Assembly (NCBI RefSeq): GCF_009749525.1
Contig: NZ_WOAC01000015.1
Coordinates: 124,001 to 188,000 of the forward strand
DNA: 64,000 nt
DNA from: Mesorhizobium xinjiangense
GTDB lineage: Bacteria; Pseudomonadota; Alphaproteobacteria; Rhizobiales; Rhizobiaceae
Direction: 5' to 3'
The notes under the pieces: generated by a model
Seen by the model: the letters and a program-made list of their open reading frames with translations, nothing else
What the model was told of the DNA's origin: nothing
Database searches by the model: none
Program-made: the position numbers and the translations under genes
In this document: positions 1 through 64,000 of the stretch, piece after piece
Position numbering within the stretch: position 1 is the first letter of the stretch
Layout of the letters: each line of letters starts with the position of its first letter

Positions 1-1519
1 CGTCATTGACGCCGATGGCGGTGGTGACGAGATCCTTCACGTTGCAGCGGTAGATGGTCGGAAAGCCGAGCTCCAGGAGCCACGCCACCGGCACGTCATC
101 GACGAGCTTCTGCTGCACTTGCGTGTAGAGCTCCTGGCGCTCCTCGTCCGTCACGGCCACTGCGGCCTTGTCGAACAGTGCGTCCACGTCCGCATTCTCG
201 TAGCCCTCGACATTGTTCCACTGAGAACCCTTGGCGATGTTGGTCGAGATGTAGCTGCGCGCCACGCCCAGCGCCGGATCGCCATACTGGTAGAGATAGG
301 TAAACGCCATGTCGTAGTCCCACTCGGCCAGCTTCTGGTTCCAGCCGGCGACATCGGTGGAGACGATCTCGACATTGACGCCCACCTCCTCGAGGTTCTG
401 CTTCACGGCCTCGGCCCAGCGCTGCCAGGTCTCGCCATAAGGCAGCGGCAGGAGACGCACGGTCTCGCCGTCATAGCCCATCTCGTCGAGCAGGGCCTTC
501 GCCTTCTCGGGATCGTAGTCGTATTGCGTCACCTCATCGCTGTAGAAGCGCGTCGAGGAAGAGACCGGGCCGGTCGCCACCTTGCCGAGCCCGTTCCACA
601 GGGCATCGCGGGCAAAGTCGCGGTCCATGGCGTACATGACCGCCTGGCGGAAGCGCGCGTCGGCCGTCGGCCCCTCGCGATTGTTCAGCCACATCCAGGA
701 GTGCGGGCCGAAATATTCCCAGCCCTTGTCGGTGATGCAGGTGTTTTCCATGTCGGCGACGCGCTGCACATCGAAATTCTCGATGGAGCCGCCGGGAAGG
801 ATGTCCACCACGCCCGTCTCATAGGCGACGGCGCGCGAGGCGGCATCGGGGATCACGTGCCAGTAGATCTCGTCGAGATAGGGCTTGCCCTCCTCGTAAT
901 AGTCCTCGTTCCTGGTCAACAGGATATGCGATCCCTTGACCCATTCGGTGAACTTGAAGGGGCCAGTGCCGATCGGCGTGTTGTTGGCCGGATTGTTGTT
1001 GTAATCCGTGCCCTCGTAGATGTGCTTGGGGATTATCGGCATGGTGCCGGCCTCGAAAATGCCGAGGAACGGACCGAAGGGCTGCTTCAGCTTGAAGACG
1101 ACAGTGGTGTCGTCGGGCGCGGTGATCGATTCGACATGTTCGAGCGAGGTGCGCAGGCGCGCATGTGTCTCGCGCAGGAAGACATCCGCCGAGAATACAA
1201 CGTCGGCCGAGGTGAAGGGCTCGCCGTCATGCCATTTGACATTGTCGTGCAAGTGAAAGGTGTAGGTCAGCCCGTCGTCGGAAACCTCCCAGGACTTGGC
1301 GAGCTGCGGCATGGGCTGGAGCTTCTCGTCATAGCGCAGCAAACCCTCGTAGATCTGACCGGCGACCATCTGGGTCGGGCCGTTCTGCACCAGGCCCATC
1401 ATCAGGCTCGGCGGCTCGGGCTGGATGACGACGTTGGCGCGCCCGCCCATGACGGGCTCGGCATGAAGCGCGGTGGAAACCAGAAATGCGGCGGCGAATG
1501 GCACCAGTTTTTTCAGCAT
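1..1519 (-). CDS. Peptide-type ABC transporter substrate-binding protein (family 5), partial
   Basis: This is a periplasmic solute-binding protein of the DppA/OppA family (SBP_bac_5), which captures peptides, opines or related ligands for an ABC importer. The visible part is about 506 codons; the reading frame is still open at the left edge, so the C-terminus is missing. It starts MLKKLVPFAAAFLVSTALHA, a clear Sec signal peptide with likely cleavage after LHA. Family features follow: a lobe with WEVSDDGLTYTFHLHD, the GTGPFKFTEW motif and a VVFSADVFL segment. No permease or ATPase gene is visible beside it; they may lie beyond the left edge. The next gene upstream is an aldolase 82 bp away. 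The substrate cannot be read from sequence. Confidence 0.93.
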   Translation of the reverse strand, partial: MLKKLVPFAAAFLVSTALHAEPVMGGRANVVIQPEPPSLMMGLVQNGPTQMVAGQIYEGLLRYDEKLQPMPQLAKSWEVSDDGLTYTFHLHDNVKWHDGEPFTSADVVFSADVFLRETHARLRTSLEHVESITAPDDTTVVFKLKQPFGPFLGIFEAGTMPIIPKHIYEGTDYNNNPANNTPIGTGPFKFTEWVKGSHILLTRNEDYYEEGKPYLDEIYWHVIPDAASRAVAYETGVVDILPGGSIENFDVQRVADMENTCITDKGWEYFGPHSWMWLNNREGPTADARFRQAVMYAMDRDFARDALWNGLGKVATGPVSSSTRFYSDEVTQYDYDPEKAKALLDEMGYDGETVRLLPLPYGETWQRWAEAVKQNLEEVGVNVEIVSTDVAGWNQKLAEWDYDMAFTYLYQYGDPALGVARSYISTNIAKGSQWNNVEGYENADVDALFDKAAVAVTDEERQELYTQVQQKLVDDVPVAWLLELGFPTIYRCNVKDLVTTAIGVND

Positions 1520-1601
1520 GGCTTGTCGTTCCCCTTGGTGGTTTTGGCAGTCGGGCTTTTCTCCTCTTGGCCTGCCGGGACTTTGGCTACTTATTGCGGA
1601 C

Positions 1602-2381
1602 TCATGTCACGAGATCCGGATAGTGCTTGATGGCCAGGCGCTCGAAGGCGTCCCATTGCGGGTCGGGCTTGTTGCCCGTGTGGTGCTTGTCCCAGCCCTC
1701 GTACTGACGGGCGGTCTTCTCGGCCAGTTCCTCGCCGACCTTCAGCGGCGTGCCGCCCGACGACATGATGGCAAGCTGCGCGCGGCAGGCCCGCTCCAGG
1801 TTGAACATGAGCGCGAATGCCTCGCCCACGGTGCGTCCGCAGGTCATGAGACCGTGATTGCGCAGCACCATGATATTGTGATCGCCGAGATCGGCCACCA
1901 GCCGCTCGCGTTCGCTCAAGTCCAGCGCGATGCCCTCATAGTCGTGGAAGGCAGTGCGGTTATGGAACTGCAGCGACCATTGATTGAGCGGCAGGATGCC
2001 CTCTTCCATCGACGAGATCGCCACGCCGGCGACCGTGTGCGTGTGCAGCACGCAATGCACGTCCGGGCGCGCCGCATGCACGGCGCTGTGAATGGTGAAG
2101 CCGGCCTTGTTGATGCCCGCGCCGTATTCGTCGCGCAGGATATCGCCATTGATGTCGACGGTGACGAGGCTCGAGGCCGTCACCTCGTCGAAGCGCAGGC
2201 CGAACGGGTTGATGAGAAAGGCGTGCTCGCCCTCCTCCGCCGGCGCGCGGCTCGAAATATGCGTGAAAATGCTGTCGTCGAGCTGGTAATGCGCGATCAG
2301 CCGGTAGGCGGCCGCAAGCTCGATGCGTTCGCGGGCCTGCTTGTTGGCGTTGGCGGGATCGAACTGGGATTGCACGCTCAT
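1602..2381 (-). CDS. Class II aldolase/adducin family protein
   Basis: This 259-residue protein is a class II (zinc-dependent) aldolase/adducin domain enzyme, the fold of fuculose- and ribulose-phosphate aldolases and epimerases. The zinc-binding HTHT motif is present in CVLHTHTVAGVAISS, and a third histidine lies in VLRNHGLMTCG. Length and both motifs are normal for the subgroup often annotated only as 'class II aldolase/adducin'; that subgroup has no agreed substrate. The gene is divergent from an FCD-type GntR regulator, with a 12-bp palindrome in the shared intergenic region, so it is probably that regulator's target. It lies next to a peptide-type binding protein gene and could act on the same nutrient, but that is inference. 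Confidence 0.9.
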   Translation of the reverse strand: MSVQSQFDPANANKQARERIELAAAYRLIAHYQLDDSIFTHISSRAPAEEGEHAFLINPFGLRFDEVTASSLVTVDINGDILRDEYGAGINKAGFTIHSAVHAARPDVHCVLHTHTVAGVAISSMEEGILPLNQWSLQFHNRTAFHDYEGIALDLSERERLVADLGDHNIMVLRNHGLMTCGRTVGEAFALMFNLERACRAQLAIMSSGGTPLKVGEELAEKTARQYEGWDKHHTGNKPDPQWDAFERLAIKHYPDLVT

Positions 2382-2506
2382 GGTCGCTCCGTTTGCCGCG
2401 CCCGCCCTGGCCGTTGTGCGGACGTTCGTCCTTGGCTGTCGCCGACCTGCAGCCAGGCCGGAATCCGTTTATGCCGATAGGCAAGCACAGCCATTGCGAA
2501 GTGTCA

Positions 2507-2518
2507 ATTGTCGACAAT
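2507..2518. promoter_or_regulatory. Candidate operator of the GntR/FCD regulator (12-bp perfect palindrome)
   Basis: ATTGTCGACAAT is a perfect palindrome in the 191-bp gap between the divergent aldolase and GntR genes. Its core, TTGTCGACAA, fits the T-x-GT...AC-x-A operator pattern known for FadR/FCD-type GntR regulators. It lies 54 bp before the regulator start and 125 bp before the aldolase start, so one site could control both. Confidence 0.6.
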
Positions 2519-2572
2519 CGTCATTGTTGCTATGATCGCGATCACAACAGGACTCGCGGAAGAACGATCGCA

Positions 2573-3262
2573 ATGGCCAAGCTGTTCTCGGAAGTCTCCA
2601 CCACCGACCTGGTGACGCAGATCGCCCGGCAGATCACGCGCGCCATTGTCGCCGGCCGGCTGAAGCCCGGCGAACGGCTGACCGAACTGCAATTGTCGCG
2701 CGAGTTCGGCACCAGCCGAGCGCCCGTGCGCGAGGCGGCGCGGCTCCTGGAAAGCCAGGGGCTGGTCAATTTCAGCCCGCGCCGCGGCTTTTTCGTGCGC
2801 ACGCTGACGGCAACGGATCTGCGCGAGATCTACGAGTTGAGGATCGGCCTCGAATTGCATGCCGCCGGTCTGGCGATCGAACGCGCCAGGACAAAGGATG
2901 TCGAGGCCCTGGAGCGGCAGATCGGGAAGCTCTATCGGCTCGCCGACCAGGGCTCGGCCGAAGAGCAGATCTTCGAAGACTTCACCTTTCATCGCATGCT
3001 TTGCGCGGCGGCCGGCAATGCCCGGCTGCTCAAGGTCTATGACGAATTGGCCGTCGAGATGCGGGCCGGCATCACGCTGATCGGCAAGCTCTATGACGAT
3101 CCCCATCGCCTTGCGCAGACGCATGAGCCGATCGTCGAAGCGCTGAAGGGCCGCGATCGGGATGGATTGCTCGCAGCCCTGCGCTACCATATCGAAGTGG
3201 CTCAGGAAGCCGTGGTGTCGCTGTTCGAAAGCATCGAGGACAGCGCCTCGGCGGCGCAGTAG
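2573..3262 (+). CDS. GntR family transcriptional regulator, FCD (FadR) subfamily
   Basis: This 229-residue DNA-binding regulator has an N-terminal winged helix-turn-helix (about residues 8-75; LQLSREFGTSRAPVREAARL is the helix-turn-helix) and a C-terminal all-helical FCD effector domain (about 85-215). The FCD metal-binding pattern is visible: D/E in the ELRIGLE region, FHRMLCAAAGN, and a late H in LRYHIEVAQEA. The ATG at 2573 was chosen because it begins MAKLFSEV directly before the HTH and has a GGAAGAAC element upstream. It is divergent from the class II aldolase and presumably senses a carboxylic or sugar-derived acid that the aldolase pathway handles. The ligand is unknown. Confidence 0.93.
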   Translation: MAKLFSEVSTTDLVTQIARQITRAIVAGRLKPGERLTELQLSREFGTSRAPVREAARLLESQGLVNFSPRRGFFVRTLTATDLREIYELRIGLELHAAGLAIERARTKDVEALERQIGKLYRLADQGSAEEQIFEDFTFHRMLCAAAGNARLLKVYDELAVEMRAGITLIGKLYDDPHRLAQTHEPIVEALKGRDRDGLLAALRYHIEVAQEAVVSLFESIEDSASAAQ

Positions 3263-3296
3263 CTGCCTGAGGTTGCAGTGGAAAGCTGCGTGCTGC

Positions 3297-3869
3297 TTAC
3301 GCCTCGCGTGGCAGCACCGACAGGACCCTGGCAATGAAGGAATGGAACTCGGCCATGTAGCCGCGCAGGAATTCCCGGGTCGACTCGACGGTGACCTCAC
3401 CCTCGTCGTTGATCATCCCCTCCTTGAACTGGATATAGGCCTCCGGTGCGTTCATCTGGGGCGCGTTGCAAAAGCCGAGGACGCTGCGCAACTGCTGCTG
3501 GGCGATGGCCGTGCCGATGGCGCCCGGCGAGGTTCCGATGACGGCCGAGGGTTTGCGTGTAAAGGCGTTCGTTCCATAGGGACGGCTGGCCCAGTCGATG
3601 GCGTTCTTCAAGCCTCCGGGAATCGACCGGTTGTATTCCGGCGTCACGAAGAGCAACGCGTCGCATGAGACGATGGCGTCCTTGAAGGCGCGCGCGACCG
3701 GCGGAAAATCCGCGTCATAATCATAGCTGTAGAGCGGAAGATCACCGAAGCCGATCTCCTCGAAGGTCAATTGCTCCGGTGCAAGCCCGATCAGGGCCTT
3801 GGAAAGCTTGCGGTTGATCGACTGCTTGGCCAGGCTGCCGACAAAATAGCCCACCTTGTAGCTGGTCAT
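3297..3869 (-). CDS. NADPH-dependent FMN reductase family protein
   Basis: This 190-residue flavodoxin-fold protein belongs to the NADPH-dependent FMN reductase / chromate-quinone reductase (ChrR-like) family. It reduces FMN, quinones or metal oxyanions with NAD(P)H in the cytosol. The N-terminal phosphate-binding loop GSLAKQSINRKLSKAL and the isoalloxazine-contacting motif TPEYNRSIPGGLKNAIDW are both intact. The start at 3869 (MTSYKVGYF) has AAAGGACC just upstream; a longer reading from upstream would add eight residues without a ribosome site. It appears to be a single-gene unit, facing the 3' end of the GntR gene. The physiological electron acceptor cannot be told from sequence. Confidence 0.92.
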   Translation of the reverse strand: MTSYKVGYFVGSLAKQSINRKLSKALIGLAPEQLTFEEIGFGDLPLYSYDYDADFPPVARAFKDAIVSCDALLFVTPEYNRSIPGGLKNAIDWASRPYGTNAFTRKPSAVIGTSPGAIGTAIAQQQLRSVLGFCNAPQMNAPEAYIQFKEGMINDEGEVTVESTREFLRGYMAEFHSFIARVLSVLPREA

Positions 3870-3979
3870 GACAGGTCCTTTCCTGTGGCGTGGCACGCGA
3901 CCCCGGTTCCAACTCTATGTGCCGTTCAGTCGGCCGTCCATTCACAAGCCGCATCATGCGGTGGCCATGCCGCCGGCGT

Positions 3980-4807
3980 TCAGGCGGCCCGCTTGGCCAG
4001 CCGGGTGCGGATGCTCTCGACATCGGCGCGCGGCGTGGCGGCAAACAGCGTCTTGGTGTAGTCGTGCTTGGGATCGGAAAAGACCGCGTCACGCGTGCCG
4101 TATTCCACCGCTTCGCCGAAATACATCACCATCACCTCGTCGGCGATGTAGCGCACAACCGACAGGTCATGGCTGATGAAGACATAGGTGAGCTCGAACT
4201 CGTCCTGCAGGTCGGCGAGCAGGTTGAGCACCTGTGCCTGCACCGACAGGTCGAGCGCCGAAACCGGTTCGTCCAGCACCAGAAGGCGCGGGTTGAGCAT
4301 CAGCGCGCGGGCAATCGCGATGCGCTGGCGCTGGCCGCCCGAGAACATGTGCGGATAGCGGTTGAAGTGCTCAGGCTGCAAGCCAACCTTGGTGAGCATG
4401 GCCATGGCGCGGTCGCGCCGTTCGGCGGCCGGAACGTTGGAGTTGATGACGACCGGCTCCATCAGCACGTCGCCGATCTTCTGGCGCGGGTTGAGCGAGC
4501 CATAGGGATTCTGGAAGACGATCTGCACCTTGCGGCGCATCTCCGGCGTCAGGTCGCCGGCGGCCATGTCCACCTTCTTGCCGTCGATGAACAGCTCGCC
4601 GTCGGTCGGCGGATCGATCATGGTGATCATACGCGCCAGGGTGGACTTGCCGCATCCCGATTCGCCGACGATGGCCAGGGTCTTGCCCTTTTCGAGCTTC
4701 AGATCGATGCCCTTGACGGCGTGCACGGTGCGTGCCGGGCGGAACAGGCCGCCGCCGACGTGGTAGTCGCGCTTGATGCCGCGGGTCTCCAGGACGATTT
4801 CGCTCAT
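3980..4807 (-). CDS. Peptide-type ABC transporter ATP-binding protein (DppF-like)
   Basis: This cytoplasmic ATPase of a peptide/opine/nickel-type importer is 275 residues long. Walker A is at about 48-56 (GESGCGKST), followed by the Q-loop (FQNPYGSLNPRQ), the signature FSGGQRQRIAIARAL and Walker B LLVLDEPVSALD. The protein ends soon after the D-loop/H-loop region (YTKTLFAATPRADVESIRTR) and lacks the C-terminal Cys-containing oligopeptide-transporter extension found in typical DppF and in the second Dpp operon of this window. It is the last gene of the operon binding protein-permease-permease-ATPase-ATPase. It overlaps the preceding ATPase gene by 4 bp (ATGA), which indicates translational coupling. 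Confidence 0.95.
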   Translation of the reverse strand: MSEIVLETRGIKRDYHVGGGLFRPARTVHAVKGIDLKLEKGKTLAIVGESGCGKSTLARMITMIDPPTDGELFIDGKKVDMAAGDLTPEMRRKVQIVFQNPYGSLNPRQKIGDVLMEPVVINSNVPAAERRDRAMAMLTKVGLQPEHFNRYPHMFSGGQRQRIAIARALMLNPRLLVLDEPVSALDLSVQAQVLNLLADLQDEFELTYVFISHDLSVVRYIADEVMVMYFGEAVEYGTRDAVFSDPKHDYTKTLFAATPRADVESIRTRLAKRAA

Positions 4808-5658
4808 TGGGCGGCTCCCGTGTAAGGCGCCTCGTCGAACGCGAAGTCGGAGACGGTCGGCAGGCGGTCGCCGGTGGCGTTTTCGGGCAGCGCCGACAGA
4901 AGGGCCTTGGTGTAGGCGTTCTTCGGCTTTTCGAAGAGCGACAGCACGTCGGCCTCCTCCATCTTGCGCCCCATATACTGCACGATAACGCGGTCGGCGG
5001 TCTCGGCCACGACGCCCATGTCGTGGGTGATCATGATCATGCCCATGCCCTGTTCGGCCTGCAGCTTCATCAAGAGGTCGAGGATCTGCTTCTGGATGGT
5101 CACGTCCAGCGCCGTGGTCGGCTCGTCGGCAATCAGGAGCTTGGGATTGCAGGCGATCGCCATGGCGATCATGACGCGCTGGCTCTGGCCGCCCGACATC
5201 TGATGCGGGAAATGGCCGAGCCGCTCCTCGGGATCGGGAATGCCGACCGCCTCGAACAGCTCGATGGCGCGCTTGCGCCGGGCCGCCCGGTCGAGATCGG
5301 TATGGATCTTCAGCGCCTCCTCGACCTGGAACCCGGCCGTGAAGCACGGATTGAGGCTGGCAACCGGCTCCTGGAAGATCATCGCAATGTCCCTGCCGAT
5401 GATCTGCCGGCGCTGCTTGGGGCTAAGATTGAGAATATCGCGCCCCTGAAAAGTCATGGCGTCGGCGGTCACGGTGGCGGTCCAGGGCAGCAGCCCCATC
5501 ACCGCCAGCATCGAGACGGACTTGCCCGAGCCCGATTCGCCGACGATCGCCAACACCTCGCGCTCGTCCACGGCAAGCGAAACGCGATCGACGGCGCGCA
5601 GCTTGCCGGTGGCCGTCTCGAACTCGACGGTGAGGTTCTTGATCTCAAGCAGAGCCAT
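4804..5658 (-). CDS. Peptide-type ABC transporter ATP-binding protein (DppD-like)
   Basis: This 284-residue ABC ATPase pairs with the DppF-like ATPase. Walker A is GESGSGKS, the Q-loop is [12 protein letters not shown], the signature is [15 protein letters not shown] and Walker B is [20 protein letters not shown] supplies the H-loop. Like its partner it is shorter than usual: after [17 protein letters not shown] it stops without the C-terminal cysteine cluster (CxFxxRC-type) typical of DppD. It lies 3 bp after the inner permease gene. The substrate is unknown; context says only peptide/opine-type uptake. Confidence 0.95.
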
Positions 5659-5661
5659 CGG

Positions 5662-6573
5662 TCACGACCTCTTCAGTTTCGGATCGAGCGCGTCGCGCAG
5701 CCCGTCACCCATCAGGTTGATGGCGAGCACGGTGATGAGGATGGCCAGTCCCGGGAAGGTGACCACCCACCATGCGCGCATGATGAACTCGCGCGCTTCG
5801 GCCAGCATGGTGCCCCATTCCGGCGCCGGCGGCTGCGCCCCCATGCCGAGAAAGCCGAGGGCGGCGGCATCGAGGATGGCCGTGGAGAAGGAAAGTGCGG
5901 CCTGCACGATGAGCGGCGCCGTGCAATTCGGCAGGATCGTCCTGAACATGAGCCTGAGATGGCCAGCGCCTGCCACGCGGGCCGCCGTGACATAGTCGCG
6001 GCCCTTCTCGCCCATTACCGCGGCGCGCGTCAGCCGGACATAATGCGGCTGCTGCACCAGCGCGATGGCGATCATCGCGTTGACCAGGCCCGGGCCGAGG
6101 ATGGCCACCAGAACCAGCGCCAGAAGCAGCGACGGAAAGGCCAGGATGACGTCCATGACGCGGGTGATGGCGGTGTCGATCCAGCCGCGGAAATAGCCTG
6201 CGACGAGACCGACGATGATCCCGACCGAGACGGCCAGGGAAACCACCACGACGCCGATGAACAGCGAGAAGCGCGCGCCGTAGATCAGCCGCGAAAGGAT
6301 GTCGCGGCCGACCGCGTCGGTACCGAGAATGTAATCCCAGCTTCCGCCCGCCTCCCATACCGGCGGCACCAGGAAGGCGCCGCGGTTCTGCAGGCTCGGC
6401 TCGTGCGGGGCGATGACCGGCGCCAGGAGGGCGATCGCGACGATGGCGAGGAAGACGTAGAGTCCCATAACGGCGCCGCGGTTCTGGCTGAAATAGTACC
6501 AGAACTCGGCAAGCATGGCGCGGCGGGTTCCCGCCTCGGCGCCTTTTGTGATGATTGTGTTCGATTGAGCCAT
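5662..6573 (-). CDS. Peptide-type ABC transporter permease (DppC-like)
   Basis: This 303-residue inner-membrane permease belongs to the DppC/OppC family. It has an N-terminal cytoplasmic stretch (MAQSNTIITKGAEAGTRRAM), a first membrane helix near residues 35-58 and the periplasmic segment LGTDAVGRDILSRLIYGAR that marks the DppC type. The EAA coupling loop (AARVAGAGHLRLMFRTILPN) and several C-terminal helices ending LLAINLMGDGLRDALDPKL-type sequence complete it. The start was placed at the ATG at 6573. The preceding permease gene stops at 6576, so the two are almost contiguous and co-transcribed. Confidence 0.95.
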   Translation of the reverse strand: MAQSNTIITKGAEAGTRRAMLAEFWYYFSQNRGAVMGLYVFLAIVAIALLAPVIAPHEPSLQNRGAFLVPPVWEAGGSWDYILGTDAVGRDILSRLIYGARFSLFIGVVVVSLAVSVGIIVGLVAGYFRGWIDTAITRVMDVILAFPSLLLALVLVAILGPGLVNAMIAIALVQQPHYVRLTRAAVMGEKGRDYVTAARVAGAGHLRLMFRTILPNCTAPLIVQAALSFSTAILDAAALGFLGMGAQPPAPEWGTMLAEAREFIMRAWWVVTFPGLAILITVLAINLMGDGLRDALDPKLKRS

Positions 6574-6575
6574 GA

Positions 6576-7580
6576 TCAGTGCCTGATTCTGGGATTGATC
6601 AGACCGTAGAGCACGTCGACGATCAGATTGACGATCATGATGATGCCGGCGATCAGCAAGAGGCCACCCTGCACGACCGCGTAATCCCGCTTGAAGACGC
6701 TGTCGACCATCCATTTGCCGATGCCCGGCCAGGAAAAGATCGTCTCGGTCAGGATCGCCCCGGCCATGAGCACGCCGACCTGCAGGCCGATGGTCGTGAT
6801 GACGGGAATGAGGGCGTTGCGCAGCGCATGCAGGCCGATGACGCGCGCCGGCGACAGGCCTTTCGAGCGCGCCGTGCGCACATAATCCTCGCCCAGCACT
6901 TCGAGCATGGCCGAGCGCGTCTGGCGCGCGATCACTGCCAGCGGGATGGTCGCCAGAACGATGCTCGGCAGGATGAGATGGCTGACGGCCGAGCGGAAGG
7001 CGCCGGCCTGGCCGGACAGGAGGCTGTCGATCAGCATGAAGCCGGTGACCGGCGGGAAGAAGTACATCAATGAGATACGCCCGGACACCGGCGTCCAGCC
7101 GAGGATGCCGGAAAACAGGATGATGAGCAGCAGGCCCCACCAGAAGATCGGCATGGAATAGCCGACCAGGGCCGTGCCCATCACCGTCTGGTCGAGCCAC
7201 GTTCCGCGCTTGACCGCCGCAAGGACGCCGACGGGAATGCCGATGACGATGGCCAGCAGGATCGCGCAGAACGACAGTTCCAGCGTCGCCGGGAACAGGG
7301 TGAGGAATTCCTGAAGCACCGGCCGCTTGGTGACGATCGAGGTGCCGAGATCGCCCTGCAGCAGACCGAGCAGATAATTGAAATACTGAACGACCAGCGG
7401 CTGGTCGAAGCCGTAAAGCGCCTGCAGTTCGGCGTAGCGATCCTGGCTGATGCCGCGCTCGCCGGCAAGCAGCATGATCGGATCGCCGGGCAGCAGGCGG
7501 ATGAAGGCAAAGGAGACGATGGAAACCCCGATGAATGTGGGGATCAACAGCGCCAGCCGGTAGAAAACGAAACGCAACAT
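6576..7580 (-). CDS. Peptide-type ABC transporter permease (DppB-like)
   Basis: This 334-residue inner-membrane permease is of the DppB/OppB family. It begins MLRFVFYRLALLIPTFIGVS, the usual first transmembrane helix, followed by the LLPGDPI motif at the start of the periplasmic loop. It carries the EAA-type coupling segment (ARSKGLSPARVIGLHALRNA) and ends VDVLYGLINPRIRH, a canonical DppB C-terminus. It is the second gene of the operon, 61 bp after the binding-protein stop. Confidence 0.95.
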   Translation of the reverse strand: MLRFVFYRLALLIPTFIGVSIVSFAFIRLLPGDPIMLLAGERGISQDRYAELQALYGFDQPLVVQYFNYLLGLLQGDLGTSIVTKRPVLQEFLTLFPATLELSFCAILLAIVIGIPVGVLAAVKRGTWLDQTVMGTALVGYSMPIFWWGLLLIILFSGILGWTPVSGRISLMYFFPPVTGFMLIDSLLSGQAGAFRSAVSHLILPSIVLATIPLAVIARQTRSAMLEVLGEDYVRTARSKGLSPARVIGLHALRNALIPVITTIGLQVGVLMAGAILTETIFSWPGIGKWMVDSVFKRDYAVVQGGLLLIAGIIMIVNLIVDVLYGLINPRIRH

Positions 7581-7641
7581 GAAATGTCATGACCGGCGGC
7601 GGCCAGAAGCCGCCGCCGGTCCCTATCCTGGTTGAACGAGC

Positions 7642-9234
7642 CTATTCGGCGAGGTCCACGCCCTCGAAATGGTGTCCGCCGAGCGGGTCCATCTTGTAGC
7701 CGGTCACTTCCTTGCGCATCGGCATGTGAACGACCGAGTGTGCGATGGTCGCCCACGGCGCCTCGCGCTTAAAGACCACTTGCGCTTCCTTGTAAAGTTC
7801 GGCGCGTTCCTCCTGCGTCGGCAGGGTCTTGGCCTTCTGCACGAGTGCGTCGAACTCCTCGTTGCACCACTGGGCACGGTTCGAGCCGGCGACGGCGTCG
7901 CAGCCCAGCAGCACGGCGAGGAAGTTGTCCGGATCGCCATTGTCGCCGGTCCAGCCAAGCAGCACCGCGCCGTCGCGGTCGACCGCCTTGGAGCGCTCAA
8001 GGTACTCGCCCCATTCATAGGAGACGATCTCGACATCGACGCCGACCTTGGAGAAGTCCTCCTGGATCAGCTCGGCCATGCGCCGCGCATTGGGGTTGTA
8101 GGGCCGCTGCACCGGCATCGCCCAGACCTTCATCGAAAGGTCCGTCACGCCCTCTTCCTCGAGCATCGCCTTGGCGGCGTCCGGATCGTACGGATCGTCC
8201 TCGATCTCTTCGTCGTAGGACCACATGGTCGGTGGAATCGGGTTCTTGGCCGCCTGGCCGGCGCCCTGGAACACGGCGTCGAGAATGGCGTCCTTGTTGA
8301 TCGCCATGTTGAGCGCCTTGCGCACCTTCGGATTGTCGAACGGCTCCTGCTGGGTGTTGTAGGCCAGATAGCCCACATTCAGGCCTTCCTGTTCATCGAC
8401 CTTCAGCGCATCATTGGCCTTCAGGCTCTCGATGTCGGCCGGATTCGGATAGGGCATGATGTGGCACTCGCCGGCGAGCAGCTTCTGCTGGCGCACGGAG
8501 TTTTCCGTCGTGATGGCGAAAACCAGATCGTCGATCGGCTGCTTGCCGTTCCAATAGTCGGGATTGGCCTGGTAGCGGATCACAGCGTCCGGCTGGTAGG
8601 CCACGAACTGGAAGGGGCCGGTGCCGATGGGCTTCTGGTTCAGGTCCGACATCGAGCCGCTTTCGGCAAGCTGATCGGCATACTCCTTGGAGAAGATGGA
8701 GGCGAAATCCATCGCCAGGTTGGCGATCATCGGCGCTTCCGGCCGGCTCAGCACGAACTTGACCGTGTGATCGTCGATCTTCTCGATCGACGTCAACAGG
8801 TCCGGCATCGACATGGCGTTGAAATATTCCCAGGACGCGCCTTCGACATAGGCGTGGTAGGGATGGTCTTCCTTGAGCTGGCGCTCGAAGGAGAAGATCA
8901 CGTCGTCTGCGTTGAAGTCGCGGCTCGGCGTGAAAAAGTCCGTGCTGTGAAACTTGACGCCTTCACGCAAATGGAAGGTGATCTCGAGTCCGTCGTCGGA
9001 GATCTCCCAGCTTTCGGCGAGACCGGGAACGGTGTTGGTCGTGCCCGGCTCGAACTGCACGAGACGGTTGTAGACAGGCTTGGACGAGGCATCGAAGGTG
9101 GTGCCTGCCGTGTAAAGTGCCGGATCGAATCCCTCGGGGCTGCCTTCCGAGCAGTAGACAAGCGTCTTTGCGCTCGCCGCGCCGGACAGGACCGTCGCGG
9201 CAAGCAGCGCTGCCGCGAAGCTGAATCTCTTCAT
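7642..9234 (-). CDS. Peptide-type ABC transporter substrate-binding protein (DppA-like)
   Basis: This is the first gene of the operon and encodes a 530-residue family-5 periplasmic binding protein. MKRFSFAAALLAATVLSGAA is a signal peptide, with likely cleavage after ASA. The mature protein begins KTLVYCSEGSPEGFDPALYT, matching DppA-type dipeptide-binding proteins. The ligand-domain hallmarks WEISDDGLEITFHLREGV and IGTGPFQFVAYQPDAVIRYQ are present. Near the C-terminus WTGDNGDPDNFLAVLLGCDA resembles the DppA pocket with paired cysteines (CDAVAGSNRAQWCNEEF). The start at 9234 has GGGAG nine bases upstream. Dipeptide or haem/5-aminolevulinate-type substrates are plausible for this branch but not proven. 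Confidence 0.95.
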   Translation of the reverse strand: MKRFSFAAALLAATVLSGAASAKTLVYCSEGSPEGFDPALYTAGTTFDASSKPVYNRLVQFEPGTTNTVPGLAESWEISDDGLEITFHLREGVKFHSTDFFTPSRDFNADDVIFSFERQLKEDHPYHAYVEGASWEYFNAMSMPDLLTSIEKIDDHTVKFVLSRPEAPMIANLAMDFASIFSKEYADQLAESGSMSDLNQKPIGTGPFQFVAYQPDAVIRYQANPDYWNGKQPIDDLVFAITTENSVRQQKLLAGECHIMPYPNPADIESLKANDALKVDEQEGLNVGYLAYNTQQEPFDNPKVRKALNMAINKDAILDAVFQGAGQAAKNPIPPTMWSYDEEIEDDPYDPDAAKAMLEEEGVTDLSMKVWAMPVQRPYNPNARRMAELIQEDFSKVGVDVEIVSYEWGEYLERSKAVDRDGAVLLGWTGDNGDPDNFLAVLLGCDAVAGSNRAQWCNEEFDALVQKAKTLPTQEERAELYKEAQVVFKREAPWATIAHSVVHMPMRKEVTGYKMDPLGGHHFEGVDLAE

Positions 9235-9407
9235 TTTGTACACTCCCAGTTTTTTTTGCTCGGGCTCCGTGAACCGGCCCCGAAAAGGCGCATATAAGCA
9301 CCTAAAGCAGAGCAAGGAAATACCTCCGAGAGTTGCCGAAAGGGAATGTCGGGGGCGATTGCAATCGGCGCTGTCCGGCCTATCTTGAGCATCGGAGGGA
9401 CATGCAC

Positions 9408-9968
9408 ATGGCCAGGCGCCGCTTCAACGCCGACGACATCATCGCCTACTGGTTCAAGGAACTGAAACCTGAGGACTGGTTTTCCGGCAGCGCGAAGCTT
9501 GACGAAGCGATCAAGGCGCGCTTCCTCCCGGTATGTCTGGAGGTTCTCGCGGGCAATCCGGATGATCACATCGACAGTCCCCGTTCGGCGCTGGCGGCTA
9601 TCCTCGTCCTCGACCAGTTCACGCGCAACGTCTATCGCGGAACGGCCGAGGCCTTCTCGGGCGACCAGTCGGCGATCGCGATCTGCCACATCGCACTGGA
9701 GCGCAGGTATGACGAGCAGCTGACGCCGGACGAGCGGCAGTTCCTCTATATGCCGCTGCAGCACTCCGAAATCCTGGCCGACCAGGAATTGTCGGTGAAG
9801 AAATACAGCGACCTCGGCGGTGAAGAGGCGATCCGTTATGCCGTCGAGCATCGCGACATCATCGCCCGCTTCGGCCGTTTCCCGCACCGCAATCGCGCGT
9901 TGGGTCGCACGAGCACGCCCGAGGAATTGGAGTTCCTCGAAGATCACGACGGTTTCGGCCAGAAATGA
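9408..9968 (+). CDS. DUF924 family protein
   Basis: This 186-residue soluble protein of the DUF924 family is common in proteobacteria; its helical, TPR-like fold has no established reaction. The family signatures are clear: ILVLDQFTRNVYRGTAEAF, YMPLQHSE and the C-terminal GRFPHRNRALGRTSTPEELE. The ATG at 9408 (MARRRF) sits eight bases after GGAGGG and was preferred to the in-frame ATG at 9402, which is only two bases from that site. It stands alone, divergent from the Dpp operon and upstream of the acyl-CoA ligase. I cannot assign a function. Confidence 0.88.
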   Translation: MARRRFNADDIIAYWFKELKPEDWFSGSAKLDEAIKARFLPVCLEVLAGNPDDHIDSPRSALAAILVLDQFTRNVYRGTAEAFSGDQSAIAICHIALERRYDEQLTPDERQFLYMPLQHSEILADQELSVKKYSDLGGEEAIRYAVEHRDIIARFGRFPHRNRALGRTSTPEELEFLEDHDGFGQK

Positions 9969-9970
9969 GA

Positions 9971-9986
9971 CCCGGCCACGGCCGGG
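9971..9986 (+). terminator. GC-rich hairpin after the DUF924 gene
   Basis: CCCGGC-CACG-GCCGGG can pair as a six-base stem three bases after the DUF924 stop codon. There is no following T-tract, so it is only a possible terminator or mRNA-stabilising hairpin. Confidence 0.3.
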
Positions 9987-10157
9987 CGTGACGCGCGACA
10001 GTTATAACTTTTACGTAAGCGTAATGCTTGCACCGCCGCGATCCTTGGTCGTAGATAGGCCGAGGACGGGGGCGGCACGATCTGCCTCCGCGTGAGGAGA
10101 TGAGCGCATGGCCGCAGCCCGTTCGGGCTCGATGGGCCAGGCCGAGGGAGGTGAAAA

Positions 10158-12380
<2,223 letters not shown>

Positions 12381-12381
<1 letters not shown>

Positions 12382-12803
12382 TGCTTTACGTGGACACTTC
12401 CGTCCTCGTTGCATCGTTCACCAATGAAATAGCAACGGCCCGCGTGCAGCGTTGGTTCGCCGAACAGGCGAGCGAACAGCTGGCGATTAGTGACTGGGTC
12501 GTGACCGAATTCTCATCAGCACTGTCGATCAAGATGCGCACGCGCCACATTGGGGAGAACGACCGCGCTCAGATCCTCGCGGCCTTTACGCAAATTGTAG
12601 CCGATTCATTCGTCACGGTTCCGGTCACTCCCATCGATTTCCGCACAGCAGCTCGCTTCGCAGATCGCCACGACTTGAGTTTAAGAGCCGGGGACGCCTT
12701 GCATCTGGCGGCTGCGTCCGGTCGCGGCGCCACTCTTTGCACACTCGATCAACGCCTTGCCCATGCGGGCGTCGCACTGGGTGCGAACGCGGTTCTAGTC
12801 TAG
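12381..12803 (+). CDS. vapC: PIN-domain ribonuclease toxin, VapC family
   Basis: This 140-residue PIN-domain protein is probably a toxin that cleaves RNA when freed from its antitoxin. The acidic active-site residues are visible: D in MLYVDTSVLV, E in TEFSSALSIK, and the later pair in LRAGDALHLAAA and LDQRLAHA. The ATG overlaps the antitoxin stop. Its 3' end overlaps the last four bases of the convergent HAD phosphatase gene, so the cassette is tightly packed against the pgi operon. The gene symbol reflects family only. Confidence 0.92.
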
Positions 12804-13507
12804 CAATCACGCCTCGCCAATAACCCCGGAAGGTCGGCGACCGAATCGAGGATATGGTCGGCGCGCGAGGCGAGTGTTTCACGCGTACCGGTTCCCGAAA
12901 GAACCCCGACGGCAAGGGCTCCTGCCGCGCGCGCCGTTTCCAGATCGTGCCGGTTGTCTCCGACCATGGCGACCTCGCCCGGCCGCAATCCCGTGAGGTC
13001 GCAAAACGCGTGGATGACGTCGGGTGCCGGCTTGGGATTGGCGACGGCGTCATATCCGTAAGCGGCAACGAACATCTGCGCCACACCGAGCGCAACCAGC
13101 GTCTGTTCAGCGCCTGCGGTCGAATCGTTCGTCGCCACCGCCAGCTTGTAACCATGCGCGTGGAGTTCGGCGAGCGCCTCGCGCGTTCCGACGACCGGCG
13201 TCGCCTGCAGTGCACCTTCCCTGGCCGTGACCTCGTCGAAATGGCGGATCATCGCACGCTTCGTTTCGGCCGGCTGCCCGGCATACCAGAGGGCTACGAT
13301 GTCGGCATTGGTGCCGGCGGCAAAGACGGAATCGGCCCTGAAACGCGCTGACGCGAAATCGTACCCGGCCTCGCTCACCAGCTCGTCCGCGCGCGTGCGA
13401 TCACCACCGGCCGCCTCCAGTGCCAGACGGTCGCCGATGGCGAACCATGTGGCATGGAAATCGACCAGCGTGCCGTCCTTGTCGAAGACGATCCCCTTGA
13501 TGGTCAC
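12800..13507 (-). CDS. HAD-superfamily hydrolase, phosphoglycolate-phosphatase-like
   Basis: This 235-residue phosphatase belongs to the HAD superfamily. Motif I is FDKDGTLVDFHATW (nucleophile and acid Asp), motif II is in VATNDSTAGAEQTL, the Lys is in NPKPAPDVIHAF, and motif IV is VAMVGDNRHDLETARAAG. The cap lies between motifs I and II. The start is GTG at 13507, one base after the pgi stop codon (TGA C GTG), so it is coupled to pgi; a longer reading into pgi was not used. Gph-like function is likely, but HAD substrates cannot be fixed from sequence. Confidence 0.9.
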   Translation of the reverse strand: MTIKGIVFDKDGTLVDFHATWFAIGDRLALEAAGGDRTRADELVSEAGYDFASARFRADSVFAAGTNADIVALWYAGQPAETKRAMIRHFDEVTAREGALQATPVVGTREALAELHAHGYKLAVATNDSTAGAEQTLVALGVAQMFVAAYGYDAVANPKPAPDVIHAFCDLTGLRPGEVAMVGDNRHDLETARAAGALAVGVLSGTGTRETLASRADHILDSVADLPGLLARRDC

Positions 13508-13508
13508 G

Positions 13509-15155
13509 TCAGACCCCTTCCGCCAGGCCGCGCAGGTGGCGCACGAGGCCGGCGGTCGAAGCGTCGTTGGCCGAGGCATCCGCCTTGCCCTGCACCACCG
13601 GCAGGAGCTGGGTGGCAAGCTCCTTGCCGAGTTCCACACCCCATTGATCGAAGGCGTTGATGCCGAAAAGCTGCGCCTCGACGAAGACGCGGTGCTCGTA
13701 AAGCGCGATCAGCCGGCCAAGAGCGAAGGGATCGAGGCGGCGATAGGCGATGGTCAGCGAGGGACGGTTGCCGGCGAACTCGCGGTGCGGGGCAAGCGCT
13801 TCGGCCTCCGCTTCGTCCATGCCCTTGGACAGAAGCTGGCTTTTCGCCTCCTCCAGCGTGCGCCCCTTCATCAGCGCTTCCGACTGCGCCAGGCAATTGG
13901 CCATCAAAAGCTCGTGCTGATGGCGCAGTTCCGGCTCATGGCCCTGCGCCGCGACGATGAACTCGACCGGGATGATGTCGGTTCCCTGGTGCAGGAGCTG
14001 GAAGAAGGCGTGCTGTCCATTGGTGCCCGGCTCGCCCCAGACCAGAGGCCCCGTCGGCGTCGTCGCCGGCGAGCCGTCGACGCACACGCTCTTGCCGTTC
14101 GATTCCATGTCGAGCTGCTGCAGATAGGCCGGCAGGCGGGCGAGGCGCTGGTCGTAGGGGATGACGGCGCGGGCCGGAAAGCCGCACACGGCCCGGTGCC
14201 AGAAGCCCACAAGGCCGAGGATCACCGGCAGGTTTTCCAGAAGCGGCGCCGTGCGGAAATGCTCGTCCATGGCGTGGGCGCCGGCGAGCATGTCGCGGAA
14301 GTTTCGCGGCCCGATGGCCAGCATGATCGGCAGGCCGATGGCCGACCACAGCGAATAGCGCCCGCCGACCCAGTCCCAGAAGCCGAAGACGCGGTTCTCG
14401 TCGATGCCGAATTCGGCCACCTTGTCGAGCGCGGTCGAGACAGCGGCAAAATGGCTCGGGATCGCCTCGGCCCCGAGTGCCGCCTCGATCCAGCTCCGCG
14501 CCGTGCCGGCATTGGTCATCGTCTCGATGGTCGTGAAGGTCTTGGAGGCGACGATGAACATCGTCGTCTTTGGATCGAGCCCCGCCAGCACGTCGTGAAT
14601 ATGCGCGCCGTCGACATTGGAGACGAAATGGGTGCGCGGGCCGTCATGGTAGGGTGCCAGCGCCGCCGTCGCCATGACCGGCCCGAGATCGGAGCCGCCG
14701 ATGCCGATATTGACGACATCGGTGATCCGTTCGCCCGTCGCGCCTGTCATGCTGCCGGAACGCACGGCGTCGGCAAATGTCGTCATGGCGTCGAGCACGG
14801 CAAGAACGTCGGGCATGACGTCTGCGCCATCGAGCATGACCGCTCTGCCCGGCGGCGTGCGCAGCGCCACGTGAAGCACGGCACGATCCTCGGTGGTGTT
14901 GATGCGCTTGCCGTCGAACATGGCGTCGCGGCGCATCTCCAGCCCGGCCGCCAGGGCCAGTTCGGCCAGAAGCCGCATCGACGTCTCGTCTACGGCGCAT
15001 TTGGACCAGTCGATCAACAGGTCGTCCAGGATGAGCGAGAACTTGCCGTGGCGCTCAGGGTCGGCGGCAAAGGCCGCGCGCAGGTCGCGCGCCGCGGCCG
15101 AACGCCCATGTTCCCGCAAGGTCTCAAGAACTGTATCGAATGCTTTTCGGTCCAC
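13509..15155 (-). CDS. pgi: Glucose-6-phosphate isomerase
   Basis: This enzyme interconverts glucose 6-phosphate and fructose 6-phosphate in glycolysis/gluconeogenesis. Full PGI signatures are present: [51 protein letters not shown] and, near the C-terminus, [15 protein letters not shown] place the start at GTG 15155 ([13 protein letters not shown]), giving 548 residues, because GGAG lies seven bases upstream and the N-terminus then matches the family. An ATG at 15194 would add 13 residues, but it directly abuts a repeat element and has no ribosome site. It is the first gene of a two-gene operon with the HAD phosphatase. Confidence 0.95.
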
Positions 15156-15194
15156 GACGGCACTCCGCATGTTCGATTTCGTCAAGGCGCTCAT

Positions 15195-15246
15195 TAGAAC
15201 ATGTCCCGCTCAAACGTTTCCGTTTGAAGCGAACGCGCGCCAGATC
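15195..15246. repeat. Dispersed palindromic repeat, short mosaic copy (RIME-like)
   Basis: This is a shortened copy of the 114-bp element found in full at 27109-27222 and 48956-49069. It has the outer end TAGAACATGTCCCGCTCAAACG (split here by a TTTC loop), the partner arm CGTTTGAAGC, and then GCGCGCCAGATC, a block shared with the long copies. Only one of the two hairpins remains, as expected from recombination between the two similar palindromes. It lies in the 5' leader of pgi. Confidence 0.8.
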
Positions 15247-15447
15247 CCTTCAGCCGCACTCATGCGACGTCAGGTTTCCACCCGACTGCAAAATGCTCTA
15301 ACAGAAGCGATGCGGCAATGTCATGATGAAGGCTTCGCCCCTGCCTCGGCCATGTCAGCAGGCGGGCAACATCGTTGGCGCAAGCGATTGGACCAGGCTT
15401 GCGTAAAGCAGTTCACATGTTTACGTTCCGCCGCGCAGGAGCGAACC

Positions 15448-16941
15448 ATGGCGACACGAAACGACAATGCAATCTGGTCTGGTCTGTTCACCATATCGCC
15501 CGATTCCGGCCAGACCCTGCAGGCGCAGATCCGCCAGGCCATTGTAGCAGCGATTCTCGACCGGCAGATCGCCGCTTCGATGCCGCTGCCGTCTTGCCGC
15601 ATCCTGGCGGAAAAGCTTGGCGTGGCGCGCGGCACGGTGGTGCTCGCCTTTCAGCAGCTCGTCGACCAGGGCTTTCTGATCGCCAAGGAGAGACGTGGCC
15701 ATTTCGTCAATCCGGAGGTGCTGACGGCGCCGACGAAGCCCGCACCGCGCAGCGACCGATTCGGCAACGGGGTCGACTGGAAGGCGCGCCGGAAGATCGC
15801 CGCCAGCGAGATGCCACCGCCGATGAAGATGGAGAACTGGATCAAGTCCTCCTATCCCTTCATCTATGGTCAGTTCGACCCGACCTTGTTCCCCACGGCG
15901 GAATGGCGCGAATGCAACAGGATGGCGCTGGCCGTTCTGGAGATCCGCGACTGGGCGGCCGACATGGTCGATCGCGACGACCCGCTGCTGATCGAGCAGA
16001 TCCAGGCGCGGCTCCTGCCGCGGCGCGGCATCTTCGCCAATCCGGACGAGATCATCGTGACGCTGGGCGCCCAGCACGCGCTCTACATGCTGTCCAAGCT
16101 CCTGATGTCGCGCGGCACGCGCGTGGCCATGGAGGATCCGGGCTATCCGGATGCACGCTCGATCTTCCGCCTCGCCGGGGCCGAGGTGGTGCCGATACGG
16201 GTCGACGACGAGGGCATCGTGGTCGACGAGATCCCGGCTGATTGCGACTATATCTTCGTCACACCGAGCCACCACTCCCCGACCATGGTACCGCTCAGCG
16301 AATCAAGGCGGGCGGCACTGCTTGAGGCTGCGGCGCGCAACGACCAGATCATCATCGAGGACGGCTATGACAGCCAGCTTATCGACGATGCACCACAGCA
16401 GGCGCTCAAGAGCATCGATCGTTCGGGCCGGGTCATTCATGTCGGGTCGATGTCGAAGACGCTCGCCCCGGGGCTGCGGCTCGGCTACATCGTCGCCTCG
16501 GCCGACCTGGTGGCCGAATTGCGGGCGCTGCGCCGCTTCATGCTGCGCCATCCGCCGGCCAACAACCAACGGGCCGTGGCGCTGTTCCTGTCGCTCGGCC
16601 ATCACGACGCGCTGGTGCGCAGGCTGTCGACGGCGTTTGCCGAACGCAGGGAACGCCTCGTCGAAGCGCTCGGCTCCTACCTGCCCGAATGGCGGCTGAC
16701 GGACTCGGCCGGCGGTACGTCGGTGTGGCTGGAAGGTCCGCAGGGCATGGATTCCGGCCAATTGGCGGAAGCCGCCGCCAAGCGCAGCGTGCTGATCGAG
16801 CCGGGGGCGCGGTTCTTCGATTCCGCACGGGCGCCGAAGCGCTTCATGCGGCTGGGCATTTCCTCCATCGCGCTGCAGCACATCGAGCCGGGCATCCGCG
16901 AACTCGCGGCCGTCGCCGGACGCCGCTCCGCTGCCGCCTGA
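15448..16941 (+). CDS. MocR-type regulator: GntR winged helix fused to PLP aminotransferase-like domain
   Basis: This 497-residue MocR/PdxR-class protein is a DNA-binding winged helix (about 20-90; MPLPSCRILAEKLGVARGTV is the helix-turn-helix) followed by a fold-type I aminotransferase-like domain that binds pyridoxal phosphate. The PLP lysine lies in HVGSMSKTLAPGLRLGYI; family members usually have SFSK, so SMSK is slightly unusual. EDGYDSQL contains the Asp that contacts the cofactor ring. The ATG at 15448 follows AGGAG. It lies between pgi and the dehydratase without an obvious co-transcribed target; MocR proteins often control vitamin B6, GABA, taurine or ectoine genes, but none is seen here. 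Confidence 0.93.
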   Translation: MATRNDNAIWSGLFTISPDSGQTLQAQIRQAIVAAILDRQIAASMPLPSCRILAEKLGVARGTVVLAFQQLVDQGFLIAKERRGHFVNPEVLTAPTKPAPRSDRFGNGVDWKARRKIAASEMPPPMKMENWIKSSYPFIYGQFDPTLFPTAEWRECNRMALAVLEIRDWAADMVDRDDPLLIEQIQARLLPRRGIFANPDEIIVTLGAQHALYMLSKLLMSRGTRVAMEDPGYPDARSIFRLAGAEVVPIRVDDEGIVVDEIPADCDYIFVTPSHHSPTMVPLSESRRAALLEAAARNDQIIIEDGYDSQLIDDAPQQALKSIDRSGRVIHVGSMSKTLAPGLRLGYIVASADLVAELRALRRFMLRHPPANNQRAVALFLSLGHHDALVRRLSTAFAERRERLVEALGSYLPEWRLTDSAGGTSVWLEGPQGMDSGQLAEAAAKRSVLIEPGARFFDSARAPKRFMRLGISSIALQHIEPGIRELAAVAGRRSAAA

Positions 16942-16963
16942 CGGGATCGGCGCATCGATCCCG
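16942..16963. terminator. Bidirectional hairpin between convergent genes
   Basis: CGGGATCG-GCGCAT-CGATCCCG forms a perfect eight-base stem with a six-base loop, starting directly after the MocR stop and 28 bases before the dehydratase stop on the other strand. There is no T-tract, so the terminator role is inferred from position and symmetry. Confidence 0.5.
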
Positions 16964-16990
16964 CGAAGCGGTGAACCGATCTGGAACCGC

Positions 16991-18805
16991 TCAATGATTG
17001 TCGCGCGGAACACCGGATTTCTGGGCGATCTTCTGATATTTGACCGCCGGCTTCAGCACCATGCCCTGATCGAACTGGTCGACAATGCCGCGCTGGATCT
17101 CCTGCCACGGCGTCTGGTGCGCGGGAAAGCGATACCCGCCCTCTTCGACCAGCGCGGCGCGGCGCTCCTGAAGTTCCACTTCACTGATCAGGATGTCCGC
17201 GGTGCCCTTCCTCAGATCGATGCGCACACGGTCGCCCGACTTCAAAAGCGCCAGCCCGCCGCCGACGGCGGCTTCCGGCGCGGCGTTGAGGATCGACGGC
17301 GAGCCCGACGTGCCCGACTGGCGCCCGTCGCCGATGCAGGGCAGCGCATGGATACCCTTCTTCAAAAGGGCAGCCGGCGGCTGCATGTTGACCACCTCCG
17401 CGCCGCCCGGATAGCCGACCGGGCCGGCGCCGCGCATGAACAGGATCGTGTGCTCGTCGATGCCGAGTGCCGGGTCCTCGATGCGGGCGTGGTAGTCCTC
17501 CGGTCCGTCGAAGATCGCCGCCTTGCCCTCGAAGGCTTCGGGATCGTCCGGATTGGACAGATAGCGCTCGCGGAATTCCAGCGAGATCACGCTCGTCTTC
17601 ATGATCGCCGAATCGAACAGATTGCCCTTGAGATTGATGAAGCCGGCATTCGGCTTCATCGGGTCGTCGACCGGCCGGATCACCTTGTGATCCAGATTTT
17701 CGGCTTCCGCGCAGTTCTGGCCGATCGGCCGGCCGTTGACCGTGACCGCGTCGGGATGCGGCAAGAGGCCGGCCTTCATCAATTCGGCCACCACCGCCGG
17801 CACGCCGCCGGCATGGTGGTAGTCCTCGCCCAGATACTCGCCCGCCGGCTGCAGATTGACCAGCAGCGGCACATGATGGCCGAGCTTCTGCCAGTCGTCA
17901 TTGTCGAGCGGGACGCCCAGATGGCGGGCGATCGCGTTCAGGTGGATGGGCGCGTTGGTCGAGCCGCCGATTGCCGAATTGACGACGATCGCGTTCTCGA
18001 ACGCCTGGCGCGTCATGATGTCGGAGGGCTTCAGGTCGTCATGCACCATTTCGACGATGCGCCGCCCCGTGTGATAGGCCATCTGGCCACGCTCGCGATA
18101 GGGCGCGGGGATCGCCGCGGAACCGGGAAGCTGCATGCCGAGCGCCTCGGCCAGCGAATTCATCGTCGTCGCCGTGCCCATCGTGTTGCAGTAGCCGACC
18201 GAAGGCGCGGAAGAGGCGACGATATCCATGAATTCGTCATAGTCGATCTCGCCGGCGGCCAGCCGCTCGCGCGATTCCCATACGATCGTGCCGGAGCCGG
18301 TGCGCCGGCCCTTGTGCCAGCCATTGAGCATCGGACCGACCGACAGCGCGATGGCCGGAATGTTGACGCTCGCCGCCGCCATCAAGAGCGCCGGCGTGGT
18401 CTTGTCGCAGCCGATCGTCAAGACCACACCGTCGATCGGATAGCCGTACAACACCTCGACCAGCGACAGATAGGCCAGATTGCGGTCGAGCGAGGCAGTC
18501 GGGCGCTTGCCGGTCTCCTGGATCGGATGGCAGGGGAACTCGAAGGGAATGCCGCCGGCAGCCTCGATGCCGGCGCGCACCCGTTTGGCAAGCTCGACAT
18601 GGTGGCGGTTGCAGGGCGACAGGTCCGAGCCGGTCTGGGCGATGCCGATGATCGGCTTGCCCGCCTGCAGTTCCTCACGCGTCAATCCGAAATTGAGATA
18701 GCGCTCCAGATAGAGTGCCGTCATGCCCGGATCGGCAGGGTTGTCGAACCATTGCTGCGATCGCAGCTTCGTGCCCGACCCCCGATTTCCGTCATATCCG
18801 GTCAT
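16991..18805 (-). CDS. IlvD/Edd family dehydratase (sugar-acid dehydratase type)
   Basis: This 604-residue Fe-S dehydratase is closest in pattern to the arabinonate/xylonate dehydratase branch rather than to IlvD itself. It would convert an aldonic acid to its 2-keto-3-deoxy derivative. Three candidate cluster cysteines are visible in [19 protein letters not shown] and [10 protein letters not shown], and the Lys of CDKTTP is the conserved metal-site lysine. The C-terminal barrel begins near [10 protein letters not shown] and includes [14 protein letters not shown] and the [14 protein letters not shown] active-site segment. The ATG at 18805 is used because GGAGG lies five bases upstream; an ATG at 18817 overlaps that site. 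It stands alone, convergent with the MocR gene. Confidence 0.93.
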
Positions 18806-18907
18806 GCCATCCTCCATGCATCGTGATTTTCCGTCTCATTGCGTTAATGGACAATAACGCCGCTCTGCGCTACTCCCAATCGTCCAGCAAGGTATGGAGG
18901 AGAGGCC

Positions 18908-19360
18908 ATGGCCGTAAAGATGGAGGGGGAAGAACGCATCGCAGCGCCGATCGACACGGTGTGGCAGGCACTCAACGACCCGGAAGTGCTGCGAGCGACC
19001 ATCCCCGGCTGCGAGAGCCTGGAGAAGAATTCCGATACCGAGATGGCCGCGACCGTGGCGATGAAGATCGGGCCGATCAAGGCACGGTTCAATGGCAATG
19101 TCGAATTGAAGAACCTGAACCCGCCGCATTCCTATCGCATCGAGGGCGAGGGAAAGGGCGGCGTCGCGGGCTTCGCCAAGGGCGGGGCCGATGTCGAGCT
19201 GAAGGAAGACGGCCCCGGCGAAACGGTGCTGACCTACACGGTGAACGCCGATGTCGGCGGCAAGATGGCGCAGCTTGGCAACCGGCTGATCCTGTCGACC
19301 TCGAAAAAGCTCGCCGGCCAGTTCTTCTCCAATCTGAACCAAAAGATCACCGCGGGATAA
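18908..19360 (+). CDS. CoxG/SRPBCC family protein (carbon monoxide dehydrogenase subunit G-like)
   Basis: This 150-residue START-like SRPBCC protein is of the CoxG type. It opens MAVKMEGEERIAAPIDTVWQ and has the family's TIPGCESLEK and alternating beta strands (MKIGPIKARFNGNVELKNL), ending with a helix (LAGQFFSNLNQKITAG). In carboxydotrophs CoxG helps anchor CO dehydrogenase to the membrane, but no cox structural genes are present here. Isolated copies are common in rhizobia and their role is unknown. GGAGGAG lies upstream of the ATG. Confidence 0.9.
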   Translation: MAVKMEGEERIAAPIDTVWQALNDPEVLRATIPGCESLEKNSDTEMAATVAMKIGPIKARFNGNVELKNLNPPHSYRIEGEGKGGVAGFAKGGADVELKEDGPGETVLTYTVNADVGGKMAQLGNRLILSTSKKLAGQFFSNLNQKITAG

Positions 19361-19607
19361 GCTCCGCGACGCGCAGATGACGCGACCTGCCGGCTCGGCC
19401 CACGGCCGGCCGGGCATTTCGCAGCGCGATTTATTGGCCCCGGGCACAAGCTGGCGTAGAGGCGTCGATCGCCGTTGCACGCACTACCCGCTAACTCTTT
19501 CTATCTAATTGGCGGGCCGGGCCGCGTGGCGTAGAATTCCAGGGCACATTGAGGGGGGATCATCCGATTTTCTTCGGCCGTTTCACGACGGAACACAGGA
19601 GGTGATG

Positions 19608-20243
19608 ATGCCCGATACACAATGGACGCTCAAAGGACGCGAATTCATCCACTGCAATTGCGCCTATGGTTGTCCGTGCCAGTTCAACGCCCGCCCGACT
19701 CATGGCAATTGCCATGCCATCGGCTTCGTCGATATCGAGGAGGGTCATCATGGCGACACGACGCTAGACGGCCTTAAGATCGGCATTATCGTGACGTGGC
19801 CCGGCGCCATTCACGAAGGCGGCGGGCAGGTCGTCCCGATCGTTGACGAGCGCGCCTCGGACAAGCAGAGGGAGGCCCTGCTGCGCATCATGAGCGGCGA
19901 GGATACCGAGCCGGGCGCGACCTTCTTCCAGGTCTTCTCGGCCACCTTCGACAAGGTCCATGAACCCGTATTCGAAAAGATCGAGTTCGAGGTCGATCCC
20001 GACAACCGCATGGCGCGGGTGAACGTGCCGGGCTGGGTCGAGGCCTCCGGCGAGCCGGTGCGCAATCCGGTTACCGGTGATCCGCATCGCGCCCGCATCA
20101 ACCTGCCTTCCGGCTTCGAATACGACACGTGCGAGGTCGGCCGCGGCTGGGCCGAGACGAAGGGGCCGATTGCCATGAAACTCGAGGATTCGCACGCGCA
20201 TTTCGGTCGCCTGCATCTGACGGAAACCGGCGTCGTCCACTGA
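19608..20243 (+). CDS. DUF1326 domain protein with CxCxxxCPC motif
   Basis: This 211-residue DUF1326 protein has no signal peptide and starts MPDTQWTLKGREFIHCNCAY. Its most striking feature is the cysteine cluster HCNCAYGCPCQF near residues 15-26, suited to binding a soft metal such as copper, followed by more His and Cys (THGNCHAIGF, DTCEVGRGW). The remainder appears beta-rich. The start at 19608 is five bases after AGGAGG; an ATG one codon earlier is too close to that site. It is followed after four bases by a DUF2182 membrane protein, with which this family commonly pairs. I know of no biochemically defined function. Confidence 0.88.
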   Translation: MPDTQWTLKGREFIHCNCAYGCPCQFNARPTHGNCHAIGFVDIEEGHHGDTTLDGLKIGIIVTWPGAIHEGGGQVVPIVDERASDKQREALLRIMSGEDTEPGATFFQVFSATFDKVHEPVFEKIEFEVDPDNRMARVNVPGWVEASGEPVRNPVTGDPHRARINLPSGFEYDTCEVGRGWAETKGPIAMKLEDSHAHFGRLHLTETGVVH

Positions 20244-20247
20244 TGCG

Positions 20248-21072
20248 ATGACCGACACCGTCCTCGAGACAATGTTGCGGCGCGACCGGCTCATCGTCGC
20301 TGGCGCGCTTGCGACACTCGTCATCGTTTCCTGGGCCTATCTCTTCTGGCTGGCCGGATCGATGGACATGGAGGGCATGGCCGGAATGGCGATGCCGGGC
20401 ATGATACCCGGCTCCGTCATGGCGCCGGACGTGCACGCCTGGAGCACGACCGAGTTCATTTTCATGGTCGTGATGTGGGTGGTGATGATGATCGGCATGA
20501 TGACGCCGTCGGCCGCGCCGATGATCCTGCTCTACGCCCGGGTCGGGCGACAGGCGGCCTTGAAGGGCCAGCCGCTGGCGGCGACCGGGTTCTTCGCCGG
20601 CGGATATCTCATGGCCTGGAGCCTGTTCTCGCTGTTCGCCACCATCGGCCAGTGGGGGCTGGAGCAGGCGCTCCTTCTCACGCCGGCGATGACGAGCGCG
20701 AGCAACACGCTGAGCGGCATCATCCTTGTCGCAGCCGGCCTCTATCAATGGACGCCGCAAAAGGATGCCTGTCTGGCCAATTGCCAGACGCCGCTCTACT
20801 TCATCCAGCGCCATGGCGGGTTCCGCCGCGACGCGCTCGGTTCATTGCAGATCGGATTCAAGCACGGCCTTTACTGCGTGGGATGCTGCTGGGCCCTGAT
20901 GGCGCTCCTGTTCGTCGGCGGCGTCATGAACATGCTGTGGATTGCGGCCATCGCGATCTTCGTTCTGGCCGAAAAAGTCCTGCCGCCCAATCGTATTCTG
21001 TCGCGCATTGCCGGAACAGCACTGATCGCGGCCGGGGCCTGGCTGCTGGGCGCGGGCGCGGGCGCGATGTAA
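20248..21072 (+). CDS. DUF2182 integral membrane protein (predicted metal-binding)
   Basis: This 274-residue polytopic membrane protein has about six or seven predicted helices. After the first helix comes a Met-rich segment, MDMEGMAGMAMPGMIPGSVM, then VVMWVVMMIGMMTPSAAPMI, the DUF2182 hallmark. A later CxxCC-like cluster sits beside a helix start (GLYCVGCCWALMALLFVGG), and a cytoplasmic or periplasmic loop holds CLANC. Met and Cys clusters suggest copper or another soft metal. It starts four bases after the DUF1326 stop, so the two form a tight operon. The role, perhaps metal delivery or a membrane oxidoreductase, is inference. Confidence 0.88.
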   Translation: MTDTVLETMLRRDRLIVAGALATLVIVSWAYLFWLAGSMDMEGMAGMAMPGMIPGSVMAPDVHAWSTTEFIFMVVMWVVMMIGMMTPSAAPMILLYARVGRQAALKGQPLAATGFFAGGYLMAWSLFSLFATIGQWGLEQALLLTPAMTSASNTLSGIILVAAGLYQWTPQKDACLANCQTPLYFIQRHGGFRRDALGSLQIGFKHGLYCVGCCWALMALLFVGGVMNMLWIAAIAIFVLAEKVLPPNRILSRIAGTALIAAGAWLLGAGAGAM

Positions 21073-21113
21073 GCTTGCGCCGGAATGTGATCGCCGTTGC
21101 TTCGGCAGGGCGC

Positions 21114-21917
21114 CTACTTCGTCTTCGCCTTGCGATAATCGGCCGGGCGCTTTTCGAGAAAGGCCGCCACGCCTTCCTTGTAATCGTCCGACATGCCGGC
21201 CTCGCGCTGCAATTCGCGTTCGAGGTCGAGTTGCGCGTCGAGCGAATTCGTCGACGCCTGATGGATCGCCTGCTTGGTGAGTGCATAGGCATGTGTTGGC
21301 CCGGCGGCAAACTGCTCGGCGAGCGCAGCAACCTCCGTCATCAGCGCATCGTCATCGACCGCCTTCCAGATCAGCCCCCAATCGGCCGCATCCGTGGCCG
21401 GCAGGGGATGGGCCGTGAGCGCCAGCGCCTTGGCCCGCGCTTCACCGACGAGCCGGGTCAGCCAATAGGTGCCGCCGGCGTCGGGGATGAGGGCGATCCT
21501 GGAAAAGGCCTGGATGAATTTCGCCGACTTCACCGCGATCACGATATCGCAGGCGAGTGCGATATTGGCGCCGGCGCCCGCAGCCACGCCGTTGACCGCG
21601 CAAATGACCGGCTTGGGCATGCGACGGATCTGGCGTACCAGCGGATTGTACCACGTCTCCAGCGTATGGCCGAGGTCAGGCCGCTCGTTCGAGTTCCCCG
21701 GAGCACGGTCCGACAGGTCCTGCCCGGCGCAAAATCCCCTGCCCGCGCCCGTCAGCACGACGGCGCCGCAGGCCATGTCAGCCTCGCACTCATCCAGCGC
21801 CGCCCGCAGCTCCTTGTGCTGGGCCTCGTTGAAGGCATTGAGGCGATCCGGCCGGCTTAGCGTTATGACGCTGTATCCATTTCGCTTTTCATGCAATATT
21901 GTTGCGACAGGGCTCAT
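21114..21917 (-). CDS. Enoyl-CoA hydratase/isomerase family protein (PaaG-like)
   Basis: This 267-residue crotonase-fold enzyme has the oxyanion-hole motifs CAGQDLSDR and VNGVAAGAGANIALACD. The FIQAFSRIALIPDAGGTYWL segment is typical of PaaG, the ring-opening isomerase 2-(1,2-epoxy-1,2-dihydrophenyl)acetyl-CoA isomerase of phenylacetate breakdown; the Asp of IPDAGG is the PaaG catalytic residue. No other paa genes are in the window, so a general enoyl-CoA hydratase/isomerase role remains possible. It is divergent from the Crp-type regulator. Confidence 0.88.
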   Translation of the reverse strand: MSPVATILHEKRNGYSVITLSRPDRLNAFNEAQHKELRAALDECEADMACGAVVLTGAGRGFCAGQDLSDRAPGNSNERPDLGHTLETWYNPLVRQIRRMPKPVICAVNGVAAGAGANIALACDIVIAVKSAKFIQAFSRIALIPDAGGTYWLTRLVGEARAKALALTAHPLPATDAADWGLIWKAVDDDALMTEVAALAEQFAAGPTHAYALTKQAIHQASTNSLDAQLDLERELQREAGMSDDYKEGVAAFLEKRPADYRKAKTK

Positions 21918-21982
21918 GCTGGGTTTCCTTTTTTTGCCGGCGCGGCCGGCCCATCGACCGGCAGTTTACCTGCCGGCGGCCG

Positions 21983-21996
21983 TTGTTCAATTTCAA
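21983..21996. promoter_or_regulatory. Possible Fnr/Crp-type box
   Basis: TTGTTCAATTTCAA matches eight of ten defined bases of the TTGAT-N4-ATCAA consensus. It lies between the divergent enoyl-CoA hydratase and Crp-type genes. It could be an autoregulatory site but may be chance. Confidence 0.3.
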
Positions 21997-22082
21997 TCGG
22001 CCGAAGAGTTCGGCCCCGCGAGGGAATTCAGGTGTGGCGCAACCGGGCTCGGCGGGCGGGCGGATTGTGAACGGACGAGACG

Positions 22083-22769
22083 ATGACAAGCCACGGACTG
22101 CCCGACAAGGGGCAAGACAGAACGATCGGCTCGCGGCTTTCGCCGGAGCTTTTCGACGTCTTGTTTGAAGGCTGCCCCAGCGAGACCTATCATGCCGGCC
22201 AGTGCCTGTTCATGCAGGACGATCCGGCCGACCGCGTCTACGGCATTCTTGCCGGCACGCTAGAAATCGCAATCTTCTCACCCGGCGGGCGCAAGCTCGT
22301 CGCCAATATGGAAACCAGGAAGGCCGTTATCGGCGAGATCGCCGCCCTCGACGGCGGTCTGCGCACGGCGACCGCCACCTGCATGACCGATTGCACGCTC
22401 GTTTCGATCTCGCGGCGCCAGATGTTCGACCGCATCGAGCGCCAGCCCAGGCTGGCCAGCGCATTGATCGAACTCCTGTGCGCCAGGCTGCGGTTCGTCA
22501 GTGCCGAACTGGGCGACCAGGCCCTGCTCAAGATCGAGGCGCGGCTGGCCCGGCGCCTGGACTTCCTTAACCGGCTCATCGCCGATGAGGAAGGCTGGAT
22601 CACCATCTCCCAATCCGAACTTGCCGAATTTCTCGGTGCAACCCGCGAATCGGTCAACAAGACGCTGACCGACTGGCGCAAGCACGGGCTGATCGACATT
22701 CGCCGCGGCGGCATCCGCATGCGCAATCGGCGTCTGCTGGAGGAGATCGGAGCGGCGCCCGACGACTGA
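22083..22769 (+). CDS. Crp/Fnr family transcriptional regulator with cyclic-nucleotide cassette
   Basis: This 228-residue regulator has an N-terminal cyclic-nucleotide-binding beta-roll, a dimerisation helix (about 115-150) and a C-terminal winged helix (SQSELAEFLGATRESVNKTL). The phosphate-binding cassette GEIAALDGGLRTATATC keeps the Gly-Glu and Arg-Thr positions used by true cAMP receptors, and there is no Fnr-type N-terminal cysteine cluster. This argues for cyclic-nucleotide rather than oxygen sensing. It is convergent with the P450-DyP fusion gene, 33 bases away, and a nucleotide cyclase gene lies beyond that fusion. Target genes are unknown. Confidence 0.92.
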   Translation: MTSHGLPDKGQDRTIGSRLSPELFDVLFEGCPSETYHAGQCLFMQDDPADRVYGILAGTLEIAIFSPGGRKLVANMETRKAVIGEIAALDGGLRTATATCMTDCTLVSISRRQMFDRIERQPRLASALIELLCARLRFVSAELGDQALLKIEARLARRLDFLNRLIADEEGWITISQSELAEFLGATRESVNKTLTDWRKHGLIDIRRGGIRMRNRRLLEEIGAAPDD

Positions 22770-22802
22770 CGGCGACGCTGTTCTTGTGTGATGTTCGTCA
22801 GA

Positions 22803-25800
22803 TCAGGAAGCGACCCCTGACCTCTGGTCCGACAGCCGCGCCAGCAGATGGGCAAGCGCGGCCCGGCCGGGCATGAAGAAGTAGCCGCCGCCGCGAACGG
22901 TGACGAAGGAATCGAGCCCCTTGAGAACCAGCGGCCCGTGCCGGTCGGGGATGGTGAAGGTGCCATTGCCCTGCGGATTGCCGACGAACGGATCGCCCTC
23001 GTCGGTGAGCGACTGAAACGACCGGCGCATTACCCAGCTTTGCTGGACGAACTCGAACTGGCGCTCGATCTCGGCATTCAGGCACATGAACAGCATCCCC
23101 TTTTCCGCCGGGCGCCCCCGTCCGCCCGGGCGCAAGTAGGTGCGACCGATGCGCAGGATGCGATGGCGCTTGGAGAGAGCGATCTGCGTCTCCCGGTCCG
23201 GCCCGAGGGAATCGCGCGGATTGGCCCGCCTGACATGGGCGCCATAAGGGCATTGCCGGCCGTCCGGATCCTCGGCGGTGTAGGAGAAGTGATTGTCGGG
23301 TTCGCGGCCGGGTTCGGACAGGCCGTGGCGCACGATCGATCCGCCGTCCTTCCATCGGCCCATCATCTTGGCGCCGATCCAGTCCTTGTCACAGCCGTCA
23401 TGGCCCCGCATCGCCGCCAGGCGTTGCGCCTCGCGCCGGCAATAGTCCTCGAATGCGTCCACATGCTGCGCCATCTGGCGCACGACCAGGAACGAACCGT
23501 TGCGGCCGAAATCGGCCCAGCCGGGATTGTCCGGCATATCGCGCAGCTGACGTTCGGCGGCGGCTTCGCGCACCGCGATGCTCGGCGGCAGCCGGCCGGT
23601 CTCGTCGGCATAGCCGAGCAGGAATTCGCCCGCCGCCACCCGGTGCTGCGGATCGGCGGGCCGACGCGCACGCGGCGTGCCGGCGATCATCGGCTGCGAG
23701 ATGTTGTCACGGTAGCCGAAATGCTCGATCGCCTTGTTCCGGGCGTCACGCTCGATGGTCAGCGGCAGGCGATGGCATATGGCGAGGCCGGCGCTGCGCG
23801 TCCGGCGCATCAGTGACGCGACGTCGGCCTTCAGCCGGTTCCCATCCTTCGCATAGCAGACCAGAACAACATCGGCGCCTGCTTCGCCATGCCCCCATTC
23901 CCAGTTGCCAGGATCGTTTCGCCCGACATCGCCGAGGACACGGCTTTGATCCGAGCGACTCATGCCGCGCCGGAACGAAAGCGGCAATGTGGCAAGAGCG
24001 GCGTCATTGTCCAGACCCAGGCGGGCAAGCCCCTGCGCCGAAAAGGCCGCGATCATCGCCCGCTCATCCGGCGGCGCGTCGCCGAAGGCGAGCTTCGAGA
24101 CGACATAGCCGAGCCATTTGCGGCGGTTGGCCATGGGTACACAATCGGGAATGGCGACCGCCAGCATCTCGGCCGCTTCCAGGTCGCCCATGCCGCGGAA
24201 GAAGATCGACTGCACCTCGGCAGTCTCGATCGGCGTTGCCGCGTCGGGTTCGGCGCCGAGGCACGCACGCCATTCGGCCGCATCATTGAGCGCGATCGCC
24301 CGGCGCAGCCGCGCATTGGCCCGGATATGGCCGGTCGTCAGATCCGGATAGGCCGAGTACCAGAAGAGCGTCGGGACCTGTTGCGCGCGCGCCCAGCGCT
24401 TGAAACGCGGACCGTCGCTCGCGCCCTCCCAGAACAGGTCGCGCGCACGCGGAAAGCCGACCGCGTTGCTCCACACCGCCGTCAGGCCGGCATGGGCCTT
24501 GACGACGAAGTCTTCCAGATAGCTTTCCCAGCTTCCGCCGTAGTTGGAGAAGAACAGCAGCTTGCCGGTTCCCGGCAGCAGAACCCAGCGGGCGAAGTGG
24601 ATCGACCCGATATCGGCCAGGTGACCGGGTGAAAAGACGTTGCGGGCAAACTGGGCAATGGCGAAGAAGGCGGTCCTGAGGGTGACACCGCGCAGCCAGC
24701 CGCCCTTCATTTCGGATATGGCGGCCAGGTGGTTGTGGGCCCAGAAGTTTTCCCGCTCGGCGATCGGCGCAAACCGCTCCGGCGGGATCAGGCCATTATG
24801 GACGGGGTCCGATTTCTCCTTGGCGTTCAAGGCTCTGCGGCCGAGCCAGAAGACCGCGAAGGCGAGGAGCGCCAATGTCGTCGCCCCGAGAGGGATAGCG
24901 GCCAGAAACAGCAGGAAAGCCGACACCACGCCCGTCGCCAAGCCGGCAAAAAGGCCGGCATAATAGGGCAGCGAGAATGCCAGTACGGCGATCACCAGAC
25001 CGGCGACGAACGCGCGATCGCGAAAAAGCCCCCAGAGTGCGGCCCAGGCGCTATGCTGCGGCCCGCTCAGGCGATCGGGAGCCGGCTGGAAAACCCATTC
25101 GCGCGACCCGTCTGCGGCAAGCCGCTGCGTGACCCGTTCCAGCTTTTCGGCAACCGTCAAGGGGCCGCCCGGTACCGCTTCTTCGAGCTGGCGCATGACC
25201 GAGCCGCCCAGTGCGGCCTCGGCGCGAATGCGGGCGACCGAATGGCCGGGCACGCCGGCAAAGCACAGCCCGGCGGGTTTGTGAAAGCCCGGTGCGACGT
25301 CGATCGCGTGGCGCAACAGGAAGGGTTGCAGTTCCTCCTCGTTGTCGAGGCCGCAGCCGTCACGGAAGATCGGCCACAATATGGGACGGGCGTGGCGGGC
25401 AACGGCCGCAATCGCTTCGGCCTTCGGGCCATCTGCCGTGAACTCGAAGACGAGATGATAGCGATCATCAGGCTGCTCTTCGGCGGGATCGGCCCGACCG
25501 ATCACCGACAGGCTGGCGAAATGAACAATGCCCGTTGCATCGAAGGCAGCGCGTATATCGGCCTGAGGCGGGTTGCCGAGTTGCGCCACCGCACCGCGCA
25601 AGGCCGCGATATCGACGCCTTCGCGCACCGGTGCGGCGACCGTGACGAAGGCATGGTCGACCACGCGGCTTTCGGCCGGCAGGTCGAAATCCACGCACAG
25701 GCTCTCGGGAAACGGGCCGAGAAATCGCAGACGCCCCGCCCTCCCCGCAGTGCGCCGCAGACCGGGCTTGGCAAACAGGGCGCGGAAACATTCGCCGATC

Positions 25801-26978
25801 TGCACCTTGGCAATGGCAGATCCGATGCACCAATGGATCCCGTGCCCGAAGACCAGGTAATCCTTGGCCGGCCGGCCGGGCCGGAATGCATCCGGCTCGT
25901 CGACCGCGTCGGGATCGAACATGGCCGACTGCATCAGGCAGGCGACGGTGGAGCCGGCGGGCAGCCTGCGCTCGCGTCGCGTGCCCGCCGCGATGACTGT
26001 ATCGCGCGGCACATAGCGGAACTGCGCCGGCAGCGCCGGATTGAAGCGCATCGATTCGAGAATGGCGGCATCGAGCGCTTCATCGTCGCCTGCCGCCAAC
26101 GCCTCTTCGACCGCCGCTTTCGCCTCGGGGATCGACAGCGCGGCGTCGAGCGCCTTGCCCGCCGCAAGAAGATTGGTCGGGATGAAACCCGTCACCATGC
26201 CCATCATGATCGAGCGGACGTGGGCAGTGGTCACCCTGTCCGGATCGCTCTTGTGCATCGCCACGAGCCGAGCGAGCGGCGTATCGGCCGGCTTTGCCTC
26301 GGCGGCGACAGTCTCGATCGACCGGTCGATCGCCTCGCGCATGCGGTGGGCTGCGACCAACGCCAGTTCGCGTTTCGTGCGGCTGCCGAAAGGATCGCCG
26401 AAGAACAGCGCCGACAGCGCGATCGCCCAATCGGCGAATTCGTTTTCATCGTCGATCGTCAGGCCATAATAGTCACGGCAAATCTGGACGGGAACGATCT
26501 TCAGGAGTTGTTCGACGGCGTTGGCGCCCGGCATCGCGCCGCGCATGATCTCGCGGGATTGGCGCGCCGCGATGGGCCGGACGCGCGCCACGACTTCGGC
26601 GGGCGGAAATGCCGTCAGCACGGCTGATTTCATGGCGCGGTAGCCGGGTCCGTCCTGCATGCCGAGAATGAAATTCGATCCGCCGGCCATTTCAGCCATT
26701 TCCAGGCCGAATGGCGTCTCGAACGCATCCTGCCTCTCGAGCACTTCGCGAACGTCGTCGTTGCGCGACAACAAGGTGAGGCCGCCCAGTTTCAGCACAG
26801 GCAGCCAGCGCCGCAATACGGACAACACCCGCCGCGGATTGTCGGGAAGCAGCGATTTCACAATAGTCCCGAAGCGTCCACCGCGCAGCCGCTGCAGATC
26901 GAACGGCGGCAGGCTTTCGAGCGGCTGATCGTGCTGCTGTGCCTGCCTGACGCGTTGAAAATATTTTGTCCTGATCAC
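22803..26978 (-). CDS. Cytochrome P450 - membrane - DyP-type peroxidase fusion protein
   Basis: This exceptional 1,391-residue protein appears to have two haem domains. Residues about 20-440 are a cytochrome P450: ExxR at 308-311 (ESMR) and the haem loop FGHGIHWCIG with Cys384. The I-helix (GMVTGFIPTN, about 260-269) lacks the usual acid-threonine pair. Residues 440-650 include a segment HLVFEFTADG reminiscent of DyP-associated ferredoxin-like folds. Two or three membrane helices lie at about 655-713. The C-terminal half ends in a DyP-like domain: GYRDNISQP (Asp1091 at the GxxDG position) and CPYGAHVRRANPRD (probable haem ligand His1248). No reductase domain is present. GTG at 26978 is used; an ATG at 27167 lies inside a repeat element and is unlikely. 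It lies downstream of a cyclase gene. Confidence 0.88.
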   Translation of the reverse strand: MIRTKYFQRVRQAQQHDQPLESLPPFDLQRLRGGRFGTIVKSLLPDNPRRVLSVLRRWLPVLKLGGLTLLSRNDDVREVLERQDAFETPFGLEMAEMAGGSNFILGMQDGPGYRAMKSAVLTAFPPAEVVARVRPIAARQSREIMRGAMPGANAVEQLLKIVPVQICRDYYGLTIDDENEFADWAIALSALFFGDPFGSRTKRELALVAAHRMREAIDRSIETVAAEAKPADTPLARLVAMHKSDPDRVTTAHVRSIMMGMVTGFIPTNLLAAGKALDAALSIPEAKAAVEEALAAGDDEALDAAILESMRFNPALPAQFRYVPRDTVIAAGTRRERRLPAGSTVACLMQSAMFDPDAVDEPDAFRPGRPAKDYLVFGHGIHWCIGSAIAKVQIGECFRALFAKPGLRRTAGRAGRLRFLGPFPESLCVDFDLPAESRVVDHAFVTVAAPVREGVDIAALRGAVAQLGNPPQADIRAAFDATGIVHFASLSVIGRADPAEEQPDDRYHLVFEFTADGPKAEAIAAVARHARPILWPIFRDGCGLDNEEELQPFLLRHAIDVAPGFHKPAGLCFAGVPGHSVARIRAEAALGGSVMRQLEEAVPGGPLTVAEKLERVTQRLAADGSREWVFQPAPDRLSGPQHSAWAALWGLFRDRAFVAGLVIAVLAFSLPYYAGLFAGLATGVVSAFLLFLAAIPLGATTLALLAFAVFWLGRRALNAKEKSDPVHNGLIPPERFAPIAERENFWAHNHLAAISEMKGGWLRGVTLRTAFFAIAQFARNVFSPGHLADIGSIHFARWVLLPGTGKLLFFSNYGGSWESYLEDFVVKAHAGLTAVWSNAVGFPRARDLFWEGASDGPRFKRWARAQQVPTLFWYSAYPDLTTGHIRANARLRRAIALNDAAEWRACLGAEPDAATPIETAEVQSIFFRGMGDLEAAEMLAVAIPDCVPMANRRKWLGYVVSKLAFGDAPPDERAMIAAFSAQGLARLGLDNDAALATLPLSFRRGMSRSDQSRVLGDVGRNDPGNWEWGHGEAGADVVLVCYAKDGNRLKADVASLMRRTRSAGLAICHRLPLTIERDARNKAIEHFGYRDNISQPMIAGTPRARRPADPQHRVAAGEFLLGYADETGRLPPSIAVREAAAERQLRDMPDNPGWADFGRNGSFLVVRQMAQHVDAFEDYCRREAQRLAAMRGHDGCDKDWIGAKMMGRWKDGGSIVRHGLSEPGREPDNHFSYTAEDPDGRQCPYGAHVRRANPRDSLGPDRETQIALSKRHRILRIGRTYLRPGGRGRPAEKGMLFMCLNAEIERQFEFVQQSWVMRRSFQSLTDEGDPFVGNPQGNGTFTIPDRHGPLVLKGLDSFVTVRGGGYFFMPGRAALAHLLARLSDQRSGVAS

Positions 26979-27108
26979 CTGTGGCGAGCCCCTGCCATCG
27001 CATGTGACGTTGCCGCATCCGCCCGGATCGAAGAAGGCCAGTGACGCGTCCGTACTCTTCAGGCAGTAGGGCCGTCGGCGGTCGGTGTAAGTGAGCTTGT
27101 TCACAATG

Positions 27109-27222
27109 GCGCGTGTTCGCTTCAAACGGAAACGTTTGAAGCAAAGATATGCGCGCCAGATCAACATGTTGGAACATGTACCTTTCGCTCAAACGATTCC
27201 GTTTGAGCGGGACATGTTCTAG
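27109..27222 (+). repeat. Dispersed palindromic repeat, full copy 1 (RIME-like, 114 bp)
   Basis: This 114-bp element contains two hairpins: GCTTCAAACG-GAAA-CGTTTGAAGC (27119-27142) and CGCTCAAACG-ATTC-CGTTTGAGCG (27186-27209). They are separated by a conserved spacer with GCGCGCCAGATCAA and GGAACATG, and the element ends GGGACATGTTCTAG. A second full copy of equal length is at 48956-49069 and a shortened one at 15195-15246. It resembles the rhizobial intergenic mosaic elements (RIME) as I remember them. It sits between the cyclase and fusion genes. Confidence 0.85.
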
Positions 27223-27242
27223 CAGCAGGCACTGCCTGCCGC

Positions 27243-29033
27243 TCAGGCTTCCTCCGAAAGCCGGAAAGCGTCGATCAGATAGCCGTTCAGGCATTTGTCG
27301 GCGAATGGTATCCACGTCGCCTGCTCGGCGGTGAATTCGGGATAGCGGGCGAGGAGAATACGGCGCTCGGCCTGCGCCTCCTCCATCCGCCCCAGCCGGC
27401 CGAGCGCGGCGATCTTGACAAACCGCGCGTACCAGTAGGACGGCGCCAGTTCGAGAGAACGGTCGGCCATGGCGCAGGCGTCGTCCCACTGGCCGGCGAA
27501 AAACAAGGCGCTCGCCAGCTCGCCCAGATTGTGGAAACGGTAATGGTCGAAGGGGCTGAGCCGATCGGCCTCGCGAAACATCGGTATCGCCCGTTCATGA
27601 TCGCCCAGCAGCAGATAGGCGCTGCCCATGGCCGAGCGCGCAAAGGCAAAGCTGGGATTGATGCGCAACGCCTCGCCGAGATGCTCCAGCGCCGCGGCCG
27701 GCCGGCCCAGCATGATGTCCGTTATGCCAAGATGGGCGTGGGGCCTGGCGTCCTGGCTGTCCACGAATAGCGAACGGCGGGCATAGTCGGCCACCTTCTC
27801 CAGGTCCGCGCGATTGTCGTTTGACTGGCCGAAATTCAGCCAGGCGCGCCAGAAATACCACCAGCTTAGCTCGTTGAGCACGGCGCTCGAATTGGGATCG
27901 CGCTCATAGGCGCGCTGGAACAGATCGAGTGCTATTTCGGCGTCTTCGCGCGTCCGACGCTGCATGTGCCAGCGGCCGCGGCGCACCAATTGCCAGCTTT
28001 CCTGGTTTTCCCAGGGCATGCGAAAGGTCCGCATCTGCTCGACCCGATCGACCTCCTTTTCCAGCATCGCCACGATCTCGTTGCCGATTTCGTTTTGCAC
28101 CTGGAGAATTTCGGAGAAGGCTCGGTCGAAGCGGCGCGCCCACACGTTCCGGTCGGTGGAGGAATCGTCGAGCGATACCCGGATGCGCAGGCTGTCGCCC
28201 TGACGGGCCAGGGAACCGCTGACGATATATCGCGCGCCCAGCGCGCGGCCGGTGGCCTGCGCCGACATCGCATCGTCGCGAAACTGGAAGCTCGAATTCA
28301 TCGCGATCACGGGCAGCCAGCGCGTGTGGGAAAGGCCCATGATGATGTCTTCGGCAATCGCCTCCGACAGGTACTGCGTGTCGCCGTCGCCGCTGTTGTT
28401 GCGAAAGACCAAAACGGCGATCGCCGGCGGACCGTCACTGCCATTGCCTTCCGTCGCGGCGGTACCGTTCGGCCAGTCCTCGGCCTGCCGTGGTGCGGCA
28501 TCCTTCGCGGCGCGGTCGACCCCATAGGCGTGAACGGGCAGGATGATGTTGTGGAAATCCTGCTCGCCGAGATCGACGAATTGCGCCGAGGACGTTCCCC
28601 GCACGTGGTGCCATGTCGTCTCGGAGATCACGATACCGCCCTTGGGAGCCATTTCCTGCAGCCTGGCGGCGATATTGACGTCGTCGCCGTAGCGGCTTTC
28701 GTCGCGCACGATGACGTGGCCGGTGTTTATGCCCGTACGAAACTCCAGCCGCTTGGTCGGGTGCAGTGCATGGTTTTCCGCCGCGATGGCGTCCTGAAAT
28801 TCAAGCGCCGCCAGCAAAGCGCCTGACGGCAGCCCGAACTCCGCCATCATGCTGTCTCCGGCAGCGCCGAACGGCCGACCACCATGCCGGCCACAGGTGG
28901 CGCGAATGATGTCGCAATAGGTCTCGAAGGTGGAGACGGCCGCTTCATCGTCCATCCCCATCAAGCGTGAAAATCCGACCGCGTCGATCGAGACGATCGT
29001 GGCCACCTGCCGCGTGTATTGACGGCTGGCCAT
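27243..29033 (-). CDS. Class III adenylate/guanylate cyclase with TolB-like and TPR domains
   Basis: This 596-residue cytosolic protein has three parts: a class III cyclase homology domain (about 1-172), a TolB/FlgO-like domain (about 205-330; PAIAVLVFRNNSGD, then GARYIVSGSLARQ) and C-terminal TPR repeats (about 350-580). Both metal-binding aspartates are present (Asp17 in SIDAVGFSRL, Asp60 in FGAAGDSMMAEF), as are the transition-state Asn120 and Arg124 in GDDVNIAARL. The canonical base-selecting Lys and Asp positions are Gly56 and Ser113, so the ATP versus GTP preference is uncertain. ATG 29033 is preceded by GAAGAG. It lies upstream of the P450-DyP gene on the same strand, separated by a repeat element. 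Confidence 0.9.
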   Translation of the reverse strand: MASRQYTRQVATIVSIDAVGFSRLMGMDDEAAVSTFETYCDIIRATCGRHGGRPFGAAGDSMMAEFGLPSGALLAALEFQDAIAAENHALHPTKRLEFRTGINTGHVIVRDESRYGDDVNIAARLQEMAPKGGIVISETTWHHVRGTSSAQFVDLGEQDFHNIILPVHAYGVDRAAKDAAPRQAEDWPNGTAATEGNGSDGPPAIAVLVFRNNSGDGDTQYLSEAIAEDIIMGLSHTRWLPVIAMNSSFQFRDDAMSAQATGRALGARYIVSGSLARQGDSLRIRVSLDDSSTDRNVWARRFDRAFSEILQVQNEIGNEIVAMLEKEVDRVEQMRTFRMPWENQESWQLVRRGRWHMQRRTREDAEIALDLFQRAYERDPNSSAVLNELSWWYFWRAWLNFGQSNDNRADLEKVADYARRSLFVDSQDARPHAHLGITDIMLGRPAAALEHLGEALRINPSFAFARSAMGSAYLLLGDHERAIPMFREADRLSPFDHYRFHNLGELASALFFAGQWDDACAMADRSLELAPSYWYARFVKIAALGRLGRMEEAQAERRILLARYPEFTAEQATWIPFADKCLNGYLIDAFRLSEEA

Positions 29034-29241
29034 CACTCTTCAACCATGTTCCACAGGCAGCCCACAGCCGCCTCCACCCCAACGTCCCGCAGCCGCGTCT
29101 TGTTCGGCAACGCGATACCGCAGGCATGCTCCAACTGCCGCCGACAAATATACCCCACGCGACGACACGACCTCTGGATTAGCAAATCCAGCCGGCAATC
29201 GCCAGCCAAACAAGCTTTCTCCCGGCCGCGCATGGCAGAGA

Positions 29242-30411
29242 CTATTCGAAGACGATCGCCGGCGCGCGCGCGGCGGCTTCGCCCCCGGCATTTTCGAGGC
29301 TGGCAAGCACATTGGCGGCAATCGTCCCATAGGCGGCGGCGTGCGGCCCCTCGGGCTCGGCGACGGCGACCGGATTTCCGGCATCGGAGGATTCGCGGAT
29401 CGCCATTTCCAGCGGAACCTCGCCCAGAAAGGCGATGCCCAGCCGCTCGGCCTCCCGACGCGCGCCGCCATGGCCGAAGATATCATAGCGCTTGCCGGTG
29501 TCGGGGGCGACGAAATAACTCATATTCTCGACGATGCCGAGCACCGGCACCTCGACCTTGCGGAACATGTTGAGGCCCTTGCGCGCGTCGATGAGGGCAA
29601 GGTCCTGCGGCGTGGAGACGATCACCGCGCCGGCGAGCGGCACCTGCTGGGCCATGGTGAGCTGTGCATCGCCGGTGCCGGGCGGCATGTCGACGACGAG
29701 GATGTCGAGCTCGCCCCATTCGACTTCGCGCAGCATCTGGGTGAGCGCCGACATCACCATCGGCCCGCGCCAGATCATCGGCGTCTCCTCCTCGACGAGG
29801 AAGCCGATCGACATGACCTTCAGCCCGTAGCCGTCCATAGGTTTGAGAATCTTGCCTTCGACCGTTTCCGGCCTGCCGGATATGCCGAGCAGGCGCGGCA
29901 TGGACGGCCCGTATATGTCGGCGTCGAGCAGGCCGACCTTGAGCCCGGTCGCCTTGAGCGCCAGGGCCAGATTGACCGCGGTGGTGGATTTGCCCACCCC
30001 ACCCTTGCCGGAAGCGACAGCGATGATGGATTTCACCCCCGGCACGGCGCGCTTGCCGGTCTGGCGCCCGGCCGGCGCGGGCGCCTGTTGCGGACGTGCG
30101 GCGGGAGCCGGCCTTGGCGCGGCGGCGGGACGGGGCTGCGGCGCGCGTTCCATGCCACCGCCCTTCTTTTCAGCCGTCAATGCGACAACAGCGCTATTCA
30201 CGCCGGGCAGCGATTTCACGCAGCGTTCGGCCGCCGCCCGCAGCGGCTCAAGCTCGCGCGCCCTGTCGGCGGGAACGGTGATCGAAAAGAACACCTTGCC
30301 GTCGGCAATGAAGATTTCCGATACGAGGCCAAGCGAGACGAGATCCCCCTCGAAATCCGGCCCCTTGACGGTGCCAAGGGCTTTCAGAACGGCTTGTTTG
30401 GTGACGGACAT
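29242..30411 (-). CDS. mrp: Mrp/ApbC family Fe-S cluster carrier-type ATPase, lacking CxxC
   Basis: This 389-residue P-loop ATPase belongs to the Mrp/ApbC/Nbp35 family, which carries or assembles Fe-S clusters in the cytosol. An N-terminal MIP18-like domain (about 1-85) is followed by a Pro/Ala-rich linker (about 95-125). The ATPase then shows the deviant Walker A SGKGGVGKSTTAVNL, DADIYGPSMPRLLG and VDMPPGTGDAQLT. The usual cluster-binding CxxC after ENMSYF is absent; the sequence reads ENMSYFVAPDTGKRYDIFGH. That form may be normal for this lineage. It is a single gene with an ATG at 30411. Confidence 0.92.
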   Translation of the reverse strand: MSVTKQAVLKALGTVKGPDFEGDLVSLGLVSEIFIADGKVFFSITVPADRARELEPLRAAAERCVKSLPGVNSAVVALTAEKKGGGMERAPQPRPAAAPRPAPAARPQQAPAPAGRQTGKRAVPGVKSIIAVASGKGGVGKSTTAVNLALALKATGLKVGLLDADIYGPSMPRLLGISGRPETVEGKILKPMDGYGLKVMSIGFLVEEETPMIWRGPMVMSALTQMLREVEWGELDILVVDMPPGTGDAQLTMAQQVPLAGAVIVSTPQDLALIDARKGLNMFRKVEVPVLGIVENMSYFVAPDTGKRYDIFGHGGARREAERLGIAFLGEVPLEMAIRESSDAGNPVAVAEPEGPHAAAYGTIAANVLASLENAGGEAAARAPAIVFE

Positions 30412-30660
30412 CGCTGCAACTCTTTTTTGGAGTGTCTTACGGCCAGATAATGCAGTTCGGTTCCGTGGCCAAGAGCGGGTCGGCGGCTGGCGCAGCGAGA
30501 TTTCGGACAGAAATCGGATCATCCATGTCGGAAACGGTGCGTCCTGGTCGTCTTGAAGTTGCTTGCGCCGGCAGGCGCGAGCCCGGTTCGGCATGCCGCG
30601 ACGCATCGGTCGTGGCACTGACAGACCGGCCGCGCATCAAGATATTCACGTCTGGAGGTG

Positions 30661-31152
30661 ATGGCAGTGAAAAAGATCACGACATGGCTGTGGTTCGACA
30701 ACCAGGCCGAGGAAGCGGCGAATTATTACGCATCGGTGTTTCGCAACGCCCAGATGGGAGAGGTCGTCCGCGCGCCCGCGGGCGGCGAGCCATACACGAA
30801 GGAAGGTCAGGCCCTGACTGCAGAGGTCGAGATCGAGGGCCAGACATTCATGTGCCTCAACGGCGGCCCGCACCCCGATGCCACGCCGAACGACAGCGTC
30901 TCCTTTCAGGTCCTGTGCAAGGACCAGGCCGAAGTCGACGAATACTGGTCGAAACTATCGGCCGATGGCGGCCGCGAGGTTCAATGCGGCTGGGTGAAGG
31001 ACAGGTACGGCTTCTCCTGGCAGATCGTGCCCGAGGCCCTGCCGCGCTTGATGTTCGGGCCGGATCGCGAGGCGGCGAAGCGGGTCACGGAGGCCATGAT
31101 GAAAATGGTCAAGATCGACGTGGTCGCGCTGGAAGCCGCCGCAAACGGCTGA
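30661..31152 (+). CDS. VOC family protein, PhnB/3-demethylubiquinone methyltransferase-like
   Basis: This 163-residue protein has a vicinal-oxygen-chelate fold of the PhnB-like group ('3-demethylubiquinone-9 3-methyltransferase' domain). Typical segments are ITTWLWFDNQAEEAANYYAS, the FMCLNGGPHPDATPNDSVSF block and DRYGFSWQIVPEALPRLM near the end. No methyltransferase activity is implied; the family is poorly characterised. GGAGGTG ends directly before the ATG at 30661, so an in-frame GTG at 30667 is a possible alternative start. It is convergent with the DUF1850 gene. Confidence 0.88.
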   Translation: MAVKKITTWLWFDNQAEEAANYYASVFRNAQMGEVVRAPAGGEPYTKEGQALTAEVEIEGQTFMCLNGGPHPDATPNDSVSFQVLCKDQAEVDEYWSKLSADGGREVQCGWVKDRYGFSWQIVPEALPRLMFGPDREAAKRVTEAMMKMVKIDVVALEAAANG

Positions 31153-31157
31153 TCGGC

Positions 31158-31529
31158 TCAGCGCTCGCCGGCCTCGCATTGCCTGATCACCACCGTCGCT
31201 CCCGGCTCGGTGCCGAGCGTCCTGCACGCTCCGTCGGCACATATCCGCCAGCCGCCGACGGTCGCGCCGGAGGCGGCGAGCACGATCTCGCTCTGCGCCG
31301 GCACGCGAGGGCGCCAAACCCACCAGCCGTCCTTCAGCACCGCGCCCTCGCCCGGATCCATGCCGGCGCCGGAGCCCTGAACCCGCGCCTCGACGATTTC
31401 GAAGCCCGCCGGCGTCCAGCGCCACGATTCCTCCCAGCGCGTCTTTTCGACCGAATGCGTCCACGAAAGCGTGAAGGCGGCGGCGGCAAGGACAGCCGTC
31501 TTGCCGCCGGCGATCACGCACAGGCTCAT
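31158..31529 (-). CDS. DUF1850 domain protein of TRAP-TAXI locus
   Basis: This small 123-residue protein starts with a hydrophobic stretch (MSLCVIAGGKTAVLAAAAFT), either a signal peptide or an anchor. It continues with SWTHSVEKTRWEESWRW, GAGMDPGEGAVLKDGWWVW and paired cysteines (GGWRICADGACRTLG). This matches DUF1850, which is regularly encoded beside TAXI-type TRAP transporters. It overlaps the permease gene by four bases (ATGA) and so belongs to that operon. Its role in transport is not established. Confidence 0.87.
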   Translation of the reverse strand: MSLCVIAGGKTAVLAAAAFTLSWTHSVEKTRWEESWRWTPAGFEIVEARVQGSGAGMDPGEGAVLKDGWWVWRPRVPAQSEIVLAASGATVGGWRICADGACRTLGTEPGATVVIRQCEAGER

Positions 31530-33634
31530 GCCGCGCCGTTCGAGGCCGAGGCCGCATCGGACGTCCGGCGCGCCCGGTACCAGTTGAGACCCAGGAACAG
31601 GACCGCCAGGGCAAAGCCTATCTCGTCGGTGACGGGCAGCGCCGCAATCAGTGTGAAGGCGGCCGCGGCGGCCAGAACGCGCTCCCAGGCGGCGAGCCGC
31701 ACGCGCAGGAAGCCGATGACGGCGGCACCCCAGAGCGCAATGGCGAGAGACGCCTTGAAGATGATATAGGCCACCGCCGGCCAGTAACCGATCATGTCGG
31801 CCAGCGGCCCGCCGTCCTGCAGCATCAGGGCCGGCGTGTACACCGCCATATAGGGAATGACGAAGCCTGCCGCCGCCACCTTCACCGCTTCGAACGAGAT
31901 CTTCAGCCCGCCTTCGCGCGCAATCGGCGCGGCGGCGAAGCAGGCCAGCGCCACCGGCGGGGTCAGGTCGGCCAGGATGCCGAAATAGAACACGAACATG
32001 TGGCTGACCAGGAGCGGCACGCCGAGTTCCAGCAGCGCCGGTCCGGCGATCGTCGAGGTGATGATGTAATTGGGGATGGTCGGAATGCCCATGCCGAGCA
32101 CGATGCAGGTCAGCATGGTGAGGACCAGCGACAAGAACAGCGAGTTCTGCCCCACCGAGACGATGTACTGGCCGAAGGTGTTGGCCACACCGGTCAGCGT
32201 CATCGTGCCGATGATAATGCCGACGATGGCGCAGGCGATGCCGACCGGCAGCGCGGTCCTGGCGCCGTCGGCCAGCGAGTCACGGCAGTTGGCGAGCGTC
32301 TCGCGCCCGCCGCTGACGAAGATGTTGACCAGGATGAGGATCGCGGCGGCCGCCAGCACGACATTGATGCCGAAACGGAAGAAACTGGCCGCGATCAGGC
32401 CGAGGCCGATCCAGAACACATAGCGCAATACCTGGTTCGGCAGGCCGATCGCAACGCTCGCGCCGAGGATCAGCAGCACCGTCATCGACAGGCCGACCGT
32501 GCCGGCAAACAGCGGCGTGTAGCCGGAAAACAGGAGATAGACCAGCGCGGCGAGCGGCAGGATAAGATACCAGCTCTTCTTCAACGCGCCGATGGGGGAG
32601 GGAAGGTCGGACTTCGGCAGGCCGTGCAGGCCAAATTTTCCGGCCTCCAGATGCACCATCCAGAAGGCGGAGGCAAAATAGAGGATGGCCGGCACGATCG
32701 CCGCCTTGACAACCTCGTAATATTCGATGCCCAGCGTCTCGGCCATGATGAAGGCGACTGCACCCATGACCGGCGGCATGATCTGGCCGCCCATGGAGGA
32801 TGTCGATTCGACCCCGCCGGCAAAGGCCGCGCGGTAGCCGAAGCGCTTCATCAGCGGGATGGTGAACTGCCCGGTGGTCACCACATTGGCCACGCCCGAC
32901 CCCGAGATGGTGCCCATCAGACCGGACGAGATCACCGACACCTTCGCCGCCCCGCCGCGCGCATGGCCGACAAGGCCGAGAGAGACATCGGTGAACAGCT
33001 TGATCATGCCGGCGCGCTCGAGAAAGGAGCCGAAGAGAATGAACAGGAAGATATAGGTGGACGACACATAGGTCGGAATGCCGTAGATGCCTTCCGTCCC
33101 GTAGGCCATATGATCGATGACCTGGCCGAGATCATAGCCGCGGTGGTTGAGCGGCGACGGCAGATATTCGCCGAACAGGCAGTAGGCCAGGAAGGCGCCG
33201 GAGATGATCGGCAGGGCCGGTCCCATGATCAGCCAGGCGCCGATGAAGACGGTCGCCAGGGCGACGACGCCAACGACGATGTCGCGTGGCAGCGGATCGC
33301 CGGCGCGCAGGATGAGCGGCTGGTACTCGACCCACTGATAGAGCGCCACGCCCGTGCCGGCGACGGCGAGCCCCCAGGCCACGGCCTTCCAGACGGCGGC
33401 GCGATTTGCGGCGGCGGCAACAAGTGGAAAGCCGAGCAACAGCAGAAAGCCGACATGGATGGCGCGCACAACCTGGCTCGGCAGGTTGAGCACATGGGCG
33501 GCTGTCGCGATCTGGAACAGCGAGAAGGCGACGGCGATCCAGAACAGGATCCGGCCTTCCAGGCCGAGCGGAAAGCGTCCGCCGGTCGGATCGTGGAATG
33601 CGTCTGAGGTTTCTTGTGTGCTTGTCGTTGTCAT
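31526..33634 (-). CDS. TRAP transporter fused DctQM-type permease (TAXI subfamily)
   Basis: This 702-residue membrane protein joins the small (DctQ-like, about 30-190) and large (DctM-like) TRAP permease subunits in one chain, as is usual for TAXI systems. It drives ion-coupled uptake of a carboxylate or amino acid delivered by the TAXI binding protein. Landmarks are FLFILFGSFLERAGM, GVANVVTTGQFTIPLMKRFGY, SSMGGQIMPPVMGAVAFIMAE split over a loop, and GMGIPTIPNYIITSTIAGPA. More than 15 hydrophobic helices are evident. The ATG at 33634 (MTTTSTQETSD) is used, with a weak GAGAA element upstream. The substrate is unknown; glutamate and C4-dicarboxylates are known for relatives. Confidence 0.94.
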   Translation of the reverse strand: MTTTSTQETSDAFHDPTGGRFPLGLEGRILFWIAVAFSLFQIATAAHVLNLPSQVVRAIHVGFLLLLGFPLVAAAANRAAVWKAVAWGLAVAGTGVALYQWVEYQPLILRAGDPLPRDIVVGVVALATVFIGAWLIMGPALPIISGAFLAYCLFGEYLPSPLNHRGYDLGQVIDHMAYGTEGIYGIPTYVSSTYIFLFILFGSFLERAGMIKLFTDVSLGLVGHARGGAAKVSVISSGLMGTISGSGVANVVTTGQFTIPLMKRFGYRAAFAGGVESTSSMGGQIMPPVMGAVAFIMAETLGIEYYEVVKAAIVPAILYFASAFWMVHLEAGKFGLHGLPKSDLPSPIGALKKSWYLILPLAALVYLLFSGYTPLFAGTVGLSMTVLLILGASVAIGLPNQVLRYVFWIGLGLIAASFFRFGINVVLAAAAILILVNIFVSGGRETLANCRDSLADGARTALPVGIACAIVGIIIGTMTLTGVANTFGQYIVSVGQNSLFLSLVLTMLTCIVLGMGIPTIPNYIITSTIAGPALLELGVPLLVSHMFVFYFGILADLTPPVALACFAAAPIAREGGLKISFEAVKVAAAGFVIPYMAVYTPALMLQDGGPLADMIGYWPAVAYIIFKASLAIALWGAAVIGFLRVRLAAWERVLAAAAAFTLIAALPVTDEIGFALAVLFLGLNWYRARRTSDAASASNGAA

Positions 33635-33757
33635 CGGATCATTCTCGGTCCTGCACGGCAGGCCCATCGCTGCGGCTCGCCCGGTTCACGCCCTCCCGTG
33701 GGAGAGGCGGCTCGCGTTCGCCGCGCCATCCCACAAGCCGCCATGACGTGAAAGCAG

Positions 33758-33803
33758 GCCGGGATCCATTTCGTGAACATGACGTTCCAGAAAGGGTCCC
33801 GGC
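33758..33803. repeat. Imperfect inverted repeat in the SBP-permease gap
   Basis: GCCGGGATCC (33758-33767) and GGGTCCCGGC (33794-33803) pair with one mismatch around a 26-base loop. They lie in the 221-bp gap between the TAXI binding-protein gene and its permease gene. The composition resembles the short palindromic intergenic repeats common in rhizobia. It might attenuate transcription so that less permease than binding protein is made; that is speculation. Confidence 0.4.
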
Positions 33804-33855
33804 TCTCCCTCGCCACGTCCGGACGGCTGGGATGACGCCGACGAAGCAGCGCGTC

Positions 33856-34812
33856 CTACAGGAGGCCCTGTTCCTTGTAGTAGCGTTCCGCGCCCGGATG
33901 CAGCGGGATCGGCACGCCCTTGGCGCCCTTGTCGGCGCTGATCGCCTTGGCGGCGGCATGCGCGGCGACCATGTCGGGCAGGTTCTCGAAGAGCTGCTTG
34001 GTCATCTCGTAAGCGGTCTCTTCGGAAACGTCCGAATGGGTGACAAGGATGTTGGTGATCGCAAGCGTGGGCACGTCGGCATCCTGGCCGTCATAGGTGC
34101 CAGCCGGGATCGTCGCCGACTGGAAGGGCGCGCCGAGCGTCTCGGCCACTTCGGCCGGTACGGACACGACCTGGATCGGCAGCGAGGTGGCCAGATCCTT
34201 GATCGAGGAAACGCCCAGTCCGGCCGACTGCAGCGTGGCGTCGAGCTGGCGGTTCTTGATCAGTTCGACGGATTCGCCGAAGGGCAGGTATTCGGTCTTG
34301 GCGAGGTCGTCATAGCTCATGCCGAGCGCCTCGAAGATGCGCCGCGCGTTGAGCTCGGTGCCCGATTTCGGCGCGCCAACGGACAGGCTCTTGCCCTTCA
34401 GGCCGGCGAAATCAGTGATGCCGGATTCCTTCGAGGCGACGATCTGGATGTAATTGGGATAGATGGCGGCGATGCCGCGCAGCTTGTCCAGCTTCTTCGA
34501 GAAGCCGGCTTCCTCGTCGCCTTCCCAGGCCGACTTGACCGAGTCGCCGAGCGCGAAGGCGATCTCGCCCTTGCCCTGCTGCAACAAGTTGAGGTTTTCG
34601 ACCGAAGCTTTCGTCGACTGCACCTGGGTGCGCGCACCGTCGATCTTCTCGCCGTAGATCTTCGCCAGCGCGGCGCCGAGCGGATAATAGACGCCCGAGG
34701 TGCCGCCGGTCAGCACATTGATGAATTCGTCCGCCTTGGCGGCCATCGTGCCGAGGCCGAGCGACGCGGCGACCATGCCGGCGACGACGAGTTTCGTGGA
34801 TACCAGTTTCAT
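33856..34812 (-). CDS. TAXI family TRAP transporter solute-binding protein
   Basis: This 318-residue periplasmic binding protein of the TAXI family has the signal peptide MKLVSTKLVVAGMVAASLGL, with probable cleavage after AKA. The mature part begins DEFINVLTGGTSGVYYPLGA, the TAXI hallmark of a small GGTSGVYYPLG loop. FAGLKGKSLSVGAPKSGTEL and the C-terminal IPLHPGAERYYKEQGLL are also typical. ATG 34812 follows GGGAGG. It is the first gene of the transporter operon, and a sigma54-type promoter lies 62-77 bases upstream. Confidence 0.95.
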   Translation of the reverse strand: MKLVSTKLVVAGMVAASLGLGTMAAKADEFINVLTGGTSGVYYPLGAALAKIYGEKIDGARTQVQSTKASVENLNLLQQGKGEIAFALGDSVKSAWEGDEEAGFSKKLDKLRGIAAIYPNYIQIVASKESGITDFAGLKGKSLSVGAPKSGTELNARRIFEALGMSYDDLAKTEYLPFGESVELIKNRQLDATLQSAGLGVSSIKDLATSLPIQVVSVPAEVAETLGAPFQSATIPAGTYDGQDADVPTLAITNILVTHSDVSEETAYEMTKQLFENLPDMVAAHAAAKAISADKGAKGVPIPLHPGAERYYKEQGLL

Positions 34813-34873
34813 GCAGAATCCTCCCTTGGTTCCTCCTGCCGCCCTGAGCGGACGTGCAGTCAATGTGCGTCAA

Positions 34874-34889
34874 TGCAGATCGCGTGCCA
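34874..34889 (-). promoter_or_regulatory. Candidate sigma54 (-24/-12) promoter of the TRAP-TAXI operon
   Basis: On the minus strand the sequence is TGGCACGCGATCTGCA. The -24 element TGGCACG is perfect and the -12 element CTGCA differs from TTGCW by one base, with correct spacing. It is 62 bases upstream of the binding-protein ATG. A sigma54-dependent activator gene of the DctD type lies directly upstream, which makes the assignment credible. Confidence 0.7.
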
Positions 34890-34964
34890 AGTGCCGGCAC
34901 GGGGCAGAAACAGGCCAATCGGCGGTTTGTTGCGCCTTTTTGGGTCCTGCGTCACGCGATGTCG

Positions 34965-34980
34965 TGGCAATATCCTGCCA
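34965..34980. promoter_or_regulatory. Candidate upstream activating site for the DctD-like regulator
   Basis: TGGCA-ATATCC-TGCCA is a perfect five-base inverted repeat centred about 110 bases upstream of the start predicted by the sigma54 promoter. That is a normal distance for an enhancer-binding protein. The site is short, so chance occurrence is possible. Confidence 0.4.
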
Positions 34981-35023
34981 AATAGGCACGCAAGCAGGGC
35001 AAAATTCCGCCGAAATGTGCATG

Positions 35024-36382
35024 TCACGGCGTGCCGTCACGATCGCCGTTGCGCAGGCCCAGGCGCGCGATCTTCTCGCTCAATGTGCGTCGCGGGATGC
35101 CCAGCGCCGCGCTGGCCGCCTGGACATTGTCGGCATGGGCGTCGAGCGCCTGCCGGATGACGGCGGCTTCGAACGCCGCGACCTGCTGCGGCAGCGATGC
35201 CTGACCGTTTAACTCGGCCGCACCGGTACCGTCCTGCGGGCCGATATCGAGCGGCAGGCCGAGAACGCAGCGTTCGGCGGCGGCTTTCAGCTCGCGGACA
35301 TTGCCGGTCCACGCCGCAGTGCCCAGGGCCGCCAGAAGGTTGGCCGGAACGGCCGGCGGCTCAAGCGAATGCCGCTTTGCGGCCTCGTTGCACAGATGAA
35401 CGAAGAGGAGCGCGATGTCCTCGCGCCGTTCGCGCAGCGGCGGAATGGCCAGCGTCACCGTAGACAAGCGGAAATAGAGATCGGAGCGGAAGCCGCCGGC
35501 CTCGCTTTCGGCCTTCAGGTCAACCTTGGTGGCGGCAATGAAGCGCACATCGACCGGCATCTGCCGGTTGGAGCCGATCGGCTCGACGATGCGTTCCTGG
35601 ATGACGCGCAGAAGCTTGGCCTGCAATGCCGGCGGCATGGATTCGATCTCGTCGAGAAACACCGTGCCGCCATCGGCATGGGCGATGCGGCCGGTGCGTG
35701 CCTGGACCGCGCCGGTGAACGCGCCGCGTTCATGGCCGAACAGTTCCGCCTCGAACACGGATTCGGGAATGGCGGCGCAGTTGAGCGCCACGAACGGGCG
35801 GGCGCGGCGACGGCCGGTGTCGTGCAGGGCGCGTGCGACGACCTCCTTGCCGGTGCCGGTTTCGCCCATGATCAGGACGTCGACATTGACGTCGGCCAGT
35901 TGGCGAATGCGCTCGCGGATGAGCGCGATGGAGGCGGCGGAGCCGACGAGCCGTGTCTCGAGATCGGACGTCGTATCCGATGTCTTGCGCAAACGTTCCA
36001 ACTCGCCATGCAGGCGCCGCTCGGCAACGGCCCGGTCCAGGACCGCCACCAGATGGTCGGCATCATAGGGCTTTTCGAGAAAATCATGCGCGCCGCGCCG
36101 CATGGCGTCGACAGCCAGCGGCACATCGCCATGCCCCGTCAATAGGATAACCGGCAGGCGAATGTCGGTGCGCCTTATGGCATCGAGCAGGGCGAGCCCG
36201 TCCATGCCGGGCATGCGCACATCGGTGACCAGCGCATCGAAGCGTTCCGCCGAAAGCAGGCCAAGCGCTTCGCCTGCATCCGCGGCCAGGCACACGTCGA
36301 AATCCGAGACGGTGAGCCATTCGCCGGCGGATTCGCGCAGTTCGGGTTCGTCGTCGACGAACAGGATCGCTCCACGGCTCAT
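35024..36382 (-). CDS. dctD: Sigma54-dependent response regulator (DctD-like)
   Basis: This 452-residue NtrC-family response regulator has a receiver domain (about 1-120; phospho-acceptor Asp in [12 protein letters not shown]), an AAA+ domain (about 145-375) and a Fis-type HTH at the C-terminus ([20 protein letters not shown]). Walker A is MGETGTGKE, and GAFTGA, the loop that contacts sigma54, is intact in [15 protein letters not shown]. It should activate a sigma54 promoter after phosphorylation by the DctB-like kinase encoded upstream. The adjacent TRAP-TAXI operon, with a matching promoter, is the obvious target. ATG 36382 follows GAGGGTCG. The kinase and regulator genes are separated by a hicAB insertion. 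Confidence 0.93.
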
Positions 36383-36428
36383 TCGACCCTCAATTTCTCG
36401 TACATATATATGCGATTGCGTTTGCATA

Positions 36429-36446
36429 CCGCACAATCATGTGCGG
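36429..36446. promoter_or_regulatory. Inverted repeat shared by dctD and hicA leaders (copy 1)
   Basis: CCGCACA-ATCA-TGTGCGG is a perfect seven-base inverted repeat. It lies 28 bases before the hicA remnant's ATG and 47 bases upstream of dctD on the other strand. A related 18-bp dyad precedes the intact hicA at 36625-36642 at nearly the same distance. It is best explained as a HicB-type operator left by duplication, now in the dctD promoter region. Confidence 0.55.
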
Positions 36447-36474
36447 TTTCTGTTCCGCGCTTCGGATATAGGAA

Positions 36475-36543
36475 ATGAAGCGGGAAGCCCTGATCCGGGA
36501 GCCTCGGAAGCTTGCCAAGTCCCTTGGACTGGCCGCAGGATAG
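36475..36543 (+). pseudogene. Decayed hicA remnant (5' end only)
   Basis: This 22-codon reading frame encodes MKREALIREPRKLAKSLGLA and then stops. Its first 15 residues match the start of the intact hicA 193 bases downstream (MNREDLIRELRKTAR) at 10 positions, and the leader DNA is similar too, including the dyad and a TTCGGA stretch. It is therefore the truncated start of a second hicA copy. The rest of that copy, and its hicB, have been deleted up to just before the 17-bp repeat. Confidence 0.75.
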
Positions 36544-36546
36544 GCA

Positions 36547-36563
36547 TTCATTCCGCCGCCTCC
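36547..36563. repeat. 17-bp direct repeat flanking hicAB (left copy)
   Basis: TTCATTCCGCCGCCTCC is identical to 37380-37396, where it forms the last codons and stop of dctB (on the minus strand). The two copies bracket the intact hicAB pair. Weak similarity continues a further 20 bases upstream of both copies. It marks either the duplication made when the cassette inserted or the join of a tandem duplication. Confidence 0.8.
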
Positions 36564-36624
36564 GGTAAATGCCCCGCACGGCGCACAATTTTATGCTTAT
36601 TTCCGCACATTTTTGTATTGTATC

Positions 36625-36642
36625 TCGAACAATTTTGTGCGA
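36625..36642. promoter_or_regulatory. Candidate hicAB operator (copy 2)
   Basis: TCGAACA-ATTT-TGTGCGA is an inverted repeat with six of seven arm bases paired. It ends 25 bases before the hicA ATG and is identical at 13 of 18 positions to the dyad at 36429-36446. HicB antitoxins with a DNA-binding domain repress from such sites. Further CGCACA half-sites lie just upstream. Confidence 0.55.
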
Positions 36643-36667
36643 CTCTTTTGGCTTCGGAGGCAGCTCG

Positions 36668-36916
36668 ATGAACCGAGAAGACCTGATCCGGGAACTGCGC
36701 AAGACAGCCAGAAAGGCGGATGTGAAGTTCCAGGTGATCTCCGGAAGGGGGAAAGGGTCTCACTATCGGGTTGAGTTCGGAGAGAAGTGGACAACGGTCC
36801 AATCTGGCGAACTTAGCCCGTCCATTGTGAGGCGCATTAAGAAGCAGTTGGGAGTCGAATGCCCCCCTTCTGCGGGCCTCACAGACATCGCAACACTGGA
36901 AAGGAGCAACACGTGA
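36668..36916 (+). CDS. hicA: HicA-type mRNA interferase toxin
   Basis: This 82-residue toxin of the HicA family has the dsRBD-like fold MNREDLIRELRKTARKADVK, then GRGKGSHYRVEFGEKWTTVQ with the catalytic-type His in GSHYR, and PSIVRRIKKQLG at the end of the core. It is longer than the usual 55-65 residues because of a C-terminal tail. GGAGG lies seven bases before the ATG. It is followed without a gap by hicB (TGA ATG). The leader is AT-rich compared with its neighbours, consistent with a mobile accessory cassette inserted between dctB and dctD. Confidence 0.92.
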   Translation: MNREDLIRELRKTARKADVKFQVISGRGKGSHYRVEFGEKWTTVQSGELSPSIVRRIKKQLGVECPPSAGLTDIATLERSNT

Positions 36917-37354
36917 ATGGATTATACTTTCCTGGCCGTTGTCGAACCCGATCCTGATGGCGGGTATCTGGTCAGCTTCCCGGACGTTCCGGAGGCGCTG
37001 ACCAGCGGTAACGACCTTACTGAAGCCAAGGACAATGCGGCCGATGCGCTTGGCATGGCGCTTCGCGGTTACCTGGCAAAGGGGCTTGCGCTTCCGCGCC
37101 CGGTAGCGGAACCCGGCGAGGACCGCTCCGAAATATCGGTTGATGTGACCGATGCACTGAAGCTCGCCGTTATCGAGGCCTTCACGGCCTCGGGCATGCC
37201 GAAAGCCGAGCTGGCCCGACGTCTGGGCAAGGCCGAGACCGAGGCGCGACGCATCCTCGATCCCGACCATCATACGAAGGCAAGTGCCCTCGAGGCGGCG
37301 CTTGCCGTTCTTGGCAAGCGCGTTGTCGTATCTGTTCTCGACGCAGCTGCCTGA
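36917..37354 (+). CDS. hicB: HicB-type antitoxin with C-terminal HTH
   Basis: This 145-residue antitoxin has a degraded RNase-H-like N-terminal domain (about 1-70; MDYTFLAVVEPDPDGGYLVS, then FPDVPEALTSGNDLTEAKDNA) that blocks HicA. The C-terminal helix-turn-helix (about 85-140; AELARRLGKAETEARRILDP) is suited to operator binding. It follows hicA directly and is convergent with dctB, whose stop codon is 26 bases away. The dyad before hicA, repeated near dctD, is its likely binding site. Confidence 0.92.
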   Translation: MDYTFLAVVEPDPDGGYLVSFPDVPEALTSGNDLTEAKDNAADALGMALRGYLAKGLALPRPVAEPGEDRSEISVDVTDALKLAVIEAFTASGMPKAELARRLGKAETEARRILDPDHHTKASALEAALAVLGKRVVVSVLDAAA

Positions 37355-37379
37355 CGACCCAAGGGCGGCGGGATGAACT

Positions 37380-37396
37380 TTCATTCCGCCGCCTCC
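37380..37396. repeat. 17-bp direct repeat flanking hicAB (right copy, end of dctB)
   Basis: This copy is identical to the repeat at 36547-36563. On the minus strand it encodes the end of DctB (E-A-A-E-stop), so the left copy could have restored or captured that end when the cassette arrived. Confidence 0.8.
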
Positions 37397-39174
37397 CTCG
37401 CCGATTGTGCCGCCGGCAGTGCGACAAGGAAGGTCGTCCCCTCGCCCTCACTCGAGCGGAAGCTCAGTGCGCCGCCGAATTCGCCGACGATGGCGCGCGA
37501 GATCGACAGGCCGAGCCCCAGGCCCTCTCCTGTTTGCTTTGTCGTGAAGAACGGTTCCGACACGCGTCCGGCCAGATCGGCGGGAATGCCGCGTCCGTTG
37601 TCACGAACGGCGATCTCGATCATGTCGTCGCGCGCCGCCGCGGCAATTTCGATCGCCGGCGCATCCACGTCCGAAACGGCATCCAGCGCATTGACCAGCA
37701 GATTGAGGATGACCTGCTCCAGCCGCACCGCGCCTGCGGCGACCTTCATCGAGGACGGCACGTCGATGGCAATCGCCGCGCCAAGCTGGTCGGCCCGGTG
37801 CTGCACGATCTCGACAGCGGCAGCGATGCTCTGCGCGACGGAGACCACCTCGGTCGCTCCCTTGTCCTTGCGGGCAAAGGACCTCAGATGCCTGACCGTA
37901 CGCTGGATGCGGCGCACCAGTTCGCGCGCCGATTTCATCTTGCCGCCGACCGCGCCCGCGTCGCCCCGCTCGGCCAGCACACCGGCGGTCGCAAGCGTGT
38001 TCTCCAGGGCCGAAAGCGGTTGGCTCACCTCGTGCACGATCGCCGTCGACATGCGCCCGAGCGCGGCGAGCTTGGCCGTCTGGATCAGCGTTTCCTGCGC
38101 CTCGCGCAGCTCCGCCTCGGCACGCCGGCGCTCCTCGATTTCGCGATTGAGCTCGGAGGTGCGTTCCTCCACCCGCTTTTCCAGCCGGTCATGCGCGTCG
38201 AGCTTGGCGCGGATGAGTTGCCGGCGCTGACTGACATAGACGCCGGTGCCGTAGACGAGGAGGCCGGCGAGCAAGGCGGTGAGCGCGACAAGATGAGCGC
38301 CGCCATAGATCGGCCCGAGGCTTGCCGCCCTGATCAGGCGCCATTCATCGGGTCCCAGCCTGGCGCTTCGCAGCAGAAATTCCTCGTCCCGGTCCTCCAG
38401 CACCGCCTGCGCCGGCATGATTTCGATACCGGCGAAGATCGGCCGCACCGCCGCCAGGTCAATGCCGTCATATTTGCGCGTGCGTTCGATCTCTGCCAGC
38501 ACCTCCTCGCCGAGGCCGGTCAGCGGTCGGTACTTCCATGGCCGGTAGCCGGAGAGGAAGACCACGCCGTCCTCGTCGGCAAGCGCCGTCGGCGCATCGG
38601 GCTGATGCCAGGCCGCCTCGAGCTCAGCCATATCGACCTTGGCCACGGCAACGCCGATGACGCGGTTGCCATCGCGAATGACGGAGGAGAGGAAATAGCC
38701 GGGAATGCCGGTCGTCACGCCCACCGCATAGTAACGGCCCTCGCCTTGGGCCAGCGCATCGCTGAAATAGGGGCGGAAGCGGTAGTTCTGGCCGACGAAG
38801 CTGCCAGGCTCACCGTGATTGCTCGCTGCAACGGTCAGCCCCTCGCGCGTCATGACATAGAGTTCGTCGGCCTGAGACAGGGCGCGGATCTCGGTGAGAT
38901 AGCGATTGGCCGTGGCGATGGCCGCCGGGTCTCCCGCCTTCAAGGCCGCGACGATCCGGCCGTCGCGCCCGATGACGGCGGGCAGGTAGCGGAAGCGCTC
39001 GATCTCGCTTTCGACAGAGCGCTCCAGCACGCCCAGTTCCTGCTCGAGCGAGGCTTCGAGGCGCCGCTTGCCTGCTTCGACAGCGATGAGCCAGGCCGTG
39101 ATCGCCGCCGCGATTGTGACGGCGGCCACGCCGAGCAGCGCCACAAGACGATTGGCAAACACCGATCTAACCAC
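37381..39174 (-). CDS. dctB: Sensor histidine kinase (DctB-like)
   Basis: This 597-residue membrane kinase has a first helix at about 8-30, a periplasmic tandem-PAS/Cache sensor domain (about 35-285; AASNHGEPGSFVGQNYRFRP and RYYAVGVTTGIPGYFLSSVI are DctB-like) and a second helix at about 287-310. A coiled-coil linker rich in RERTSEL-type heptads follows, then HisKA with the phospho-acceptor His in AIVHEVSQPLSALE and the ATP-binding domain (NLLVNALDAV, DNGRGIP, GLGLGLSI). The sensor type suggests small carboxylates as signal. It would phosphorylate the DctD-like regulator encoded downstream, from which it is now separated by hicAB on the other strand. Confidence 0.93.
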   Translation of the reverse strand: MVRSVFANRLVALLGVAAVTIAAAITAWLIAVEAGKRRLEASLEQELGVLERSVESEIERFRYLPAVIGRDGRIVAALKAGDPAAIATANRYLTEIRALSQADELYVMTREGLTVAASNHGEPGSFVGQNYRFRPYFSDALAQGEGRYYAVGVTTGIPGYFLSSVIRDGNRVIGVAVAKVDMAELEAAWHQPDAPTALADEDGVVFLSGYRPWKYRPLTGLGEEVLAEIERTRKYDGIDLAAVRPIFAGIEIMPAQAVLEDRDEEFLLRSARLGPDEWRLIRAASLGPIYGGAHLVALTALLAGLLVYGTGVYVSQRRQLIRAKLDAHDRLEKRVEERTSELNREIEERRRAEAELREAQETLIQTAKLAALGRMSTAIVHEVSQPLSALENTLATAGVLAERGDAGAVGGKMKSARELVRRIQRTVRHLRSFARKDKGATEVVSVAQSIAAAVEIVQHRADQLGAAIAIDVPSSMKVAAGAVRLEQVILNLLVNALDAVSDVDAPAIEIAAAARDDMIEIAVRDNGRGIPADLAGRVSEPFFTTKQTGEGLGLGLSISRAIVGEFGGALSFRSSEGEGTTFLVALPAAQSAREAAE

Positions 39175-39257
39175 GATCTACCTACGGACGGTTGGACGCG
39201 TCCCGAATAGCCCGTCTTGCGGCAAAGCGATAGTCCCGGCCGACTCTGCGCCCTGCC

Positions 39258-39650
39258 TCAAAAGAGATCGCAATCTCCGAAGTCGGTATCCGCGTCGGCC
39301 AGGGCCGAACCGTCTGTGGAAGCAAGCCGGCGGCGGAGGCCAGCCAGCTTCACGCCGGCGAGTGCGGCGCCGGCATCGATGTCGAGATCGCGCGGCAGAC
39401 CATCGCGGCAAGCGGCAATGAAATCGGCGATGCCGGCAACCTTCTGCGACAGCAGGTCGGCCTCCTGGACCGCGCACAAGACCGACGGCGCCACGTTCGG
39501 CAAGCCTGCGGCAGCCGATGCGATCACAGCCTGGTTGCGGTCGATCGCCCGCGCAATGTCGCAGAGCTCGGCTTCGATGCGCGCCAGGACGTCGCGCGCC
39601 GGCTCGCGCTGTGTGTCGTGGTGTTTCATGGCGGCGGCGATCTTCGTCAT
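39258..39650 (-). CDS. cheT: CheT-like protein, possible CheZ-type phosphatase
   Basis: This 130-residue largely helical protein is encoded last in the chemotaxis operon, where Sinorhizobium meliloti has cheT. Residues 65-69 read DLLSQ, the DxxxQ arrangement used by CheZ-type phosphatases to remove phosphate from CheY. The surrounding helix (PSVLCAVQEADLLSQKVAGI) is amphipathic, and the C-terminus ends DFGDCDLF, perhaps a CheY-binding tail. I infer a CheY-P phosphatase role from position, size and motif; direct sequence similarity is too weak to be sure. ATG 39650 lies 11 bases after the cheD stop. Confidence 0.65.
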   Translation of the reverse strand: MTKIAAAMKHHDTQREPARDVLARIEAELCDIARAIDRNQAVIASAAAGLPNVAPSVLCAVQEADLLSQKVAGIADFIAACRDGLPRDLDIDAGAALAGVKLAGLRRRLASTDGSALADADTDFGDCDLF

Positions 39651-39661
39651 TGGATGGTCCG

Positions 39662-40204
39662 TCAAAACAGTTCGAGCGTGCCGCTCTCGGCGCGGGCCGG
39701 GACCGGCCGCGGCGTGGAGACTTGCGCAACGGCGGTGCTCGGCAAAAGGAACTGGCGCGCCCGGCCGGTCGAAGGCTGATATTCCAGGCGCCGTCCCTGA
39801 TCGCCGCCGACGCTGCCGCCGAGACAAGCAATCGCTTCCGTATCGAGAAAGCGGCGCGCAAACTCGATGTTCTTGGCCCCGACATCGGTCACGCCCTGCA
39901 TGGTGCGCGCGCCGCCGAACAGCTTGGCTTCGAGCTTGTCACGCCGCGCGCCGCGCTTCAGGAGGCCGTTGACCAGCAGTTCCATCAGATAGACGCCGAA
40001 GCGCTCGGCCTCGTTTCGCTCGGAATTTTCGCCATCGCCCGGCAGCAGGAAATGGTTCATCCCGCCGATGCCGAGCACGGGATCGCGCATGCAGGCCGCG
40101 ACGCAGGATCCGAGCACGGTCGTCAGCGTGACGGATGCATCGTCGGTCACGATGCAATCGCCCTGAATGACGTGTATGCGGTCGGGGCGACCCTTGAGGA
40201 TCAC
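39662..40204 (-). CDS. cheD: Chemoreceptor glutamine deamidase CheD
   Basis: This 180-residue protein would deamidate glutamines on chemoreceptors. The catalytic cysteine and histidine are visible in TTVLGSCVAACM and GGMNHFLLPG, and LEAKLFGGARTM plus IGAKN-like VGAKNIEFARRFL complete the family pattern. The start is GTG 40204, five bases after GGGAGG, and it overlaps the last three bases of cheY2. It is eighth in the che operon. Confidence 0.94.
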   Translation of the reverse strand: MILKGRPDRIHVIQGDCIVTDDASVTLTTVLGSCVAACMRDPVLGIGGMNHFLLPGDGENSERNEAERFGVYLMELLVNGLLKRGARRDKLEAKLFGGARTMQGVTDVGAKNIEFARRFLDTEAIACLGGSVGGDQGRRLEYQPSTGRARQFLLPSTAVAQVSTPRPVPARAESGTLELF

Positions 40205-40590
40205 TGAAGCCTCCCGACCACCGCTTCCAGCGCCTTCTTCAGATCCTCCGGCGTGAACGGCTTGTTGAGATAATTGTTGAGGCCGAGCTTGCGGCCCTCT
40301 TCGAGCACGTTGCGGTCGGCATTGCCGGTCAAAATCATGAAGGGCGTGCGGGCAAACACCTTGTGGGTCCGCACGGCCTTCAATAGTTGCAACCCGTCCA
40401 TCTTCGGCATGTTCATGTCGGAGATGATGAAATGACACGGCGAGGTCGTCATCATTTTCATCGCCTCCTCGCCATTGGCCGCCACCGAGATGTTGCGAAA
40501 ACCGATCGTCTCCAGCGCGTCGCGCAACAACAGCCGGCTCGTGGTCGTGTCGTCGACCACCAGTATCTTGAGTTGCGCTAGGAGTGACAT
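40201..40590 (-). CDS. cheY: Chemotaxis response regulator CheY2-type
   Basis: This 129-residue single-domain receiver protein has acidic residues in LKILVVDDTTTS, the phospho-acceptor Asp in FIISDMNMPKMDG, Thr in FMILTGNAD and Lys in NYLNKPFTPEDLK. Rhizobial che operons encode two CheY proteins: one (CheY2) acts on the flagellar motor and the other serves as a phosphate sink. The position between cheB and cheD matches CheY2, so this is the likely motor-binding one. It overlaps cheD by three bases. Confidence 0.93.
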   Translation of the reverse strand: MSLLAQLKILVVDDTTTSRLLLRDALETIGFRNISVAANGEEAMKMMTTSPCHFIISDMNMPKMDGLQLLKAVRTHKVFARTPFMILTGNADRNVLEEGRKLGLNNYLNKPFTPEDLKKALEAVVGRLQ

Positions 40591-41636
40591 GGAATTGCCC
40601 CTTCTCTGGTTATCACACCAACGGAAAAAATCTCCCGCGCTATCCAGTTCAACGGGACCTGCCTGGCCACGCCCCCCATCTCGAACGCCACGCGGGGCAT
40701 GCCGTAGATCAGCGACGTGTTCTCGTCCTGGCCGATGGTGCGGGCGCCTGCCCGGGCGAGCTGCGCCATCCCCTCGGCCCCATCGCGGCCCATCCCTGTC
40801 AGGATCACGCCGACGGCGTCGCAACCCGCCGCTGCAGCCACCGAGGACATGAGAACATCGACCGACGGGCGATGGCCGGATACGGGCGCGCGGGCACGCA
40901 GCCGGCAGGCGAGCCCCTCGCCCTGGCGCACGACCTCGAGATGGGCGTCGCCACCCGGCGCGATATAGATCGTGCCTGGCCGGGCAGGTTCGCGGTCGAC
41001 GGCCTCCTGAACCTTCGGCTTGCATATCCGGTCGAGCCGCTCGGCGAAGGAACGGGTGAAGTTGGCCGGCATATGCTGGACGATCACCGTCGGCGGGCAG
41101 TCGGCGGGAAAGTCGCCCAGCACCGCGATCAGGGCTTCCACCCCACCGGTCGATGCGCCGATCGCGATGATGCGTTCGCTGGCCCGCGTCATCTGCTGGT
41201 GAAGCGCGGCCTCGTTGCGGCCGGGCGTACGACCCCGCTCGCTGGCGCGGGCCGCTCCGGCGGCACGCACCAGCTCGGTCAGTTCCTCAAAGGACCTGTC
41301 GTCTTTCAGCGACGGCTTGCCGATGCACTCGAAAGCCCCGTTTGCCAGCGCATCGATTGTCGCTGCCGCACCGGCGATCGTGAGGCTGGAGACCATGATC
41401 ACCGGCCGCGGACGATGCTTCATCACCCGTTTGAGAAAGTCGAGCCCGTTCATCCTCGGCATTTCGATGTCGAGCGTGATGACGTCCGGGTCCAGCGTGT
41501 CGACCATGCGGAAGGCCGCCGTCGGGTCGGGCGCCTCGCCGACGACCTCGATGTCGGGATGGCAGTTGAGCGCAAAGCCGATGATCTTGCGCATCGTCGG
41601 ACTGTCGTCGATGATGAGAACTCTGACCGGCTTCAT
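40578..41636 (-). CDS. cheB: Chemotaxis protein-glutamate methylesterase CheB
   Basis: This 352-residue enzyme has an N-terminal receiver (Asp in VITLDIEMPRMNGLDF), a linker at about 125-155 and a C-terminal methylesterase. The catalytic triad is Ser in IGASTGGVEAL, His in IVQHMPANFTRSFAERL and Asp in ILTGMGRDGAEG. It removes receptor methyl groups during adaptation. The start overlaps the cheR stop (ATGA) and its 3' end overlaps the cheY2 start by 13 bases. Confidence 0.95.
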   Translation of the reverse strand: MKPVRVLIIDDSPTMRKIIGFALNCHPDIEVVGEAPDPTAAFRMVDTLDPDVITLDIEMPRMNGLDFLKRVMKHRPRPVIMVSSLTIAGAAATIDALANGAFECIGKPSLKDDRSFEELTELVRAAGAARASERGRTPGRNEAALHQQMTRASERIIAIGASTGGVEALIAVLGDFPADCPPTVIVQHMPANFTRSFAERLDRICKPKVQEAVDREPARPGTIYIAPGGDAHLEVVRQGEGLACRLRARAPVSGHRPSVDVLMSSVAAAAGCDAVGVILTGMGRDGAEGMAQLARAGARTIGQDENTSLIYGMPRVAFEMGGVARQVPLNWIAREIFSVGVITREGAIPCHS

Positions 41637-42514
41637 TGGCCGGCCCGCCCGGTGTGGCGCCACGTTGTGATGCCGTCGGCCGCGAAATGCTGCGCGGCCT
41701 GGCCGGACACCCGCTCGGAATGGCCGATATAGAGATGGCCTTGCGGTTTCAAGATGTCGGAAAAGCGCTGCCAGAGCTCCGCCTGCCTGGCCTTTTCGAA
41801 ATAGATGACGACGTTGCGGCAGAAGACGATGTCGAACCTGCGGCGCATCGGCCAGCGGGCAAAGAGGTTCAGCTCGCGAAAGGCGACGATCTCGCGCGCC
41901 TCGTCGGCGATCCGCCAGTTCGGCGCGCCGGCGCCGGGGATCTTGCGGAACCAGCGATTGCGCATGTCCTTCGGCAGGTCCGTCAGGGCGCTTTCGCCAT
42001 ATTGGCCGGCTCTCGCCTCCTCGATCATGTTGGGATCGATGTCGGTCGCCAGGATCTTGACGTCGTGGCGCGCCACGTCCGGCATCAGGGACAGGATGAC
42101 GAGCGCGATCGTGTAGGGCTCCTGGCCATTGGAGCAGCCCGCCGACCAGATGCGCACCTCGCCGCCGGCGCGCGCATGGTCGAGCAGCCGCGGCAGCACC
42201 CTGGTCTTCAGATGCTCGAAATGATGCCCTTCGCGAAAAAAACGCGTCACATTGGTGGTCAGGGCCGCAACCATCTGCTGGCGCTCGTCGGCACTGTCGG
42301 AGCGTGCGACATAGCTGCAATAGTCGCGGAAGTTTTCCAGACCCAGGGCACGAATGCGCTTGGCCAACCGAGCATAGACGAGCGCCGCCTTGGTCTCGGC
42401 GAGATGAATGCCCGCATGGTCGTGGAGAAGCGCCGCGATGCGCGTGAAATCATCGGCCGTGAGCAGATACTCGCCGGCGACGATTCCTTCCCTCCCATGC
42501 GCGGCCTGGCTCAT
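41633..42514 (-). CDS. cheR: Chemotaxis protein methyltransferase CheR
   Basis: This 293-residue SAM-dependent methyltransferase acts on receptor glutamates. It has the N-terminal helical domain (LTADDFTRIAALLHDHAGIH) and the SAM domain motifs VRIWSAGCSNGQEPYTIAL and ILATDIDPNMIEEARAGQY. FDIVFCRNVVIYFEK and LYIGHSERVSG follow. ATG 42514 overlaps the cheW stop by one base (TGATG). Confidence 0.95.
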   Translation of the reverse strand: MSQAAHGREGIVAGEYLLTADDFTRIAALLHDHAGIHLAETKAALVYARLAKRIRALGLENFRDYCSYVARSDSADERQQMVAALTTNVTRFFREGHHFEHLKTRVLPRLLDHARAGGEVRIWSAGCSNGQEPYTIALVILSLMPDVARHDVKILATDIDPNMIEEARAGQYGESALTDLPKDMRNRWFRKIPGAGAPNWRIADEAREIVAFRELNLFARWPMRRRFDIVFCRNVVIYFEKARQAELWQRFSDILKPQGHLYIGHSERVSGQAAQHFAADGITTWRHTGRAGQ

Positions 42515-42987
42515 CAATTGACCGATCCCGGATTGGGATGGGTGTGCAGCACGCTGTCGAGGCCGATCAGGCTGATCATGCGGCCCTCGACGGCCAGCAC
42601 GCCTTTCATGAAGCAGCGCGCAAGCGCGGAGGCGACGTCCGGCGTCGGCTGGATCTTGTCGTCGGTGATAGTCAGGATGTCGGAGACGGCATCGACCAGA
42701 AGGCCGACGCTTTGCGTACCGACCTGGGTGACGATGATCACGTGGCGCGCCGTGGGCTCGGTGGAGCTAAAGCCCAGACGGGCGGCCAGATCGATCACCG
42801 GCAGCACCGAGCCGCGCAGATTGATCACCCCCTTCACATAGTCCGGCGAATGCGGCAGCGGCGTTGTCGGCGTCCAGCCGCGAATGTCGCGCACGGACAT
42901 GATGTCGACGCAGAACTCCTGTCCGCCGAGCCTGAAGGCGATCAGCTCGTTGCTGGAGGCGGTATCGTGTTCGTTGACATGCGTCAT
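42514..42987 (-). CDS. cheW: Chemotaxis coupling protein CheW
   Basis: This 157-residue scaffold protein links receptors to CheA. It is a single CheW domain with [38 protein letters not shown] and [18 protein letters not shown]. Its start overlaps the cheA stop by four bases (ATGA). Length is normal. Confidence 0.95.
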
Positions 42988-45194
42988 GCTGCAGTCCTCT
43001 TGCGATTGGCGAGATCGGGTTCGGCACGCCGGCCGGCGACGACCGCATCGACATCGACGATGACGGCGACCTGGCCGTCGCCGAGAATGGTTGCCGCGGC
43101 GACGCCGAAGACATGGCCGTAATTGGCCTCGAGACTCTTGATGACGACCTGCTGCTGGCCGACGATGCTGTCGACCAGCAAGACGCTCTGGGCGCGATTT
43201 TCCGTCTCGACCATGATGGCGACGCCGTCGAGCGGGTCGGTCTCGGCCTCGCGATAGCCGAGCTCGTGGCCGACGTCGATCAGCGGCAGGAAGGCACCGC
43301 GCATGGAGACCACGCGCGACGTCTCACCGAGACCGTGGACATCCGCCTCCTTGGGCTGCAAGGTCTCCACGATCGCCGTCAATGGCACGACCAGCGTCTG
43401 CCCGGCCACGTTGACCACCATTCCGTCGAGCACCGCCAGCGTCAGCGGCAGGCTCATCGTGAATGTCGACCCGGCGCCCGGCTGCGAGGCGATCGAGATG
43501 CGTCCGCCCAACGCCTGGATGGAGCTTTTCACCACATCCATGCCGACCCCGCGCCCCGAAACGTCCGAGACCGAACCTGCGGTGGAAAAACCAGGGTGAA
43601 AGATCAGATCGTCGATCTCGCCGTCGGAGAGCTGGGCATTCGGATCGACCAGCCCGTTGGCGACCGCCTTTTCGAGCACGCGTTGCCGGTTGATGCCGGC
43701 GCCGTCGTCGGCCACCTCGATAACGACGCGGCCCGAGCGATGCGCCGCCGTCAGCCGCACCGAGCCCTGTTCCGGCTTGCCGGTCTCGACCCGCTCCTCT
43801 GGGGTTTCGAGCCCATGGTCGATGGCGTTGCGGATCATGTGCGTCAGCGGATCGGCCAGGCGCTCGATCACCGTCTTGTCCACCTCGCAGGCCTCGCCCT
43901 CGGTGACAAGGCGCACCGACTTGCCGGTCATCTCGGCGACCTCGCGCACGACGCGCGACATACGCTGGAAGATCGGCCGCACAGGCTGGGCCCGGATGGC
44001 CATGACCGAGTCCTGGATCTCGCGGGTCAATTGCTCGAGATCGTCGAGACCGACAGCAACCTCCGACAGTCGCGCGATGCCCGCTTCGGTGACGCGCTGG
44101 GTGAGCATCGACTGGTTGATCACCAATTCGCCCACGAGGTCGATCAGACGATCGACCCGGTCGAGGTCGACGCGTATGGTCTGGCTTGCTTGCGCCTGGG
44201 CGGACTGGCCGCCGGCGGCAGGCTTGGCAGGGGCAGCATCCTTGACTGCGACCTCGGCGATCCTGTCCATGACCTTTTGCGGGATGGCCGGAGCCTCCGC
44301 CTCGCCTTCGGCCAGGCTCGCCGCCTGATCCAGCACGGCCGCGACGGGCTCGGGCTCGAAGTCGAAAACCGGGTCGGCCGGCATTTCCTGCTCCACCGTG
44401 AATTCGCAGTCGAATTCGACGAATTCGAACACCTCACGCACGGCGTCCTCGCCGAGGCCGGTGACGAGCCGGATCGTCCAGGAGAGATAGGCGCCCTCCG
44501 GGTCCAGTTCCGCAAGCACAGGCACCGCGGAAACGTCGCAGGCGATATCGGCCTCGCCGAGCGAGCAGATCTCGCGCAGGATCTTGGCCGCGTCGTTCGC
44601 CTTGGCATAGAGTTCGGGCTTGGGCCGGAACCAGATGCGAAAAATGCTGTCGGCCGCCACTGGCTCGGCATCGGCATCGCCGCCCAGCAGCCCGTCGAAG
44701 GAAACCTGCAACGGCACGAAGCCGTCGTCATCGCCCGCTTCCCCGGCATTTGCGGTCTGATCGACAGACGCTTCCGGCGCAGAGACGGCGGGCGCCGCCG
44801 TCGCGGCATCCGGATCGGCAATCCTGGTCAATTCATCATGCAGGTGCGCCACGCGCTGATCGTCCATCGCGCCGCCGTCGCGCGAGACGCGCACGAGATC
44901 GGCCAGCGTGTCGGAGGATCGCAGCATCAGCCTGACAAGCGCGGCATCCGCTTCGATCCGGCCGCTTCGCACGAGGTCGAGTGCGGTCTCGAACGTATGG
45001 GCGAAACGCACCAGTTCGTCGAGCCCGAAGGCGCCGGCACCGCCCTTGATCGAGTGCACGGCGCGGAAGACGGCATTGACCGTATCGTGGTCGCTGTCTC
45101 CGCTTTCGATGGAAAGCAGGCCCGTCTCCAGCTCCGCAAGCTGTTCTTCGCATTCCTGGAAAAAAGTCTGCCTGATTGCGGCCATGCTATCCAC
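42984..45194 (-). CDS. cheA: Chemotaxis histidine kinase CheA
   Basis: This 736-residue kinase has the P1 domain with phospho-acceptor His47 ([15 protein letters not shown]) and a P2-like region (about 225-310; [19 protein letters not shown]). The dimerisation domain follows ([20 protein letters not shown]), then the ATP-binding domain ([26 protein letters not shown]) and a C-terminal CheW-like domain. GTG 45194 is chosen because GGAG lies nine bases before it; the in-frame ATG at 45185 is too far from that site. It is third in the operon. Confidence 0.95.
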
Positions 45195-45210
45195 GGTCAA
45201 TACTCCGTCT

Positions 45211-45576
45211 TCAGGCTGCGACGCGGTGAATGGCGTTGACCAGCTTGGCCGGATCGAAGGGTTTGACAATCCAGCCTGTCGCGCCGAGGCGGCGTGCGCG
45301 GTCCTTCTTGTCGCCGACGCTTTCCGTGGTCAGCACCAGGATCGGGATTGCGCGATGCCTGGCGCTGTCGCGCACCGCCTCGATAAAGCCGAACCCGTCC
45401 ATGCGCGGCATGTTGATGTCGGTGACGATCACGTCGGGCACCGCACCTTCGAGCACTTCGAGCCCCTGCACGCCATCCTCGGCCTGCAGGACTTCCATTC
45501 CCGCTTCGACGAGCGTGGCGCGCAGCATTTCGCGGATGGTGCGCGAATCGTCGACGGTCAGGACCAGCTTGGTCAT
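45211..45576 (-). CDS. cheY: Chemotaxis response regulator CheY1-type
   Basis: This 121-residue receiver protein has LVLTVDDSRTIREM with the acidic pocket, the phospho-acceptor Asp in VIVTDINMPRMDGFGF, Thr in ILVLTTES, and Lys in GWIVKPFDPAKLV. Placed directly before cheA, it corresponds by order to rhizobial CheY1, the proposed phosphate sink that drains CheY2-P through CheA. It starts two bases after the cheS stop. Confidence 0.93.
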   Translation of the reverse strand: MTKLVLTVDDSRTIREMLRATLVEAGMEVLQAEDGVQGLEVLEGAVPDVIVTDINMPRMDGFGFIEAVRDSARHRAIPILVLTTESVGDKKDRARRLGATGWIVKPFDPAKLVNAIHRVAA

Positions 45577-45577
45577 C

Positions 45578-45865
45578 TCAGGCGCTCCTCACGGTCATGT
45601 CGGCAATCTCCAGGCCCATGGATTGCAGGCCTTCGGCAAACGCGGCCGAAGGCTCGGAAACGATCAGTTCGGCACCGTCTTGGGCCCATGTCGCTGCCGC
45701 CGACAGAAGAACCTGGATGCATTGTGCGCCCACGCGCTCGACATTCGAGGCGTCCACGACAACGTCCTTTCCGCGGCAAGCGTTGAGCTGCGCGGCCAGG
45801 GGCGTGGTCTGCGTGATGTCGAGGACGGGCGGCAAGGTCACGGGGCAGGACAATTCAGACGTCAT
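45578..45865 (-). CDS. cheS: STAS-domain protein, CheS-like
   Basis: This 95-residue STAS-type protein is the first gene of the operon. CRGKDVVVDASNVERVGAQC resembles the SpoIIAA/MlaB core, and VERVGAQCIQVLLSAA occupies the site where anti-sigma antagonists carry a phospho-Ser; here no Ser is at that spot. Size and position equal those of S. meliloti CheS, which binds CheA and speeds CheY1 dephosphorylation. ATG 45865 follows AAAGGA and GAGGAG. The assignment is by synteny and fold type. Confidence 0.8.
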   Translation of the reverse strand: MTSELSCPVTLPPVLDITQTTPLAAQLNACRGKDVVVDASNVERVGAQCIQVLLSAAATWAQDGAELIVSEPSAAFAEGLQSMGLEIADMTVRSA

Positions 45866-46350
45866 TCCTTTGCTCCTCAATATCCCCTTCTTGCGCCCGG
45901 AGGGACGGCCGGCGCGCTTGCCCCCCGCCCGCGCAGCCGGCCGCCGAACGCGCCGTTACGGCAGCGTTCATCCGCAATGTCTCGCCATTCCCCTGCCATC
46001 AGGCCCGACGCATCCATCGTCGCGACCGGACCGTCTCGTCGGCCCTGTCAAACGCGCGGAACGGCACGAAACGCTGATCCGCAACGGCACAGGCAGACCG
46101 CTGCCGGCACCAAGGGCTGACGTCGAGTAACAATGGCAATGGGTGGAAGTGCATCCGGCATGTTCCGGACACCGGGCGCGGCGTCATGCCTTTGGCGCGA
46201 AGTCGTGCCAAGCCCAGCTAGGCGCACCTTGGCAATCATTCGTTTATCAGCTGTTAATGCAGGCGCCCGGCCGCCATTTTTTGCGCCGCGGGCCGCGCCG
46301 GAACCCTTCGCCCTGCCAGTGCATCGCGCACGTTCCGGGATTTGATGGCC
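45866..46350. other. 485-bp gap upstream of the chemotaxis operon
   Basis: I see no convincing gene here. In S. meliloti the che operon begins with a chemoreceptor gene at this place; none is present. The only AT-rich stretch, around 46225-46260 (minus strand GCATTAACAGCTGATAAACG), could hold the che promoter. A 20-base minus-strand GAGGAGCAAAGG-containing leader precedes cheS. Confidence 0.6.
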
Positions 46351-47850
46351 TCAGAGTGTGGCGCCGAGATGCCAGGGCACGAACTCGTTGTCGCCGTAGC
46401 CGAATTCCTCGCTCTTCGTCTGGCGTCCCGACGCCGTCTCGACGATCAGGTCGAAGATCTGGTGGCCCATCTCTTCGATGGTCGCCTCGCCCGTGGCGAT
46501 CCGCCCGCAATCGATGTCCATGTCCTCCTCCATCGTCCGGTAGAGGGCGGAATTGCTGGCGAGCTTGATCGAGGGCGCCGGCCTGCAGCCGAAACATGAG
46601 CCGCGACCGGTCGTGAAGGCGACGACATTGGCCCCTCCGGCCACCTGGCCGGTGGCCGAGACGGGATCGTAGCCGGGCGTGTCCATGAAGACGAAGCCGC
46701 GGCCCGTGACCGGCTCGGCGTAACCATAGACGCCGCGCAACGGCGTGCGCCCGCCCTTGGCGACCGCCCCCAGCGATTTCTCCAAAATGGTGGTCAGGCC
46801 GCCGCGCTTGTTGCCAGGCGAGGGATTGTTGTCGAGGGAAGCGCCGTGTTTGGCGACATAATCCTTCCACCAGTCGACGAAGCCGTTGAGCTTGTCGGCG
46901 ATCTCCGGCGTCTCGGCGCGCGCGGCAAGCAGATGCTCGGCGCCGTAGATCTCGGAGGTCTCGGCCAGGATGCCGGTGCCGCCGGCGGCAGCGAGAATGT
47001 CGACAGCCGCCCCCAGGGCCGGATTGGCGGTGATGCCCGACATGCCGTCGGACCCGCCGCATTGCAGGGCGACCACGATCTCGCTGACCGGAATCGGCTC
47101 CCGCGCCAGGCCGCCGATCTCCTCGGCGATTTCCTCCAGCACGCCGAGCGCCCGTTCGACCGACTTGCGCGATCCACCCGCCTCCTGGATGTTGAAATGG
47201 CGCTTTCCGGCGATGATTCCCCGCTGGCCGTAGAGCGCAAGCTGATTGACCTCGCAGCCGAGCCCGACCATCAAGACGCCGCCGAAATTCGGATGGCGCA
47301 CATAGCCGGCCAGCGTGCGGTGGAGGACGCGCATGCCTTCGCCCGTGGCGCTCAAGCCGCAACCCTGGCCATGCACGATGGGCACGAAGCCGTCGATGCC
47401 CGGATAGCGCGGTAGAAGGGTCCGGTTGGCGGCGTCTGCAATGGCGCGGCAGACCGTCGTCGAGCAGTTCACGCTGGCGACGACACCGATATAGTTGCGC
47501 GTGCCGGCGCGCCCGTCGGCGCGGCGATAGCCCATGAATGTGCGCGTCAGGTCGGCATCGGAGGCGGCGACGGCCGGCGCCGGCGCGTCGATCCCGAGCC
47601 GACCCTCGTCGAACACCAGATTGTGCGCGTGCACCCATTCGCCCGGCCCGATGGCCTGCGTGGCACGCCCGATCGCCTGGCCGTATTTTACAACCGACGC
47701 GCCTTCCGCGATGGACCTGACGGCGACCTTGTGTCCCTGATCGACACGCTCGGCGGCGACCGCACCGCCAGGCAGCGGCGTTCCCGGCTCCACCGGGCCG
47801 TTGGCCACGGCTACGTTGTCGGCGTCGGAAAGGAGAATGCAGTGCGACAT
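46351..47850 (-). CDS. UxaA/GarD family sugar-acid dehydratase
   Basis: This 499-residue protein is of the altronate/galactarate dehydratase family. The N-terminal SAF domain (about 1-75) is followed by the catalytic domain (GYRRADGRAGTRNYIGVVAS, NCSTTVCRAIAD, HGQGCGLSATGEGM). GLGCEVNQLALY, ALQCGGSDGMSGITANPALG and TGRGSCFGCRPAPSIKLASN also belong to it. The conserved Cys and His residues bind the catalytic iron. It dehydrates a hexarate or hexonate such as altronate or galactarate to a 2-keto-3-deoxy acid; which one cannot be told. It is divergent from a GntR-type regulator, presumably its controller. Confidence 0.92.
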   Translation of the reverse strand: MSHCILLSDADNVAVANGPVEPGTPLPGGAVAAERVDQGHKVAVRSIAEGASVVKYGQAIGRATQAIGPGEWVHAHNLVFDEGRLGIDAPAPAVAASDADLTRTFMGYRRADGRAGTRNYIGVVASVNCSTTVCRAIADAANRTLLPRYPGIDGFVPIVHGQGCGLSATGEGMRVLHRTLAGYVRHPNFGGVLMVGLGCEVNQLALYGQRGIIAGKRHFNIQEAGGSRKSVERALGVLEEIAEEIGGLAREPIPVSEIVVALQCGGSDGMSGITANPALGAAVDILAAAGGTGILAETSEIYGAEHLLAARAETPEIADKLNGFVDWWKDYVAKHGASLDNNPSPGNKRGGLTTILEKSLGAVAKGGRTPLRGVYGYAEPVTGRGFVFMDTPGYDPVSATGQVAGGANVVAFTTGRGSCFGCRPAPSIKLASNSALYRTMEEDMDIDCGRIATGEATIEEMGHQIFDLIVETASGRQTKSEEFGYGDNEFVPWHLGATL

Positions 47851-47910
47851 GGCTTGGGGCTGGCTCCTGCCCGGTAGGTGCGGGCATGTTGGCGTGCGTG
47901 CGGCTTGCGT

Positions 47911-47926
47911 GAGGACTTGCGTCCTC
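47911..47926. promoter_or_regulatory. Hairpin/dyad in the uxaA-regulator intergenic region
   Basis: GAGGAC-TTGC-GTCCTC is a perfect six-base inverted repeat in the 134-bp divergent promoter region, followed by an AT-rich segment (TTTATCGTCAAAAAACATAA) that could hold promoters. It is a candidate operator. Confidence 0.3.
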
Positions 47927-47984
47927 GATTTTGTCCTTTATCGTCAAAAAACATAAATGCGTCAATCAGTGGAATCTGCCTGCC

Positions 47985-48866
47985 ATGGCCAAGTCGCGCA
48001 ATGTCTACAAGCAGGCCTACAATCGCTGTCTCGGGCTGCTCGCCGATGGCGGCGCGCTGCCGTCGGAGCCGGAACTCGGCGCGTCCCTCGGCGTCAGCCG
48101 GACCACGGTGCGCTCCATCCTGTCGCGCATGGACGAGCACGGGCTGATCGAATGGAACAAGCGCAGCAAGCGTGCCCTGCGCCGGCCGGCCGCGGACGAC
48201 TATTTTCCCGAGGAAGAAACCGATCCGGTCTCCGCCATTATCGAGAGGGCCTTCATGCGGCGCCTGCTTTCTGCCGAGGGCACGCCGGGCGGGGTGATCA
48301 ACGAGTTGGAGCTTGCCCGCGAACTCGGCGTCGGCACCTCGAGCGTGCGGGAGTTTCTCATCCGCTTCAGCCGTTTCGGCCTGATCGAGAAACGGCGCAA
48401 TTCAAGCTGGGTGCTGAAGGGATTTACGCGGCAATTCGCCCTCGAGCTGGCGGAGATCCGCGGCATGTTCGAGCTGCGCTCGGCCGCCGCCTTCCGTTCA
48501 TTGCCGCCGAACCACCCGAACTGGCGGGCGCTCGATGCGATCGAGGCCGAGCATCATGCGATGATCGCGCGGATCGCCGAGCGCTACGCGGATTTCTCCG
48601 AACTCGACGAGCGCTTTCACCGGCTGGTCCACAGCGCTTCGCACAACCGATTCATCATCGACTTCTATGACGTTATCGCCATGGTCTTCCACTATCACTA
48701 CCAGTGGAACAAGACCGAACAGCGCAAGCGCAACGAAACGGCGCTGCGTGAACATCTCGACTATATAGAAGCACTGAAGTCGGGCGAGCGCGCCGCCGTC
48801 GAGCAGGCCTGCCGCCGTCACCTGAAATCGGCCCGCGAGACCTTGCTGGCCTCGGTTCCGGGATGA
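47985..48866 (+). CDS. GntR-family regulator with two winged-helix domains and FCD domain
   Basis: This 293-residue regulator is divergent from the UxaA-type dehydratase. Residues about 10-60 form a GntR winged helix (LPSEPELGASLGVSRTTVRS). Residues about 85-140 look like a second one (INELELARELGVGTSSVREF, then RFGLIEKR). Residues about 150-285 are an FCD effector domain (ELAEIRGMFELRSAAAF, ELDERFHRLVHSASHNRF, LREHLDYIEAL). Ordinary FCD regulators have one winged helix. ATG 47985 follows GGAATCTG. It probably responds to the sugar acid or its keto-deoxy product. Confidence 0.9.
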   Translation: MAKSRNVYKQAYNRCLGLLADGGALPSEPELGASLGVSRTTVRSILSRMDEHGLIEWNKRSKRALRRPAADDYFPEEETDPVSAIIERAFMRRLLSAEGTPGGVINELELARELGVGTSSVREFLIRFSRFGLIEKRRNSSWVLKGFTRQFALELAEIRGMFELRSAAAFRSLPPNHPNWRALDAIEAEHHAMIARIAERYADFSELDERFHRLVHSASHNRFIIDFYDVIAMVFHYHYQWNKTEQRKRNETALREHLDYIEALKSGERAAVEQACRRHLKSARETLLASVPG

Positions 48867-48955
48867 GGACGCAAAGGGGCAAGCCTCCTGCACCATGCCC
48901 CACATGGTCTCCCTTCACCGCGCAGGCTGGGGAGCAATCGCAATTGCTGGTGCTA

Positions 48956-49069
48956 GCGCGCATTCGCTTCAAACGGTTCCGTTTGGAGCAAAGATATGCG
49001 CGCCAGATCAATATGCTGGAACATGCACCTTGCGCTCAAACGATTCCGTTTGAGCGGGACATGTTCTAG
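48956..49069 (+). repeat. Dispersed palindromic repeat, full copy 2 (RIME-like, 114 bp)
   Basis: This copy has the same length and layout as 27109-27222. Hairpin 1 is GCTTCAAACG-GTTC-CGTTTGGAGC (48966-48989, one G-T pair) and hairpin 2 is CGCTCAAACG-ATTC-CGTTTGAGCG (49033-49056). The spacer keeps GCGCGCCAGATCAA and GGAACATG. Its final CTAG supplies the stop codon of the DUF6074 gene on the minus strand. Confidence 0.85.
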
Positions 49070-49362
49070 GCCTTGTTGAGCTCGAACTCGGCGCCGAAAA
49101 TGGCCTCCACCTCGCGCTCGACGGCGTCGAAAAAGGCGCCGACCTCTTCATCCTGCACGTCTTCCGCCAGGCCAAGTGCTGCCAATTCGCGAAACAGCCG
49201 GTCGGATTGCCGGCTGCGATAGGTGTCGGCGGTGCGCCATGAATTCTTGGCAACCAGCGCGGCAGCGACCGCACGCACTTCCTTGGCCCGTCGGGCCAAC
49301 GGAAACATCACCAGGGCCCCGCCCTTGTCCGACGTCATGTCCTCGTTCGTTTCGATATCCAC
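49066..49362 (-). CDS. DUF6074 family small protein
   Basis: This 98-residue protein has the pattern FPLARRAKEVRAVAAALVAK, ADTYRSRQSDRLFRELAALG and FFDAVEREVEAIFG, which matches the rhizobial DUF6074 family as I know it. It appears helical with no known function. GTG 49362 is preferred as start, with GAGGGGA eight bases upstream; an ATG at 49338 is an alternative. Its TAG stop lies in the end of a repeat element, so the C-terminus (EFELNKA) may have been altered when that element inserted. Confidence 0.75.
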   Translation of the reverse strand: MDIETNEDMTSDKGGALVMFPLARRAKEVRAVAAALVAKNSWRTADTYRSRQSDRLFRELAALGLAEDVQDEEVGAFFDAVEREVEAIFGAEFELNKA

Positions 49363-49567
49363 GCCTGATCGTCCCCTCGATACGGCCGCTCCGGCACGCA
49401 CGCATCCCATGCCTGACCGCGTGCGGCCATGCATGCTCCGGGCGAACCGGAGCCGTGCGTCGGATCGGCAATGACAGTCCCCAAAGATCGAATCGCCTTC
49501 GATCGATGTGACGGAGAGTGAACGGATATCCTTTACCGGAAGTTAGCACCGCGAAATCCGCGACGCG

Positions 49568-50329
49568 TCACGGCCGCAGGCGGTAGCCGGTGCGGAAGAT
49601 CCAGCCAACGACGGCCATGCACAGGGCGAGGAACACCAACGTCATGGCCAGGCTGACGCCCATGCCGACGTCGGACGCGCCGAAAAAGCTCCAACGAAAC
49701 CCGCTGACGAGATAGACGACCGGGTTGAACAGAGTGACGGTGCGCCAGGCCGGCGGCAGCATGTCGATCGAGTAGAAGCTGCCGCCAAGAAAGGTAAGCG
49801 GGGTGATGATGAGCAGCGGCACGAGTTGCAGCTTCTCGAAGCCATCGGCCCAGATGCCGATGATGAAGCCGAACAGGCTGAAGGTCGCCGCGGTCAACAC
49901 CAGAAACAGGACCATCCAGACAGGATGCTCGATTTGCAGCGGCACGAAAAAGCCCGCCGTGGCCAGGATGATGGCGCCGAGTATGATGGACTTGGTCGCC
50001 GCCGCGCCGACATAGGCCAGCACGATCTCCACATAGGAGACCGGTGCCGAGAGGATTTCGTAGATCGTCCCGGTGAAACGGGGAAAATAAATGCCGAACG
50101 ACGCGTTCGAGATCGAGTGCGTCAAGAGCGACAGCATGATCAGCCCGGGCACGATGAAGGAGCCGTAGCTCACCCCGTCGACTTCCTGGATGCGCGAGCC
50201 GATCGCCGCCCCGAAGACGACGAAATAGAGCGTGGTCGAGATGACGGGCGAAATGATGCTCTGCAGCAGCGTGCGGAAGGCGCGCGCCATTTCCTGCCTG
50301 TAGATTGCCCAGATGGCTTGGTAGTTCAT
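49568..50329 (-). CDS. ABC-2 type transporter permease
   Basis: This 253-residue exporter permease has six predicted helices and the ABC-2 signature region ([20 protein letters not shown], then [18 protein letters not shown]). It begins [20 protein letters not shown]. It overlaps the ATPase gene by four bases and forms with it a two-gene exporter. The substrate is unknown: family members export drugs, polysaccharides or, as NodIJ, lipo-oligosaccharides, but there are no nod genes here. Confidence 0.93.
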
Positions 50330-51270
50330 CTGCCCTCCCTCACCAGATTGACGAATATCTCTTCCAGCGTGCTCTGGCGCGTCGACAGATCGCTGAATCC
50401 GATCCCGGCCGTGTCGATATCCTTCAGGAGCCTGGTGATCCCTGTGCGGTCGCCCTGGCTGTCGTAGACATAGGTCAGTTCGTCGCCGGCCTCCGACAGC
50501 GTCAGATTATGCGCGATAAGGCTTTCTGGAATGCGCTCTACGGGCTCGCGCAATTGCAGCGTCAGCTCCTTGCGGCCGAGCTTGCGCATCAGTTCGGCCT
50601 TTTCCTCCACCAGGACGATCTGGCCCTGGTTGATGACGCCGATGCGATCGGCCATCTCCTCGGCTTCCTCGATATAGTGGGTGGTCAGGATGATGGTGAC
50701 GCCCGAATCCTTCAGCCCGCGCACCATCTCCCACATGTCGCGGCGCAATTCGACGTCGACACCGGCCGTCGGCTCGTCGAGAAACAGGATCTGCGGCTCG
50801 TGCGACAGCGCCTTGGCGATCATCAGCCGGCGCTTCATGCCGCCCGACAGTTCCATCATCTTGCTGTTGCGCTTGTCCCACAGCGACAAGGTGCGCAGCA
50901 CCTTCTCGATGAAATCGGGATTGGCCGGTTGGCCGAACAAGCCGCGGCTGAAGCTGACCGACTTCCAGACCGTCTCGAAGGCGTCGGTCGTCAGCTCCTG
51001 CGGCACCAGGCCGATCATCGAGCGGACCTTGCGATAATCCTTTTCGATGTCGTGGCCATCGACCAGCACGTCGCCCCCGGTGCGGTTGACCAGTCCGCAG
51101 ACGATGCTGATGAGCGTCGTCTTGCCGGCCCCGTTGGGCCCGAGCAGGGCGAAGATTTCGCCGTGGCGCACGTCCAGGTCGACGCTCTTCAGCGCCTCGA
51201 AGCCGGATGTGTAGCGCTTGGAGAGATTCGATATCGAGATGGCTGGCTGCATGCGGGGGACATAGGTCAT
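50326..51270 (-). CDS. ABC-2 exporter ATP-binding protein
   Basis: This 314-residue ATPase has Walker [16 protein letters not shown]-loop [14 protein letters not shown], signature [15 protein letters not shown], Walker [16 protein letters not shown] and H-loop [13 protein letters not shown]-terminal domain of about 70 residues ([20 protein letters not shown]) is typical of DrrA/CcmA-type exporters. It starts at 51270 or at an in-frame ATG at 51252. It is paired with the ABC-2 permease. Confidence 0.94.
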
Positions 51271-51344
51271 ATGGAGCGATTTGTCAGGCTATTCCTTTGC
51301 GCAGGATAGAACCTCCTGACATGGCCATGCAGCCGCGCCGCCAT

Positions 51345-52592
51345 CTACTGCGCGGCGGCGCGAAGGTCGGGTTCCGAAACGGTCCGCATCAGCGGCACGG
51401 AGGGATCGGCGGCGGCCAGTCTGTCGAGCATCACGCCAGTAGCGATCAGCTTGCGCGAGGCCATGTGATCGGCGGCTCGGTTGACGGAAAAGCAGGCAAC
51501 CAGGCGCCCATTGTCGAGATGCAGCAGCGACCAGGCCGCGTCGGCCGGATCGCCACGCAGGATCTCTTCCGCTCCAGACCGTCCGACGCCGGCCATCTGC
51601 AGTTTCAGATCGTACTGGTCGGTCCAGAACCACGGCACGGCGGCAAGCGGCGCTTGCCGCCCGGCAATGTGGCCGGCCGCGGCCTTGGCCTGGTCGACGG
51701 CGTTCTGCACCGATTCGAGGCGCACCACCGCTCCGGCAAAGGGATTGTCGAAGGACGCACAATCGCCAACGGCGTAGATGCCGGGTGCGTTCGTGCGGCC
51801 GTGTTCGTCGACCCGGATGCCGCCGGCTTCAAGAGCAAGCCCCGCCGCTTCGGCAAGTTCGGTATTGGCGAGGCCGCCGACGCCGACGACGACGAGATCG
51901 GCAGCGATCGTCTCGCCGTTTGCAAGCCGCACCCCGGTGACGCGTGCGCCATCGCCCTCGATCGCCTCGACGCTTTGCGAGAAGCTCAAGCGCGCACCCC
52001 TGGAAGCATGATAGTCGGCCAGGAAATCCGCGACTTGCTGCGGCACGGAGCGGGCAAGAAGGCGCGGCGCGGCCTCGACCACGCGAACCGACTTGCCGTT
52101 CTTGGCCACGCTCGCCGCAACCTCCAGACCGATGAAGCCACCACCGATGACGACGATCGACGCGGCCGCATCGAGCGCCGGTTTCAGGGCGCGCGCCTCG
52201 GCCAGGCTGCGCAGGGTGTAAACGCCCTCGAGCCCGGCGCCCGGCACCGGCAGATCGCGGGCGCGCGAGCCCGTCGCCAAAATGAGCGAACCGTATTCGA
52301 ACCTGTGGGCGTCCGTCTCGACGCGGCGCGCGGCCGGGTCGATCGCCGTCGCACATTGCCCGAGCCGGAGGTCTATGCCCTGGTCGCGGTAAAAGGCTTC
52401 AGAGCGAAGCTGAAGCTGGTCGGCCGTCTTCTCGCCGAGCAGGAAGGCCTTTGACAGCGGGGGTCGGTGATAGGGAAGATCGTGCTCGGCCGACAAGAGC
52501 GTGATCGGCTCCTGATAGCCCGATTGGCGCAGCGACGCGGCAGCCTGCACACCGGCATGCGAGGCGCCGACGATGACGGCTCCCTTGGTCAT
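51345..52592 (-). CDS. FAD-dependent ferredoxin reductase-like oxidoreductase
   Basis: This 415-residue two-dinucleotide-fold flavoprotein is of the rubredoxin/ferredoxin reductase type used with dioxygenases and P450s. The FAD motif is AVIVGASHAGVQAAASLRQS, the NAD motif is IVVIGGGFIGLEVAASVAKN, and GIYAVGDCASFDNPF is the second FAD motif. The C-terminal reductase domain includes VPWFWTDQYDLKLQMAGVGR. It would pass electrons from NAD(P)H to a small iron-sulfur or rubredoxin partner. No ferredoxin or oxygenase gene is adjacent, so its partner is unknown. ATG 52592 follows GAGGG. Confidence 0.92.
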   Translation of the reverse strand: MTKGAVIVGASHAGVQAAASLRQSGYQEPITLLSAEHDLPYHRPPLSKAFLLGEKTADQLQLRSEAFYRDQGIDLRLGQCATAIDPAARRVETDAHRFEYGSLILATGSRARDLPVPGAGLEGVYTLRSLAEARALKPALDAAASIVVIGGGFIGLEVAASVAKNGKSVRVVEAAPRLLARSVPQQVADFLADYHASRGARLSFSQSVEAIEGDGARVTGVRLANGETIAADLVVVGVGGLANTELAEAAGLALEAGGIRVDEHGRTNAPGIYAVGDCASFDNPFAGAVVRLESVQNAVDQAKAAAGHIAGRQAPLAAVPWFWTDQYDLKLQMAGVGRSGAEEILRGDPADAAWSLLHLDNGRLVACFSVNRAADHMASRKLIATGVMLDRLAAADPSVPLMRTVSEPDLRAAAQ

Positions 52593-52826
52593 TGCCCAGC
52601 CCTCGCCGCCGAAAATCCGCACAACCCCGTCCTGTCGAATGAATTCGTCATCATCGCCGTCGTTTGATTGAATGCGCCATGCACCGGGCCGGTGCACCTG
52701 CCCCGCCGTTCAGACAAGCAGATAGTGGGTAGCCACGGAAATTGCCAGCCAGCGGGTCGCTGTTGCGCCAGAGATGCCACTCAGGCGCTGGCCTCGCAGA
52801 TCATCTGCGTCTAGAATCGCAGCGCC

Positions 52827-53204
52827 ATGCATGTGCGTTCGCTCGATCATATCGTTCTGTGCGTTGCCGATGTCGCGGCCACGCGGCGCTTCTACGAACG
52901 TATACTGGGGATGGAGCCGCGCGAGGAGCGGCCGGGCAAGTGGGCGCTCTTCTTCGGCGCCAACAAGATCAGCCTGCAGGATGCGCGCGCAGCGCCCGAC
53001 ATCGCCCGCAACACTGTGCCTGGCAGTGGCAATTTCTGCCTGCTGACAGACGTGCCGATCGCCGATGTGGCAAAGCATTTGCAATCCGAGGGCATACCCA
53101 TTGCCGCAGGGCCGGTCGAACGCGCCGGTGCGCTCGGACGGCTGAACTCAATCTATCTGCGCGACCTGGACGGCAATCTCGTCGAGGTCGCAAACCAGCT
53201 CTGA
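52827..53204 (+). CDS. VOC (glyoxalase/dioxygenase fold) family protein
   Basis: This 125-residue single VOC domain begins MHVRSLDHIVLCVADVAATR. The likely metal ligands are the His in LDHIVL and the Glu in GNLVEVANQL. Similar small proteins are annotated as glyoxalase family or 'virulence protein'. The reaction is unknown. It stands alone, divergent from the ferredoxin reductase-like gene. Confidence 0.88.
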   Translation: MHVRSLDHIVLCVADVAATRRFYERILGMEPREERPGKWALFFGANKISLQDARAAPDIARNTVPGSGNFCLLTDVPIADVAKHLQSEGIPIAAGPVERAGALGRLNSIYLRDLDGNLVEVANQL

Positions 53205-53325
53205 ACCTGCCGCCCGGGGGCCGAAAGGGATCGCCGCGCGAAGCTGAACCGTCATCGGCGTGTTATCATGGTTCCCCAACCATGCGTATCGCACGTGAGC
53301 CTATGCCAAACCCGGTAGCAAAACG

Positions 53326-54150
53326 ATGAGCCGCCCCGTCCATTTCGTCCATCTGACCGATCTGCACCTTTCGCATCCCGACCACCGGGATCCCGAGCTT
53401 CTGTCGGACACGCTCGGGACCTTGAAAACGGTCAAGGCAATGGTCCGCGCCGTCCGGCCGCGGCCGGCCTTCATTCTCATCAGCGGCGACCTGACCAACC
53501 GCGGCGACGCCAAAAGCTATCGCCTGCTTGCAGAGACGATGGACGGCATCGATATCCCGATCGTCTATGCGCTCGGCAACCACGACAGCCGACCTGGCTT
53601 CTATGAAGGCATGCTCGGCCGCGACTGCAATCTCGAAGCACCCTATTGCCACGACACGGTGATTGACGACCTCCATGTCGTGGTGCTCGATTCCAGGGTT
53701 CCCGGCCGCATCGGCGGGGCGCTGTCGTCCGACCAGTTCGATTTTCTCCAATCCGCGCTCGACCGGCATACGGGCCTGCGCAAGATCATCGCGATCCATC
53801 ACCCGCCGGCGCTCGACGAGGATGCAACGCTTGCCTGGGAGTGCCTCGACTGGGCCGACAGCCGCCGGCTGGCGGGGCTTTTGAAAGGCCGTGACGTCGC
53901 CGGGGTTTTCAGCGGCCACGTCCACTACGACAGGGTGACGTTCTGGCACGGCATGCCGGTCGTCGTCGGCACCGGCCTGCACACGGCCAACGACATCCTC
54001 TATGCAGACGGGCTGCGCATGGTCAGCGGCGCATCCTTCGGCCTGTGCACCTTGCGCGAATCGGGCCTGACCGTGTCTTTCGTGCCGTTGCCATCGGACC
54101 GGCACGAACTGCAGACGCTCGACTTGAAGACACTGCGGGCACTTATATAG
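53326..54150 (+). CDS. Calcineurin-like metallophosphoesterase (class III cyclic nucleotide phosphodiesterase-like)
   Basis: This 274-residue phosphoesterase has the full set of dimetal motifs: HLTDLHL, ISGDLTNRG, ALGNHDSRPG, the two His of AIHHPPALDE, and FSGHVHYDRV. The layout matches CpdA-type cAMP phosphodiesterases and glycerophosphodiesterases. It could lower cAMP made by the cyclase encoded 25 kb away, but this is speculative. It is monocistronic, followed by a hairpin with a T-tract. Confidence 0.9.
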   Translation: MSRPVHFVHLTDLHLSHPDHRDPELLSDTLGTLKTVKAMVRAVRPRPAFILISGDLTNRGDAKSYRLLAETMDGIDIPIVYALGNHDSRPGFYEGMLGRDCNLEAPYCHDTVIDDLHVVVLDSRVPGRIGGALSSDQFDFLQSALDRHTGLRKIIAIHHPPALDEDATLAWECLDWADSRRLAGLLKGRDVAGVFSGHVHYDRVTFWHGMPVVVGTGLHTANDILYADGLRMVSGASFGLCTLRESGLTVSFVPLPSDRHELQTLDLKTLRALI

Positions 54151-54246
54151 CGGCTTGAACACGGCCCGAGCGGCGACCGCGCCTGGCCCAATATGCGCGC
54201 CATTCAGGCGGCCTGCTTCACGCAACGGCAAATTTCGCTTCACGCA

Positions 54247-54271
54247 CCGGCTTGCGCCCGCAAGCGGTTTT
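54247..54271 (+). terminator. Probable intrinsic terminator
   Basis: CCGGCTTGCG and CGCAAGCGG can pair (one bulged G) and are followed directly by TTTT. The hairpin is about 97 bases after the metallophosphoesterase stop and before the ABC operon leader. Confidence 0.5.
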
Positions 54272-54347
54272 CTGAATAGTGGCGCCAGAGTAAACCTGCA
54301 TCACAATCATAAATCGCTGGTGCTCGAACAATGGGAGACAATCGACG

Positions 54348-55964
54348 ATGATCCGACATACCAAATCCATTCTTGCCGGGCACGTGCGCCGTGCCGCGCT
54401 TGCGGCCGGGCTCGCGACCGCACTGGCGGGCGCGACATCGGCTCAGGCCGAGACGCTGCGCTTCGCCTTTCAGGGCACGCTCAACGCGCTCGACCCCTAT
54501 ACGCTCAACGAGACGTTCTCGCTGGGCATGTTCGGCAACGTCTTCGAAGGGCTGACGAAGCGGGACAAGGATCTCAAGATCATCCCGGGCCTTGCCGAGA
54601 GCTGGGAAACCATCGACCCGCTCACCTGGCGCTTTCACCTGCGCGAGGGCGTCAAGTTTGCCAACGGCAATGAATTCAACGCCGACGACGTCATCTTCTC
54701 GGCCGAGCGCGTGCGCGCAGAATCGTCTGACCTGAAGACCCGCATCCCTGCCGATTCGGAGTGGACCAAGATCGACGACTACACCGTCGAGGTGAAGCTG
54801 AAGACCCCCAATCCCATCCTGCACTATGAATGGGATACCTGGTACATCATGGACAAGGAATGGGCCGAGGCGGAAGGCGCCGTGGAGCCGGTCTCGGCCA
54901 AGGACACCAATCCTGGGCCTGCCGCCTTCAGGGCCAACGGCACCGGACCGTTCAAGATCGTCAGTCACGAGCCGGGCGTGAAGACCGTCTTCGAGCCCAA
55001 CGAAGACTGGTGGGGCACGCCGGAGCATAATCTGACGCAAGTCGTCTTCACCCCGATCGCATCCGACGGCACCCGCGTGGCCGCACTCCTGGCCGGCGAT
55101 GTCGATTTGATCGACCCCGTGCCGGTGCAGGACATTCCGCGCGTAGAGGCCGATCCCAATGCCGATGCCCTGACGGGACCGGAATTGCGGGTCATCCATC
55201 TCGGCTTCAACCAATTCCGCGACGAACTGCCGACGTCCGACATCAAGGGCAAGAACCCGTTCCGCGACGTCAAGGTGCGCAAGGCGTTCTACCAGGCGAT
55301 CAACATCGATGCGATCAAGGAGCGCGTCATGCGCGGCTTGTCGACGCCGGTGCCGCTGCTGATCGCCAACGAGCTGTATGAAGGCGCAGGCGAATTCAAA
55401 CGCCTGCCCTACGATCCGGAAGCCGCCAAGCAGTTGATGAGCGATGCGGGATATCCGGACGGCTTCACCGTCGGCATGGACTGCCCGAACGACCGCTACG
55501 TCAATGACGAAGCGATCTGCCAGGCCGTGGTCTCCATGCTGGCGCGCATCGGGGTCAAGGTGAACCTCAACGCCCAGCCCAAGGCGCAGTATTTCGCCAA
55601 GGTCCTGGCGCCGGGCGGCTATGACACCGATTTCTACCTGCTCGGCTGGACGCCCGGTTCGTTCGATTCGTGGAACGTCCTGACCAATCTGGCGGGTTGC
55701 CGCGACGAGACCGGAAAGGGCGGACCGTTCAACCTTGGCGGCTATTGCAGCGAAGAGGCCGACGCGCTGGCATCTGAGATCGTCAGCGAGACCGATCCGG
55801 AAAAGCGCAGCGAGTTGATCAAGCAGGCCTATACGATCCTGACCGAGGAAGTGTCGCATATTCCGCTGCACCAGCAGTCGCTGGCCTGGGGCAAGCGCTC
55901 CAACGTCGAGATCGTTCAGCGGGCCGACAACCAGGTCCTGTTCTACTGGGCCAAGGTGAACTGA
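54348..55964 (+). CDS. Peptide-type ABC transporter substrate-binding protein (family 5)
   Basis: This 538-residue periplasmic binding protein is first in a five-gene ABC operon. The signal peptide MIRHTKSILAGHVRRAALAA continues to a cleavage site after AQA. The mature protein begins ETLRFAFQGTLNALDPYTLN, then WETIDPLTWRFHLREGV and NGTGPFKIVSHEPGVKTVFE. GGGAGA precedes the ATG. A BKACE enzyme, an RpiR regulator and an aminotransferase follow the operon, suggesting that an amino compound or peptide is the substrate. Confidence 0.95.
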   Translation: MIRHTKSILAGHVRRAALAAGLATALAGATSAQAETLRFAFQGTLNALDPYTLNETFSLGMFGNVFEGLTKRDKDLKIIPGLAESWETIDPLTWRFHLREGVKFANGNEFNADDVIFSAERVRAESSDLKTRIPADSEWTKIDDYTVEVKLKTPNPILHYEWDTWYIMDKEWAEAEGAVEPVSAKDTNPGPAAFRANGTGPFKIVSHEPGVKTVFEPNEDWWGTPEHNLTQVVFTPIASDGTRVAALLAGDVDLIDPVPVQDIPRVEADPNADALTGPELRVIHLGFNQFRDELPTSDIKGKNPFRDVKVRKAFYQAINIDAIKERVMRGLSTPVPLLIANELYEGAGEFKRLPYDPEAAKQLMSDAGYPDGFTVGMDCPNDRYVNDEAICQAVVSMLARIGVKVNLNAQPKAQYFAKVLAPGGYDTDFYLLGWTPGSFDSWNVLTNLAGCRDETGKGGPFNLGGYCSEEADALASEIVSETDPEKRSELIKQAYTILTEEVSHIPLHQQSLAWGKRSNVEIVQRADNQVLFYWAKVN

Positions 55965-56041
55965 GCAGGCGAACCCTGCCCGACGGCCCGCGCGGGTAAA
56001 CCGGCGCGGGCCGCGACTGCACGCTTTCGGGACATTCCTTC

Positions 56042-57022
56042 ATGATCGCATTCGCCATCAGGCGGCTCCTCCAAGCGCTCGGCGTCATGCTCGTCGTCGC
56101 CTTGATCTCCTTCATGATGTTCCGCTTCGTCGGCGACCCGGTGAACCAGCTCGTCGGGGTGGACACCTCGCCGGCCGAACGCGAGGCGCTGCGCCAGGCA
56201 CTCGGGCTCAACGATCCCGTGCTGCTGCAGTTCGCACGCTTCGTCATCAAGGCGGCTCAGTTCGACTTCGGCATCTCCTACCAGTTCAAGCAGCCGGTCG
56301 CCTCGCTCATCGCCAGCCGCTTGCCGGCCACGCTGGAGCTGTCCTTCGTATCGGCTCTTTTCGCTCTCGCGGTGGGAGTGCCCATGGGCGTCTATACCGG
56401 GCTCTACCGCAACACCTGGCTGGCGCGCGCCTTCCTGACAATCAGCCTGATCGGCGTATCGCTGCCGACATTCCTGATCGGCATCCTGCTCATCTTCGTC
56501 GTCTCGGTGAACCTCGGCTGGCTGCCCTCCTTCGGGCGCGGCGACGTGGTCGATCTCGGCGGCGGATGGACCACCGGACTTTTGACCAAGTCTGGCCTGC
56601 AATCGCTGATCCTGCCCTCGATCACGCTCGGCCTGTTCCAGATGACGCTGATCATGCGGCTCGTGCGCGGCGAGATGATGGAGGTCTTGAGGACCGACTA
56701 CATCAAGTTCGCCCGGGCCCGCGGCCTGTCGCGGCGCGCGATCAATTTCGGCCACGCGCTGAAGAACACGCTGGTGCCCGTCATCACCATCACCGGCCTG
56801 CAGCTCGGCTCGATCATCGCCTTTGCCGTCATCACCGAAACGGTGTTCCAGTGGCCGGGCATGGGGCTCTTGTTCCTGCAGGCGGTGCAGAATGTCGATA
56901 TCCCGATCATGGCCGCCTACCTGCTCTTGATCGCCTTCCTGTTCGTCATCATCAATTTCATCGTCGACCTGCTCTACGTGGCGGTCGACCCGAGAATCCG
57001 CCTCGGCGGCGCAGCGAGTTAG
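56042..57022 (+). CDS. Peptide-type ABC transporter permease (DppB-like)
   Basis: This 326-residue inner-membrane permease starts MIAFAIRRLLQALGVMLVVA, the standard first helix, with FRFVGDPVNQLVG next. It has the EAA loop (FARARGLSRRAINFGHALKN) and ends LLYVAVDPRIRLGG. It is second in the operon and followed after four bases by the DppC-like gene. Confidence 0.95.
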   Translation: MIAFAIRRLLQALGVMLVVALISFMMFRFVGDPVNQLVGVDTSPAEREALRQALGLNDPVLLQFARFVIKAAQFDFGISYQFKQPVASLIASRLPATLELSFVSALFALAVGVPMGVYTGLYRNTWLARAFLTISLIGVSLPTFLIGILLIFVVSVNLGWLPSFGRGDVVDLGGGWTTGLLTKSGLQSLILPSITLGLFQMTLIMRLVRGEMMEVLRTDYIKFARARGLSRRAINFGHALKNTLVPVITITGLQLGSIIAFAVITETVFQWPGMGLLFLQAVQNVDIPIMAAYLLLIAFLFVIINFIVDLLYVAVDPRIRLGGAAS

Positions 57023-57026
57023 GCCG

Positions 57027-58010
57027 ATGTCTTACGCAACCGAGCCGGAAGGCAAGGCAGCACAGACCGCTCCCGAAGGCGTGAAGGGCGGCACGCGCCC
57101 TGGCTTCGTCAGGCGCATCGCCGATTCCGACATCTGGTACTCCTTCACGCGGTCGCCGCTGACCATGGTCTCGGCCGTGGTGACGGCGATCTTCATGCTG
57201 GCCGCGTTGTTTGCGCCGTTGATCGCGCCGCACAATCCGTTCGACCCGGCATCGATCTCGATCATGGACAGTTTCTACCCGCCGATATGGGAAGCCGACA
57301 GCGACCCGCGCTTCCTGCTGGGATCGGACGATCAGGGTCGCGACGTTCTGTCGACCATCCTTTACGGCATGCGCATCTCGCTCGCCGTCGGGTTTGCCAG
57401 CGTCATCTTCGCCATGGTCATCGGCGTGACGCTCGGACTGCTCGCCGGCTATCTGGGCGGCTGGGTTGACAGCGTCATCATGCGCATCGCCGATGTGCAG
57501 CTCACCTTTCCGGCCATCCTGATCGCCCTTCTCATCAACGGCGTGGCGCGCGCAATGGCTGGGCCGCAATCCTACGACAACGTCGTCTTCGCGGTCCTGG
57601 TCCTGTCGATCGGCCTGTCCTTCTGGGTGCAATATGCCCGCACGGTGCGCGGCTCGGTTCTGGTGGAAGCCAACAAGGAATATGTGCTGGCGGCGAAACT
57701 GATCGGGCTCAAGCCGATCACCATCATGTTCAAGCACGTGCTTCCCAACGTCCTCGGCCCGGTGCTCGTGATCGCCACGATCAACCTGGCGCTGGCCATC
57801 ATCACCGAGGCCACCCTCTCCTTCCTCGGCGTCGGCGTGCCGCCCACCGAGCCGTCGCTCGGCACGCTGATCCGCATCGGCAACGACTTCCTGTTTTCCG
57901 GTGAGTGGTGGGTCACAATTTTCCCCGGCATCACGCTCGCCATCCTGGCGCTGGCCGTCAACCTGCTCGGCGATTGGCTGCGCGACGCATTGAATCCGAA
58001 GCTCAGATGA
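57027..58010 (+). CDS. Peptide-type ABC transporter permease (DppC-like)
   Basis: This 327-residue permease has an N-terminal cytoplasmic arm, the marker LLGSDDQGRDVLSTILYGMR, the EAA-like coupling loop (AAKLIGLKPITIMFKHVLPN) and the terminal [15 protein letters not shown]. It overlaps the following ATPase gene by four bases. Confidence 0.95.
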   Translation: MSYATEPEGKAAQTAPEGVKGGTRPGFVRRIADSDIWYSFTRSPLTMVSAVVTAIFMLAALFAPLIAPHNPFDPASISIMDSFYPPIWEADSDPRFLLGSDDQGRDVLSTILYGMRISLAVGFASVIFAMVIGVTLGLLAGYLGGWVDSVIMRIADVQLTFPAILIALLINGVARAMAGPQSYDNVVFAVLVLSIGLSFWVQYARTVRGSVLVEANKEYVLAAKLIGLKPITIMFKHVLPNVLGPVLVIATINLALAIITEATLSFLGVGVPPTEPSLGTLIRIGNDFLFSGEWWVTIFPGITLAILALAVNLLGDWLRDALNPKLR

Positions 58011-59065
58011 CGACACCGACACTCTCCGTCCGCAACCTTCGCGTCGAAATCCCCACGCGCCGCGGCGTGCTCACGGCGATCGACGACCTCTCCTTCGACA
58101 TCGCGCCGGGCGAGGTGCTCGGCATGGTGGGCGAATCCGGGGCCGGCAAGTCGATCACCGGCTCGGCCATCATCGGTCTGCTTGAGCCGCCCGGCCGGGT
58201 CGCCGGCGGCGAGATCCGGCTCGCCGGCGAGCGCATCGACAATGTGTCGCCCGACCAGATGCGGCGCATCCGCGGGCGCAGGATCGGCATGATCTTCCAG
58301 GACCCGCTGACCAGCCTCAACCCGCTCTACCGCATCGGCGACCAGCTCGTGGAAACGATCCTGACCCATGAGCGTCTTTCCCAGAAGGCGGCGCGCACAA
58401 AAGCGGTGAAGCTCCTGGAGGAGGTCGGCATACCGGCCGCCGAAGCCCGCTTTTCAGCCTATCCGCATCAGTTTTCCGGCGGCATGCGCCAGCGCGTGGT
58501 GATCGCCCTGGCGCTTTGCGCCGATCCCGAACTGGTGATCGCCGACGAACCGACGACGGCGCTCGACGTCTCGGTCCAGGCGCAGATCATCGCGCTGTTG
58601 AAGCGGCTTTGCGCCGATCGCGGCGCCTCGGTGATGCTGATCACGCACGATATGGGCGTCATTGCCGAGACGGCCGACCGGGTCTGCGTGCTTTATGCCG
58701 GGCGCCTGGCCGAGATCGGGCCGGTGCGTGCCGTGGTCAAGCATCCCCAGCATCCCTACACGCAAGGGCTGATGGCGGCGATCCCCTCGCTCGTCGGCGA
58801 TCCCGACGCAACGCTGGCGCAGATTCCCGGTTCCATGCCGCGCCTCGGCGCCATACCGGCGGGCTGCGCCTTCAATCCGCGCTGCAACTTCGCCTTCGAG
58901 GCGTGCAGCGCGGCGCGGCCGGAGGTCTACGACGCCGGCACCAGCGACGCGTCCTGCTTCCTGCACGCATCCGAGGTCGCGCCATCCGCTCCGGCGGAAA
59001 CGCTGCGCGCAGCCGACCAAGCGGGCATCGTGCTTCCTGTTTCAGCGAAGGAGACGATCGCATGA
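58007..59065 (+). CDS. Peptide-type ABC transporter ATP-binding protein (DppD-like)
   Basis: This 352-residue ATPase has Walker [12 protein letters not shown]-loop [12 protein letters not shown], signature [15 protein letters not shown] and Walker [13 protein letters not shown]. Unlike the shorter homologue at 4804-5658 it keeps the C-terminal cysteine motif ([20 protein letters not shown], then a further Cys in ASCFLH), reported in Dpp systems to bind an Fe-S cluster. It overlaps both neighbours by four bases. Confidence 0.95.
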
Positions 59066-60114
59066 GCGTCGCCGCGATGCCCAAGGATGTTTCTCGGCCG
59101 GACAGCGGCAACAACAAGACACTGGTCGAGATCAACGGGCTGCGTCGCGTCTTCGACCTTTCCAAGCCCTGGCTCAATCGTCTGATCGAAGGCGGCGGCA
59201 AGGTCACCTTGACGGCGGTCGACGGCGTCGATTTTGCCATCCGCGAGGGTGAGACCTACGCGCTGGTCGGCGAATCCGGTTCCGGCAAGTCGACCATCGC
59301 CAAGATGACGGTTGGCCTTTTGCGGCCGTCGGCCGGCAGCGTGACGATCGGCGGCACCGATGTCTGGGGTTCGAAGGATGCCGAGGGCATGCGCGCCATG
59401 CGCCGCCAGATCCAGATGATCTTCCAGGACCCGTTCGCCAGCCTCAATCCGCGGTGGCGCGTGCGCGCCATCATCGAGGAGCCGATCAAGGCGTTCGACC
59501 TCATCTCCGACGCCAAGGACCGCGGCGAGCGGGTCGGCGAGCTCCTGTCGCTCGTCGGGCTCGACCCGCGCGACGGCCAGAAATTCCCGCACGAATTTTC
59601 CGGCGGCCAGCGCCAGCGCATCGCAATCGCCCGGGCGCTGGCATCCAATCCGCGCTTCATCGTCTGCGACGAGCCGACCTCGGCGCTCGACGTTTCGGTG
59701 CAGGCGCAGGTGCTCAACCTGCTGCGCGACCTTCAGGAAAGATTGGGACTGACCTATCTCTTCATCAGTCACAATCTCGCCGTGGTGCGCCATGTCGCGA
59801 CACGCGTCGGCGTGCTTTACCTCGGACGGCTGGTCGAGGAGGCGCCGGCACGTGAACTCTTCGCCTCGCCGCAGCATCCATACACGAAAATGCTGCTCGA
59901 AGCGGTGCCGGACATCGAGATGGGAGGCTCCGAGCGCCAGTCGATCGCCGGCGAGATCCCCAACCCCGTCAATCCGCCGCCCGGATGCCATTTCCATCCG
60001 CGCTGCCCCCAGGCGATGGACCATTGCAGCCGCGATATCCCGCCCGTCTACCACGTCGGGGCGGCCAATGTGCGCTGCCACCTGTTCGGCGATGCCAAGC
60101 GGTCAGCTCGATAG
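59062..60114 (+). CDS. Peptide-type ABC transporter ATP-binding protein (DppF-like)
   Basis: This 350-residue partner ATPase has Walker [14 protein letters not shown]-loop FQDPFASLNPRW, signature FSGGQRQRIAIARAL and Walker B IVCDEPTSALD. The C-terminal GCHFHPRCPQAMDHCSRDIP and a later Cys (NVRCHLF) give the full four-cysteine motif. It is last in the transporter operon; its 3' end overlaps the convergent BKACE gene by 12 bases. Confidence 0.95.
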   Translation: MSVAAMPKDVSRPDSGNNKTLVEINGLRRVFDLSKPWLNRLIEGGGKVTLTAVDGVDFAIREGETYALVGESGSGKSTIAKMTVGLLRPSAGSVTIGGTDVWGSKDAEGMRAMRRQIQMIFQDPFASLNPRWRVRAIIEEPIKAFDLISDAKDRGERVGELLSLVGLDPRDGQKFPHEFSGGQRQRIAIARALASNPRFIVCDEPTSALDVSVQAQVLNLLRDLQERLGLTYLFISHNLAVVRHVATRVGVLYLGRLVEEAPARELFASPQHPYTKMLLEAVPDIEMGGSERQSIAGEIPNPVNPPPGCHFHPRCPQAMDHCSRDIPPVYHVGAANVRCHLFGDAKRSAR

Positions 60115-60957
60115 GCGCCACAGCGCCCGCAATTCGTCCGCCTTCGCCAATGGAATGCCGACGCTCCCGAGCGCCGTTGCGGTCGCATGGACAAGTGCGG
60201 CATTGTCGGGCGCGAGCGCGCCGTCGGGCAGGCAAAAATTGTTCTCGAAACCGACCCGGATATGTCCGCCGAGCATGGCGCCGAAGGTCGCGCAGGCCGT
60301 CTCGCGCGCACCGAAGGCACAGACCATCCAGTCGGCAAACCGTGGACGCGCATCGGTCAGGAAGGGCAGCAGGTCGGCCGGCGCCGACTTCTGGCCTTCG
60401 GCATAACGGCCAAGGACATAGAGCACCGACAGCCGATCGAAGGGGATCAGGCCGCGCTTGTGCAATGCTGCCATGCGGTCAGCTTCCTCCGGTGTGTAAA
60501 GAATGATCTGCGGCGCGATCCGCTCGCCGGCCATCCAGGCGAGGAAATCGGCAAAGGCGGCTTCGCTTGCCTCGTCGGGCGCCAGCTCACGCAGCGCCAG
60601 CGAGGCGGCTTGCGGGCGCACCGCCCTGACGACAGCCATCTGCTCGTCGGGCCGGTATCTTCCGACGGCTTCGGTCGTGATCTGGATCACCAGGCGGTCG
60701 CCGACCGCGGCGCGCGTCGCGGCGATCGCGTCGCGGTAGGCATCGGCGTCGAGCAGATGGGCGCCGTCGCGGTCACGCACATGCATGTGGATCATGGCCG
60801 CGCCCGCGTCGAGACAGGCCGCGGCGGTCCGCGCGATCTCGTCGGCGGTCAGCGGTATTGCTGGATGGTCCGCCTTGCCGCGCCGGCCGCCATTGGGCGC
60901 CACGGCGATTGCCTTCGGTTCCACGACATCCGACCGTTCCTGCGCCGTTTCTGGCAT
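60103..60957 (-). CDS. BKACE family protein (DUF849, 3-keto-5-aminohexanoate cleavage enzyme-like)
   Basis: This 284-residue TIM-barrel enzyme belongs to the beta-keto acid cleavage enzyme (BKACE) family, which splits a beta-keto acid with acetyl-CoA. The family start VAPNGGRRGKADHPAIPLTA and the zinc-binding GAAMIHMHVRDRDG are clear, with GGHIRVGFENNFCLPDG near the end. Its beta-keto acid is unknown. ATG 60957 follows GGAG at seven bases. It is divergent from the RpiR regulator, with a palindromic region between them, so it is probably controlled by it and works with the aminotransferase downstream of that regulator. Confidence 0.92.
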   Translation of the reverse strand: MPETAQERSDVVEPKAIAVAPNGGRRGKADHPAIPLTADEIARTAAACLDAGAAMIHMHVRDRDGAHLLDADAYRDAIAATRAAVGDRLVIQITTEAVGRYRPDEQMAVVRAVRPQAASLALRELAPDEASEAAFADFLAWMAGERIAPQIILYTPEEADRMAALHKRGLIPFDRLSVLYVLGRYAEGQKSAPADLLPFLTDARPRFADWMVCAFGARETACATFGAMLGGHIRVGFENNFCLPDGALAPDNAALVHATATALGSVGIPLAKADELRALWRLSS

Positions 60958-60983
60958 CGCTTCACTCCGTATGATGCACGAAT

Positions 60984-61008
60984 GCATTGCAATGCAACAT
61001 TTGTTGCA
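60984..61008. promoter_or_regulatory. Overlapping palindromes, candidate RpiR operator
   Basis: GCATTGCAATGC (60984-60995) is a perfect palindrome, and TGCAACA-TT-TGTTGCA (60993-61008) is a second perfect one sharing three bases with it. Another TTGCAA follows at 61015. They fill the 73-bp gap between divergent BKACE and RpiR genes, where a shared operator is expected. Confidence 0.65.
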
Positions 61009-61030
61009 TATCTTTTGCAAGAGGTCTAGC

Positions 61031-61930
61031 ATGACGCCCATGAAGTCCGCCCTTTCCCTTCCTGACCGCATCATTGCGGCATTCGACAGCCTGCCCGAAC
61101 AGCTCGGCCAGGCGGCGCGCTATATTCTCGACAACCCGAACGACGTGGCGCTGCTTTCGATGCGCGAACAGGCGCGCCGCGCCGGCGTCAAGCCGTGGAC
61201 CATGACCCGGCTTGCCCGGCGGCTCGGCTATGCCGGCTATGAGGACATCCGCGAGGAAAGTGCTGCCGCACTTCGCCGGGCCGCGCTCGGCTTTTCCGGA
61301 CGGGCGGGCGCGCAGGCGGCACGCGAGGAGGGCGGCGGCGAAGACGGGCTGATGACCGACATCGCGCAGATTGTGGGCAATGGCGTCACCCGCCTCGCCG
61401 AACCCGCCACGATGAAAGAGCTGGCCGCAGCCGCAGCACTGATTTCAGGCGCAAGACGGGTCTATTGTCTCGGCCTGCGCGCCGGCTATCCGGTTGCCGC
61501 CCAGTTCGCCTATCTGATGTCCTTTCTCGACGATCGCGCCATCCTTCTCGGCCGCGGCGCGGGCACCGACCTCGACGCCATGCGCCACGCCGGTGCCGAG
61601 GACGTCCTCTTCGCCATCAGCGCCGCCCCCTATACGGGAGCGACCATCGAGACGGCGCGCTACGCGGCCCGCCGCGGGGTACCCGTGCTCGCGCTGACCG
61701 ACAGCCCGGTCTCGCCGCTTGCGGCCATCGCCAGCCGGTCGGTGATCGTTTCGACCGACAGCCCTTCCTTCGTCCACACCATGACGCCGGCGCTCGCCGC
61801 CGTCGAAATCCTCGCCTCCCTTGTCGTCGCGCGCGGCGGCGCGAAGGCGCTGGAAGCGATCGCGGCGACGGAAGAGCAGCTCGCCCAACTCAACATCCAC
61901 CTCTACGCCCCGCAACGGACCCAGCCATGA
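61031..61930 (+). CDS. RpiR/MurR family transcriptional regulator with SIS domain
   Basis: This 299-residue regulator has an N-terminal HTH_6 domain (about 8-85; LSMREQARRAGVKPWTMTRL) and a C-terminal SIS domain (about 125-275; RRVYCLGLRAGYPVAAQFAY, FAISAAPYTGATIETARYAA). Most such proteins sense a sugar phosphate, but some control amino-acid or amine catabolism. ATG 61031 follows GAGG. The stop overlaps the aminotransferase start by four bases, so regulator and enzyme are co-translated. Confidence 0.92.
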   Translation: MTPMKSALSLPDRIIAAFDSLPEQLGQAARYILDNPNDVALLSMREQARRAGVKPWTMTRLARRLGYAGYEDIREESAAALRRAALGFSGRAGAQAAREEGGGEDGLMTDIAQIVGNGVTRLAEPATMKELAAAAALISGARRVYCLGLRAGYPVAAQFAYLMSFLDDRAILLGRGAGTDLDAMRHAGAEDVLFAISAAPYTGATIETARYAARRGVPVLALTDSPVSPLAAIASRSVIVSTDSPSFVHTMTPALAAVEILASLVVARGGAKALEAIAATEEQLAQLNIHLYAPQRTQP

Positions 61931-63258
61931 CCCATATCCTGCATCGCCAGATTCATGCCGATCTCCCCACCGCCGTCGGCGGCGCGGGGGTGGAACTCTT
62001 CGACAGTCAAGGCCGCGCCTATATCGACGCCTCGGGCGGCGCCGCCGTTTCCTGTCTCGGCCACGGCCATCCCGACGTGGTCGCCGCCCTGCGGGCGCAG
62101 GCCGACAGGCTCGCCTACGCGCATACCGGCTTCTTCACCAACGAGCCGGCCGAAAAACTGGCCGATAGGCTCGTCGCCGGAGCCCCGGACGGCATCAGCC
62201 ATGTCTATTTCGTCTCCGGCGGCTCGGAGGCGGTCGAGGCGGCGCTCAAGATGGCGCGGCAATATTTCGTCGAGATCGGTCAGCCGCAGCGGCGCAACAT
62301 CATCGCCCGACGACAGAGCTATCACGGCAACACGCTGGGGGCGCTGGCAACGGGCGGCAATGAGCAGCGCCGCGCCCAGTTCCGCCCGCTGCTGATCGAG
62401 ACCCACCACATCGACCCCTGCTACGCCTATCGCTACCAGGAGGCCGGCGAGACAGACGAAGCCTACGGCCTGCGCGCCGCCCAGGCGCTGGAAGACCGGA
62501 TCCTGGAGCTCGGCCCCGAAACCGTGATGGCCTTCGTCGCCGAGCCGGTCGTCGGCGCGACGGCCGGTGCGGTGCCGGCGGTTGCCGGCTATCTCAAGCG
62601 CGTGCGCGAGATCTGCGACCGCTACGGGGTGCTCCTGATCCTCGACGAGGTGATGTGCGGCATGGGCCGCACCGGCACGCTGCACGCCTGCGAGCAGGAT
62701 GGCGTGGCGCCCGACCTGATGACGATCGCCAAGGGGCTCGGCGGTGGCTACCAGCCGATCGGCGCGGTGCTTTTGTCACGCACGATCTTCGACGCGTTCG
62801 CCAATGGCTCGGGGCTCTTCCAGCACGGCCACACCTATATCTGCCACCCCATGGCCTGCGCGGCCGGGCTGGCCGTGCAGGAGGTGATCGCGCGCGACGG
62901 GCTGCTCGACAACGTCAAGGCGATGGGTGCGCGGCTTTCCCGGCGGCTCGGCGAGCGTTTCGGCAACAGCCCTCATGTCGGCGACATTCGCGGGCGCGGC
63001 CTGTTCATGGGGCTCGAGATGGTCGCCGACCGCGCGACCAAGGAGCCCTTCGATCCGGCCCTGAAGCTCAATGCCCGCATCAAGCGGGCGGCGATGGCGC
63101 GCGGGCTCATGGTCTATCCCTCCGGCGGCACGATCGACGGCGCGCGCGGCGACCACGTGCTGATCGCCCCGCCCTTCATCAGCGACGAATCGACGATCGA
63201 CACGATCGTCGAGCGGCTCGGCGAGGCGGTCGACGCGGCGGTGAAGAACGGCGGTTAA
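61927..63258 (+). CDS. Class III (omega-type) aminotransferase, PLP-dependent
   Basis: This 443-residue enzyme is of the 4-aminobutyrate/beta-alanine/omega-amino acid aminotransferase class. Features are YFVSGGSEAVEAALKMARQY, RRQSYHGNTLGALA, the Asp in LLILDEVMCGMGRTG that pairs with the pyridine ring, and the PLP lysine in MTIAKGLGGGYQPIGAV. It transfers an amino group from an omega-amino acid or amine to a keto acid. Coupling to the RpiR regulator and closeness to the BKACE enzyme and ABC importer suggest one degradation route for an amino acid or peptide-like substrate. Confidence 0.94.
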   Translation: MTHILHRQIHADLPTAVGGAGVELFDSQGRAYIDASGGAAVSCLGHGHPDVVAALRAQADRLAYAHTGFFTNEPAEKLADRLVAGAPDGISHVYFVSGGSEAVEAALKMARQYFVEIGQPQRRNIIARRQSYHGNTLGALATGGNEQRRAQFRPLLIETHHIDPCYAYRYQEAGETDEAYGLRAAQALEDRILELGPETVMAFVAEPVVGATAGAVPAVAGYLKRVREICDRYGVLLILDEVMCGMGRTGTLHACEQDGVAPDLMTIAKGLGGGYQPIGAVLLSRTIFDAFANGSGLFQHGHTYICHPMACAAGLAVQEVIARDGLLDNVKAMGARLSRRLGERFGNSPHVGDIRGRGLFMGLEMVADRATKEPFDPALKLNARIKRAAMARGLMVYPSGGTIDGARGDHVLIAPPFISDESTIDTIVERLGEAVDAAVKNGG

Positions 63259-63260
63259 GC

Positions 63261-63288
63261 GCAGGCCGGCATTTTGCGGCCGGCCTGC
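63261..63288. terminator. Strong hairpin between convergent genes
   Basis: GCAGGCCGGC-ATTTTGCG-GCCGGCCTGC is a perfect ten-base stem with an eight-base loop, starting two bases after the aminotransferase stop and ending 20 bases before the Rnk-like stop on the other strand. It probably serves both genes. There is no long T-tract. Confidence 0.6.
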
Positions 63289-63307
63289 AATACCGCCGTG
63301 ACGAGGC

Positions 63308-63847
63308 TCATGCCGCCGACGGACCGGGATCGTCAAATCCGTCGGGATCGACCGTCACAGGCGACGGCCGGTCGCCGGCGGCCCCGCGGACCAGTCTCAG
63401 TGTCGGTCTGCGCTGCGGCGGCCCGACCAAGCCATCCGCGGCTTCCTTCTCGCGTCGTTTGGTTTCGGGTTGATAGAGGACCTTGTCCAGCACGATCCGT
63501 TCCTTCATGACCCCGCGGTCATGAAGGTGGAACTCCTGACCTTCGGCAAGACCGAGAAGCGCCAATCCGCGCCGCGTGGTGATCGGCAGGAACATGCCCA
63601 CGAGACCGACCATCCTGTCGTGAGAGATCACCCGCGTTTCGGGTTGGCGCCCGTCGACGCTGAATGTCACGCGGCTGTTCAAGGTGGCGACGTTTGCCGG
63701 AACATCGTCGCGAAAGACGACTGTCGCGGTTTCGATCTTTCTGGCGAGGAGCGCCGCCATGGGATCATCGCGTCCGAGACAGCGGTCGCGCATGACTTCG
63801 AGAATGGTGAAGTCTTTCGTGGTGAGGACGCAGATTTCTTCAGACAT
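63308..63847 (-). CDS. Rnk/GreA-GreB C-terminal family protein (nucleoside diphosphate kinase regulator-like)
   Basis: This 179-residue protein has a GreA/GreB C-terminal FKBP-like domain as in Rnk: IETATVVFRDDVPANVATLN, then VTFSVDGRQPETRVI and GLALLGLAEGQEFHLHD. The N-terminal coiled coil of GreA is replaced by a short helical segment (FTILEVMRDRCLGRDDPMAA). A C-terminal extension of about 50 charged, Pro-rich residues follows. Rnk-type proteins bind RNA polymerase and affect nucleotide pools; the exact role here is unknown. AAAGGAAA precedes the ATG. The 153 bases to its right hold no gene that I can support. Confidence 0.88.
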   Translation of the reverse strand: MSEEICVLTTKDFTILEVMRDRCLGRDDPMAALLARKIETATVVFRDDVPANVATLNSRVTFSVDGRQPETRVISHDRMVGLVGMFLPITTRRGLALLGLAEGQEFHLHDRGVMKERIVLDKVLYQPETKRREKEAADGLVGPPQRRPTLRLVRGAAGDRPSPVTVDPDGFDDPGPSAA

Positions 63848-64000
63848 CGCAGTTTTCCTTTCGCCCGGACGGGCGATTGCGTTGAGACGAAACGGAAAAT
63901 CCCCTGGCCGCGCACCGGCGGCACAGGGGCTACGATCCTGCGATGAGACATCCTCCGAACAGCGAGAGGCGACAGCGTTGCACGGCGAAGGTCATGACAG

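Follow-up and report, generated by a model that had tools for sequence, protein, structure and literature searches.

A predicted Mesorhizobium protein joins a cytochrome P450, a membrane hairpin, and a DyP-type peroxidase in a single chain

A two-heme fusion protein and its conservation

The 64,000-nucleotide stretch of Mesorhizobium xinjiangense DNA analyzed here (the window) codes for a 1,391-residue protein in which a cytochrome P450, a membrane hairpin, and a DyP-type peroxidase follow one another in one minus-strand frame. The architecture is conserved in other bacteria, the DyP-linked P450s have lost the I-helix acid, the P450 is exchanged for a catalase-related protein in related loci, and a phospholipase or possible lipase is linked in three loci. 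We put at roughly even odds (about 50%) the reading that this is a membrane-anchored, reductase-free module in which the P450 rearranges or uses a hydroperoxide, possibly of a lipid, beside the peroxidase.

The gene occupies positions 22803..26978 (minus strand, stop codon included) and starts with GTG. The original prediction had described one open frame here, which is present, and had left the strand unsaid; a plus-strand reading of 22803-26978 is interrupted by stops and is ruled out. The mechanically called ORF is longer (22803-27167; 1,454 amino acids) and begins at an ATG upstream of the GTG, but the GTG at 26978 is the better start because the called proteins of four relatives (L033, L034, L035, and L036) begin near it (...KYF...). 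The landmark residues cited in the prediction (ESMR at 308-311, Cys384, Asp1091 in GYRDN, and His1248 in PYGAHVRR) are all exact.

Among the 51 loci compared, 18 have the P450 and DyP within one frame, and the P450 comes first in 16 of these. P450-first single frames with P450, DyP, and the middle domain MID2 (below) are those of the window, three congeners (L138-140), L033-L038, L040, L042, L056-L058, and L123, and fused frames are found in these congeners and in Mesorhizobium, Shinella, Pararhizobium, Reyranella, Novosphingobium, and Sulfitobacter. Full-length homologues with both domains in one chain, which the original prediction had proposed looking for, are thus carried by many genera. 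Other relatives have the parts as adjacent genes or in a different order, such that in the Pseudomonadota the system is one gene or several in a row; the parts are often, but not always, separate, contrary to the always-separate outcome that would have refuted the original prediction. Because 18 of 51 loci share the fused frame, neither chance nor a frameshift accounts for it, and a chimera is likewise ruled out by the fused homologues in many genera. Eight plasmid records carry at least 80% of the query at one place, and the distribution of DyP-MID2 pairs extends to Cyanobacteria and to a plasmid of Streptomyces. No MID2 is seen in L046, in which the contig ends near the DyP gene.

Domain composition

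The P450 domain (residues ~1-412; 25743..26978, minus strand) scores 45.1 bits against Pfam p450 (cut-off 22.8; E 8e-12), as predicted, and relatives align across the span. It has the ExxR motif ESMR (26046..26057, minus strand), kept in 34/35 DyP-linked P450s, and the heme-ligand Cys384 in FGHGIHWCIG (25827..25829, minus strand), kept in all 35. Pfam and NCBIfam scans found no reductase domain in the fusion chain.

The C-terminal domain (residues ~960-1391; 22806..24101, minus strand) scores below the curated cut-offs of the family models: NCBIfam Dyp_perox_fam gives 85.9 bits (cut-off 100.5; E 3e-24), Pfam Dyp_perox_C gives 16.8 (cut-off 20), and DyP_N gives 14.7 (cut-off 27.5). Membership in the DyP-type peroxidases is nonetheless clear from sequence and predicted structure, because residues 976-1377 match the solved DyP 8re3 by sequence (E 5.5e-42) and Foldseek recovers 8re3 (E 2.3e-18) from a modest first model of residues 413-1391 (poor, pLDDT 64.3, and used for the DyP fold alone). 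The assignment in the original prediction thus stands, with family profiles below cut-off. Together with the DyP fold, the GxxD Asp and the proximal His are present: Asp1091 of GYRDN, the GxxDG motif (23706..23708, minus strand), and His1248, the expected proximal heme ligand (23235..23237, minus strand), are conserved in 51/51 DyPs compared, as is an Arg in the RILR stretch, a candidate distal Arg. The nearest solved DyP is that of Deinococcus radiodurans (8re2/8re3), the chain of which has 442-445 residues and no P450; position 5 of GxxDG is odd in both, being Met in the D. radiodurans enzyme and Asn in the window (PMC10820274).

The region between the two heme domains is more than the membrane segment first described. 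Two or three helices had been placed at about 655-713, and the transmembrane hairpin (residues 650-713; 24840..25031, minus strand) indeed shows two hydropathy segments and two long helices in the better structure model. The middle also contains two copies of an ABM/SchA-like alpha+beta domain: MID1 (residues ~435-580; 25239..25676, minus strand; AF2 model pLDDT 85 and VIA match to 9lmn) and MID2 (residues 749-897; 24288..24734, minus strand; model and fold match), the latter enclosing a conserved IHFARW motif at residues 793-798. Conserved SNY residues also occur in the core formed by these copies and the hairpin. In the predicted model (pLDDT 85.1, pTM 0.84), the closest solved fold is the polyketide ABM/SchA-like WhiE-ORFI (9lmn; Z 12.8, rmsd 4.2 Å, 223 residues aligned), followed by the decarboxylase Abx(+)O (9ltx; Z 11.1), with a Foldseek E value of 1.2e-3. 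By the fold of this model, the middle is a predicted duplicated ABM/SchA-like dimeric alpha+beta barrel with the hairpin between its copies, and a linker-only region is ruled out. No sequence-level match was found in Pfam or the PDB, and MID2 has no Pfam family. Weaker fold matches include heme-degrading and other alpha+beta barrels, and the middle region may be one of these.

Loss of the I-helix acid

Conventional P450s have Asp/Glu-Thr in the I helix, the acid-alcohol pair of O2-activating monooxygenases, and the window P450 has Pro267-Thr268 there instead (26175..26180, minus strand). The acid is missing in 35/35 DyP-linked P450s, with 33 Pro, 1 Ala, and 1 alignment-dependent replacement (G167rev, Met or Thr), while the adjacent Thr is retained in 29 or 30 of the 35, depending on the alignment. 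The acid is present in 33 of 34 control P450s (31 Glu, 2 Asp, and 1 Asn), a set consisting of 30 PF00067 loci plus L002, L003, L026-L028, and L032, minus two repeats (L093 of L076 and L003 of L087), and leaving out further P450 matches without loci. Alignment with the nearest conventional P450s (GAIETTS versus GAVPTTS) places the Pro in the acid's position with the Thr unchanged, which rules out a CYP152-like Arg-Pro motif; the window motif is GFIPTN, and Arg occupies that place in 0/35 linked P450s. The single-origin test of the linked P450s gave an AU p of 0.123 on a P450 tree without the diverged L044, which is included in the motif counts.

Exchange of the third partner

Beside DyP and MID2, the third partner is a P450 in 35 of the 51 loci, a catalase-related protein in 10, neither in 6, and both in 0, counts that cover DyP matches other than those such as L020, L021, and L029-L031 and a minority of 134 plasmid records. 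The 26 places found by the MID2 profile alone have a P450 (17), a catalase-related protein (6), or neither (3). The DyP tree implies three or more swaps between P450 and catalase-related partners, and L125 carries a DyP-catalase fusion. Among PDB entries, the catalase-related profile best matches 1u5u, the allene oxide synthase-lipoxygenase of coral (E 2.2e-5), with further matches to catalases and 3e4w; of four individual proteins, Pfam matched one (L061, below cut-off) and NCBIfam none.

The DyP-MID2 pair can apparently function with neither partner, since both are missing in the 6 loci noted above and in three of four additional loci (L141-L143); the locus L045 is at the end of its contig. 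In the locus L144, a catalase-related protein adjoins MID2 and DyP, and the neighboring P450 has a normal AGHETT and is accompanied by a ferredoxin and an FAD oxidoreductase. Judged from its sequence, L144 is a natural control in which a P450 with redox partners keeps the acid.

Relationship to known enzymes

The fungal Ppo-type linoleate diol, allene oxide, and epoxy alcohol synthases (DOX-CYP; CYP6001-6005) likewise combine a heme peroxidase-like domain and a reductase-free P450 in one chain, with the P450 performing hydroperoxide chemistry (PMC13049297). Their peroxidase is cyclooxygenase-like and comes first, whereas that of the window is a DyP and comes last (PMC13049297; PMC5919972). The original prediction had drawn this contrast, and the difference in peroxidase and order holds, but a P450-first precedent exists in the oomycete CYP5619 and CYP5851-5853 fusions, with an N-terminal P450 and a C-terminal heme peroxidase/dioxygenase (PMC5919972). 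The CYP5619 fusions are eukaryotic, and their partner is termed a heme peroxidase/dioxygenase in a main text in which "Dyp" occurs 0 times (PMC5919972). No cyclooxygenase-like Pfam or NCBIfam family is present in the window fusion at E values up to 1. To our knowledge, the fungal Ppo fusions lack an ABM-like barrel and hairpin. The window fusion is not one of the fungal Ppo fusions but, on the best explanation, would work like them.

The coral allene oxide synthase-lipoxygenase and the catalase-related hydroperoxide lyase provide a catalase-related heme enzyme that acts on fatty-acid hydroperoxides (PMC5617202). A profile relative replaces the P450 in the 10 catalase-related loci and is absent from the window; the coral partner is a lipoxygenase, whereas here it is the DyP. 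Of 17 genomes searched, 16, including that of the window, gave no lipoxygenase (two genomes are 85% and 70% complete), and a same-genome lipoxygenase is an unlikely hydroperoxide source in those 16.

Proposed mechanism and alternatives

We propose that the fusion is a membrane-anchored two-heme enzyme in which the P450 operates outside the ordinary O2/NAD(P)H cycle. The hairpin would hold a core of the DyP and the duplicated ABM-like barrel to the membrane, with both hairpin ends probably on one side, presumably the cytoplasm, and this core would present a hydrophobic peroxidized substrate, for which a membrane or fatty-acid lipid is the likeliest candidate. The acid-less P450 could then cleave or rearrange the hydroperoxide O-O bond in an isomerase, lyase, or epoxy-alcohol type of reaction, with the allene oxide synthase-like protein likely doing the same job in related loci, and the DyP would remove or use peroxide on the same substrate, presumably in this order of steps. 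Peroxide or hydroperoxide chemistry is favored because the acid is lost in 35/35 linked P450s and the P450 is exchanged with an allene oxide synthase-like catalase relative. Of the self-contained peroxide chemistry originally suggested, the reductase-free fusion is confirmed and the acid loss and partner exchange make the chemistry the best reading, albeit one that we infer; peroxide supply by the DyP, also raised there, is conjectural. Against it, the catalase-related proteins and DyPs may merely remove peroxide, and the lipid links are few. A patatin (E 9.8e-23 in L134) separates DyP from P450 in L134 and in the near-copy of this locus, L135, and a possible GDSL lipase is fused in L044 (below cut-off), giving phospholipase/lipase linkage in three loci, two of them near-identical; one further neighborhood (L061) has oleate hydratase and acyl-CoA genes. 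The ten window neighbors scanned include an enoyl-CoA hydratase; no clear lipid-oxidation gene is among them.

CYP152 peroxygenases, which are stand-alone proteins, suggest another scheme. The CYP152 enzymes (BSbeta, SPalpha, and OleT) are driven by H2O2 (PMC5818669) and lack the acid-alcohol pair (PMC5818669; PMC10988616), and the linked P450 could similarly hydroxylate a lipid with H2O2 while the DyP, which belongs to a peroxide-using class and retains its motif residues, tunes or competes for the peroxide. The incomplete pair and the reductase-free chain are consistent with this, but the CYP152 carboxylate-binding Arg is missing, and exchange with an allene oxide synthase-like catalase relative suits isomerase or lyase chemistry better, such that we consider the scheme unlikely. 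Because the Thr is mostly kept and x-Pro-Thr differs from the Arg-Pro of CYP152, the parallel would be functional at best. It is improbable that the P450 is a conventional monooxygenase served by separate redox partners with the DyP guarding against leaked H2O2: the retained heme Cys, ExxR, and Thr would fit, and Fer2 proteins are present in 16/17 genomes, but among the Fer2 matches listed (down to an E value of about 4e-7) only those in G216 (within ~3 kb) and G517 (~5 kb) are near the module, the ten window neighbors have no ferredoxin or ferredoxin reductase family, the acid is uniformly lost, and the L144 P450 beside redox partners does have it. Tailoring of a polyketide, carotenoid, or other polyene, in which the barrel oxygenates or decarboxylates and the DyP and P450 finish, is similarly improbable; the WhiE-ORFI and Abx(+)O folds point to it and carotenoid-cleaving DyPs exist in fungi, but the resemblance is at the fold level only, no polyketide or carotenoid family is among the ten window neighbors, and the phospholipase link favors lipids.

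No description of a P450-DyP fusion or cluster was found in the open-access literature among the matches listed, and the ABM/SchA-like copies flanking the hairpin, the acid loss, the partner exchange, and the added patatin phospholipase and possible GDSL lipase are newly seen here. If the hydroperoxide reading is true, bacteria own a self-sufficient peroxidase-P450 machine. The physiological substrates of DyPs are an open question (PMC10820274), for which the P450/catalase-related exchange gives a testable partner and substrate class, and the 35 P450s without the proton-relay acid are a natural set useful for peroxide-driven biocatalysis.

Genomic neighborhood

Upstream of the fusion gene is a class III nucleotide cyclase with TPRs (27243..29033, minus strand; Guanylate_cyc E 6e-9), and a convergent gene codes for a Crp-like cNMP-binding regulator (22083..22769, plus strand; cNMP_binding E 7.1e-17, HTH_Crp_2). 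Both also adjoin the fusion in close relatives and probably control it. It is conceivable, if doubtful, that the whole is an oxylipin-like lipid-signal synthase with components unrelated to their eukaryotic counterparts, in which the barrel (cofactor-free) or the DyP (by a radical route) oxygenates a membrane lipid, the P450 or catalase relative converts the hydroperoxide, and a cyclic-nucleotide circuit exerts control; one bacterial system would then repeat the P450/catalase-related alternative seen separately in plants and corals. Neither the fusion nor the cyclase matches PADLOC defense models at E values up to 0.01, and an anti-phage defense system is ruled out, as the fusion has no PADLOC match. 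Across residues 22-169, where its cNMP domain lies, the Crp-like neighbor matches the TIR-effector, PycTIR, and PycC models.

A P450–DyP fusion and its distribution

The fusion gene (22803-26978, minus strand, contig C7 of a 5.26-Mb draft genome in 53 contigs) codes for a 1,391-residue protein in which two middle units, MID1 and MID2, flank a transmembrane hairpin between P450 and DyP domains. Translation probably starts at the GTG codon at 26978, which is favored because the proteins of relatives start close to the same point. All of the residues cited in the original prediction are exact in the translation, and the P450 domain exceeds the Pfam p450 cut-off. The DyP claim stands on a strong relationship to solved DyPs (8re3; E = 5.5e-42), and a predicted fold of modest quality (pLDDT 64.3) agrees, although the domain scores below the family models' curated cut-offs. 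We note that the window DyP has Asn at the fifth position of the GxxDG motif (GYRDN; 23703-23717), where Gly is present in 46 of 51 DyPs, including those of the three congeners, and Ser in 4.

Single frames with all of the parts are present in three congeners and, among 297 genomes of the order, in G229, G105, G265, G248, and G216 besides the window; other genomes carry split forms. At the L039 locus, one in-frame stop divides the P450 frame from the MID–DyP frame. Holders of the fusion include Mesorhizobium alhagi, Shinella curvata, a Reyranella metagenome-assembled genome, Pararhizobium, Novosphingobium, and six Sulfitobacter plasmids. A search of 398 Pseudomonadota genomes with the MID2 profile gave matches in 25, and plasmids of Gloeothece, Nostoc, and Streptomyces also carry MID2–DyP pairs. 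Eight plasmid matches covering at least 80% of the query have features annotated as "cytochrome P450" or "Dyp-type peroxidase domain-containing protein."

Passages in one paper describe other heme peroxidase–P450 fusions, the fungal CYP6001-6005 and the oomycete CYP5619, the latter with the same domain order as the window fusion (PMC5919972). The window fusion differs from both in its peroxidase family, its extra barrel, its hairpin, and its bacterial host, and we found no description of a P450–DyP fusion in the open-access literature searched.

A conserved core with exchangeable partners

DyP is present in all 51 compared loci and MID2 in 50, the exception (L046) being at a contig end. The third partner is a P450 in 35 loci (fused or within ∼2.1 kb) and a catalase-related protein, no farther than ∼0.8 kb away, in 10; six loci have neither, and no locus has both. 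Many of these loci were found with a P450-containing query, which favors P450 in the count. Partner and DyP share a frame in 19 loci: 16 P450-first, two DyP-first (L044 and L055), and one catalase-related (L125). Searching with MID2 alone gave 26 places, all of them with DyP; P450 is present in 17, a catalase-related protein in 6, and neither in 3, a split that retains some P450 bias as the profile was built mostly from P450-fused proteins. A quick DyP-domain tree, without bootstrap and with two long rows (L044 and L055) meeting, has at least three changes between P450 and catalase-related partners.

Three of four further plasmid loci (L141-L143) lack both partners. The fourth, on a Methylorubrum plasmid (L144; 1740-7713), has in a row a ferredoxin, an FAD oxidoreductase, a P450, a catalase-related protein, MID2, and DyP; this P450, with its redox partners and a normal AGHETT motif, is of the conventional type and serves as a natural control. 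We also note a reverse-order fusion at L055 (7800-11324), in which DyP precedes P450 and MID2 is encoded by its own gene upstream, and a single 1,599-residue frame at L044 (356-5155) with MID2, DyP, a diverged P450 (GFIPTV) detected by a custom profile and not by Pfam, and a possible GDSL lipase (27.0 bits, below the cut-off of 32.9). L063 and L141 present a different context, with cytochrome c, 2Fe-2S, and molybdopterin-binding genes downstream of the MID2/DyP genes.

The catalase-related assignment rests on a nine-member profile because single-sequence matches are weak or missing. In the PDB, this profile scores best against 1u5u, a coral allene oxide synthase-lipoxygenase (E = 2.2e-5), and next against catalases and 3e4w. 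All nine proteins retain the Arg and Tyr of an RxxxY motif close to the C terminus, which we take to be the heme-ligand motif of catalases. At L125 (8654-11389), a 911-residue frame fuses DyP to a catalase-related domain, a counterpart of the P450 fusion.

The linked P450s lack the I-helix acid

None of the 35 DyP-linked P450s has the I-helix acid: the position is Pro in 33 (Pro267 in the window, motif GFIPTN), Ala in one, and Met or Thr, depending on alignment, in one (G167rev). Among 34 other P450s, drawn from the loci retrieved for 13 genomes close to the window and from five further loci, it is Glu or Asp in 33 and Asn in one (L092); some members of each set are close orthologues. The acid–alcohol pair has Thr as its alcohol in 29 or 30 of the 35 linked P450s, the heme Cys is present in all, and ExxR in all except the diverged L044 domain. 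A quick tree with 34 linked and 25 other P450s groups the P450-first fusions together (SH-aLRT 85). One origin for all linked P450s is not rejected (P = 0.123), and the closest to them are four acid-keeping P450s (L026-L028 and L032).

Passages in two papers give Asp251-Thr252 as the P450cam proton relay and describe CYP152 peroxygenases without the acid–alcohol pair (PMC5818669; PMC10988616), and parts of another report that the self-sufficient PGIS, TXS, and AOS likewise show variation in the near-heme residues of this region (PMC13049297). What we infer most firmly is negative in kind: with a probability of about 0.7, the P450 of the fusion does not act as an ordinary O2 monooxygenase. Handling of lipid hydroperoxides by this P450 is a weaker proposal, with the odds about even. 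No ferredoxin or ferredoxin reductase families were found in ten further window neighbors scanned.

The middle region and the neighborhood

A model of residues 435-942 built from 26 sequences (pLDDT 85.1; pTM 0.84) predicts a helical hairpin separating two alpha+beta units, MID1 and MID2. The top solved match is WhiE-ORFI (9lmn; Z 12.8, rmsd 4.2, 223 aligned), followed by Abx(+)O (9ltx; Z 11.1) and 3f44 (Z 8.8), and in Foldseek 9lmn (E = 1.2e-3) and 9ltx (E = 1.6e-3) appear, with no match below 0.001. Because the best solved matches cover MID1 and MID2 together, the region is, within the limits of a predicted fold, an ABM/SchA-like barrel formed inside a single chain. Window MID2 has no Pfam match, other members have stray weak ones (best 0.0085), and nothing convincing was found among PDB sequences (best 0.045). 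The MID2 profile matches twice in each of L048, L122, L124, and L125, a pattern that points to MID1 as a diverged copy.

The genes adjoining the fusion encode a TPR-containing class III cyclase and, convergently, a Crp-like protein; this trio recurs in L033, L034, L036-L038, L040, L056, and the three congeners (L138-L140); in L057 and L123 the cyclase counterpart matches the same profile and Pfam detects the TPRs alone. Several loci have lipid-related neighbors: L124 has an esterase and a GMC oxidoreductase nearby, L061 has oleate hydratase and acyl-CoA genes on the opposite strand, L044 carries its possible GDSL lipase at the end of the frame, and L134 has a patatin gene, as does its near-copy L135 judging by gene start. 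The order in these two is MID2, a second MID-like protein, DyP, patatin phospholipase, and P450. Elsewhere in the window are two short genes (12082-12803) that by eye resemble an antitoxin and a PIN-domain toxin, and a row (31526-36427) coding for a TRAP transporter (DctM), an NMT1-like receptor, and a sigma-54 response regulator.
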